DNA from: an uncultured Bacteroidales bacterium | GTDB taxonomy: Bacteria; Bacteroidota; Bacteroidia; Bacteroidales; UBA932 | Length of the DNA: 38,108 bases | Assembly: GCA_944326225.1 (NCBI GenBank) | Contig: CALVDI010000020.1 | Location: forward strand, 1 to 38,108 | Direction: 5' to 3' | Part shown: piece by piece, positions 1 through 38,108 of the stretch | Layout: every line of letters starts with the position of its first letter | Position numbering within the stretch: the first letter of the stretch is position 1 | The notes under the pieces: generated by a model | Told to the model about the DNA's origin: nothing | What the model saw: only the letters and a program-made list of their open reading frames with translations | Databases searched by the model: none | Position numbers and translations under genes: made by a program

Positions 1-535
1 TTTCTGATGTACGATTGTTGCAATTTTTGATGTAGCCTCGTTGCCGATTTTGATGTATTCCTGATTTCCGGTTACACCAATCTTGCATCTTCTGTTTGTA
101 ATCGCTCAAGGTGCAGAAATTCTGACTCTGTTCACAGTCAGCGCACCATTTGCAGTTCGTATCGTCATCATCTACATCACTTAGATACTCATTGGTATTG
201 GCATTTACCCAAACCTGAATCTCAATTTTTCTTGAACCGCAAGCATCACAAACATATACATCTTCATCGTGAGGCTCCTTTCTTGTGGCCTTGCCATCAT
301 AGAGTGCCACAGCACGATTTACCAGCATCTCACGATTGTTGTCCGAGAGTTCGGCATAGAATCGTTCTGCCGCTCCGAGTATTGATTTACTTGCAAGGGA
401 GTTCCATTTCTCCCAGAAGTGCTTATAAGCTCCTCCGAAGGTGATTTTGCACTCTTCCTCGCCCCAAGCGTTCCACATATAGTAGTGGAAGCTCGATACT
501 GCATTTACAGGGTCTAATCTCATAGTCGTAATCAT
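1..535 (-). CDS. Hypothetical zinc-ribbon-like protein, 3' end cut by window edge
   Basis: The reverse strand is open from position 535 to the left edge, so about 178 residues are visible and the C-terminus is missing. The ATG at 535-533 overlaps the TAA of the upstream gene by one base (TAATG), which indicates translational coupling. A second in-frame ATG at 523-521 is also possible. The first ~75 residues are helix-rich with several Trp, Phe and Tyr. A CDACG motif follows, then a CKWCADC cluster and further cysteines about 40-60 residues later. This CxxC...CxxC pattern suggests a structural zinc site. It is the last visible gene of the mobile-element operon. I do not recognise the family, and a regulatory or DNA-binding role is only a guess. 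Confidence 0.72.
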   Translation of the reverse strand, partial: MITTMRLDPVNAVSSFHYYMWNAWGEEECKITFGGAYKHFWEKWNSLASKSILGAAERFYAELSDNNREMLVNRAVALYDGKATRKEPHDEDVYVCDACGSRKIEIQVWVNANTNEYLSDVDDDDTNCKWCADCEQSQNFCTLSDYKQKMQDWCNRKSGIHQNRQRGYIKNCNNRTSE

Positions 536-1110
536 TAAGCGTTATTATCTCTGTTCTCTTCCAACTGCTGCCATATGGCATCATACATTTGTTGCAACCA
601 ATCTATGTTGGATGCTCCGAGTTCAAACGGAGTATGGCAGGTAGCCTCAAAGTTTGCCTCCTTCTCGTGGGCTATAACAGTCATACTGTTGTCCGTCACT
701 TGAATACCTGTTACCTTGCACTCAAACGGGTCAGCATTATTGTCAAACCATATCACCCATACAGGATCATCCTGCTCTTCAGGGAAGGTTATCTCGGTCA
801 GTCCGTGCGAGTAGAGCAACTGCCTTATGGTATCAATGATGTCCTTGCGGAGTGTCTCTATCCTGTCGGAGAAGTCCATTTTCAGACGCTTTGTTTCGTT
901 CTCTTTCTCTGTGTAGGATAGAATCTGCATATCGGGGTGAACATCAAATTCCCAATCCACATCGTCATCATCGAGTGTCGTGTGGATATTACCACCCAAT
1001 ACCAGCCCGCAATCCCTTGTTACCATTGTGCGTGCTTCGTTGCGGTCATCTGCCGCTACGGTGTAAGTCCCCTCGAAAAGGTATCTTACCTTTACTTCAA
1101 TCTTCTTCAT
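535..1110 (-). CDS. Hypothetical protein (191 aa), mobile-element operon
   Basis: This is a soluble acidic protein with no signal peptide or membrane segment. The N-terminal ~65 residues (MKKIEVKVRY...) look like a small beta-rich domain and end in an Asp run at about residues 47-51. A predicted helix follows, then a C-terminal part starting near residue 110 that is rich in Trp and Glu. No catalytic motif is visible. It lies 28 bp after the 314-residue gene and its stop overlaps the start of the zinc-ribbon gene, so it is very probably cotranscribed. Many proteins of this kind sit in Bacteroidota conjugative elements without assigned roles. I do not assign a function. Confidence 0.75.
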   Translation of the reverse strand: MKKIEVKVRYLFEGTYTVAADDRNEARTMVTRDCGLVLGGNIHTTLDDDDVDWEFDVHPDMQILSYTEKENETKRLKMDFSDRIETLRKDIIDTIRQLLYSHGLTEITFPEEQDDPVWVIWFDNNADPFECKVTGIQVTDNSMTVIAHEKEANFEATCHTPFELGASNIDWLQQMYDAIWQQLEENRDNNA

Positions 1111-1138
1111 ACATTGATATTTTTATGGTTAATACTGA

Positions 1139-2083
1139 TTAGTTTGCCGGAACGATGCTTACCTGCTTGCCAAAAAAGGTATCGCAGACACCATAGACAT
1201 GCTTGATGGAGCAGTCATACTCGGAGCGTTCATTATCAAGTCGCAGGCGGAAGCCGTAGCCGTCCTTGCGTGCCTTATCCAGTCGGATTCTGACTTCGCT
1301 TTTTAGTTCCATTTCTATCAGACTGCCACCGCCATACATCGAACTGAACAGCCCGCAGGTGTTGCCTTTGGGGATAATGACCTCCTTTATTTTGAAGTCG
1401 GCATCGTAGAGGTCGCGGAGGTTTACAAGACCGATATAGGTAAGCAGATTGGCTCCACAGCAGGAGTTCTCCAACTCCTGGCAGAAGTCCTCGTAGGATA
1501 CCTGCTCCTTGCCGTCACGATACTTCTTGTTCGGGAACCTTCCATATACCGTATAGCCTTTCTCCGTCAATGCCTTCTTCACCTTTGCAGGGTTGAGGTG
1601 AAGAGTATCTATCATATCTCCGAGGTAACTCTCCTTGTATCGGAAGCCACCTTGTGACTCCAACCAACAGGAGTTGATGCAGTCGTAGTTGGATAGCATC
1701 TCCACCCGTACAGGAATATCTCTGGTATTCTTGATAAGGTCGTTTACCGTTGTGGAGTCGTCACGCTCGCGTATCTCGTCCCTTATCTCATCATCGTGTT
1801 CATCGAAGAAGGCTTCAACCTCGTCCTCCTCAAAGTCGTGGAAGTCGATGCAGTGGCTCTTCAGTCCTTTGATAATCTCTTGTGTTGCCTGCTCCTCGGC
1901 ATCCTCGTACCAATCCTCGACCTTAGACCATAGATCCTCGCAGCCTTGTTTCTCAAGGCATTGTTGCAAGAGGTTTCGGTTCTCATCAAAACTTTCCCGA
2001 TAGTCCACCCATACGAGGGTGTATTTCTCATCCATTATGCTTTCTATAAACTGCATTGTGAGTGTTTTCTTTGCTTCGTTCAT
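1139..2083 (-). CDS. Hypothetical acidic protein (314 aa), mobile-element operon
   Basis: The N-terminal ~120 residues are strongly acidic, with long Asp/Glu stretches around residues 80-105 (FEEDEVEAFFDEHDDEI). Acidic surfaces like this occur in DNA-mimic antirestriction proteins, but that link is inference only. The middle contains NYDCINSCWL, and the C-terminal third contains NSCCGANLLTYIGL and a glycine cluster (SMYGGGSLIEMEL) followed by beta-like segments. There is no signal peptide, transmembrane helix or recognised catalytic motif. The gene follows the 95-residue gene after an 84-bp gap, the widest gap in this block. A small overlapping reading frame in that gap ends on its start codon but looks spurious. 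Confidence 0.75.
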   Translation of the reverse strand: MNEAKKTLTMQFIESIMDEKYTLVWVDYRESFDENRNLLQQCLEKQGCEDLWSKVEDWYEDAEEQATQEIIKGLKSHCIDFHDFEEDEVEAFFDEHDDEIRDEIRERDDSTTVNDLIKNTRDIPVRVEMLSNYDCINSCWLESQGGFRYKESYLGDMIDTLHLNPAKVKKALTEKGYTVYGRFPNKKYRDGKEQVSYEDFCQELENSCCGANLLTYIGLVNLRDLYDADFKIKEVIIPKGNTCGLFSSMYGGGSLIEMELKSEVRIRLDKARKDGYGFRLRLDNERSEYDCSIKHVYGVCDTFFGKQVSIVPAN

Positions 2084-2167
2084 TTGTCGTTACCTGTGTA
2101 CGGCAGGATTCTGTTTCCCGTACATATGTCTATAAATGCGAAGAGCGACCTTGTGGCCGCCCTTCGG

Positions 2168-2455
2168 TTACTCTTTACCGTTGAATATCTCTTCGTATCT
2201 CTCTTTCTCCATCTCCGTCTCTGCATTGAAACTGAAATGTGCCGAATATCGGTATCCAGTTCGAGGATTGCCACCGAACTTTTGGATAGCCATATCTATC
2301 TCCCAATCCACTTCACCTATACCGAGCGATATGCGGTCATAGTGCAGCAGGTGGTGAGCCAATCGCAGTGCAGCGTCGGTCTTTCTCTCTTGCCTCAGAT
2401 GGTCGAAGGCTCGTATCGCTATCTCTCTGTTGGATACCTTGATTGTCGTTCCCAT
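2168..2455 (-). CDS. Small hypothetical protein (95 aa), mobile-element operon
   Basis: This short soluble protein begins MGTTIKVSNREIAIRAF and has a helical N-terminal half followed by a segment with several aromatic residues. It lies 12 bp downstream of the 104-residue gene in the same direction. There is no known motif. The reading frame stays open for about 25 codons after its TAA (KGGHKVALRIYRH...), which may be chance. Its evidence as a gene is position and strand consistency within a packed operon. Confidence 0.62.
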   Translation of the reverse strand: MGTTIKVSNREIAIRAFDHLRQERKTDAALRLAHHLLHYDRISLGIGEVDWEIDMAIQKFGGNPRTGYRYSAHFSFNAETEMEKERYEEIFNGKE

Positions 2456-2467
2456 ATTCTTTGATGG

Positions 2468-2782
2468 TTAGTTGAATACTCTCTCATCATTCTCTTTATC
2501 CTTTGCTGCAAGCATACAGAACGGCATATCCAATATGCGATGTGAGAAGCACATATCGGAGTTGTAGTCCGTGCGTTGCCACAGCGTGAACCTCTCATCG
2601 GCAAACGACCATCGGAAATATCCCGACAGTGAGCCGAATAGAGGGTTTACATTCCTTGCTATGAGATACCTGTTCACATCCATAATGTGCTTTGCGATGA
2701 GTATGATGTTTAGTATCTCCACAAATGCCAACTGCGAGTATGGGTCAATCGGCATTACCGGTCCTTTGAAACTGATTTCCAT
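2468..2782 (-). CDS. Small hypothetical protein (104 aa), mobile-element operon
   Basis: The protein starts MEISFKGPVMPIDPYSQLAF. The first ~40 residues contain a moderately hydrophobic stretch (LAFVEILNIILIAKHIM, residues 18-34) that could be an amphipathic or membrane-associated helix. The rest is soluble and aromatic (GYFRWSFADERFTLW). It sits 12 bp after the ArdA-like gene and 12 bp before the 95-residue gene, which supports cotranscription. No family is recognised. Confidence 0.65.
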   Translation of the reverse strand: MEISFKGPVMPIDPYSQLAFVEILNIILIAKHIMDVNRYLIARNVNPLFGSLSGYFRWSFADERFTLWQRTDYNSDMCFSHRILDMPFCMLAAKDKENDERVFN

Positions 2783-2794
2783 ATATCCTTTATT

Positions 2795-3298
2795 TTAGTT
2801 GTAGTTATCATCGAATATCTCATACTGAAGAGGAAGCATATCGCAGAAGTTGCCCGATATGCCTGTATATACCAAAGCATCATCGGCGATGTCTGCAAGT
2901 TCCTCTTCGGTCTCCTGTATGGTGTTACCGTATATATCCTGATAGTGCGATACCATCATATGCGGATCATCGGTTGTTATGTCATATCCGAAGTGTTCGC
3001 TCCAAGTGACGAAATACTCCCTTTCGTTCTCATCGAGCCTTTCCATGGCATCGCGTATCTCGAAGAAGTTGGGACATATCCACTCTCGGTTTATCAGCCT
3101 GTCGGGTATGTTCTCCCATTTGGCATATCTGTACTCCGGTTCCTCTTCTTCGGGAAAGAGGTCGGAGCAGGCACAGAGGAATTCTCCCATATCGCTGTAG
3201 TCGGACATCTGCACCCAGTAGTCCTTGTACTCTTTCCCGTCTAAGATGTGCTGTGTGGTTACGGCAACCTCGGCATTGTTCAAATCCATATTTTCCAT
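2795..3298 (-). CDS. ArdA-like antirestriction protein
   Basis: The product has 167 residues with about one quarter Asp/Glu. ArdA proteins are acidic DNA mimics that bind type I restriction-modification complexes and protect incoming conjugative DNA. The ArdA-like layout is visible: a short N-terminal beta region, an acidic linker near residues 49-56 (PEEEEPEYRY), a helix-rich core (RDAMERLDENEREYFVTWSE, residues 82-101) resembling the family's antirestriction segment, and a C-terminal acidic helix (ETEEELADIADD, residues 129-140) before a short beta end. Similarity is by pattern only, so the family call is likely but not certain. It lies 11 bp downstream of the methyltransferase-helicase gene and is probably cotranscribed with it, which fits a shared antirestriction role. 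Confidence 0.66.
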   Translation of the reverse strand: MENMDLNNAEVAVTTQHILDGKEYKDYWVQMSDYSDMGEFLCACSDLFPEEEEPEYRYAKWENIPDRLINREWICPNFFEIRDAMERLDENEREYFVTWSEHFGYDITTDDPHMMVSHYQDIYGNTIQETEEELADIADDALVYTGISGNFCDMLPLQYEIFDDNYN

Positions 3299-3309
3299 AG
3301 ACTTTCTGT

Positions 3310-6300
3310 TTAACTTGTTACTCGCTGGCTTCCCCAGCTGATATGTATCTTACCCTCGCTGTCCGTAGAGCGTATCAGCAGGCTGTCGATGACCGACATG
3401 GTGATATCGAACTCCTCGAAGATTTCCGACTGCTCCTTCACTTCGCCCGTCTTGATGAACTCGTTGAGACGCTCTTTGGTGAGTACCAATGCCATCAGGT
3501 TCTGCTCCACGGAGTCCTCGTAGGTGACATAATGCACATCCTTCATCTCCTTGGAGTCGAGGCGTATGAAGCGGAAGTAGAACTGCTCCATCTTGGGTAT
3601 GTTCCATTGCAGTGACTCCAGTATCACATCGTTGCAGGTAGGTATGTTTACCGAACTGCTCAGGCTCTGCTGCGTGCATATCAGTATGCCGTTGATGGTG
3701 GAGTCGAACTCCGTCACGATGCTTTGACGCTTCTTGAATGCCACATCTCCCTTCACGACATATATCGGTCTGTCGGGAAAGCGTTCGCTGATATAGCTCT
3801 CGTAGAGGTCAAAGGCAGCAAGGGTGGTACAGCCGATGGCTACCTTGCCGGGTATCTTGCGTATCAATGATTCTATGTATCGTGTCTTGCTCGGATAGTC
3901 ATCGCCGTAGTATCCCGATATGAGGTGTGGTACCGAACAAGCCTTGATAAGCAGCTTTATCTGTCGCATAAGCCTCAGTCCTGCATCCTTCTTCGTGTCA
4001 CCCGTGCTGTTATAGTATAGTTCGCATATACGGCAGAACTCCTCGATGATAACACGATAGACCTCGTGCTCGCCCTCTGAGGGGCTTACGGTGTGTGTCC
4101 GTATCTTGTATTTCTCGCCTGCGAAGTCTCGGAACTTACGGGTGATGATGGTCTTGCCTATGAGGTCGAAGAGTTCATCCTTGTTATAGACATCCTGATT
4201 CTGCTTCTCTATGCCGAATACCGTTGCCTTACCCGGACAGTGGCAGGCACGGAACAGCACATGACCTCTGAATGCTGGGAACGGCTCTCCGCAGTGGAGA
4301 TTTCGTTCACACTCTATCTCCTTATCCCGATTCTCATGATAGATACTGCTACACCAGCAGGTCATATTGACCGAGTTGTTGTATAGCAGTTCAAATTGAC
4401 TATACAGTTCTGCGATATTGTTACGGGTGGTTGTTCCCGTATCGAGAATCTTGTATTTGAGCCTGCGGAACACTGCCAGGATATGCTTTGTGCGTTGTGA
4501 TGATGGGTTGGTAATCTCGTCCGACTCATCGAACACAAGGCATAGTTTCCTTGACGATAGTTTCACAAATCGCATAAGGTCGCGTTTGAGCTTGCCTACC
4601 ATAGAGGTGGATAGCAGCAGGAAGATCCCTCTCGGCACATCTTCAAGATCCTTGTATGTGCGTATCACTCTGTATCGCTCCTTGTTGATGGCGAGGAACG
4701 GAGTCCAGGTCATATTGGTGGCAATGGCAGGGGCAAGTATCACCACATTGCGTACCTTGCCATATTTGAGCAGATACTTTGCTCTGTGATATACTGCGGC
4801 AGTCTTGCCTGAGCCTTGCTGCCAGTTGAGCAGAGCATATCGCTTCTGAAGCACAAGGTTCAGGTCGTGCTTCTGCAACTGCGTGAACTCGCACACCTCG
4901 CCATCCTTGTTTACGAAGGTGGCATTGTCAAGATACTCGGCAAGGGCATCGTCCGTTTCCATATCGGAGAATAGCTGGTTCTGTATATCATAGAGCCAAC
5001 GCTTACGGCGGATAAGCCTTTTGGCGATGCGTATCTGTCGCATATTCTCTTCTGTTGCTATCTCCGGCATAGGCAGTACGGTGCTATCCAATATGAGGTC
5101 ATTGATGCTTGCCGCCTTATGTTCCACCTTGTCAAGCAGTCGTGGTGCATACTGCTTGAGCTTGAAGCCGTAGGAGGTCTTTACCAATGCCACCTCCTTG
5201 CGTGGCACGACATTCTGCGAGGTGATATACTTGCGTATGGTGGCCAGCACTTTGGCAGTGGTCAGCTTCTTGCGTTCCCACTCCTTCATCTGCTCGTTGG
5301 TGGCATTTTCGGGTGGCTTCTGGTTACGGAACTTGGTAACAAGGGCCACAGCCTTGTCGATATGCTTGTTGAGCCTTGCGTGAGCCTTCAACTCGTACAT
5401 ATACTTGGCGAGCTTGTACTCGAACTGTTCCAACTCCTCCTTGTCTATGCGGTTGGTCTCACGCATAAGGTCAAGACGCAGGCGGTGCTTCATCTCGCGG
5501 GCTTTCTTCACACGCTCCTTGAGTTCTGCCATAGAGACAAACTCCTCGGCATTGTAGGGATTCATCTCTATATGCTGTGAGCGACGCAGGAAGACCATTA
5601 TCTTGGTGTTGAAGTTATCTACACCTACCGATGTGAAGGCGTGAGGTGCTAACCTTGTCTGTCCGATGAAGGAGAAGTCCTCGTTTACTCTTCCTACACG
5701 GCTCTTCTCCCAGAACTCATTCTGCATAAAGGAGGCAGGAACGATAATCATCAGGAATCCTGCGGGATTGAGCAGATGGTAGGCTTTGTCGATGTAATAC
5801 TCCTGTGATAGTCGGAAGTCGAACTTCAGATTGAACGGAGGATTACCGATGATGGCATCAAAGCGTTGCTCGGAGTGGTACTGCTGTATGTCGCACTTCT
5901 CGATATGTGCATCGGGATAGAGATACCTTGCCACTGCCACAGCCTTGCTGTCTATGTCAAAGCCGTAGGCGTTGTGTTGGTTCGGCAGATGGTTGAAGAA
6001 GTTGCCCATACCGCAACACATATCGAGAATCATCTCCGATGATGTGGGAGAGAGTACATCTACCATATCCCGACATACCTCGTGCGGTGTGAAGAACTGT
6101 CCCATCTCGAACTCCTTCTTTGCCTCGGCATACTCGTGGTAGCTGGCGAAGTCCGACTGCTTGAGGTTGTGCAGTCCTCCGATACCCGTATAGCAGTTGT
6201 ATATACTCTCCGCAGGAATCATATCCTTACCGGAGTTGATGGCAAAGAGAATCTTCTCGTTGATCTCTGCACGCTTGCCTTGCGGTATCTGTTGTGGTAT

Positions 6301-6312
6301 GATGGCATACAT
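3310..6312 (-). CDS. N6-adenine DNA methyltransferase fused to SF2 helicase (1000 aa)
   Basis: The N-terminal ~250 residues form a class I SAM-dependent N6-adenine methyltransferase. QFFTP at residues 72-76 and LDMCCGMGNF at 96-105 (motif I, SAM binding) are followed by the catalytic NPPF at 157-160, in the order of HsdM-type enzymes. A charged helical linker spans ~260-370. A superfamily 2 helicase/translocase follows, with Walker A QGSGKT at 499-504, a Walker B-like FDESDE at 594-599 and a C-terminal RecA-like lobe ending in the arginine-rich YFRFIRLDS. No nuclease domain is visible. The architecture recalls phage DarB-like antirestriction proteins and large methylases of Bacteroidota conjugative elements. 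It probably modifies or shields element DNA. A terminator-like hairpin precedes the gene, so expression may need readthrough or its own promoter. Confidence 0.88.
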   Translation of the reverse strand: MYAIIPQQIPQGKRAEINEKILFAINSGKDMIPAESIYNCYTGIGGLHNLKQSDFASYHEYAEAKKEFEMGQFFTPHEVCRDMVDVLSPTSSEMILDMCCGMGNFFNHLPNQHNAYGFDIDSKAVAVARYLYPDAHIEKCDIQQYHSEQRFDAIIGNPPFNLKFDFRLSQEYYIDKAYHLLNPAGFLMIIVPASFMQNEFWEKSRVGRVNEDFSFIGQTRLAPHAFTSVGVDNFNTKIMVFLRRSQHIEMNPYNAEEFVSMAELKERVKKAREMKHRLRLDLMRETNRIDKEELEQFEYKLAKYMYELKAHARLNKHIDKAVALVTKFRNQKPPENATNEQMKEWERKKLTTAKVLATIRKYITSQNVVPRKEVALVKTSYGFKLKQYAPRLLDKVEHKAASINDLILDSTVLPMPEIATEENMRQIRIAKRLIRRKRWLYDIQNQLFSDMETDDALAEYLDNATFVNKDGEVCEFTQLQKHDLNLVLQKRYALLNWQQGSGKTAAVYHRAKYLLKYGKVRNVVILAPAIATNMTWTPFLAINKERYRVIRTYKDLEDVPRGIFLLLSTSMVGKLKRDLMRFVKLSSRKLCLVFDESDEITNPSSQRTKHILAVFRRLKYKILDTGTTTRNNIAELYSQFELLYNNSVNMTCWCSSIYHENRDKEIECERNLHCGEPFPAFRGHVLFRACHCPGKATVFGIEKQNQDVYNKDELFDLIGKTIITRKFRDFAGEKYKIRTHTVSPSEGEHEVYRVIIEEFCRICELYYNSTGDTKKDAGLRLMRQIKLLIKACSVPHLISGYYGDDYPSKTRYIESLIRKIPGKVAIGCTTLAAFDLYESYISERFPDRPIYVVKGDVAFKKRQSIVTEFDSTINGILICTQQSLSSSVNIPTCNDVILESLQWNIPKMEQFYFRFIRLDSKEMKDVHYVTYEDSVEQNLMALVLTKERLNEFIKTGEVKEQSEIFEEFDITMSVIDSLLIRSTDSEGKIHISWGSQRVTS

Positions 6313-6330
6313 GGCTGTAATGATTGAAGT

Positions 6331-6375
6331 GGATAAAAACGAAAGACACCCCGCAGGCAGTACCTACGGAGTGTC
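6331..6375 (-). terminator. Intrinsic terminator or attenuator between DUF4942 gene and methyltransferase gene
   Basis: On the minus strand a 13-bp stem (arms 6375-6363 and 6357-6345, loop of 5) begins GACACTCCG. It pairs fully if two G-U pairs are allowed, and TTTCGTTTTT follows at once. It lies after the stop of the DUF4942 gene and 18 bp before the ATG of the methyltransferase-helicase, a position suited to attenuation. No TAnnTTTG box is visible between hairpin and ATG. Confidence 0.7.
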
Positions 6376-6393
6376 ATACATATCGTGTGGTCA

Positions 6394-7353
6394 TCAATTC
6401 TCGTCTCTTAGTTTGATCTCATTTAGTCGCAGTCGCTTGAAACAACTCTCGGCCGTTGCACTGTCCTTGAACTTGACATCAATACGACCATTGGCATAGA
6501 ACTTCATGTTCGAGGCATTGGTGGTGGTCAGGTCATACCAACGGGAAATATCTACATTACGGGTGTCAAGCCCCATAATCATCTCGATACTGCCACAGAG
6601 TACATCATCTGCACCGAAAGCAATGCCTTCGCAGAACTGGCTAACCTTACGGTCAGAGTCATATTCGAAGTCATATTCCTTGTAATACTGATAGTGAATC
6701 GAATCCCAAGTAACAATGTCGGGGAAGATGATTTTATCCTTCTTCAGTTCAGGCTTCACCTTGCTCCAGCAAGAAGGTCTGACAGTATTGAGGAAGCGTT
6801 TGATAAGCTCCTCCTCGGCAGTATCTCGGAAACTCTTGCCTCCGAGATGTTCGATGACCACATCTACATAGGTGTTATATACAGGTCGGAAGTCTATCGG
6901 CAGAGTCTTCTCGTCAATCTTTGGTGCTTCAACAGAGACGCTGTATGTGTTGTTGAAATAGCCGATGATGCGACTGATGAAGTTCCTGATAGCATTATGG
7001 CGGCTATCCACCAACTCATTGATGTTCTTGAAAGGAGTAAACTCGTGATGGGTATAATCCTTCTCATCATTATTGTAGCGATAGTGGAGGTCATAGCTGC
7101 TTGTGGTAATCTTACCGTTCGGCTCGTGCTTGAGTTTGATTTTACCCTCATACTTCTCGGCTTCTCTCTTGAAGATGTTGTACCACCAGGCAATCTGGTC
7201 GAGCGTCTTGTAAAGCTCGTCCTGCTGATTCTGGCAATAGATACGGTCTTGCTCCGTAATCTTCTCTTCGTTTCTCACTTGTACCTTCAAGATACCTGAT
7301 AGCAGGTCGGTATGACCGACTGCTTGACTGTTGTTTAATACTGCTTGTGACAT
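6394..7353 (-). CDS. DUF4942 domain protein
   Basis: The product has about 319 residues from the chosen start. It resembles the DUF4942 family found on Bacteroidota mobile elements, with three recognisable segments: LGGKSFRDTAEEELIKRFLN, IIFPDIVTWDSIHYQ, and near the C-terminus SRWYDLTTTNASNMKFYANG followed by RIDVKF. The molecular role of this family is not established, although members often lie beside DNA methylases. I chose the ATG at 7353 (MSQAVLNNSQ) over the one at 7404. The longer version would begin MGTPAPNSRT inside the palindromic leader, and the AT-rich stretch before 7353 is a more typical Bacteroidota initiation region. It is the first gene of the minus-strand operon and is separated from the next by a terminator-like hairpin. 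Confidence 0.72.
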   Translation of the reverse strand: MSQAVLNNSQAVGHTDLLSGILKVQVRNEEKITEQDRIYCQNQQDELYKTLDQIAWWYNIFKREAEKYEGKIKLKHEPNGKITTSSYDLHYRYNNDEKDYTHHEFTPFKNINELVDSRHNAIRNFISRIIGYFNNTYSVSVEAPKIDEKTLPIDFRPVYNTYVDVVIEHLGGKSFRDTAEEELIKRFLNTVRPSCWSKVKPELKKDKIIFPDIVTWDSIHYQYYKEYDFEYDSDRKVSQFCEGIAFGADDVLCGSIEMIMGLDTRNVDISRWYDLTTTNASNMKFYANGRIDVKFKDSATAESCFKRLRLNEIKLRDEN

Positions 7354-7376
7354 AACATTATTATATTTCTTGTTAG

Positions 7377-7396
7377 TCCGGCTATTCGGGGCCGGA
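7377..7396. other. Short perfect hairpin in the leader of the DUF4942 gene
   Basis: TCCGGC (7377-7382) and GCCGGA (7391-7396) flank an 8-nt loop. The hairpin ends 24 bp upstream of the chosen ATG at 7353 and overlaps the outer edge of the long palindrome. Formation of one structure would compete with the other, a layout compatible with a regulatory switch, although that role is inferred. Confidence 0.5.
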
Positions 7397-7575
7397 GTTC
7401 CCAAACTACAGGCTCTAAAAGGTCGTGTTCTCGTCAGGCAAGGTTGTGTGGAAAAATACAGAAAGCCCCACGGGGCGAGGATGATTTTTCCACGACACCC
7501 GCAGGGCTTGACCTTGCTTGGACGAAAAGAACACGAGTTACCTTTGCCTGTGGTTTGGTGAACTCGGCTACGAAT
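7384..7575. repeat. ~190-nt imperfect palindrome upstream of antirestriction operon
   Basis: The left arm (7384-7457) and right arm (7484-7575) are imperfect reverse complements. Shared blocks in order are ATTCG, AGTTC, CCAAAC, ACAGGC, AAAGGT, TCGTGTTCT, CGTC, GCAAGGT and GTGGAAAAAT, separated by small bulges. The right arm has an extra ~11-nt insertion. The loop holds a nested hairpin, GCCCC-AC-GGGGC (7465-7476). No convincing gene lies in it. It sits between the mobile-element operon and the chromosomal core, directly upstream of the first element gene. It could be an oriT-type, single-strand promoter or replication structure, or a structured leader RNA. The sequence alone does not decide. 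Confidence 0.8.
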
Positions 7576-7646
7576 CTGTTATGTCATTATCTTTATCACA
7601 TAGATAGTTTTTAAGGTACGGATTCTTATAATTGGAGAAAAAATCG

Positions 7647-7654
7647 TATCTTTG
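7647..7654 (+). promoter_or_regulatory. Orphan -7 promoter box
   Basis: TATCTTTG matches the Bacteroidota -7 consensus TAnnTTTG and is followed by GCAC. No well-spaced -33 TTG is present, and no gene begins within 200 bp. It might drive a small RNA or be a chance match. Confidence 0.3.
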
Positions 7655-7853
7655 CACTTAGAAAAGAGTTATTTGAAAAGCATGAGGAATATAGTGTAAC
7701 AAAACAAGTTAGCAATTTCTTATCCATTGCCCATTCTCATGCAAGTTCTTCTTAATGGTTTGATACTCAAAGAATCTTAATCAAACTACATCAAATATAG
7801 AAATATGCAGTGTCTGCGCAAAATAAACCGTCTGCTGTGATTGTTCGGAGGTG

Positions 7854-7884
7854 TTGGATATGTGGTGAGGGTGGAGTATATTTG
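7854..7884 (+). promoter_or_regulatory. Promoter of CDF transporter gene
   Basis: TTGG (7854-7857), 19 nt and TATATTTG (7877-7884) match the Bacteroidota -33/-7 architecture. The predicted start of transcription falls only about 10 nt before the ATG at 7902. Confidence 0.6.
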
Positions 7885-7901
7885 CGGCTCGGAGAAAATG
7901 T

Positions 7902-8822
7902 ATGGGACAGGAGAGTCATCATAGGACGGTGGAGAGGCAGATATTGGCGGCCTCGTATGTCAGTATTATCGGCAACGGACTGCTTTCGGTAGCCAAGATA
8001 GTGGCCGGTCTGATAAGCGGAAGTTTCGCGGTGGTCGGTGACGGTATCGACTCGGCGTCGGACGTGGCGGTGTCGATAGTGATGATAGTGGCGGCCAAGG
8101 TCATGGGACGGCGGCCCAATAAGAAATATGTCTATGGCTATGCCAAGGCGGAGTCGATAGCGACGAAAATACTCTCGATGCTGATATTCTTCGCCGGGGC
8201 CGAGATGCTGATATCGGCGGTAGGGCATCTTTTCTCCCATGAGGAGAGGGTCATGCCGGGGATGGTGGCCATCTATGTGACGGTGTTCTCGATAGTATGC
8301 AAGCTGCTGCTGTCGCTGTACCAGACCCGGGTCGGCAGGCGTACGGGCTCGTCGATGCTGATAGCCAACGGGGTCAATATGCGCAACGACATGATCATCT
8401 CGCTCAGTGTCCTGGCGGGCCTGTTCTTCTCGTTTGTATTGGACATGCCCGTGTTGGATTCGGTAACAGCGCTGCTGGTGAGCCTGTTCATTATCCGCTC
8501 GGCAGTCAGGATATTCATGGATTCCAATGTGGAACTAATGGACGGAGTTAAGGATGTGTCTGTCTATCAGCGGATATTTGACGCCATTGAGAAGGTCGAT
8601 GGTGTAAGCAACCCGCATCGGGTCCGCTCCCGCAGCATAGGAGGCAAATACATGATAACCCTCGATGTGGAGGCTGACGGCGGCATGACTCTCTCACAGG
8701 CCCATGCCCTGGCCTCCCAGGTGGAGCAGAACATCCGTGACAGTATCCCCGAGGTCTATGACATAGTGGTCCATGTGGAGCCCTTGGGCACGCATCCCGA
8801 GGATGTGTTCGGGGTAGGATGA
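7902..8822 (+). CDS. Cation diffusion facilitator family metal exporter
   Basis: This 306-residue inner-membrane protein has the CDF layout: about six hydrophobic segments (residues ~15-200) and a soluble C-terminal domain (~205-300) ending in VYDIVVHVEPLG, typical of the dimerising cytoplasmic domain. The family exports divalent metals by proton antiport. The first transport-site pair is intact as D50-xxx-D54 (DSASD). The second pair reads N159-xxx-D163 (NMRND), where zinc/iron-type members have HxxxD. Asn or Asp at this place is associated with other metal preferences, possibly manganese, so the substrate is uncertain. The KKYVYGYAKAES loop replaces the usual HPFGHGR-type motif. The MATE gene follows 18 bp downstream in the same direction. 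Confidence 0.9.
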   Translation: MGQESHHRTVERQILAASYVSIIGNGLLSVAKIVAGLISGSFAVVGDGIDSASDVAVSIVMIVAAKVMGRRPNKKYVYGYAKAESIATKILSMLIFFAGAEMLISAVGHLFSHEERVMPGMVAIYVTVFSIVCKLLLSLYQTRVGRRTGSSMLIANGVNMRNDMIISLSVLAGLFFSFVLDMPVLDSVTALLVSLFIIRSAVRIFMDSNVELMDGVKDVSVYQRIFDAIEKVDGVSNPHRVRSRSIGGKYMITLDVEADGGMTLSQAHALASQVEQNIRDSIPEVYDIVVHVEPLGTHPEDVFGVG

Positions 8823-8840
8823 GTATGGCAAAAAACTGCT

Positions 8841-10088
8841 ATGTCTGCAGGAAAAAGGAAATCCGATGAGCTGCTCGCGATGATACGCGGAGGGCTGCCC
8901 ATGTCTACCGGGCAGCAGCTGCGGCTTACGCTTATGTTGAGCGTACCGGCGGTGCTGGCCCAGCTCTCCTCGATAGTGATGCAGTATATTGACGCAGCCA
9001 TGGTCGGAAGTCTCGGGGCCGGCCCGTCGGCATCCATCGGTCTGGTGTCCACTTCAACGTGGCTTTTCAGCGGCATCTGTTCGGCTGTGGCGATTGGCTT
9101 CTCAGTGCAGGTGGCCCATGCCATCGGGGCCGGCGACATGACTAATGCCCGGGCTGTTCTGCGTCAGGCGATACTGTCCGTCAGTGTCTTCGGCCTGTTG
9201 TGGGGTGCCGCAGGCGTGTCAGTCAGCGGAGCCTTGCCGCATTGGCTGGGCGGAGACGAGTCTATCTGTCATGACTCGTCCGGTTACTTCAGGATATATT
9301 CTGCCTTCCTGCCGGTCTTTCAGATATACGTACTCTCGTCCGGAATGCTGCGTTGCAGCGGCAACATGCGTATCCCGAGTATGATGAGCGTGCTGATGTG
9401 TCTCCTGGATGTGGTCTTCAATTTTTTCCTGATATTTCCCACCAGGGAGATGACCGTCCTGGGTATGAGCGTGACAATGCCCGGAGCGGGTTGGGGTGTG
9501 AAAGGGGCTGCCTTGGGCACGGGCCTGGCGGAGGCCGTGGTTGCCGTAATCCTTATGCGGTATCTTTTCAGCCGTTCCGGGGATTTGAGACTCAAAGGCG
9601 AGCGTGGCCGTTTCATCCCTACTGCCGAGACATTGCGCAAGGCAGTCCGTATAGGCTTGCCTATGGCCATAGAGCATGCTGTCATCTGCGGGGCGCAGAT
9701 AATGACTACTGTGATAGTTGCCCCTCTGGGTATTTTCGCGATAGCGGCCAACTCGTTCGCCGTCACCGCCGAGAGCCTCTGCTACATGCCCGGTTACGGT
9801 ATCGCGGATGCCGCTACTACCCTGGTGGGCCAGAGCTATGGGGCCGGCAGGAAGGACCTTACCCGCCAGTTCGCAAGGATAACCGTTCTCATGGGCATGA
9901 CCGTGATGGGGGTGATGGGCGTGGTGATGTATTTCGGTGCGTCTGTCGCTGGCCTGGCTGCTGGCTCCGGCAATGGGACTGGCCGGGGTCTGGACAGCCA
10001 TGTGCGCGGAACTGTGTTTCCGAGGCCTGATTTTCCTGCTTGGTCTCAGGATAGTCTTCCGCAAAAAGCACTAACTTTGCGCCCATGA
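8841..10088 (+). CDS. MATE family efflux transporter with internal deletion and frameshift
   Basis: The first ~370 codons encode a MATE-type multidrug/cation antiporter with repeated hydrophobic segments and the family's two-fold layout. Near 9930-9952 the frame changes. The read frame continues as an unrelated tail to 10088. A second frame (9952-10074) encodes AWLLAPAMGLAGVWTAMCAE and a basic end (RIVFRKKH), which is the normal MATE C-terminus with its last helix. Compared with usual ~440-460-residue members, about 60-70 residues between these points (loop plus about one helix) are missing. The protein as read lacks a proper end and is probably non-functional, unless the change is an assembly error. 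It follows the CDF gene by 18 bp. Confidence 0.82.
   Translation: MSAGKRKSDELLAMIRGGLPMSTGQQLRLTLMLSVPAVLAQLSSIVMQYIDAAMVGSLGAGPSASIGLVSTSTWLFSGICSAVAIGFSVQVAHAIGAGDMTNARAVLRQAILSVSVFGLLWGAAGVSVSGALPHWLGGDESICHDSSGYFRIYSAFLPVFQIYVLSSGMLRCSGNMRIPSMMSVLMCLLDVVFNFFLIFPTREMTVLGMSVTMPGAGWGVKGAALGTGLAEAVVAVILMRYLFSRSGDLRLKGERGRFIPTAETLRKAVRIGLPMAIEHAVICGAQIMTTVIVAPLGIFAIAANSFAVTAESLCYMPGYGIADAATTLVGQSYGAGRKDLTRQFARITVLMGMTVMGVMGVVMYFGASVAGLAAGSGNGTGRGLDSHVRGTVFPRPDFPAWSQDSLPQKALTLRP
10072..10079 (+). promoter_or_regulatory. Possible -7 box before murF-alr
   Basis: TAACTTTG matches TAnnTTTG and lies 5 bp before the ATG at 10085. No -33 element at the proper distance is seen. If used, the mRNA would be almost leaderless. 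The box overlaps the TAA of the original MATE frame. Confidence 0.3.
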
Positions 10089-12496
10089 TTATATCTGTGG
10101 ACAGCCGAGGCGTTACCCGTCCTGCCGAGACTGTTTTCTATGCCATCAAGGGGCAGAACAATGACGGGCATGACTATGTGGAGCGGCTGTACGGCCGCGG
10201 TGTAAGGCATTTCGTGCTGAGCGAGCACAGACCTGACTTCGATGCCCTTGACGGTGCGTCGGTAAGATATGTGGAAGATACATTGGAGGCCCTGCAGGAG
10301 GATGCCGCGCAGTACAGGCGGCAGTGCCGGGCGGAGGTGACAGCCATTACGGGCAGCAACGGCAAGACTGTGGTCAAGGAGTGGATAGCCCAGCTCCTTG
10401 GCGAGGACATGCAGGTGAGCCGCAGTCCCCGCAGCTACAATTCACAGGTCGGAGTGCCATTGTCCATCCTGGAAATATCCCCCGACAGCAGTATCGCTCT
10501 TATTGAGGCCGGAATTTCAAGACCGGGGGAGATGCTCAGGCTGCATGATATCATCCGACCGGATATCGGGGTATTCACCCATTTAGGGGATGCGCACAGC
10601 GAGAATTTCTCCTCGCCCGAGGCGAAAATGCGGGAGAAGGCTCTTCTTTTCGAGGGATGCAGGACGGTGATATGCCGGGAGGGGATGCCTGCGCGGATAA
10701 TTCGGGAGCAATGCGGTTCCCGGACCCGTGTGTTTCTCTGGGGAATGTCTCCGGAGGCGGATGTGAGGGTGCTGGGCAGCACTCCCGTGGATGGTGCGGT
10801 GGATGTGGAGATCGAGGTTGGCGTGGACAGTCCCGGGCCGGATGCCGGCTGTACCGGGGAGCGGGGCAGGTTGCGTATTCCCTTTGCCGACGAGGCTTCT
10901 TTCGAGAACTGTATGACGGCGGTGACGTTCATGCTCTGTCACGGCTATACATTGGAGCAGCTGGCTCCGAGAGTGGCGGACCTGCAGCCTGTGGCCATGC
11001 GCATGGAGATACGTGAGGGCATCAACGGCTGTACTCTCATTAAAGATTATTATAATTCCGATCCGGCCTCGTTCGCGTTGGCTCTGCGGGCTTTGGCTGT
11101 GCAGGACAATGCCCGTTCCAAGGCGGTGATCCTGTCCGACTTCGTGGATGTGGACGGGGGGGACGGCTCGGTGTACAGGGAAGTGGCCTCCCAGCTCCGT
11201 AATGCCGGAATTACACGTTTTGTAGGGGTCGGTCCGTGTCTGTCCGGCTACAGGGAACTTTTCGATATGCCGCAGACCAGGTTCTATGATACGACTGAGG
11301 CATTCCTGGCCGGTGAGAAGAGGGAAGATTATCGCGATATGGGTATCCTCATCAAGGGAGCAAGGCAGTTCCGTTTCGAGTACATTGGCGGCTTTCTCGC
11401 CCGTCAGTCGCACACCACTGTCCTGGAGGTGGATCTGGATGCCCTGGCTGGCAATTTCAATCTGCTGCGCAACAGGGTGCCGAAAGGTACGAGGCTTGCC
11501 GTCATGGTGAAAGCCTTCTCTTATGGCAGCGGGGCAGGGGAGATAGCCTCGCAGCTGCAGTACAGTGGCGCCGACTATCTGATGGTGGCGTATGCTGACG
11601 AAGGCGTGGAATTGCGCTCAAGGGGCATTACTGTTCCGATAGCGGTGATGAATCCTGAGCCGGAGGCATTTGACCAGATGATAGAGTTCTCACTGGAGCC
11701 GGAGATATATTCTCTCGGACTGCTGCGTGACTTCGAGGCTGTCCTGGCCCGCCATGGCATAGAGGACTATCCTGTGCACCTCAAGCTCAACACCGGGATG
11801 AACCGCTCGGGACTCGACATGCCGGACATACCGGAGCTGCTGCGTTTCATGAAAGGGCGGCGGACGGTGATGCTGCGCAGCATGTTCTCTCATCTGGCGG
11901 CGGCTGATGATCCTTCAGAGGATGAGTTTACTTTGGGGCAGATCAGGCTTTTTGAGGAGATGACCGGAATGGTGCAGCCGCATTTTCCCTATAAGATACT
12001 GCGGCACATACTCAACAGTGCCGGCATAGAGCGTTTTCCTCAGTATGCCTTCGACATGGTGCGCATGGGTATCGGTCTGTACGGCATAGGGGATCTGCCG
12101 GGTCTGAGGCCTGTCAGCACGTTCAAGACTCATATTGCGTCGATACGTCGAATCACGCCTGAGCAGACGGTAGGCTACGGGCGCAAGGGCCGTGTAGACC
12201 GTATATCGGATGTCGCGGTGATACCGGTAGGCTATGCCGACGGACTGGACCGTCATCTGAGCTGCGGGGTGGGTGAGATGATGGTGCGCGGGTGCAGGGT
12301 CCCGGTACTGGGCAATATCTGCATGGATGCCTGCATGCTGGATGTGACGGGTACGGGTGCGCAAGTGGGAGACGAGGTTGAGATTTTCGGAAACGATATC
12401 CCCGTCACCGAACTTTCCGACAAGCTCGGCACTATTCCCTATGAGGTGCTTACCAGCGTTTCACGCAGGGTCAAGAGGGTCTATTTCAAGGAGTAG
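10085..12496 (+). CDS. murF-alr: Bifunctional MurF / alanine racemase fusion
   Basis: The 803-residue protein joins two steps of peptidoglycan precursor synthesis. The N-terminal ~430 residues are MurF, which adds D-Ala-D-Ala to UDP-MurNAc-tripeptide in the cytoplasm. The ATP-binding TGSNGKT is at residues 89-95, and HLGDAHSENF and the Mur-ligase C-terminal domain follow. The C-terminal ~365 residues are a PLP-dependent alanine racemase, with the PLP lysine at K476 (AVMVKAFSYGSG) and the catalytic tyrosine at Y698 (VGYGRKG). Such fusions are characteristic of Bacteroidetes. The reading frame is complete. Its 3' end overlaps the convergent ThiD-like gene by 16 bp, and its start overlaps the out-of-frame tail of the MATE reading frame. 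Confidence 0.95.
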   Translation: MIISVDSRGVTRPAETVFYAIKGQNNDGHDYVERLYGRGVRHFVLSEHRPDFDALDGASVRYVEDTLEALQEDAAQYRRQCRAEVTAITGSNGKTVVKEWIAQLLGEDMQVSRSPRSYNSQVGVPLSILEISPDSSIALIEAGISRPGEMLRLHDIIRPDIGVFTHLGDAHSENFSSPEAKMREKALLFEGCRTVICREGMPARIIREQCGSRTRVFLWGMSPEADVRVLGSTPVDGAVDVEIEVGVDSPGPDAGCTGERGRLRIPFADEASFENCMTAVTFMLCHGYTLEQLAPRVADLQPVAMRMEIREGINGCTLIKDYYNSDPASFALALRALAVQDNARSKAVILSDFVDVDGGDGSVYREVASQLRNAGITRFVGVGPCLSGYRELFDMPQTRFYDTTEAFLAGEKREDYRDMGILIKGARQFRFEYIGGFLARQSHTTVLEVDLDALAGNFNLLRNRVPKGTRLAVMVKAFSYGSGAGEIASQLQYSGADYLMVAYADEGVELRSRGITVPIAVMNPEPEAFDQMIEFSLEPEIYSLGLLRDFEAVLARHGIEDYPVHLKLNTGMNRSGLDMPDIPELLRFMKGRRTVMLRSMFSHLAAADDPSEDEFTLGQIRLFEEMTGMVQPHFPYKILRHILNSAGIERFPQYAFDMVRMGIGLYGIGDLPGLRPVSTFKTHIASIRRITPEQTVGYGRKGRVDRISDVAVIPVGYADGLDRHLSCGVGEMMVRGCRVPVLGNICMDACMLDVTGTGAQVGDEVEIFGNDIPVTELSDKLGTIPYEVLTSVSRRVKRVYFKE

Positions 12497-13326
12497 CTCC
12501 TGTCTTCCTTCTCGAAGAAGTCTATCGTGCGGTAGAACGGATGTACCGGTCCGTAGCCTGGCCCGAAGCGGTAGCAGGAGCCGTTGGCTATGGATTCGTT
12601 GATGAAGATCTCGGCCCTTTCCACAGCTGTGTCAAGGTCGTACTTTCTGGCAATGTAGGTGGCTATGGCCGAGCCGAATGTGTCACCGGTGCCGTTGACG
12701 TTGCGGGTGTCTATGTGACGTTTTGAGAATCGTCTTATGGTGTCGTTGTGGCGGTTGTAGAGTACGTCGATGAGATTCTCCCCGTCGGGTATCGACTTGA
12801 TGATTACGGAGCAGCCTGCCTCGGCTATCTTCCTGATGAGCCTATCCACGTTGTCGAGGGTTATGGTCTCGCCGGCCAGGACGCGGGCTTCATGGATGTT
12901 TGGAGTGATGATCTCGGCCTGGGGGAAGAGCAGCGCGCGATAAGCGTCTATCGACTCCTGAAGGATGAGTGCCCGGCCGCCAGAGTCTACCATCACCGGG
13001 TCGATGACCTTCGGCACGTCGGGATACTCCCGCAGCAGGCCTGCCACAGCCTCCACTATCTGCTTTTCGTACAGCATACCGGTCTTGATGCAGTCCGCTC
13101 CGACGTCGTCCAGGAAGTCCCGGCTCTGGTTCAGTATGATGTCCACCGGGATGGTGTGAATGCCCTTGACGTGAGTCGTGTTCATGTCTACCAGCAGGGT
13201 GGTGGCTCCGGCTGCGAATCCTCCGCACGCCGAGACGGCCTTGATGTCTGCCTGGATACCGCAGCAGCCGAGCGGCTCACTGCCGGCGATCATGAATACT
13301 TTCGCAAAATCTTTCTTGTTGTCCAT
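12481..13326 (-). CDS. thiD: ThiD/PdxK-family kinase (hydroxymethylpyrimidine or pyridoxal kinase)
   Basis: This 281-residue cytoplasmic kinase of the ribokinase superfamily has the ThiD signature GIQADIKA at residues 23-30, DPVMVDSGGRAL at 109-120, TPNIHEARVL at 141-150 and the anion-hole motif NGTGDTFGSA at 211-220. ThiD phosphorylates HMP and HMP-P in thiamine synthesis, and close relatives are pyridoxal kinases. Canonical ThiD has GTGC with a catalytic cysteine. Here it is D215, as in most ribokinases and pyridoxal kinases, and CC (21-22) precedes GIQ. These changes leave the substrate open between HMP and pyridoxal. A remnant of vitamin B6 genes lies 2.7 kb away. No TPP riboswitch is visible upstream. 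The ATG at 13326 has AAGGAA just before it. Confidence 0.8.
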   Translation of the reverse strand: MDNKKDFAKVFMIAGSEPLGCCGIQADIKAVSACGGFAAGATTLLVDMNTTHVKGIHTIPVDIILNQSRDFLDDVGADCIKTGMLYEKQIVEAVAGLLREYPDVPKVIDPVMVDSGGRALILQESIDAYRALLFPQAEIITPNIHEARVLAGETITLDNVDRLIRKIAEAGCSVIIKSIPDGENLIDVLYNRHNDTIRRFSKRHIDTRNVNGTGDTFGSAIATYIARKYDLDTAVERAEIFINESIANGSCYRFGPGYGPVHPFYRTIDFFEKEDRSYSLK

Positions 13327-13447
13327 TTTCCTTGCTTGCTTTTTTCTTTTGATGACTATTGGATTGGGAATCGAGCAGTCACTCCGGCCGGGATCTCACT
13401 ATTGTAGCCATGCCCGTCGTGGTGACACGCCCGCTGATGACTGGAGG

Positions 13448-14233
13448 CTATGCCGTTACCTTGAAATGCCTGAGTGCGTTGGCGACCCCGTCGCTGTCTA
13501 TGGTGTCGGTCACGTAGTCCGCGGCAGCCTTTACCGTTACTCCGGCATTGCCCATGGCCACTCCGGTGCCGGCCTTTCTCAATATGGAGATATCATTGCC
13601 GCCGTCTCCGAATGCCATGCATTCGTCCAGTCTCAGCCCCTCATGTCCGGCTATGATTTCCAGCCCCCTTCCCTTGTCGGCCTCGGAGGATATTATATCC
13701 GAGAAATATTCGCACCAGCGGGTGGATTCGGAGTGACGGAGCAGCCGTGCCACCTCCGCTTCCTGGGCTGTGTCGAAGAACGGGGTCATCTGGTATATCG
13801 GCTCTGTCAGCATCTGTTCCGTAGCGGTGTTCCGGTCGATCCCGGTTATGGCCAGCATCCCGCCGAAGATACGGTCTACTATGGGCTTGTGGTTGTGTAC
13901 GATAGCCCTGTCCTCACCGACTATCAGGGCCGGTACGTCCATCCGGTCCGCAGCGTTGAGGATGACCTTCACGTCTTTGGGGTCTATGGGACTGCGTGAG
14001 ACGGTCTCTGATCCGACAGTGCATATCGCTCCGTTGACTGTGATGTAGCCGTCTATCAGGTCCTCTATAGGCTCCAGGTTGTTGATGAGCGGCCTGGGCC
14101 TGCCTGTGGAGATGAATATTTTGATGCCCTTATTTTTAGCTTCGGCGAGAGCCTTTACAGTAGAGTCCGGGACTGAGTGTGTCCTGAAGCTCACCAGCGT
14201 TCCGTCTATGTCGAAAAACAGTGCTTTTATCAT
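13448..14233 (-). CDS. HAD-superfamily Cof-type phosphatase
   Basis: The 261-residue product starts MIKALFFDIDGTL, with the nucleophile at D8 and the general acid/base at D10. STGRP follows as motif II. A cap domain occupies the middle, and GDGGNDISIL with GVAMGNAG forms motif IV near the end. This is the HAD IIB (Cof) layout, whose members dephosphorylate sugar phosphates, nucleotides or vitamin phosphates. The substrate is unknown. I chose the ATG at 14233 because AAAGGAAG lies 5 bp upstream and the DxD motif then starts at residue 8. The longer frame (to 14308) adds 25 unlikely residues. A -33/-7 promoter lies just upstream. Confidence 0.88.
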   Translation of the reverse strand: MIKALFFDIDGTLVSFRTHSVPDSTVKALAEAKNKGIKIFISTGRPRPLINNLEPIEDLIDGYITVNGAICTVGSETVSRSPIDPKDVKVILNAADRMDVPALIVGEDRAIVHNHKPIVDRIFGGMLAITGIDRNTATEQMLTEPIYQMTPFFDTAQEAEVARLLRHSESTRWCEYFSDIISSEADKGRGLEIIAGHEGLRLDECMAFGDGGNDISILRKAGTGVAMGNAGVTVKAAADYVTDTIDSDGVANALRHFKVTA

Positions 14234-14253
14234 ATAGCTTCCTTTTGCGGCTG

Positions 14254-14284
14254 CGAATATACGCAGAAGCCGAGAGCAATGCAA
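14254..14284 (-). promoter_or_regulatory. Promoter of HAD phosphatase gene
   Basis: Read on the minus strand, TTGC (14284-14281), 19 nt and TATATTCG (14261-14254, one mismatch from TAnnTTTG) lie about 20 bp before the ATG at 14233. Confidence 0.5.
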
Positions 14285-14343
14285 GTTTACTTGCAATTGC
14301 CGGGGCACAACAGTATATGTGGACGAAGTCCAAATTGCGCATT

Positions 14344-15939
14344 CTAAGCGGTCTGCCAGTCCCCGATGTTGCCGGTGGCGGAGGAGAAAGAGGCACCGAT
14401 GCGGAATACCTTCCTGGAGTCGGCGGCGTAGGGCCTGTCGTAGCCTTTCTCCTCTATCTGGCGCAGGGCCTCCTCCGCCGTGCCGTCCAGTTTGAACTCG
14501 AAGATGTAGACGTACCTGTCTGTCTCCACGACGCAGTCGGCGCGGCCCTGTCCCGAGGCTTTTTCGGCATATACCTTCCAGCCGCCCAGCATACGGAATA
14601 TGAGATAGAAAGTGTACTGGAAATCCCTCTCCCTGGCCTCCCCGTCAGCCCTGCTGCACCGGATGCTGTACGGTATATCGGACAGCAGGGACTCCAAGTG
14701 CTCCCTGAGTCCATCGATTTTGCCCTTGTTCAGTGCGTTCCGGACATTTGCGGCCCAGCTTACCATCCTTGCGTCGGACCTGCTGATGTATCCTGAAGCC
14801 AGCATGGCGAGGAATCCCCGGCGTACCTCCTCGTTCGGGAAGTCCAGCCTGAAAAGCTCGGTCTCCCGGTCATATCCCTTGATGGTCAGGTACCCGCTCT
14901 GGTAAATCATGGGGAGCGGCATCTCCGCCGTGGCCTTGTAGTCGGCGAAAGCCTCCGGCGGATACTCTGCATTGACAAGATCTTCCAGATTCTCCTCACT
15001 GTGTGACAGCAGCCGTATAAGGTACTCCGGGGTGCCAGAGACGAACCAATAGTTCCTGATTTCCAGCTTGTCGAAAGCGTTGAGGAGACTGTAGGGGTTG
15101 TAAATGTCCGTCATGCCGGTGCTGAAGTGATATCCGTCGTAACGGTGCTTCAGTACGTCAATTTCTTCCTGCGGACTGATTCCTTCAACCGCGGCCATTG
15201 CCCTTATCGGTTCCTTGAAATAACTTTCCAGTTCAGCCTGTGTGATTCCGCAGAGCGTGTCGTACCGGCTGTCCATGCTGATGTCCTTCGGCTGGTTGAA
15301 CCCGCTGAAGACGCTTACCTGCGCGAACTTTGTGACTCCAGTGAGCAGCACGAACTGCAGGTCGGCGTCAGCGGCCTTGAATACCGAGTAGAAACCTCTC
15401 AGAACATCCTTGTGCCACTCCTCCAGCAGTCTCTCCTGCCCGTCGACAGTAGTTGTGTATCCTGTCTCCAGCACGTCCAGCAGGGGCTTGTCGTATTCGT
15501 CGATGAGCACCACGCACCTGCGGCCAGTGCGTTCGTGCGCAATCCGCAATACTTCCTGGAAGCGTCTTCCCGCGCCGGTGTATCTGTCCGCAGGGGGATA
15601 TTTCCTCTCCCAGGCCGAGACTGTATCTTCCAGAACACTCTCCAGAATCCCCGCTTCCTTGAAATTTCCGCCGTTGAAGTCGATATGGAACACCGGGTAC
15701 TCCAGCCACTCCTTCTCCAGTGCCTCCATGGCCAGTCCCCTGAACAGTTCCTTTCTTCCTAGGAAGTAGTTTTCAAGAGTGGACATCAGCAGGCTCTTTC
15801 CGAACCTGCGCGGGCGGCTCAGGAAGTAAATGGAGCCTCCTTTTATCAATTTGTAAATCAGCTCTGTCTTATCGACATAGACATAGCCTTCCTTGATAAT
15901 TCTTTCAAAACTCTGAATTCCTATCGGGTATTTCATCAT
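14344..15939 (-). CDS. AAA-ATPase-like / PD-(D/E)XK nuclease protein (DUF1703)
   Basis: The 531-residue protein starts MMKYPIGIQSFERI. It has the family's P-loop variant SRPRRFGKS at residues 41-49, a Walker B-like LIDEYDKPLLD around 145-155, a helical middle, and a C-terminal PD-(D/E)XK nuclease fold with GRADCVVE and YIFEFKLDG. This two-part family is abundant and often multicopy in Bacteroidales. It is thought to be linked to mobile DNA or defence, but its function is not proven. The ATG at 15939 is preferred because AAGGAGGA lies 7 bp upstream. The longer frame to 15975 has no such site. It stands alone between the HAD gene and a strong terminator, with its own possible -7 box. Confidence 0.88.
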   Translation of the reverse strand: MMKYPIGIQSFERIIKEGYVYVDKTELIYKLIKGGSIYFLSRPRRFGKSLLMSTLENYFLGRKELFRGLAMEALEKEWLEYPVFHIDFNGGNFKEAGILESVLEDTVSAWERKYPPADRYTGAGRRFQEVLRIAHERTGRRCVVLIDEYDKPLLDVLETGYTTTVDGQERLLEEWHKDVLRGFYSVFKAADADLQFVLLTGVTKFAQVSVFSGFNQPKDISMDSRYDTLCGITQAELESYFKEPIRAMAAVEGISPQEEIDVLKHRYDGYHFSTGMTDIYNPYSLLNAFDKLEIRNYWFVSGTPEYLIRLLSHSEENLEDLVNAEYPPEAFADYKATAEMPLPMIYQSGYLTIKGYDRETELFRLDFPNEEVRRGFLAMLASGYISRSDARMVSWAANVRNALNKGKIDGLREHLESLLSDIPYSIRCSRADGEARERDFQYTFYLIFRMLGGWKVYAEKASGQGRADCVVETDRYVYIFEFKLDGTAEEALRQIEEKGYDRPYAADSRKVFRIGASFSSATGNIGDWQTA

Positions 15940-15972
15940 GGCGTGTTCCTCCTTCGGTTTATGTCGGCAGCA

Positions 15973-15980
15973 CAAAGTTA
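15973..15980 (-). promoter_or_regulatory. -7 box of AAA-ATPase/nuclease gene
   Basis: TAACTTTG on the minus strand matches TAnnTTTG and lies 33 bp before the ATG at 15939. The -33 side is only T-rich without a clear TTG. Confidence 0.45.
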
Positions 15981-15996
15981 ATCCATTATCCCGAAA

Positions 15997-16025
15997 TAAA
16001 AAAGCCGGAGTCTATTCCGGCTTTT
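15997..16025 (-). terminator. Rho-independent terminator after the pdxS-pdxT remnant
   Basis: A perfect 6-bp stem GCCGGA/TCCGGC (16004-16009 and 16016-16021) with a 6-nt loop is flanked by an A-run on its left and TTTT on its right, so on the minus strand it ends in a T-rich run. It overlaps the stop codon of the remnant at 16012 and insulates the AAA-ATPase gene. Confidence 0.85.
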
Positions 16026-16320
16026 CTATCAGGTGCTCTATGAACCAGCGGTGGATGCGCGGGTCGTCGTTCAGCTCAGGGTGGAAGGAAGTGGCGAGCA
16101 TGTTGCGCTGGCGGGCGGCGACGATGTGGCCGTCCACTGTCGCCAGCACTTCTACGTCGGGAGCTGTAACATTCTCTATGTACGGGGCACGGATGAATGT
16201 CATGGGCACGTCCTCCATTCCGGCTGCGGCTCCTGCCTGTTCTGCGATTTTGGCCTGCTCAGGAGTGGTCACGTCCATGATTACTCCGCCTTTGAGCATC
16301 TGGGCCAGGTTTTTGTTCAA
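16012..16320 (-). pseudogene. Remnant joining PdxS start to PdxT end (vitamin B6 synthase)
   Basis: Residues 1-34 ([20 protein letters not shown]...) are the N-terminus of PdxS, the pyridoxal 5'-phosphate synthase subunit. From about residue 35 the sequence becomes the C-terminus of PdxT, the glutaminase subunit ([29 protein letters not shown]). PdxS is normally ~290 residues and PdxT ~190, so roughly 1.1-1.2 kb has been lost while the frame stayed open. All PdxS active-site lysines and the PdxT nucleophilic cysteine are gone. Only the His-x-Glu pair (HPE) remains. The frame begins at a TTG. Upstream codons still match PdxS (RYEL) but no ATG is present. The product is almost certainly inactive. 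Its native terminator is intact. It could also be an assembly join. Confidence 0.85.
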
Positions 16321-16408
16321 CTCATATCTGCCCGTCAGGTCCTTTAAAAACCTGTCTTTCTCAGCACCTGCCCTGAGGTTGTTACGATGTTGAAAATGCG
16401 GTTATGTC

Positions 16409-16747
16409 TTAGCCGCGGTCGTAGTGGGGCATCCGCTCGGGGATGACGATGGAAAGCTCGATGATGCCTGCGACAGTCTTGCCGGAGCCGTCGGCTGCGT
16501 CCTTGTACCAGGGAGTCTGATGTATCAGCTTGCGCTGTCCCTTCTTGCTGATGGTGTACGAGTTGGTGATGCCTTCGGTGAGGATGCGGGCGATGATGCC
16601 GCGGGAGCGGTCATTGTGGCAGCCGAGCATGCAGCGGCCCCGCATGTCTCCGTTCACTGCCACGGACTTCTCGTTCTGGTATACGATTACGCACTCGGTG
16701 TCGCACACAGTAACGGCGCATTCCACATTCTTAAAGTAATCTTCCAT
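16409..16747 (-). CDS. Small single-domain PAS protein
   Basis: The 112-residue cytoplasmic protein looks like one PAS domain. The N-terminal helix and strand (MEDYFKNVECAVTVCDTECV) lead to IVYQNEKSVAV, then a CMLGCHN segment, a central helix with TEGITNSYTI, and final strands (QRKLIHQTPWY, GIIELSIVIPE). PAS domains bind ligands or cofactors and sense redox, oxygen or small molecules. No kinase, GGDEF or DNA-binding output is attached, so it may act in trans. Several cysteines (C10, C15, C19, C39, C43) are notable. It begins 27 bp after the dipeptidyl peptidase stop and is probably cotranscribed with it. Confidence 0.72.
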   Translation of the reverse strand: MEDYFKNVECAVTVCDTECVIVYQNEKSVAVNGDMRGRCMLGCHNDRSRGIIARILTEGITNSYTISKKGQRKLIHQTPWYKDAADGSGKTVAGIIELSIVIPERMPHYDRG

Positions 16748-16774
16748 AATCTGATGTCTGGTGGAGAGTGACTG

Positions 16775-19003
16775 TTATAAGTGTTCCTCCCAGTATCTGA
16801 ACATATACTGATAGAGGTGGTATGTGGTGTTCTCCCTCTCGTTGATGCTGTGCGAGCGCATGGGGTAGGAGAGCATGTCGAACATCTTGTTCTGGCGGAT
16901 GAGCTCGTTGACCAGCATCTCGCAGCTCTGGTAGTGGACATTGTCGTCTCCCGTGCCGTGAATCAGCAGCAGGTTGCCTTTCAGCCCTCCGGCGAAATTG
17001 ATGGGAGAGCCGTCATGGAATCCCTGCGGATTGGTGGAGGGCAGCCCCATGTACCTTTCCTGGTAAATGGTGTCGTAGAGGTACTGGGAATATACTCCGG
17101 CCACGGCTATCCCTGTTGAGTAGATAGAGGGGTATTTGAACATCAGATGTGCGGTGGACGAGCCTCCTCCGCTCCAGCCCCAGATGCCGATACGGTCCGG
17201 GTCCATGAAGCTGTAGGTCTGAAGGAGCTTGGTCACGGCTGCCGCATGGTCCGCCGGCGGTATGATGCCGACTTTGCCGTAGACGCATTTGCGCCACTCG
17301 CGGCCTCTCGGTGTGGCCACTCCGCGCGGGTCGATGCTCATGACGATGTAGCCTTCCTGTGCCAGGAAGCGGCTCCACAGATCGCCTCCGCTCCAAGAGT
17401 TCTGTACGGTGGACTGCCAGGGCTCGCCGTAGATGTAGAAGATTACGGGATATTTGGCCGTAGAGTCAAAGTCCGCCGGCTTTATCATCCATCCGTCCAG
17501 TACCACGTCGCCGATGTCCACCCGGAAAAATTCCTTGGCCCCGGGGTTGACGGCGGCGAATCTCTCTGCCAGTTCATGGTTGTCCTCCAGGGTGCGGACA
17601 GTCTTGTGTCCGGGCAGCGTGACTATCTCGTAGACGGTAGGGGTCTCGCTGTTGCTGAAGGTGTGCATGGCGTACTTGGCATCGGGGGATATCATGTAAC
17701 CGTGATGGCCTGCGGGCGCGTCGGCTGGAGTAATCCGCTCGGTCTTGCCACGGCCGTCCAGGCGACTGCGGTAGAGATATCTGTCTACCGGGCTGTCCGG
17801 AGATGCGATGTAGTACACCCATCCGCTCTCAGGGTCGATTCTCACCACATCTATGACATCAAAGTCTCCTTTGGTGATGAGGGAGACTTCGCTGCCGTCA
17901 CTGGATATTCTGTAGAGGTGTCTCCATCCGTCCCGTTCGCTGGTCCAGGTGAAGTGTTTTCCGTTGTTCAGCCAGACTATGTCGTCGTGGACGTCCAGGA
18001 AGGCCTCGTCAGTCTCGGTGAGCACGGGTGTGAGCTCCATGGTGCGGATATCGCCGTAGTAGACCATGTCGGTGTTCTGCTCGCGGTTGAGTCTCTGGAT
18101 CATAAGTCTGTCGGTGCCGGGTACGAACTCCATGCGGGCCAGATAGTGCTCTCTGGGGTCACCCTCAAATTCGAACCAGCGGGTGCCGGACTCTCCGTCT
18201 ACGTCCACTACGCCGATGCGTGCGGCAGAGTTGGCGGTGCCGGCCTTGGGATAGGGCAGGGGGATGACGGTGGAGTATATGGAATCGATGTTGTCTATCA
18301 TGTAGAATGTGCCGGTGCCTCTGGTGTCGAACTGCCAGTAGGCGATGCTCCGGCTGTCAGGACTCCAGCGCCAGCCGTCCTGCTGGTGGAGCTCCTCCTC
18401 GTAGACCCAGTCGAACTGTCCGTTGATGATCTCGTCGCTTCCGTCGGATGTCAGCCGGCGCACGGAGCCGTCGGCCAGGCTTTCCACGAACAGGTTGTTC
18501 TTATATACGTAGGCGATCATTGTCCCGTCGGGAGAGAACTTGGCGAACTGCATCCATGACGGCTCGAAGTCGTCACGTCCGAGACGGCGCAGCTCTCCGG
18601 ATGCCGGTATGTAGAGCCAGTAGTTGCCTCTTTTCGCGGTTCTCCATACGCGCTCGGCGTCAGTGTATATCAGAAGCATGGAGCGGTCGTCGGACCAGCT
18701 GTATCCGTCGATGCGCAGGGGTGTGTCCTTCCCCTCGGGTATGAGCTCGGACGCGGCTGTGGCGACGGTCTTTTCTCCGGTTCTGATGTCGTTGATGACC
18801 AGATTCTGCCCCCCGGTCACCGAATCTGTCTCCAGGGTCAGGAATGAGTGACCGTCATCGGCCCATCTGAATGCACTGATGCCCTTGGCGGCATATACGT
18901 GGTCTCTGTAGATGTCCTCAAGGGTGAGCCTGCCGTCCTGAGCGGAGGCGGAGAATGTGACTGCGAGTAAGCAGGACAGTGAGATAGCTATAATGTGTTT
19001 CAT
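16775..19003 (-). CDS. Secreted S9 family dipeptidyl peptidase (DPP4-like)
   Basis: This 742-residue protein has a Sec signal peptide (MKHIIAISLSCLLAVTFSAS, cleavage near residue 21), a beta-propeller domain (~30-490, with EELHQQDGWRWSPDS) and an alpha/beta hydrolase domain. The catalytic triad is S611 (GWSGGGS), D686 (GTGDDNVH) and H718 (RSHSI). DPP4-type enzymes remove X-Pro dipeptides from peptide N-termini, and in Bacteroidota they feed periplasmic peptide use. The length agrees with the family. It heads a minus-strand unit with the PAS gene and the pdxS-pdxT remnant. A TATCTTTG box lies 26 bp before the start. It diverges from another proline-specific peptidase gene (aminopeptidase P-like), so both share one control region. 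Confidence 0.93.
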   Translation of the reverse strand: MKHIIAISLSCLLAVTFSASAQDGRLTLEDIYRDHVYAAKGISAFRWADDGHSFLTLETDSVTGGQNLVINDIRTGEKTVATAASELIPEGKDTPLRIDGYSWSDDRSMLLIYTDAERVWRTAKRGNYWLYIPASGELRRLGRDDFEPSWMQFAKFSPDGTMIAYVYKNNLFVESLADGSVRRLTSDGSDEIINGQFDWVYEEELHQQDGWRWSPDSRSIAYWQFDTRGTGTFYMIDNIDSIYSTVIPLPYPKAGTANSAARIGVVDVDGESGTRWFEFEGDPREHYLARMEFVPGTDRLMIQRLNREQNTDMVYYGDIRTMELTPVLTETDEAFLDVHDDIVWLNNGKHFTWTSERDGWRHLYRISSDGSEVSLITKGDFDVIDVVRIDPESGWVYYIASPDSPVDRYLYRSRLDGRGKTERITPADAPAGHHGYMISPDAKYAMHTFSNSETPTVYEIVTLPGHKTVRTLEDNHELAERFAAVNPGAKEFFRVDIGDVVLDGWMIKPADFDSTAKYPVIFYIYGEPWQSTVQNSWSGGDLWSRFLAQEGYIVMSIDPRGVATPRGREWRKCVYGKVGIIPPADHAAAVTKLLQTYSFMDPDRIGIWGWSGGGSSTAHLMFKYPSIYSTGIAVAGVYSQYLYDTIYQERYMGLPSTNPQGFHDGSPINFAGGLKGNLLLIHGTGDDNVHYQSCEMLVNELIRQNKMFDMLSYPMRSHSINERENTTYHLYQYMFRYWEEHL

Positions 19004-19028
19004 CTATACGGTGTTTAATATGCGCGCA

Positions 19029-19036
19029 CAAAGATA
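19029..19036 (-). promoter_or_regulatory. -7 box of dipeptidyl peptidase gene
   Basis: TATCTTTG on the minus strand matches TAnnTTTG, 26 bp before the ATG at 19003. No clear -33 TTG is found, so spacing support is missing. Confidence 0.5.
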
Positions 19037-19077
19037 AAAGATAATAAGTCTCGCGGTGTGGAAGTGATAAATAATTG

Positions 19078-19108
19078 TTGGCCTTTGAGAATAATTTTTT
19101 TAAATTTG
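19078..19108 (+). promoter_or_regulatory. Promoter of aminopeptidase P / sensory hydrogenase operon
   Basis: TTGG (19078-19081), 19 nt and TAAATTTG (19101-19108) match the Bacteroidota promoter, 27 bp before the ATG at 19136. This is one of the best promoter matches in the window. Confidence 0.7.
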
Positions 19109-19135
19109 AAGTCAAAACCTGATAAAACCTCAGCC

Positions 19136-20524
19136 ATGTTTGCAAAAGAGACTTATATCGACAGGAGAACAGCTCTCATAGGAGAGATGAAAAAGCTCCG
19201 TCAGTCCGGACTTCTGCTCTTTCTGGGCAATGACGAGTCCGGCATGAACTATGCCGACAACCCCTATCCTTTCCGCCAGGATTCTACGTTCCTGTATTTT
19301 TTCGGTCTTGATTTCCCCGGCCTTGCCGCACTGATAGACATGGAGGACGGCAAGGTGTCCGTATATACAGACGAATTGACCATAGACAATATCGTATGGA
19401 AGGGAAGCCTGCCTGTAAGGGAACTGTGCAGTAGGGCGGGCGTGGAGCATACGGGGTCCATGGACGAGCTCAGGTCCCTGCTCATGAAGGCTGAGCACAA
19501 GGGCCGGATGGTGCATTTCCTGCCTCCCTACAGGGGACGGCATTATGTCAAGATGTTCAATCTGGCGGGGCTGCCGGGCGGGGCATTTGACGACAGTGTG
19601 TCGATACCGTTTATCAAGGCGGTGATCAGCCTCAGGAGCCACAAGTCCCCCGAGGAGATAATGGAGATAGAGGATGCGGTCAACATATCCTCAGACATGA
19701 ATCTGGCCATGATCAGCATGATACATCCTGGCATGTCGGAGAAGGAGGTGGTCTCCGTGGTTACCGGTATCGCGCTGAGAAAAGGTATAGGTCTGGCGTT
19801 TCCGGTAATAGCCACGGTTGACGGTCAGATACTGAACAATCACTGGTACGGCAATATCATGCAGGAGGGCGACCTTTTCCTTCTTAACGCCGGTGCTGAG
19901 AACAGGATGCACTATTCCGGTGACATATCAGCCACCGCGCCTGTAGGCAAGCGGTTTACCGATAGGCAGAGGATGATATACGACATAGTGCTTCACGCCC
20001 ATACGGCCGCAGTGGAGGCCCTCAGGCCCGGAGTGCCTTTCCTGGATGTGCATATGAGGGCATGTGAGGTGATGGCAGAAGATCTCAAGAGTGTGGGTCT
20101 TATGAAAGGCAATGTACACGAGGCTGTACAGGAGGGAGCCCATGCCCTGTTCTTCCCCAACGGCCTCGGTCATATGCTGGGCCTTGACGTGCATGACATG
20201 GAGGCTCTCGGAGAGGCCTGGGTAGGATATGACGGTCATCCGAGAAGTACAAAGTTCGGTCTCAAGTCCCTGCGTCTGGCCAGAGAACTGGAGCCCGGTT
20301 ACGTGCTGACCATTGAGCCGGGTATCTATTTTATCCCCGAGTTGATAGACTTGTGGAGGAGTACCGGCAAGTTCAAGGATTTCCTGAATTACGACGAGAT
20401 AGAGAAGTTCAGGGATTTCGGCGGCTTCAGGATAGAGCGGGATTACATGATACTGGACAATGGCAACCGCCGTCTAGGCAAATATCTGCCTATTACGGCT
20501 GACGAGGTGGAGGCGATGCGATGA
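19136..20524 (+). CDS. pepP: Aminopeptidase P-like M24 metallopeptidase with an altered metal ligand
   Basis: The 462-residue cytoplasmic protein has the N-terminal domain of Xaa-Pro aminopeptidases (~1-170) and the pita-bread catalytic domain (~180-450). Metal ligands of the family are D, D, H, E, E. Here they read N251 (LLNAGAE), D263 (YSGDIS), H346 (GLGHMLG), E394 (TIEPGIY) and E434 (RIERD), so the first aspartate is asparagine. This may weaken dimetal binding, and activity is uncertain. I chose the ATG at 19136 over 19058 because it follows the promoter and gives the usual start (MFAKETYIDRR). Its TGA overlaps the ATG of the 2Fe-2S gene (ATGA), which ties the peptidase to the hydrogenase-sensor operon. 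Confidence 0.92.
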   Translation: MFAKETYIDRRTALIGEMKKLRQSGLLLFLGNDESGMNYADNPYPFRQDSTFLYFFGLDFPGLAALIDMEDGKVSVYTDELTIDNIVWKGSLPVRELCSRAGVEHTGSMDELRSLLMKAEHKGRMVHFLPPYRGRHYVKMFNLAGLPGGAFDDSVSIPFIKAVISLRSHKSPEEIMEIEDAVNISSDMNLAMISMIHPGMSEKEVVSVVTGIALRKGIGLAFPVIATVDGQILNNHWYGNIMQEGDLFLLNAGAENRMHYSGDISATAPVGKRFTDRQRMIYDIVLHAHTAAVEALRPGVPFLDVHMRACEVMAEDLKSVGLMKGNVHEAVQEGAHALFFPNGLGHMLGLDVHDMEALGEAWVGYDGHPRSTKFGLKSLRLARELEPGYVLTIEPGIYFIPELIDLWRSTGKFKDFLNYDEIEKFRDFGGFRIERDYMILDNGNRRLGKYLPITADEVEAMR

Positions 20525-20805
20525 TAGTGAAGATATGCATAGGCAGCTCATGCCATCTGAAGGGCTCCTACGATGTGGTGCAGGGTATGAGGGATATCCT
20601 CAAGAAGTACGATGTGGAGGACCTGGTGGAGCTTCAGGCAAGTTTCTGTTTCGGACAGTGCGCGGACGGAGTGGTGATGCGTGCCGAGGAGTCCCTGGAC
20701 GGCTCCGAGGACGTGTTTGTCAGGGGAGTGAATAAGGACAATGTGGAGCAGAAGTTCCTCAGCGAGGTGTATCCCAAACTGGGACTTCCTGCTCCTGAAA
20801 AGTGA
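20521..20805 (+). CDS. Thioredoxin-like [2Fe-2S] ferredoxin
   Basis: This 94-residue protein resembles the NuoE/thioredoxin-like 2Fe-2S family. Four cysteines in the family spacing, C6 and C11 (ICIGSSC) and C43 and C47 (CFGQC), would bind the cluster. It likely passes electrons to or from the adjacent [FeFe]-hydrogenase-like protein. Small 2Fe-2S proteins of this type commonly precede sensory hydrogenase genes. It starts inside the stop of the aminopeptidase gene and ends 22 bp before the hydrogenase gene. Confidence 0.88.
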   Translation: MIVKICIGSSCHLKGSYDVVQGMRDILKKYDVEDLVELQASFCFGQCADGVVMRAEESLDGSEDVFVRGVNKDNVEQKFLSEVYPKLGLPAPEK

Positions 20806-20827
20806 TGTAACAACATAAACCAGACTT

Positions 20828-22582
20828 ATGAAAGAATACCTCGAGTTCAAGAAAGCCCGTTGCAAGGATTGTTATAAATGCTTGAGAGAGTGTCCTGTAA
20901 AGGCGATTGAAGTCAAGAACCATCAGGCACAGATCATCAAGGAACGGTGTATACTCTGCGGTCGCTGCACGGTGGTATGCCCTCAGAACGCCAAGATAGT
21001 CCACAGCGAGAAGGATGAGGTGGACAGTCTGCTTCTGGACAATGACAAGGTCGTGGCCAGCGTGGCGCCTTCGTTCATATCGTCTTTCCGCCTGAAGAAT
21101 TTCGCCCAGATGGAGACAGTCCTGTACAAGCTGGGCTTCGCGTATGCGGAGGAGACGGCGGTGGGGGCAAATGCGGTGACGAAGGAGTATGCCAGGTGCA
21201 TGGCTTCAGGGGATTTCCCCAACTTCATTACCTCCGCCTGTCCGGCTTTGTGCCGTCTTATACAGGAGTATCATCCCAATGCCTTGAAGTATCTGGCTCC
21301 GGTGGATTCTCCTATGATCGCCCATGCGAAGATACTCCGGCAGCGTTTTCCAGGATGCAAGGTGGTTTTCATCGGGCCGTGTATAGCGAAGAAGCGCGAA
21401 GCCCGTGAAAGCGGTCTTATCAGCGGTGTGCTGACATTCGAGGACCTGCGGCGCTTCATGATTGAGCGGGGCGTGACATTCCCTCTGCCGGATGCGGTTG
21501 ACGAGTTCGAGGCGTTCTCATGCACGGGCATTACCGGTGACGGGGTAGCCAACAGGAGCAAGTCCTATCCGATACGCCGCGGCATCATCCATTCGTTCGA
21601 GAGCCGCCCTTCGGGATACGATTACGTCGCGGTGGACGGGCCGCAGAACTGTGTGAACACGCTGGAGAACATCGACAAGGTCACCGGGGTGTTCTTTGAG
21701 ATGAACATGTGCGAGAATGCCTGTGTGAGCGGACCGTGCAGCATGGTGGATGACGGAGAGGAGGTCCGGGCGGCAGTAGAGGTGAAGAGGTATGTCAGGG
21801 AGGAGTGTGCCGCGCTGCCGCGTGAGCAGGAGGGGGACAGGTCTTACGATGTGGATATCTCGGCGGCCTATCCCAGGATAGAGGGCAGGAGCATGACTCC
21901 TACGCAGGAGCAGATAGAGGAGATTCTCCACCGTACCGGCAAGTTCAAGCCTGAGGACGAGCTCAACTGCGGCTCTTGCGGTTATCCTACCTGCAGGGAG
22001 AAGGCCTGGGCTGTGTTCAACGGTTATGCGGACATAGACATCTGTCTGCCGTACATGCGTGAGAGGGCCGAGTCTATGTCCTATGAGATCATCCACAACA
22101 GCCCGGAGGGTATCGTGGTGCTGGACAGCGAGATGAATGTGGTGGATATCAACAGCAAGGCCAAGGAGCTGCTGGGCATTACTGCTGTCAGTCTCAAGGG
22201 GCTTCCGGCCATAGACTTTTTCAACCCTACCGAGTTCCTTATCGCTCAGAATTCCGGCCGCCAGTACGTGCGCAAGAAGATATACGTGGCTGAGACGAAA
22301 CGCCACATAGAGATGTCCATCAGCATCCTGAAAGGGAACCATGCGCTGTTCGGCATCCTGAAGGATATCACCGAAGAGGTCCACTACAACGAGAAGTTCG
22401 GAAAGATGCGTATGGAGACCCTGGCCACCACTGACGATGTGATCAAGAAGCAGATGAGAGTGGCGCAGGAGATCGCCTCGCTTCTCGGTGAGACCACGGC
22501 CGAGACGAAAGTCGCCTTGCTGAAGCTGAAGAAGACTCTCATGCAGGAGGAAGAGGAGAGGGAACGCTCAGAAAAGTCATAA
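20828..22582 (+). CDS. Sensory-type [FeFe]-hydrogenase with PAS domain (HsfB-like)
   Basis: The 584-residue cytoplasmic protein has two 4Fe-4S ferredoxin motifs (C12/15/18/22 and C41/44/47/51), an [FeFe]-hydrogenase H-domain (~75-310), another 4Fe-4S motif (C381, C384, C389, C406, in CGSCGYPTC), a PAS domain (~415-520) and a C-terminal helix that could be coiled coil. The H-cluster motifs are modified: TSACP at 135-139 (usually TSCCP), GPC at 183-185 (usually MPC) and EMNMC...C at 291-299. The H-cluster ligands C138, C185, C295 and C299 remain, but the proton-transfer cysteine is alanine (A137). That substitution is known from sensory hydrogenases such as Thermotoga HydS. The protein probably senses H2 or redox state. 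Maturases HydE, HydF and HydG are not in the window. Confidence 0.9.
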   Translation: MKEYLEFKKARCKDCYKCLRECPVKAIEVKNHQAQIIKERCILCGRCTVVCPQNAKIVHSEKDEVDSLLLDNDKVVASVAPSFISSFRLKNFAQMETVLYKLGFAYAEETAVGANAVTKEYARCMASGDFPNFITSACPALCRLIQEYHPNALKYLAPVDSPMIAHAKILRQRFPGCKVVFIGPCIAKKREARESGLISGVLTFEDLRRFMIERGVTFPLPDAVDEFEAFSCTGITGDGVANRSKSYPIRRGIIHSFESRPSGYDYVAVDGPQNCVNTLENIDKVTGVFFEMNMCENACVSGPCSMVDDGEEVRAAVEVKRYVREECAALPREQEGDRSYDVDISAAYPRIEGRSMTPTQEQIEEILHRTGKFKPEDELNCGSCGYPTCREKAWAVFNGYADIDICLPYMRERAESMSYEIIHNSPEGIVVLDSEMNVVDINSKAKELLGITAVSLKGLPAIDFFNPTEFLIAQNSGRQYVRKKIYVAETKRHIEMSISILKGNHALFGILKDITEEVHYNEKFGKMRMETLATTDDVIKKQMRVAQEIASLLGETTAETKVALLKLKKTLMQEEEERERSEKS

Positions 22583-22592
22583 TCCGCGGCCT

Positions 22593-23756
22593 ATGAAAGA
22601 GTTGTTTATAGAGTACGGCTATGTGTCCCTGAACAAGTTCGGGGAAGAGCTCTGTGGAGACAAAGTGGAGAGTGTCACCGTGGACGGCTACACTACTCTT
22701 GTTCTGGCCGATGGCCTGGGCAGCGGCGTAAAGGCCAACATTCTGTCTACGCTTTCCTCGAAGATACTGTGTACGATGGTGGCCAACAACATCCCCATCG
22801 AGGACTGCATCGAGACCATGATCCAGACTTTGCCGGTGTGCAAGGTGCGCGGGGTGGCGTATTCGACATTTTCTGTCATACACGTGGATGCTTCCGGTCA
22901 TGGATATCTTTTTGAATTCGACAATCCTCAGGCAGTATATTACCATGAGGGACACTGTGTGGATTTTGACCGCAAGCCTTTGGATGTCCTGGGCAAGAAG
23001 GTGTATCATTCGGAGATCAATCTGTGCGACGGGGATATCGTGCTGGTGATGTCGGACGGTACGATACACGCCGGTATAGGCCGTGTGCTCAATTTCGGCT
23101 GGGACCGCAAGGACATCATGGAGCATATGGACCGCAATATCCGGCCGGAGATGTCGGCCCGCTGCGTGGCCTGGCTGCTGGCTGCCGCCTGTAATGACCT
23201 GTACATGGACAAGCCGGGCGATGACACCACGGTGGCTGCCCTGAAGATGCGCGAGGCCCTGCACGTCAACCTGATGGTGGGCCCGCCGGTCAACAAGGAG
23301 AACGACGACTACTACGTGGCCAAGTTCATGGAGGGCGACAGCAAGAAAGTGGTCTGCGGAGGCACCAGCTCCCAGATTGTGGCCCGCTACCTGGGCAAGA
23401 AGGTCACGACGAGCCTGGACTTTCCTGACAAGGAAGTTCCGCCCATCGGTCACATCGACGGGATAGACCTGACGACCGAGGGAGTGATAACACTGCGCCG
23501 CCTGTTGGAGCTTACTGAAAAGTACATTTCGCCCAATGACTTGACCCCAAAGATGTTCACAAAACAGGACGGAGCCTCGCTCCTGGCTCAGATGCTGCTT
23601 GAGAATGCCACCCACATCACCTTCTTCGTAGGCCAGGGTGTCAACAAGGCCCATGAGGGGCTGCCCATAGACACCACACTGAAGCTTAAACTGATTGAGC
23701 GTCTTGCGTCCAGTCTCAAGGCCATCGGCAAGGTCGTGGACATACACTACGCCTAG
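22593..23756 (+). CDS. SpoIIE/PP2C-type serine phosphatase, output of hydrogenase sensor
   Basis: The first ~240 of 387 residues form a SpoIIE-like PP2C phosphatase. Metal-binding motifs are LADGLGSG at residues 38-45, a central SDGTIHAG, and the terminal PGDDTTVAAL. Such enzymes dephosphorylate Ser/Thr, often on anti-sigma antagonists. The C-terminal ~140 residues contain VCGGTSSQIVARYLGK and a helical end. This extra domain recurs in phosphatases next to sensory [FeFe]-hydrogenases, and its role is unclear. The gene starts 10 bp after the hydrogenase gene, so the pair likely forms a sensor-output module. The target phosphoprotein is not in the window. Confidence 0.9.
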   Translation: MKELFIEYGYVSLNKFGEELCGDKVESVTVDGYTTLVLADGLGSGVKANILSTLSSKILCTMVANNIPIEDCIETMIQTLPVCKVRGVAYSTFSVIHVDASGHGYLFEFDNPQAVYYHEGHCVDFDRKPLDVLGKKVYHSEINLCDGDIVLVMSDGTIHAGIGRVLNFGWDRKDIMEHMDRNIRPEMSARCVAWLLAAACNDLYMDKPGDDTTVAALKMREALHVNLMVGPPVNKENDDYYVAKFMEGDSKKVVCGGTSSQIVARYLGKKVTTSLDFPDKEVPPIGHIDGIDLTTEGVITLRRLLELTEKYISPNDLTPKMFTKQDGASLLAQMLLENATHITFFVGQGVNKAHEGLPIDTTLKLKLIERLASSLKAIGKVVDIHYA

Positions 23757-23943
23757 TCAGGTCTTCCGGCTCAGGCGTATCTGCCCTCCTGTCTGCTGCC
23801 GTGTACATACACTATGCCTACTGGCAGCGTAACCTCCTGATCCCTGGACACGCCCTATCCCTGTCTGGAATTAACACACGCCACAGGCACACCGCAGGTG
23901 AACCGAAATCCAGCCACACCGGTACACCTGCACCCACTTTAAT

Positions 23944-24045
23944 GAAAATCCAGCAGTCGAAAAGACCAGGCCCTCCCACCGCTTTGCGGCGGGCCCCTCC
24001 CTCTAGAGCCGAGGGCGGCTAGTCTTTTCTCGTTGCCGGATTTTC
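23944..24045. repeat. Imperfect inverted repeat with inner hairpins
   Basis: Arms GAAAATCCAGCAGTCGAAAA (start 23944) and the reverse complement at 24022-24045 match at most positions over ~23 nt. The inside holds smaller hairpins such as CCGCtttGCGG and CCCTC...GAGGG. The folded form would be a branched stem-loop. It may be a terminator or a mobile REP-like element. Confidence 0.65.
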
Positions 24046-24059
24046 ACCACGCTCACGCG

Positions 24060-24103
24060 GGGGAAAGTGAACCGTTTTCGCAGAAAAACCCGGCACTTTC
24101 CCC
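24060..24103. repeat. REP-like 44-nt palindrome, inverted copy
   Basis: Perfect 10-nt ends GGGGAAAGTG/CACTTTCCCC enclose a weaker inner stem. It is the reverse complement of the copies at 37925-37968 and 38031-38074, with two and three differences respectively. Three copies in 38 kb, all in gaps between genes, suggest a dispersed palindromic family. Confidence 0.85.
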
Positions 24104-24173
24104 ACCGGGGGTGGAGACTGTGAGTCTTTCTGTGGGGGGAGGTAGAGGATGTGAGGGAGGAGGGTGGAGGGGG

Positions 24174-25019
24174 TCAGTCGAATGTGATGTCGAGGCGGCC
24201 GACGTATTCGCCCTGAGCTCCGGCCTGGACGATGATCACGTCCTCACCGTCTAGATTGGGGTAGATCTTCTCGGATTTCAGGAATGTGTGACTGTGGCCG
24301 CCGATGATGACGTCTATGTTGCGGGTGTTCCTGGCCAGGTTGATGTCCGTGCGCTGATTGGGATAGCCCGAATAACCCAGATGTGACAGGGCGATTACCA
24401 GGTCGCAGTGCTCCTCGTTCTTGAGATAGTCAGCCCATCTCTGAGCGGCCTCATAAGCGTCAATATAGACCAATCCTTCCCGGTTCTGTTTGGCAACAAG
24501 CGACTTAATGTTGGCCAACAGGCCGAAGACGCCTATCTTGCGGCCGTTCTTATACACGATAGTATACGGTTTTACATAAGGCTCCAGAGCAGTACCTGAG
24601 AAGTCATAGTTGGCGCAGACTGTCTGGAACTCCGCCTTTGAAAGCCGTCTGGCAAACTCGTTCACTCCGTTGTCAAACTCATGGTTGCCGATGGCCACCA
24701 CCTCGTATCCGAGGGCATTCATCAGTTCCATCTCCAGGTCTCCCTTGAAGACCGTAAAATACGGTGTGCCCTGGTTGTAGTCTCCGGCATCAAGCAGCAG
24801 GACGCGGTCCCGGCCATACTGCGATATCACCTGGTGAAAATACTCGGCGCGGCGGTGTACGCCTCCTGCACCCGCACCACGGCCGACTCGTATCTCCTCT
24901 ATCTGGGAATGGGTGTCATTGGTATGGAGTATCACCAGATCCTGAGCCGTAAGGGCGGGAACGGAGACAAGCAGAAGCAGCACGAACGCCGCCGATATGG
25001 ATTTGCTTCTTATCTTCAT
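24174..25019 (-). CDS. Secreted 5'-nucleotidase metallophosphatase subunit (N-terminal-domain protein)
   Basis: The 281-residue protein has a signal peptide (to about residue 25, ending ALTAQ) and one calcineurin-like metallophosphatase domain. Metal-ligand motifs appear in order: HTNDTHS, DAGDYNQGTPY, GNHEFDNG, SHLGY and GGHSHT. It corresponds to the catalytic N-terminal half of UshA-type 5'-nucleotidases, which release nucleosides and phosphate in the periplasm. The substrate-binding C-terminal half is a separate protein encoded 4 bp upstream. Both parts have their own signal peptide, so this is a true split rather than a frameshift. Together they likely form one enzyme. Confidence 0.9.
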   Translation of the reverse strand: MKIRSKSISAAFVLLLLVSVPALTAQDLVILHTNDTHSQIEEIRVGRGAGAGGVHRRAEYFHQVISQYGRDRVLLLDAGDYNQGTPYFTVFKGDLEMELMNALGYEVVAIGNHEFDNGVNEFARRLSKAEFQTVCANYDFSGTALEPYVKPYTIVYKNGRKIGVFGLLANIKSLVAKQNREGLVYIDAYEAAQRWADYLKNEEHCDLVIALSHLGYSGYPNQRTDINLARNTRNIDVIIGGHSHTFLKSEKIYPNLDGEDVIIVQAGAQGEYVGRLDITFD

Positions 25020-25023
25020 AATG

Positions 25024-25767
25024 TCAGTCCTTTTCTATGATTACACGTCCGTCACCCTTGTTCTCCAGGACTATGCCTGACTCGGAAAGGTCACGCAGAT
25101 ACCGTACGGCGGCATCCCGCAGTACGATGCCAGTACGGTCTATGGACACGGCGTCGTCTCCGATATCGAAACGGTCTCCCCCGTCCAGCAGAAAATCGAT
25201 GGTCACCAGATTGTACAGAGCGTCATCCTCCAACGGCCGGCCGCCTATCAGGCATTTCTCCAGTTCTCCGTCACGCACTACTATCTCCACCCCGCCTAAA
25301 GCTTCGAACTTACCGGAAGCGAAACGCTCCAGGATATGCCGGATGTCCTCTCCTTCCATTACCGCGACCACGACAGTATTGTCAAACGGGAAAGTGGAAT
25401 ATATGTCATACACCCTGACTGCTCCCTTGGGAAAATTACTGCGTATGCCGCCGAAATTGGTAAGGGACATGGACGGATAGCCGTTGTCCAGACGGTCGGA
25501 AACGGCATATAGCAGCATGTCGGCAGCCAGATTGGACAGGGCGCTCTCGGGTCTACCTTCCTTTATCTCCTCCGAGGAATATATCACTACTTCCATGAGT
25601 GGAGTCATCTGCTCCTGATGTGCGGCGACTATGCTGTCCACGCCATAGACGGTATCGCTCTCATAGGCGGAGTCCATCCTGACACGCTGCCAGCTGTACT
25701 CAAAGTCCTGAGCACTCAGCATCTGGCCAACAAGCACTGCAAAAATTAAAATAACGCACTTTCGCAT
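25024..25767 (-). CDS. Secreted 5'-nucleotidase C-terminal (substrate-binding) domain protein
   Basis: The 247-residue protein begins with a signal peptide (to about residue 19, ending MLSAQ). It matches the 5'-nucleotidase C-terminal domain: residues ~90-240 contain TNFGGIRSNFPKG and YSTFPFDNTVVV, the conserved substrate-binding core. The first ~70 residues are a linker-like region. It lacks the metallophosphatase domain and cannot act alone. The catalytic partner is the next gene, 4 bp downstream, so the order is reversed relative to the fused enzyme. It follows the ABC permease gene by 49 bp. Confidence 0.9.
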   Translation of the reverse strand: MRKCVILIFAVLVGQMLSAQDFEYSWQRVRMDSAYESDTVYGVDSIVAAHQEQMTPLMEVVIYSSEEIKEGRPESALSNLAADMLLYAVSDRLDNGYPSMSLTNFGGIRSNFPKGAVRVYDIYSTFPFDNTVVVAVMEGEDIRHILERFASGKFEALGGVEIVVRDGELEKCLIGGRPLEDDALYNLVTIDFLLDGGDRFDIGDDAVSIDRTGIVLRDAAVRYLRDLSESGIVLENKGDGRVIIEKD

Positions 25768-25816
25768 ATCAAAACCTATTTCAGAATTGCGTCAGAGTGG
25801 GTAAAATACACCAAGA

Positions 25817-27169
25817 CTAATATTTAAGCCATTTCCAGATGTCCTTCCAGGAGTACTTTGTACCGTGCATCAGGATGCCGATACGGTATATCTTGCCGGA
25901 AAAATACACGGCAATCAGGAAAGTCACCAGCAGCAGGCCGATGGACAGCAGCAGCTCCCATGTCTGCACGCAGCCCTCGAAGGGCACACGTGCCAGCATC
26001 ACCATCGGAGAGGTGAATGGAATAATAGAGCCCCAGAAGGCCAGCTGACCGTCTGGATTCTGGAATGTCTGAAGCATAAGCAGCAGTCCGATAATAAGAG
26101 GAATGGTCACGGGCAGTACCAGCTGCTGGGTGTCGGCCTCGTTGTCCACGGCTGAGCCGATGGCGGCGAAAAGGGAGGCATACAAAAGATAGCCGAGGAC
26201 GAAATATATCAGGAAGCAGCCGATGATGAGGCCGAAGTTGACCTCCTTGAGGGCCGTGAACACCTGTGCGGTCTCGCTGTCGGAAGCGGAGGCTATCTGT
26301 GCCATCTGCTCAGAGTCCATGCCGGCCATCTGGGTCATCTGCTCCATGGCCTCGGGATCGCTCATCAGTTCCGGTCCCATGGCAAGCTGGAAGCCGAATA
26401 CGATGGCCAGGGTCAGGACCACCCAGATGAAGAACTGGGTAAGGGCCACGCTGGCCACGCCGAGAATCTTGCCTATCATCAGGTCGAAAGGCTTGACGGA
26501 GGAGACGATGACCTCCACTATCTTGTTGGACTTCTCGTTGATGACGCTGGTCATGACCATGTTGCCGAACATGGTCACGAACATGTAGATGATAAAGCCC
26601 ATGATGAAGGAGATGGCCATGCTGATTCCGAGTATGGACTCCCGCTCCTGACCGTCCTCACCGACTATGTAGGTGTTCAGGTCCACCTCGTGATTGAGAT
26701 CCGCCTGTATCCGGTCGTAATTCTCGATATTGTACTGCTGGAGCTTGTAGCGCTCTATGACATCGTTGACATCGGCCTTTATAGCGTCGCTCACTTTCGC
26801 GTTGATCTGCTTGACCGCGTATGCATCCACAGTCACGTTGTTGGCGGTGTCCAGAGGCGAGACATACATCACGGCATATACACCCAGGCTGTCCAGATGA
26901 TTCTTGGCGAACTCCAGGTCTATGTTCTCGGGTATGACATACTCTATCTCCGCGCCGCTTTCCAGTGCCTGGGCCACAACACCTGAGTCGTCCAGCACCA
27001 TCACCCTGTTGATATCCTTGTCCAGGTCGGCCATCATTATGAGCGATGGCACTATCATCAGGGCCGCGAAAAGTATGGGGGTGACGATGGTCGTGATTAT
27101 AAATGATTTCTTCTTGACGCGGATGGAGAATTCACGTCCGAGTACGAGTTTTATCTTCTTGAAGTCCAT
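25817..27169 (-). CDS. ABC-2 type exporter permease (NatB-like)
   Basis: The 450-residue inner-membrane protein has one transmembrane helix near residues 22-45, a large extracytoplasmic region (~45-190) and a cluster of five or so hydrophobic segments in the C-terminal half. This is the layout of NatB/YhaP-type ABC-2 permeases, which export Na+ or other small substrates. The substrate cannot be read from sequence. A Met-rich segment (QMTQMAGMDSEQMAQI) lies between helices and may be flexible. It starts 1 bp after the ATPase gene's stop, so the two are coupled. Confidence 0.9.
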   Translation of the reverse strand: MDFKKIKLVLGREFSIRVKKKSFIITTIVTPILFAALMIVPSLIMMADLDKDINRVMVLDDSGVVAQALESGAEIEYVIPENIDLEFAKNHLDSLGVYAVMYVSPLDTANNVTVDAYAVKQINAKVSDAIKADVNDVIERYKLQQYNIENYDRIQADLNHEVDLNTYIVGEDGQERESILGISMAISFIMGFIIYMFVTMFGNMVMTSVINEKSNKIVEVIVSSVKPFDLMIGKILGVASVALTQFFIWVVLTLAIVFGFQLAMGPELMSDPEAMEQMTQMAGMDSEQMAQIASASDSETAQVFTALKEVNFGLIIGCFLIYFVLGYLLYASLFAAIGSAVDNEADTQQLVLPVTIPLIIGLLLMLQTFQNPDGQLAFWGSIIPFTSPMVMLARVPFEGCVQTWELLLSIGLLLVTFLIAVYFSGKIYRIGILMHGTKYSWKDIWKWLKY

Positions 27170-27170
27170 A

Positions 27171-28094
27171 TTACTTGCCCTCCCCTTTTACTAATTGGAT
27201 GAATATATCGTTCATGCTCGGTATCAGCTCGCGGTAGGACACCACGTCAATGCCGCTGCCGGCCAGTTCCGAGAGTATCTGAGCCGAAGGCGTTCCTTTG
27301 GGTACGTCGTATACGGCCCTGCGGATATCCTTGTGCGCTCCGTCCGAGACGAGCTTGAGAACCTGCCGGTCAGACATCTCCACTGATGCGCCGGAGGGTC
27401 GGTAAAGCACTTCCACCTGGCTCTTGCCGTGGTCGCGGCGGATCTGCTCCACACCTCCGGTGACCACGAGATTGGACTTGTTGATGAGGGCGATATTGTC
27501 GCAAAGCTCCTCTACGGACGCCATATTGTGAGTGGAGAGGATAATGGTCGTGCCCTCGTCTTTCATACGCAGGATCTCATTGCGGATAAGCTGCACGTTC
27601 ACCGGGTCGAATCCTGAGAACGGCTCGTCCAGGATCAGCAGCTCCGGCCTGTGTAGAACAGTGGTGATGAACTGCACTTTCTGGGCCATTCCCTTGGACA
27701 GCTCCTCCACTTTCTTGTTCCACCAGCTCTCGATGCCGAACTTCACGAACCACTTCTTCAGTTCTGTCATGGCCTGCTGACGGCTAAGCCCCTTTAGACG
27801 GGCCAGATACATGGCTTGCTCCCCGACTTTCATCTTCTTATAGAGACCGCGCTCCTCGGGAAGATATCCGATGCGGTAGACATCATCGGGGACTACCGGG
27901 TTGTCATTAAAGAGCACAATGCCGGAATTAGGCACTGTAATCTGGTTGATGATTCTGATTAGAGTGGTCTTGCCTGCCCCGTTGGGCCCGAGCAGACCGA
28001 AGATAGTTCCTTTCGGAACTTCTATGGAGACATGGTTCAGGGCCGTATAAGTCCCGAACACTTTCACGATGTCCCTACAGGCAATAGTATTCAT
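27171..28094 (-). CDS. ABC transporter ATP-binding protein (NatA-like)
   Basis: The 307-residue ATPase has Walker A GPNGAGKTT at residues 36-44, the signature LSKGMAQK, Walker B LLILDEPFSGFDP and the switch STHNM (His). A C-terminal extension (~220-307) is typical of NatA/CcmA-type exporter ATPases. It powers the permease encoded 1 bp downstream. The preceding gene encodes a secreted DUF3108/TapB-like protein and ends 14 bp upstream, so all three are probably cotranscribed. Confidence 0.93.
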   Translation of the reverse strand: MNTIACRDIVKVFGTYTALNHVSIEVPKGTIFGLLGPNGAGKTTLIRIINQITVPNSGIVLFNDNPVVPDDVYRIGYLPEERGLYKKMKVGEQAMYLARLKGLSRQQAMTELKKWFVKFGIESWWNKKVEELSKGMAQKVQFITTVLHRPELLILDEPFSGFDPVNVQLIRNEILRMKDEGTTIILSTHNMASVEELCDNIALINKSNLVVTGGVEQIRRDHGKSQVEVLYRPSGASVEMSDRQVLKLVSDGAHKDIRRAVYDVPKGTPSAQILSELAGSGIDVVSYRELIPSMNDIFIQLVKGEGK

Positions 28095-28108
28095 ATTTTT
28101 CAGGAAAA

Positions 28109-28816
28109 TTATTCAAATTGGAGGGATACCAGCTCCTGGGTATGGTCCAGACGTCCTTTCTTGTCGTAGACTGCCTGCTTGACACAGCCGATGCCAGGAG
28201 CATACCATGTCTCTATCCGCTCTGTTCTGGAGCCTATGGGCTGTTTTGTCACCTGATTCTCCTTGAGCAGGAAGCAGTCGAATGTTCCTGCCGGCACGGT
28301 GATGCTCTTCTGCTCCACCACCTGACGGCTCTGAGTAAGGATGTTGGCGGAGACCATGCCTATCTGGACCTTTATCTTTCCATCAGGGATAGTCATTCCG
28401 GCCTTCAGGCCCGAGGGCACACTGCTGGCATCTCCTTTGGACATGATGTCCTGCACCTTCATTACTTTCCCCACGTCGCTCATGCGCGAGACAGTGCCGT
28501 CGGGGCCTCCGACCGTGACCTCCATCGGAAGATTGCCGCCGTTGTCATCGAAAAGCGGTCGGCCGTCCTCATCGTAAAAATACTGGTCAAAAGTCACGGT
28601 CCCCTTCTCCAAAGTGCCCGATACGGCCTTGACAGTCATTACATAAGACCCGGTCTTATGTCCGTCCGCGTCATAATTGGCATACTCCAGGGTCATACCC
28701 TTGGTTATGGGACAGAATCCCGATTTGTCATAATCCTGTGCTGATACAGAATATCCGCCGGCTGTTATCATGACAGCGGCGGACATCATGGAAAGTAAAA
28801 ATGCTGTATTTCCCAT
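28109..28816 (-). CDS. Secreted DUF3108/TapB-like protein
   Basis: The 235-residue protein has an N-terminal signal peptide (MGNTAFLLSMMSAAVMITAG, cleavage after VSAQ). The rest is beta-rich. The C-terminal half has VPAGTFDCFLLKE, ETWYAPGIGCVKQAVYDKKG, a pattern I associate with DUF3108/TapB-like periplasmic proteins. No enzyme motif is visible. I chose the start at 28816, eight bases after the stop of the CorC gene. The longer frame (to 28879) overlaps CorC and spoils the signal peptide. A role beside the NatAB-type exporter is possible but unproven. Confidence 0.78.
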   Translation of the reverse strand: MGNTAFLLSMMSAAVMITAGGYSVSAQDYDKSGFCPITKGMTLEYANYDADGHKTGSYVMTVKAVSGTLEKGTVTFDQYFYDEDGRPLFDDNGGNLPMEVTVGGPDGTVSRMSDVGKVMKVQDIMSKGDASSVPSGLKAGMTIPDGKIKVQIGMVSANILTQSRQVVEQKSITVPAGTFDCFLLKENQVTKQPIGSRTERIETWYAPGIGCVKQAVYDKKGRLDHTQELVSLQFE

Positions 28817-28823
28817 ACTTGTT

Positions 28824-30128
28824 CTATTTTTCTTTATCGTCCTTAACATCTTCGGGCTCAGAGACCGTTCTGTTGACAAGCACTTTGTCTATTCTCGCCC
28901 CGTCCATGTCCACAACCTCAAGGCGGAAGCCGTTCCACTCCACATATTCGCCGGACTTGGGTATATGTTCAAGCAATTCAAGAATCAGGCCACCGACAGT
29001 ATTGTAATCGTTTTCCGATGCCAGCTCCTCCATGTCAAAATGGGCCAGGAAGTCGTAGAACGGGCACTGGCCGTCCACCAGCCAGCCGCCTCCGTTCTGG
29101 CGCTCGATGATATCCGGCTCGTCCTCCTCGTCATCTATGGAGCCGACCAGGCCTTCCAGTATGTCCTTGTATGTCACGATACCCTGGCATACTCCGAACT
29201 CGTCGCAGACCAGACCGTAGGTCACGTGAGCCTTCTTCATCTGCTCCAGCACCTTGTATACGTCCGTATACTCGTGGAAATACTGCACGGGGCGTATGAT
29301 GTCATCTATAGAGAATTTCTCGTTGTCCAGCTTCCCGAAGAGATCCTTCAGGTAGACAACCCCGACTATCTCATCGAGACTGCCGTCGCCCACGGGATAT
29401 ACCTCAAAGAGATTCTCCTGCACAGTCGTATTGATTTCCTCCCGTGTCATCTCCTTGTCTATCCACACTATCTCGTTGCGGCTGGTCATGATGGACTCTA
29501 TCTTTCTGTCGCCTAAAGAGAACACTCTTTCCACGATATCCTGCTCCACATCCTGTACCTCTCCGTCCTCCTTCCCCTCGGCCACCATCGACTTGATCTC
29601 CTCCTCAGTCACCTTGGCTTCTTTCTCCTCCACATGGAAAGCCTTGACGAACAGGGATGTACTCTTGTCCAGTATCCACACGAAAGGGGTGGCTATCCAC
29701 GAGAGTACCAGCATGGGGCCGGACATTACCTTGGCGATACTCTCCGGAGAGCCCATGCCAAGACGTTTGGGAACCAGCTCGCCGAGAACAATGGTCAGAT
29801 ATGTCACGATGATAACTATGGATACCTGCGCAAGAGGCTGGGCCACACTTTCCGCCAGCCCCCAGCCCTCGAGTATGTCGGAGAACTTGTCCGCTATCGA
29901 GGCTCCCGAATAGATACCGGTGAGAATACCGATGAGAGTTATCCCTATCTGCACTGTAGACAGGAACTTATTGGGTCTTTCAGTAAGATTGAGAACATTT
30001 TTGGCGGAGCGGCTGCCCCTTTTGGCATCGGCTGTAAGACTTGATTTTCTTGCGCTTATCAGAGCAACCTCACTCATGGAGAAGAGGCCGTTGAGTAGAA
30101 TAAGAAGTAGAATTATAAAAATTTCCAT
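28824..30128 (-). CDS. CorC/HlyC family CBS-domain membrane protein
   Basis: The 434-residue inner-membrane protein has an N-terminal DUF21 (CNNM) domain with several transmembrane helices (residues ~1-150, including LVPKRLGMGSPE), two CBS domains (~205-330, with SIMTSRNEIVWIDKEMTREE and VTYGLVCDEFGVCQGIVTYK) and a CorC_HlyC domain (~350-425). Such proteins take part in Mg2+/Co2+ handling, and CBS pairs bind nucleotides. The name haemolysin is historical. It starts 58 bp after tdk in the same direction and may use its own -7 box. Confidence 0.93.
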   Translation of the reverse strand: MEIFIILLLILLNGLFSMSEVALISARKSSLTADAKRGSRSAKNVLNLTERPNKFLSTVQIGITLIGILTGIYSGASIADKFSDILEGWGLAESVAQPLAQVSIVIIVTYLTIVLGELVPKRLGMGSPESIAKVMSGPMLVLSWIATPFVWILDKSTSLFVKAFHVEEKEAKVTEEEIKSMVAEGKEDGEVQDVEQDIVERVFSLGDRKIESIMTSRNEIVWIDKEMTREEINTTVQENLFEVYPVGDGSLDEIVGVVYLKDLFGKLDNEKFSIDDIIRPVQYFHEYTDVYKVLEQMKKAHVTYGLVCDEFGVCQGIVTYKDILEGLVGSIDDEEDEPDIIERQNGGGWLVDGQCPFYDFLAHFDMEELASENDYNTVGGLILELLEHIPKSGEYVEWNGFRLEVVDMDGARIDKVLVNRTVSEPEDVKDDKEK

Positions 30129-30153
30129 TCAAATGTAAGAATAGTCACGAATG

Positions 30154-30161
30154 CAAAAATA
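30154..30161 (-). promoter_or_regulatory. -7 box of CorC-type gene
   Basis: TATTTTTG on the minus strand matches TAnnTTTG, 26 bp before the ATG at 30128. No -33 TTG is visible at 19-21 nt. It may add to readthrough from tdk. Confidence 0.4.
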
Positions 30162-30186
30162 ATGAAAATTCGGAATTAGCATAGGG

Positions 30187-30759
30187 TTAATCAGAATTCT
30201 CCATGCATTTATTGAAGCAATGGCGGCAGAGAGGCTCGTAAAAGTCCTTTTCCCCTAGCTCCACCAGACGGTCGCTGGAGGACAGGCGGTGCGAGTACAG
30301 GGCGGGGTCGCCGCAGCGCACGCAGATGGCATGTACCTTGTCCACGTATTCGGCCACGGCCATAAGAGCCGGCATGGGGCCGAACGGTTTTCCCTGGTAG
30401 TCCATGTCCAGGCCGGCGGCTATGACTCTTATGCCCGAGGATGCAAGCTGGCGGCACACGTCCACTATGCCGTCGTCGAAGAACTGGGCCTCATCTATGC
30501 CCACCACGTCCACGTCTCCGGAGAGCAGCAGGATACTGGCCGAAGACTCCACCGGTGTGGAAAGTATGGCAGTGGCATCGTGTGAGACTACTTCCTGCAC
30601 TGAGTATCTGGTATCTATGCCGGGCTTGAATATCTCTACCCGCTGATTGGCGAACTTGGCCCGCTTCAGACGGCGTATAAGCTCCTCGGTCTTGCCCGAG
30701 AACATCGAGCCGCAGATTACTTCTATCCATCCCGGTTTTTTTGCGTATTCTGAAAACAT
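30187..30759 (-). CDS. tdk: Thymidine kinase
   Basis: This 190-residue type II thymidine kinase phosphorylates thymidine to dTMP in salvage. Visible motifs are P-loop GSMFSGKT at residues 17-24, [10 protein letters not shown] with the catalytic E90, the lasso-like region [13 protein letters not shown] at 116-128, and a zinc site formed by C146 and C149 (CVRC) with C178 and C181 (CRHC). The length is typical. It diverges from rsmI, whose promoter lies inside and just upstream of its first codons. Confidence 0.95.
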
Positions 30760-30772
30760 TTTCTTACTTTTG
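30741..30772 (+). promoter_or_regulatory. Promoter of rsmI
   Basis: TTGC (30741-30744), 20 nt and TACTTTTG (30765-30772) match the Bacteroidota promoter. It overlaps the first codons of tdk on the other strand and would give a ~60-nt leader before the ATG at 30840. Confidence 0.55.
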
Positions 30773-30808
30773 TCCTTTGCGGATGCAGTCGTCCCGGCAT
30801 CCGGAGTG

Positions 30809-30816
30809 CAAAATTA
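30809..30816 (-). promoter_or_regulatory. Possible -7 box of tdk
   Basis: TAATTTTG on the minus strand lies 49 bp before the tdk ATG. No proper -33 is visible. Confidence 0.35.
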
Positions 30817-30839
30817 ACATTTTATACCATTTTACCGTC

Positions 30840-31550
30840 ATGGCCGGCAAGCTTTATATCGTACCCACTCCTGTGGGCAATCTGGAAGACATGACTTTCA
30901 GAGCCATCGCGGTTCTGAAACAGGTGGACCTCATCCTGGCCGAGGACACCAGGACCACATCCGTGCTTCTGAAGCACTACGGGATATCAAAGCCTACGGA
31001 GGCGCACCACAAGTTCAACGAGCACGCCCGTATCCGCCCTGTCTGCGAAAAGCTCCTCTCAGGTATGGACATAGCATTGGTGTCGGACGCCGGTACCCCG
31101 GGCATTTCCGATCCTGGATTCATGCTGGCCCGTGCATGCGCTGAAGAAGGTATAGATGTCATTACTCTGCCCGGAGCCACGGCCTTCGTACCGGCTCTTA
31201 TAGACTCGGGACTACCGGCCGACAGGTTCTCGTTCGAGGGTTTCCTGCCGGTAAAGAAGGGCCGTCAGACCCGCCTGACAGAGCTCGCCTCCGAAGGCCG
31301 CACCATGATATTCTACGAGTCGCCCTACCGGCTGGCCAGGACCCTGTCGCAGATGTGCGGGTATTTCGGGCCGGAGCGCAGGGCGTCGGTCTCCCGCGAG
31401 ATCAGCAAGGTCCACGAGGAGACCCGCAGGGGGACGCTCTCAGAGCTGGCCTCGTGGTTCACGGACAACCCGCCCAAAGGGGAGATAGTACTAACAGTAG
31501 AAGGGAAAGCATATGTGGGAAGAAGAGAAAAAGAGGAAAGGGAGGACTGA
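30840..31550 (+). CDS. rsmI: 16S rRNA (cytidine1402-2'-O)-methyltransferase RsmI
   Basis: The 236-residue tetrapyrrole-methylase-fold enzyme methylates the ribose of C1402 in the 16S decoding site using SAM. Motifs are YIVPTPVGNLEDMTFRA at the start, AEDTRTT, LVSDAGTPGISDPG and LPGATAFVPALI, followed by EGFLP and FYESPYRL. I chose the ATG at 30840 (MAGKLYIVPTP) because the longer frame to 30741 adds 33 unrelated residues and starts upstream of the promoter. The C-terminal extension seen in E. coli RsmI is absent, as in other short Bacteroidota versions. Its 3' end overlaps the next gene by 38 bp. Confidence 0.95.
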   Translation: MAGKLYIVPTPVGNLEDMTFRAIAVLKQVDLILAEDTRTTSVLLKHYGISKPTEAHHKFNEHARIRPVCEKLLSGMDIALVSDAGTPGISDPGFMLARACAEEGIDVITLPGATAFVPALIDSGLPADRFSFEGFLPVKKGRQTRLTELASEGRTMIFYESPYRLARTLSQMCGYFGPERRASVSREISKVHEETRRGTLSELASWFTDNPPKGEIVLTVEGKAYVGRREKEERED

Positions 31551-32349
31551 GCGTCTTTTCTCCAACGGAGTCATCATCCTGGTGTTCCTGATTCTGACGG
31601 CCCAGGCTGTATTTTTCACCAGACACCTTATTATTAATAGCAGGCGTGCCGAGACAGGCACAGCATCAGGGACAGTTTCCACCCAGGGCAGGCCGCCTTC
31701 ATCCGACACTGCCGGCATCGTCCGTTATCCGTCTGTTAATGAGCGGCAAGGTGCTGAGCCCGGCGGCCGGAATGCAGTGGCAGCTACGGGACAGTACGGA
31801 AGCACAGGTTCCGTGGATAAGAACAAAGTGCCGCAAGACGGACCTGCGGATGCTGCTGGAACCGGAGCCGCGGTATCTGTCGGAGATGTGTCCGCAACTG
31901 GGACAGAGAGCCGGCGGTATGAATACGATTACGACGGATGGAAATGGGATATGGTGGAACTTAACTCCGCCGACAGCGCGGCTCTGGATGCGCTGCCTGG
32001 AATAGGACCGTGGTACGCAAAGCAGATATTGAGTTACCGCGAGCGCCTCGGGAGTTACGCGGACGTCAGTCAGCTGCTGGATATCCGCGGATTCGACACT
32101 GCACGTCTCAACCGTCTTTGCGGCTATGTGTTTATAGATCCGGCATCCGTCCGGGGGCTGGACCTGCGCACCATGTCCGTTGACTCCATGGCGTCACACC
32201 CTTATATAGGCCCGTATGCCGCAAAAGGCATAGACCGCTTCCGCCGCACTGTCCCTGACAGCGTTTTCTCATTGCAGGCCATAGTCGAGAACGGCATACT
32301 GTCCGGAATGCAGGCCAGAAGACTGTCTCTGTACATGCGCCGGGACTGA
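31513..32349 (+). CDS. ComEA-like helix-hairpin-helix protein with membrane anchor
   Basis: The 278-residue protein has a positively charged N-terminus, one transmembrane helix (~residues 18-38, GVIILVFLILTAQAVFF), a long low-complexity linker (~45-135) rich in Gly, Ala, Ser and Thr, and C-terminal helix-hairpin-helix repeats starting near residue 145 (NSADSAALDALPGIGPWYA, LLDIRGFDTARL, MASHPYIGPYAA). ComEA-type HhH domains bind DNA, in competence systems at the cell surface. In Bacteroidota, related proteins are common and their role in uptake is not clear. It overlaps rsmI by 38 bp, so it is cotranscribed. Confidence 0.82.
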   Translation: MWEEEKKRKGRTERLFSNGVIILVFLILTAQAVFFTRHLIINSRRAETGTASGTVSTQGRPPSSDTAGIVRYPSVNERQGAEPGGRNAVAATGQYGSTGSVDKNKVPQDGPADAAGTGAAVSVGDVSATGTESRRYEYDYDGWKWDMVELNSADSAALDALPGIGPWYAKQILSYRERLGSYADVSQLLDIRGFDTARLNRLCGYVFIDPASVRGLDLRTMSVDSMASHPYIGPYAAKGIDRFRRTVPDSVFSLQAIVENGILSGMQARRLSLYMRRD

Positions 32350-32475
32350 CATTCAGTCACTGACAGCGCAGTTACCTACATGCAGGTCATGCAATTATCC
32401 AGTTGCTGTGTATCTCTGGGTGGAACAGCAATTTAAACCTACGTTTATTTTGCCATACGTTTTTTTGTCACACAC

Positions 32476-32508
32476 TTGTCACAATCTGATTTTTTTGCAT
32501 TAAATTTG
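32476..32508 (+). promoter_or_regulatory. Promoter of lipoprotein operon
   Basis: TTGT (32476-32479), 21 nt and TAAATTTG (32501-32508) lie 33 bp before the ATG at 32542. A weak hairpin (32403-32431) upstream may end the rsmI-comEA transcript. Confidence 0.6.
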
Positions 32509-32541
32509 CGCCGTTTTAAACGTACTATTTAATCAATCAAG

Positions 32542-33378
32542 ATGAAGAGCAAGTTTATTCTATTATCAGCGGCTGCAGTCATGATACTGGCGGCTGCTTG
32601 TGAACAGCAGACAGGCGGAGGCAATGGCAATGGCAACGGAGACTCCGCATTCCAGCTGAACACCGATTACTTCGACGTCCCTCAGGACGGTGGTACTATT
32701 TCCATGACCTACCAGTTCGTTAACCGCCCCGAAAACGACGGAGACTTCTTTATAACTTCTTCGGACTGGATTACTTTCACTGGTGATGACCTTGCCACCA
32801 GCACCCTGTCGTTCGACATAGAGGCCAACCCGTCGCGTGAACGCACGGATACTGTCGTCATCAGATATGACTACAGTACCGGATTCCTGCTCGACACAGC
32901 CTTCGTGCATCAGGATGGCCAGAACACAGATGTGTTCATCGATGCCAAGTCCTGCACTGGCGAGTACTATTCAGTCGGTGGGTCTTACTACACCTGGATA
33001 TCCACAGCCGGACTTTGGATTATGGATTCCGAAGGTATCAATGTCAACTTCTTCTCAAGCGAGGAGCCTGTTACAGAGGAGTTCCAGGAGAACGGCAACA
33101 CTTACAGGAGACTTGTCACCCTGCCCGCAGGTACCTACACATACGACCCCATGGGCACCGAGGAGCCGGGAACATTCTGTGCTCCTTCATTCTACGGCAT
33201 CTACAGCGGTAACTATAGCTATACGCCACGCTATGAAATCACCGACGGTACTGTCATCATTACTGATCTCGGCAACAACGAGATACAGATAGAAGCCGAG
33301 GTGACCTGCAATGACGGCCGTAGCTATGGAGTGTTCTTCTCCGGCAGCATTGAGGACTATATATACATCAACGGTTGA
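32542..33378 (+). CDS. BACON-domain lipoprotein
   Basis: The 278-residue protein has a lipoprotein signal with lipobox LAAAC (lipidated C20), then EQQT and a Gly/Asn-rich spacer. A BACON-like beta-sandwich follows (~residues 37-130: VPQDGGTISMTYQF, ITSSDWITF, NPSRERTDTVVIRY). The remainder (~130-278) is an unassigned beta-rich domain. BACON domains are common in Bacteroidota surface glycoside hydrolases and lipoproteins and may bind mucin or glycans. It is the first of four colinear lipoprotein genes and has its own promoter. The next gene starts 29 bp later. Confidence 0.85.
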   Translation: MKSKFILLSAAAVMILAAACEQQTGGGNGNGNGDSAFQLNTDYFDVPQDGGTISMTYQFVNRPENDGDFFITSSDWITFTGDDLATSTLSFDIEANPSRERTDTVVIRYDYSTGFLLDTAFVHQDGQNTDVFIDAKSCTGEYYSVGGSYYTWISTAGLWIMDSEGINVNFFSSEEPVTEEFQENGNTYRRLVTLPAGTYTYDPMGTEEPGTFCAPSFYGIYSGNYSYTPRYEITDGTVIITDLGNNEIQIEAEVTCNDGRSYGVFFSGSIEDYIYING

Positions 33379-33407
33379 CAAATAATCGATTAAAAACTGA
33401 ATAACCA

Positions 33408-34943
33408 ATGAAAACTTATTATATTTCAGCAATCATGGCAGGCCTTGCATGCCTGTCTTTGTACTCCTGCGAGGAGAAGAATCCGGAGACACCTGATACT
33501 CCGGTAGTGCCTACCATCTCGATCTCCCTCAGCGAGGCCCGTGAGACAGCTATCGACTTCACGTTGACCCCGGCCAATGCGGAGACAGTAGCCTGGCAGA
33601 TTGTAGAGACCGGAACCACAGTTCCCGGTGCGGAAGAGATAATCAGCTCCGGCAATCAGGTCGGAACTGAGACCGGAACATATACTGCCGACAACCTGAC
33701 TGCCGGTACGTCCTACGTCATTGCGGCCGCGGCCTTGAATGGTGAGACCTACAGCAGCGTGGCTACGCTGGAAGCGACTACTACGGTAAATGAGCCGGAC
33801 CCTGTTGCCCCCACGCTGACAATTGAGTCTGCCACACCTACCAGAGACGGTCTCACTTTCACATACAGCCAGGAAAATGCGGAAGCGATATCTTATGTGA
33901 TAGTCGGCGGAAGCGACGCCATCCCTCATGCGGATGATATAATACAGGAAGGTACGCAGGTTGACCTGAGCCAGAACGAAGTGGTAGTAGAGGACCTGAA
34001 GCCCAATACCTCGTATATTCTCGCCATGGCCGCCCAGAGCGGATCTGCATACAGCGAAGTACAGTCCGAGCATTTCACTACGATGTTCGAGTATCAGATA
34101 GACGAGGATATGGATCTCACATTCACCTCCGTCAGGATTGATGGCATCACAGAGGGGAGCAACGGTGTGAGGAGATTCGTTACAACCTTCATAACCGATG
34201 ATGAAGTCGAGTTGACCACCGTATTCTATGCCGATCTTGTAGACGGAAGCCCGGCCACCGGAACGTACAATGTAGTGTCTACGACTGCAAGCAACGCAGA
34301 AGCCTTCGAAATTATCGCAGGAGATGTGTCATCAAGCGGCGGTCAATACACATTCGTGAAAGTTGACGACTCCAATATGGCTGGCGTAGGGAGCGGCTCG
34401 ATGGAGATATCCGCAGACAACATCTCTTTCGACTTCGTCATCAACCAGTACTACACTCTTTCCGGCTCATATGCGGGAAAGATCGATGCGCCTTCTTCCG
34501 CCATTGGCTCTAACATGACCGGAGATATCCTCGATGTCGCATTCAATAATACTGAATTCGGGACGACTTTCACGCTTTCAACCTGGGCTAACGATCCGGA
34601 GATGAGAATAAACATAGCAGAAAAGGGAGATAATGCTGGTTTCAAAAAAGGTAATGAGTTCCGTGCTACGTTCTTCATTAATAACAATAACGGAGTGCTC
34701 CCTGACGGAACCTATACCGTAGGTGAAGAATTGGAGTCTGGCACTTTTGTTGACTACGCAGATGGAACATATCTTATAATAAAGGAACCCGGTGCTTCGA
34801 GTTCAGAACGTATCAATGCTCCGGCCGCGAAAGGTACAGTAACGGTTTCCACTGAGGAGAACGGAGATCGAACAGTCTCCTTCGACTTGTGTGACGATTT
34901 GGGACATAATTTTACTGGTTCATATACTGGTCAGTTGCAATAA
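33408..34943 (+). CDS. Surface lipoprotein with two Fn3-like repeats and a unique C-terminal domain
   Basis: This 511-residue protein has a lipoprotein signal with lipidated C21 followed by EEKN, an acidic start typical of surface-exported Bacteroidota lipoproteins. Two tandem repeats of about 100 residues follow (~35-125 and ~135-225). Each has a strand like SISLSEARETAIDFTLTP or TIESATPTRDGLTFTYSQ, then GAEEIISSGNQV or HADDIIQEGTQV, and LTAGTSYVIAAAALNG or LKPNTSYILAMAAQSG, so they are internal duplicates of a fibronectin III-like fold. The C-terminal ~280 residues are beta-rich and unassigned. A surface adhesin or substrate-binding role is inferred from domain type only. Confidence 0.85.
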   Translation: MKTYYISAIMAGLACLSLYSCEEKNPETPDTPVVPTISISLSEARETAIDFTLTPANAETVAWQIVETGTTVPGAEEIISSGNQVGTETGTYTADNLTAGTSYVIAAAALNGETYSSVATLEATTTVNEPDPVAPTLTIESATPTRDGLTFTYSQENAEAISYVIVGGSDAIPHADDIIQEGTQVDLSQNEVVVEDLKPNTSYILAMAAQSGSAYSEVQSEHFTTMFEYQIDEDMDLTFTSVRIDGITEGSNGVRRFVTTFITDDEVELTTVFYADLVDGSPATGTYNVVSTTASNAEAFEIIAGDVSSSGGQYTFVKVDDSNMAGVGSGSMEISADNISFDFVINQYYTLSGSYAGKIDAPSSAIGSNMTGDILDVAFNNTEFGTTFTLSTWANDPEMRINIAEKGDNAGFKKGNEFRATFFINNNNGVLPDGTYTVGEELESGTFVDYADGTYLIIKEPGASSSERINAPAAKGTVTVSTEENGDRTVSFDLCDDLGHNFTGSYTGQLQ

Positions 34944-34961
34944 TCAACCATATATTGTAGT

Positions 34962-36362
34962 ATGAAATTCTCAAAAATATTATTTATAGTTCTTGGTATG
35001 GCTTTCATCCTCTCCTGCAAACCGGGAGAGGACGGGCCTGATGCCATCATAGGCAATTCCATTTCAGTTCCGAACGAGGTGACAACAGTCCAGACCTCGC
35101 TCGAGTTTGACTCCGACTGGACTCTGGAGAACCAGGCGTCATGGTTTGTAGTGACACCGATGAGAGGCAGCGCGGGGACGGCCAATCTGACTATCTCCAT
35201 TCTGGAAACAAATTCCGGACTAAAGGAAAGGGCCGGAAATTTCGCCGTGACGGTCAACGGCAGCGAGACACTGTACTACGTATTCCAGGACGGTACCCCC
35301 GGCTTCAGCATAACTACCGACAGCTACACCGTAACATCTGAGGAGCAGACTTTCTCATTCTCCGTGGAGGGTAACGTGAAGTACGAGGCCGTGCCGGACG
35401 TGGACTGGATGACAGTCAACAGCGTGCAGTATGACTCCACACTTCTGGAGGACAACCATACTTATTCCAAGTACATGACATCCGTAGTCAATCTGTCCAT
35501 ACAGGGCAATGACGGCGAGATCAGAGAAGGCCATATCACCCTTACGGGCGAGGACGGCGTGACTACAGCAACCATTACAGTGGAGCAGATCGGCTCGCTT
35601 GTTGCTGACTACAGCCGTACTTTCTTGAGACGCTCCCTTGTCCTCCGTTTTACGGGCACATGGTGTCAGAACTGTCCTTATATGAATCAGGCTCTTGAGG
35701 ACGCTGAGAGAAATGATCCCGATCATATTGTAGCCATGAGCATGCACAATCTCACCTCCAACTCACATCTGGCATTCGCAAACTGCAATGCTTTCATTGC
35801 CTTGTTTGGAGTGACCTCCTATCCAACAGGGTTTGTCAACAATTACGGTAAAGTGGAAAACTACACCAATCCATCCATTATGACCACTATGTTTAACGGA
35901 TTGGCTGAGGAGGCGGTCAGCGACCTGCCTTCCAATACCGTCATAGGCGGAGTGACCAGATTGGAGAAGGACACTGTATATGCGGACATCAGCATAGCTT
36001 CGAAGGAAGCGGGTCTGTACGCGCTGAACGCATTCCTGCTTGAGGACGGACTTGTATATCCTCAGACTGGAGGCGCCGATGATTATGTCCACAATAACGT
36101 GATCCGTATAGAGATGACAGACAACCTGATGGGAGACAAAGTCTCGCTGGAGGCCAACGGTACCTATGTGACCCAGCTGAAAGTACCCGTTCCTTCTTCA
36201 GTAGAGAACACCGACAGCCTGCACGTAGTTGTCTACACAACCTACAGTGGAACTTTCACCGGTGGTGTTTCGAAAGTTCTCTACGGGAATTTCGGTACAG
36301 TTGTGGACAACGTCGTCAATATTCCTATTAATACCCTTGTCAATTACGCATACGAGGACTAA
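34962..36362 (+). CDS. BACON and Omp28/thioredoxin-like lipoprotein
   Basis: The 466-residue protein has a lipobox with lipidated C19 (ILSC), an N-terminal BACON-like domain (~25-110), a second beta-sandwich (~112-210, with QEGTP-like FQDGTPGFS before it), and an Omp28-like thioredoxin-fold domain. The redox-type motif is C235-QN-C238 (GTWCQNCPYM), and TSYPTGFVNN could be the cis-Pro loop. The C-terminal ~140 residues are beta-rich. Omp28-related proteins are outer-membrane lipoproteins of uncertain function. The CxxC pair suggests thiol redox activity, unproven. It follows the Fn3-like gene by 18 bp. Confidence 0.86.
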   Translation: MKFSKILFIVLGMAFILSCKPGEDGPDAIIGNSISVPNEVTTVQTSLEFDSDWTLENQASWFVVTPMRGSAGTANLTISILETNSGLKERAGNFAVTVNGSETLYYVFQDGTPGFSITTDSYTVTSEEQTFSFSVEGNVKYEAVPDVDWMTVNSVQYDSTLLEDNHTYSKYMTSVVNLSIQGNDGEIREGHITLTGEDGVTTATITVEQIGSLVADYSRTFLRRSLVLRFTGTWCQNCPYMNQALEDAERNDPDHIVAMSMHNLTSNSHLAFANCNAFIALFGVTSYPTGFVNNYGKVENYTNPSIMTTMFNGLAEEAVSDLPSNTVIGGVTRLEKDTVYADISIASKEAGLYALNAFLLEDGLVYPQTGGADDYVHNNVIRIEMTDNLMGDKVSLEANGTYVTQLKVPVPSSVENTDSLHVVVYTTYSGTFTGGVSKVLYGNFGTVVDNVVNIPINTLVNYAYED

Positions 36363-36395
36363 TTTATTTAAGAACCTTATTTTCACCATTTTAAA

Positions 36396-37676
36396 ATGAA
36401 CTATTTTTATCTGCGTGTTTTTGCAGTATCAGCGGCAGCTGCCGTAGCGTTCTCCTGCCAGGAACCGGAGAACACGACAACAGAACCTCTTGCAACACCG
36501 GAGGTATCAGCCGTTGTCAACGATAACGACAGGACAGTAACAATTTCATGGGCTGAAGTTCCCAATGCGACGACCTACAGTTGGTACATTGACAGCAATT
36601 CCGCCAGAACGACAGACCAGACATCGGTAACCGTAAGCACATCAGATCTGACAGACGGCGAGCACACTGCCTATGTTATTGCCAATCCGGCTTTGGATGC
36701 AGCCGATCAGTACAGCGCATCGCAGCCGGGCTCGTACACTTTCACGGTGACGGTTCTGCCCGAGCCTCAGAGACTGGAGACTCCGGAAGTAACCGCTAAC
36801 CAGGACGGTAACGGGGCAATTGTAATTTCATGGTCAAGCAGCAACGCTGCATCGTACACCTATTCCTTTGACTCTGGAGAATGGACAAACACGACGGATG
36901 CATCTGTTACTTATCAGGTCGCAGATCTTACCATAGGTAGCCATACGATGCAGGTAGTCGCTCTTCCCGAGGAGGGCTCAACCGAGTATCTGGAGTCACT
37001 TCCAGGAGAGTGTACGTTCTATATCGAGGAGCCGCTTGTGGAACCGAACGAAGACCTTCAGCCGTGGGTCGGAACCTACGATGTCAGCTGCACGCACCGT
37101 ATTGTAGTGTATGTTAATGACAATAGCGAGATAGTGTTCGGTATTGAGGAAGTCGGAGCCGCTATGACGGGCATTACTATCCGGCCGTCCTCCAGAGCGG
37201 ATTATTTACGGATAAGCGGTCTGTCCGGGTTGGAGGAATATTCTTTCTGGGCGGCTCTGTTCGAGAGCGAGGACGGAAAGCAATGTCTCGGCATCGTGAC
37301 CGGAGATATGGCAATAGCTCAGGACTCTCAAGGCAATGATATGGTGTGTGCGCCCATATGCCGGAATGAGGAAGATGGCGCAGTCGCCATCTTTAGCGGC
37401 ACTGAGTACGCATATCTCATAGACCCTGAAACCATGACGAGCATTCCTCGCGAGCTTGTGAGCAGTTCCAATGTACGGCACACTGTTTTATCTGCAGATA
37501 TTTTCTCATTTGACGGAAATTCTGTGGGTATATACTACAGTGGCTTCCCTGTCTATATTCCTGCAGGTGATTTCAAGTTCACTAGGACCTCTACAAGTTA
37601 CGCTGCGCAAGACAGTAAAGTAATGACTGTGGTAAAGGCGGCTCCGACAAGCATGTCGTCAACTGTTACCAAGTAG
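36396..37676 (+). CDS. Surface lipoprotein with two Fn3-like repeats
   Basis: This 426-residue protein has a lipobox with lipidated C21 (AFSC) and acidic QEPEN after it. Two tandem ~95-residue Fn3-like repeats follow (~33-120 and ~128-212: LATPEVSAVVNDNDRTVTIS and LETPEVTANQDGNGAIVISW begin them, and the end strands read DGEHTAYVIANP and IGSHTMQVVALP). The C-terminal ~210 residues form an unassigned beta-rich domain. The repeats differ from those in the second operon gene. It is the last gene before the terminator at 37709. Confidence 0.84.
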   Translation: MNYFYLRVFAVSAAAAVAFSCQEPENTTTEPLATPEVSAVVNDNDRTVTISWAEVPNATTYSWYIDSNSARTTDQTSVTVSTSDLTDGEHTAYVIANPALDAADQYSASQPGSYTFTVTVLPEPQRLETPEVTANQDGNGAIVISWSSSNAASYTYSFDSGEWTNTTDASVTYQVADLTIGSHTMQVVALPEEGSTEYLESLPGECTFYIEEPLVEPNEDLQPWVGTYDVSCTHRIVVYVNDNSEIVFGIEEVGAAMTGITIRPSSRADYLRISGLSGLEEYSFWAALFESEDGKQCLGIVTGDMAIAQDSQGNDMVCAPICRNEEDGAVAIFSGTEYAYLIDPETMTSIPRELVSSSNVRHTVLSADIFSFDGNSVGIYYSGFPVYIPAGDFKFTRTSTSYAAQDSKVMTVVKAAPTSMSSTVTK

Positions 37677-37708
37677 AGCATAAGGGTAGTACCAGTTTAA
37701 TCTGATAG

Positions 37709-37745
37709 GGAGCGCATCCGACCGGACAGACGGCGAATGCGCTCC
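37709..37745 (+). terminator. Terminator of lipoprotein operon
   Basis: A perfect 9-bp stem GGAGCGCAT (37709-37717) / ATGCGCTCC (37737-37745) with a 19-nt loop is followed by TTCTCTGTT, a weak T-rich tail. It lies 33 bp after the last lipoprotein stop. Confidence 0.65.
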
Positions 37746-37779
37746 TTCTCTGTTCGCCCAGCACGTCTCATTCTTGTCC

Positions 37780-37856
37780 CGTCAGCCCTCCAGTCACACG
37801 CCCTTGTGCCTTTCCGTCCCACATCATCCTCGTCAGCCCTCCAGTCACACGCCCTT
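37780..37856 (+). repeat. Direct repeat, 26 nt, 51-bp period
   Basis: CGTCAGCCCTCCAGTCACAC plus GCCCTT is repeated exactly at 37780-37805 and 37831-37856, with an unlike 25-nt stretch between. Two copies of one short unit do not make a CRISPR. Confidence 0.85.
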
Positions 37857-37925
37857 TTACCTTTTCATTTCATTCAACATTTCGTCCCACCTTTGCGTTT
37901 TTTCTCCCCTTGTCCTAGACCCTCG

Positions 37926-38108
37926 GGGAAAGTGCCGGGTTTTCCGGCGAAAACGGTTCACTTTCCCCTGTGGCCGACAGGGGTACCGGCTCCACAGGCC
38001 TCTCTCGCCGCACTTGCAGTCTCTCCCTCCCGGGAAAGTGCCGGGTTTTCCGGCGAAAACGGTTCACTTTCCCCTGTGGCCGACAGGGGTACCGGCTCCA
38101 CAGGCCTC
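37926..38108 (+). repeat. Tandem repeat of palindromic unit, 106-bp period
   Basis: A 77-nt block (37926-38002) recurs exactly at 38032-38108, where the window ends. Each block has two hairpins: the GGGAAAGTG...CACTTTCCC palindrome that also occurs inverted at 24060, and CCTGTGGCCG...CGGCTCCACAGG. The exact copy suggests recent duplication. Confidence 0.9.

Follow-up and report, generated by a model that had tools for sequence, protein, structure and literature searches.

Our analysis suggests that the long hairpin lying before the antirestriction genes of this DNA is a promoter that works from single-stranded DNA, like Frpo of the F plasmid, and we give this sequence-based reading a probability of roughly 70%. 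The window, i.e. the whole stretch of 38,108 nucleotides that was analysed, comes from an uncultured Bacteroidales bacterium. The initial annotation had already proposed a Frpo/ssi-like element here, and the proposal is now supported by the covariation of the arms, the sigma-ABfr boxes in the folded strand, a strand bias, and the ArdA, ArdC and methylase genes found behind the copies. In F-type plasmids, early expression from incoming single strands gets the anti-defence genes working in time. To our knowledge, such a single-stranded-DNA promoter switch on entry has until now been described mainly for E. coli-type plasmids. The Bacteroidota are a dominant gut phylum, are rich in conjugative elements and use a different sigma factor.

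The hairpin, its operon and the element end

With DNA energies, the region 7370-7590 folds into a single long hairpin with 7384-7575 paired (-59.3 kcal/mol, z -9.2, with a shuffle mean of -27.7), and the RNA fold is a long hairpin as well (-103.9 kcal/mol, z -7.9); none of 200 shuffles was as good in either case. The long imperfect palindrome noticed earlier in the letters is borne out, since the span of the fold is identical and the pairing runs over nearly the full length. Bulges are present, and the tip is nested and GC-rich. The hairpin matches its own covariance model on the opposite strand too (7399-7559, + strand, 25 bits), as palindromes should. The coordinates of all the features are collected in Table 1.

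According to passages of PMC7366714, the Bacteroidota housekeeping factor sigma-ABfr reads a -7 box TAnnTTTG and a TTTG near -33. The far arm of the window hairpin carries an exact -7 box with a -33-like CTTG ahead of it. In the modelled fold of the + strand, this box would serve as the non-template strand and the arm 7406-7423 as the template, the direction being into the genes, with four unpaired bases on either side of the -7 helix (7536-7539 and 7414-7417). Once the DNA is duplex, the box faces away from the operon, and the other strand of the opposite arm reads only GACCTTTTA. The A/T-rich apical stem may take an UP-element-like position.

The hairpin lies directly upstream of minus-strand genes, the first start codon being at 7353-7351. 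Two of the gene neighbours claimed earlier stand, namely the N6-methylase/helicase, which phrog_24008 of PHROGs matches at 1007 bits, and the ArdA-like gene, while the DUF4942 label of the first gene is unsupported here, as the protein encoded at 6394-7353 has no Pfam match even at E up to 10. The ArdA-like protein is without a Pfam match of its own; its two ArdA-type relatives in Table 1 (L170 and L113) are the first genes behind hairpins of the same family.

The homology to other copies ends at 7799-7815, beyond which chromosomal CDF/MATE/Mur genes follow, and the integrated element therefore ends ~230 nt beyond the hairpin. Four relatives (L008, L010, L011 and L019), when compared with window positions 7603-7805, have ~0.3 to 1.6 kb extra on the stretch from the hairpin to the conserved element end, so that the hairpin-side element end seems to be a site of DNA gain or loss.

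Table 1. Features of the hairpin, of the operon and of the element end in the window, and the inverted repeat before mobA in two other elements
Feature	Position	Strand	Remarks
Entire imperfect palindrome / single-strand hairpin	7384..7575		folds
Hairpin-family core, sense of the downstream genes	7400..7560	-	covariance model R1, window in its seed
TACCTTTGC, exact sigma-ABfr -7 box (TAnnTTTG)	7539..7547	+	would be the non-template promoter strand if the + strand folds
-33-like element CTTG	7513..7516	+	22 nt before the -7 box
Opposite arm, which would supply the template at the -7 region once the + strand folds	7406..7423	+	7414-7417 unpaired
GGAAAAATA, A/T-rich apical stem, left half	7450..7458	+	conserved among relatives
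GATTTTTCC, A/T-rich apical stem, right half	7483..7491	+	fold
Small side hairpin between the apical stem and the -33-like element	7498..7506	+	fold
Operon gene 1, phrog_27491-like, function unknown	6394..7353	-	4.7e-15, its only strong match
N6-DNA-methylase and helicase fusion, 1000 aa	3310..6312	-	phrog_24008; weak DarB-like antirestriction match phrog_10089
ArdA-like protein	2795..3298	-	38% identity over 123 aa to a Pfam ArdA protein (L170); 72% to L113
Further same-strand ORFs 2468-2782, 2168-2455, 1139-2083, 535-1110	535..2782	-	no family reaches the cut-off
Terminal stretch of the integrated element	7576..7805		homology to other copies ends 7799-7815
Inverted repeat before mobA	~129980-130110 of G539:C11 (L099); ~3124520-3124690 of G536:C1		two elements compared

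The hairpin family and the genes behind its copies

A search with the first protein of the operon yielded 26 loci, 23 of them from species genomes and 3 from a viral collection. The hairpin is upstream of the first gene in 23 of these 26 loci, directly or before one additional gene, and the extra gene ahead of the phrog_27491-like gene in some relatives is a DUF4121 gene. The remaining three loci (L022, L024 and L025) start within the gene or 18 nt before it. A second hairpin follows 4-5 kb further on the same strand in L013, L015-L018 and L027-L029. One contig of the window's own genome (L003, G000:C77) ends at 3525-3570 inside an 89% identical hairpin arm, and hence this genome seems to hold a second, partial copy at which the assembly broke.

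A covariance model was built from 19 copies and used for the genome searches. It found the hairpin in 56 of 393 genomes of the order, covering 42 of 206 genera, and in 19 of 395 genomes sampled across the phylum, 15 of the 19 being outside the order. All 13 genomes or records reached through the loci matched the model, with as many as 22 copies in one genome and seven along a single strand of one element. In the plasmid collection, neither the window hairpin nor that of L028 had a match, and that of L013 had two weak ones. The L028 hairpin matches five unannotated records of the phage collection. Five hairpin-bearing IMG/VR records (L028, L029, L037, L040 and L045) are filed as viral and have no PF03432 relaxase in these fragments; possibly they are conjugative elements that were wrongly classed as viruses.

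The initial annotation had made its reading depend on the conservation and covariation of the arms. The arms are conserved, and 44 of the 46 pairs change on both sides across all 108 matches, which include two mirror images from the other strand and give 96 distinct rows. About 30 of the 46 pairs, as counted by eye, occur in three or four Watson-Crick types, and 87.8% of the cells in this alignment are paired, compared with 61.8% in shuffled ones. Shuffling lowers the covariation score from 0.588 to 0.150, and sliding the partner by one column lowers it to 0.08, though the fitting of the alignment to the model raises the score. The side hairpin (helix 8) also has pair changes on both sides. 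The counts of boxes, strand energies and mismatches given below refer to 71 copies, i.e. the 108 matches minus the two mirror images and the copies more than 85% identical.

We predicted the downstream genes in 91 contexts, leaving aside identical copies and those with less than 800 nt downstream. The first ORF is in sense in 65 and antisense in 26 of them, the ORF calling being crude, and the median start distance for the 65 is 55 nt. An A/T-rich subfamily (L200, L203, L205, L151, L207, L208 and L166) keeps the fold and CAAAGGTA, and the first predicted ORFs downstream of all its seven copies are antisense and among the 26. The first genes behind hairpins include ArdA (L170), ArdC (L147), N6-methylase (L145) and ParB (L114), and in L156 PcfK and PcfJ are the second and third genes. 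Thus antirestriction and establishment genes stand behind the hairpin, as in the Frpo/ssi class.

Pfam matches were obtained for 13 of 20 proteins, which are a selection and not a census of the 91 contexts. The families, not all of which belong to first genes, are ArdA (5e-35), the ArdC N-terminal domain with its metallopeptidase, N6-methylase, DUF4121, DUF4326, PRTRC_E, MobV relaxase, ParB, PcfK, PcfJ, YspA SLOG, DnaJ and AAA_21. In L126 a relaxase gene that Pfam assigns to the MobV type (Mob_Pre) follows the hairpin at a distance of ~310 nt. L132 has the same layout, and its protein begins with nearly the same letters, the Pfam match being from L126 only; L190 has an ORF of equal size and place.

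These gene contexts bear on the idea that the hairpin is an ssi/sso-like priming signal, which would recruit RNA polymerase or primase solely for starting the second strand, with the genes behind being incidental. It would fit the copies repeated along one strand of several elements, the template strand being the better folder (see below), and the 26 copies lacking a sense ORF close behind, and according to passages of PMC7736820 Frpo itself does both. However, the sense genes start near the hairpin in most contexts, anti-restriction genes recur there, and the boxes point into the gene. We consider a priming signal unlikely as the sole function, though it is compatible with the single-stranded-promoter reading and need not exclude it.

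Promoter boxes, folding strand and transfer direction

The far arm, on the strand opposite the genes, has an exact TAnnTTTG in 48 of the 71 distinct copies where shuffling gives 1.4 by chance, and the near arm has one in the gene direction in a single copy. The box is inexact in the other 23. Allowing one mismatch adds 20 copies, and shuffles yield 20.9 for up to one mismatch, so that the exact count alone should be taken as evidence. CTTG is found in 60 of the 71 copies, with the TTG-to-box spacing being 22 nt in 20 copies and 23 nt in 11. The box side of the -7 helix is nearly invariant and its partner varies, and helix 3 is the least paired (74%); an invariant box side with a drifting partner is expected of a sequence that is read by sigma and is not kept by pairing. 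As far as the sequence tells, a Bacteroidota promoter in the correct orientation is laid out in the folded template strand, and the fold would reconstitute the host housekeeping promoter facing into the genes.

The strand opposite the genes folds better. For full hairpins with DNA energies it is the more stable one in 61 of the 71 copies and the less stable in 9. For the outer stems, in which the inner part was swapped for a neutral loop, the template strand is better in 60 of 71 (p about 1e-8) with DNA energies, and the antisense strand in 55 or 56 of 71 with RNA energies. The inner part by itself favours the strand opposite the genes by 47 to 22 with DNA energies and has no strand preference with RNA energies (42 to 29, p 0.13). 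The p-values are optimistic, as the copies are related by shared ancestry. Overall, this suggests that the template-sense strand functions as single-stranded DNA, and it argues against a leader RNA. Two windows of the F leading region lean the same way, these being 300-nt best-fold windows and not the mapped Frpo.

The mismatches give a mixed picture. Those of the main stem, 58 A.C to 40 G.T (p 0.085), lean to the template strand, while those of all pairs, 88 A.C to 134 G.T (p 0.002), lean the opposite way. The sign depends on the inner loops, which hold 71 of the G.T, and the alignment was fitted with RNA rules, where the model permits G-U and not A-C. Since the count over all pairs is significant in the wrong direction, it somewhat lowers our confidence in the single-stranded-promoter reading.

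This count would rather suit a structured leader RNA of the anti-restriction operon, such as a riboswitch, an attenuator or a protein-binding leader, which the initial annotation had listed as an alternative, and so would the stable RNA fold at the operon head. But the gene-sense outer stem folds worse even with RNA energies, and the upstream flanks differ between insertions. No minus-strand TAnnTTTG lies between 7331 and 7791, and the sole upstream one within the element end is at 7792. Rfam gave no matches for the window at the gathering threshold, and none for six relatives at E up to 1. We regard a leader RNA as quite improbable.

The boxes in the duplex form could fire outwards, and one might suppose a normal promoter of double-stranded DNA that reads away from the operon, the palindrome then serving as a regulator-binding or terminator structure. 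The + strand does hold a full CTTG-N22-TACCTTTGC pointing right, and in 35 of 90 copies an antisense ORF begins within 250 nt on that side. On the other side, however, 60 of the 90 have a sense ORF within 250 nt, the outward side in the window is the element end, and the covariation of the whole fold would be left unexplained. We would give this explanation very little weight.

We compared the strand of the hairpins with that of the PF03432 relaxases and CTnDOT TraJ for 94 copies, all from nine genomes in which relaxases were matched. Six IMG/VR records, in which neither PF03432 nor TraJ is matched, hold 15 further listed hairpin hits, three being mirrors; these hits and one copy of G000 were kept out, and adding them would only raise the number of copies with none. 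A PF03432 relaxase lies within 60 kb of 62 of the 94 copies, 55 on the same strand and 7 on the opposite one, and 32 are without one. TraJ within 60 kb is on the opposite strand for 48 copies and on the same for 2, with none for 44. When counted as clusters, 23 of 27 are on the relaxase strand and 4 opposite, with none mixed (p 3e-4). Two of the opposite clusters are in G536:C2, one in G434:C25 and one in G434:C9. Four of the seven opposite-strand copies (L200, L207, L208 and L166) belong to the A/T-rich subfamily. The four opposite clusters, and a subfamily without a sense gene close behind, weigh against the single-stranded-promoter reading.

In passages of Samuel et al. (PMC11541004) the relaxase gene is said to typically enter the recipient last. 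If this rule holds here, the shared strand implies that the hairpin-headed genes have the transferred strand as their template, which a Frpo-like promoter needs. The window's own genome, at 83% completeness, yielded neither a PF03432 relaxase nor TraJ. A relaxase is present in 5 of 11 genomes of close relatives, as far as the contig numbers tell none beside a hairpin locus, and hence the window-type element is only putatively conjugative. The family as a whole does not consist of ordinary repeats lying away from mobile elements, since most of the copies compared are in elements with conjugation genes.

A strongly conserved inverted repeat with its flank (GCAAGTTGTG ... CAAAACAACTTGC) lies just before mobA in two elements. 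It differs from the hairpin and is likely, judged by its sequence and place, to be the oriT of CTnDOT-type elements; a search for an IncP-type nic motif at this repeat gave nothing usable. On G539:C11, seven hairpins spread over 46 kb share one strand and lie on both sides of this repeat; one of them is a weak match (34.9 bits). The hairpin as an oriT, another earlier alternative, is therefore unlikely, as it is not a single site beside the relaxase gene. A transposable repeat (MITE) or a recombination signal of the element end would suit its place ~230 nt inside the end and the homology to L006, L007 and L023 stopping at its outer edge, but several copies per element with some of them internal, and diverged covarying copies that do not look like recent transposition, make these readings, along with the oriT one, highly improbable, the MITE being disfavoured by both covariation and position.

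Under the single-stranded-promoter reading, the element would enter the recipient during conjugation as one strand, presumably the + strand of the window, which is the template of the operon genes. The entering strand would fold so that the far arm gives the -33/-7 non-template strand and the near arm the template, with the A/T-rich apical stem lying at the place of an UP element. The host RNA polymerase with sigma-ABfr might then start near 7551, opposite about 7408, and transcribe leftwards into the methylase-helicase and ArdA-like genes, so that the anti-restriction proteins would be made before the DNA turns duplex. In the duplex form the boxes face away and the operon would fall silent. 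The RNAs started at the hairpin may also prime the second-strand synthesis.

Comparison with known single-stranded promoters

The closest known systems are the Frpo and ssi elements of plasmids F and ColIb-P9 (Frpo1, Frpo2, ssi2 and ssi3). Passages of PMC9849209 describe Frpo as a promoter formed from a folded single strand in vitro and as needed in vivo for the early expression of leading genes. Samuel et al. 2024 inferred Frpo-like single-stranded promoters at anti-defence islands from the fold and a promoter consensus, and as the passages of PMC11541004 tell, candidates were sought by BLAST similarity to five known Frpo/ssi elements and by the -35/-10 consensus. Such a design would probably miss sigma-ABfr promoters, and 'bacteroid' is absent from the main text of this source. 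Passages of PMC3969726 state that the ardA genes of plasmids and transposons are in general expressed from a single-stranded promoter on entry. A B. fragilis ArdA is among the proteins studied there, the sentence on the promoter cites the ColIb-P9 work and one other reference, and these passages describe no Bacteroides promoter. In the open PMC papers, which leave subscription papers and preprints outside the search, 'Bacteroides' and 'Frpo' co-occur only as FrpoB-seq, an rpoB method.

Any search built on known Frpo sequences or on -35/-10 boxes would miss single-stranded promoters in Bacteroidota. The covariance model of the family would name the element genes that act first in the recipient, many of which have no known function, and makes the question of early expression testable with a reporter. 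We lean, at somewhat better than even odds, towards a broader view in which the Bacteroidota evolved their own class of single-stranded-DNA promoter, independently of the Proteobacteria and tuned to sigma-ABfr. This class would have spread through the phylum on conjugative elements with up to seven repeats per strand, and a whole gene programme (anti-restriction, methylase, ParB, PRTRC, PcfJ/K and even a relaxase gene) would be read from the incoming strand before it turns duplex.

The hairpin shares with Frpo/ssi a mismatched hairpin before anti-restriction or establishment genes, and here the fold is accompanied by conservation of the pairing. Both are repeated, with an 89% identical stretch recurring 5.4 kb away in F and the Bacteroidota hairpins being 4-7 kb apart in several elements. 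The promoter boxes of the F Frpo form in the folded strand, according to passages of PMC9849209, and the same geometry is predicted for the Bacteroidota hairpin. The leading-region genes ssb and psiB of F are on the strand of the tra genes, and the Bacteroidota copies are likewise mostly on the relaxase strand. An A/T-rich stem occurs in the F stretch as well as at the tip of the Bacteroidota hairpin. We found no sequence kinship with the F Frpo, as the best match of model R1 in F 48000-68000 has 11.1 bits and E 0.76 and lies at 9880-9912 of that stretch, away from the F repeats. Unlike Frpo, the Bacteroidota hairpin has sigma-ABfr boxes in place of -35/-10 and comes in up to seven copies per element, and its activity is a prediction. 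The comparison thus supports a hairpin family that is predicted to act as a promoter in the way Frpo does, yet forms a sequence family of its own.
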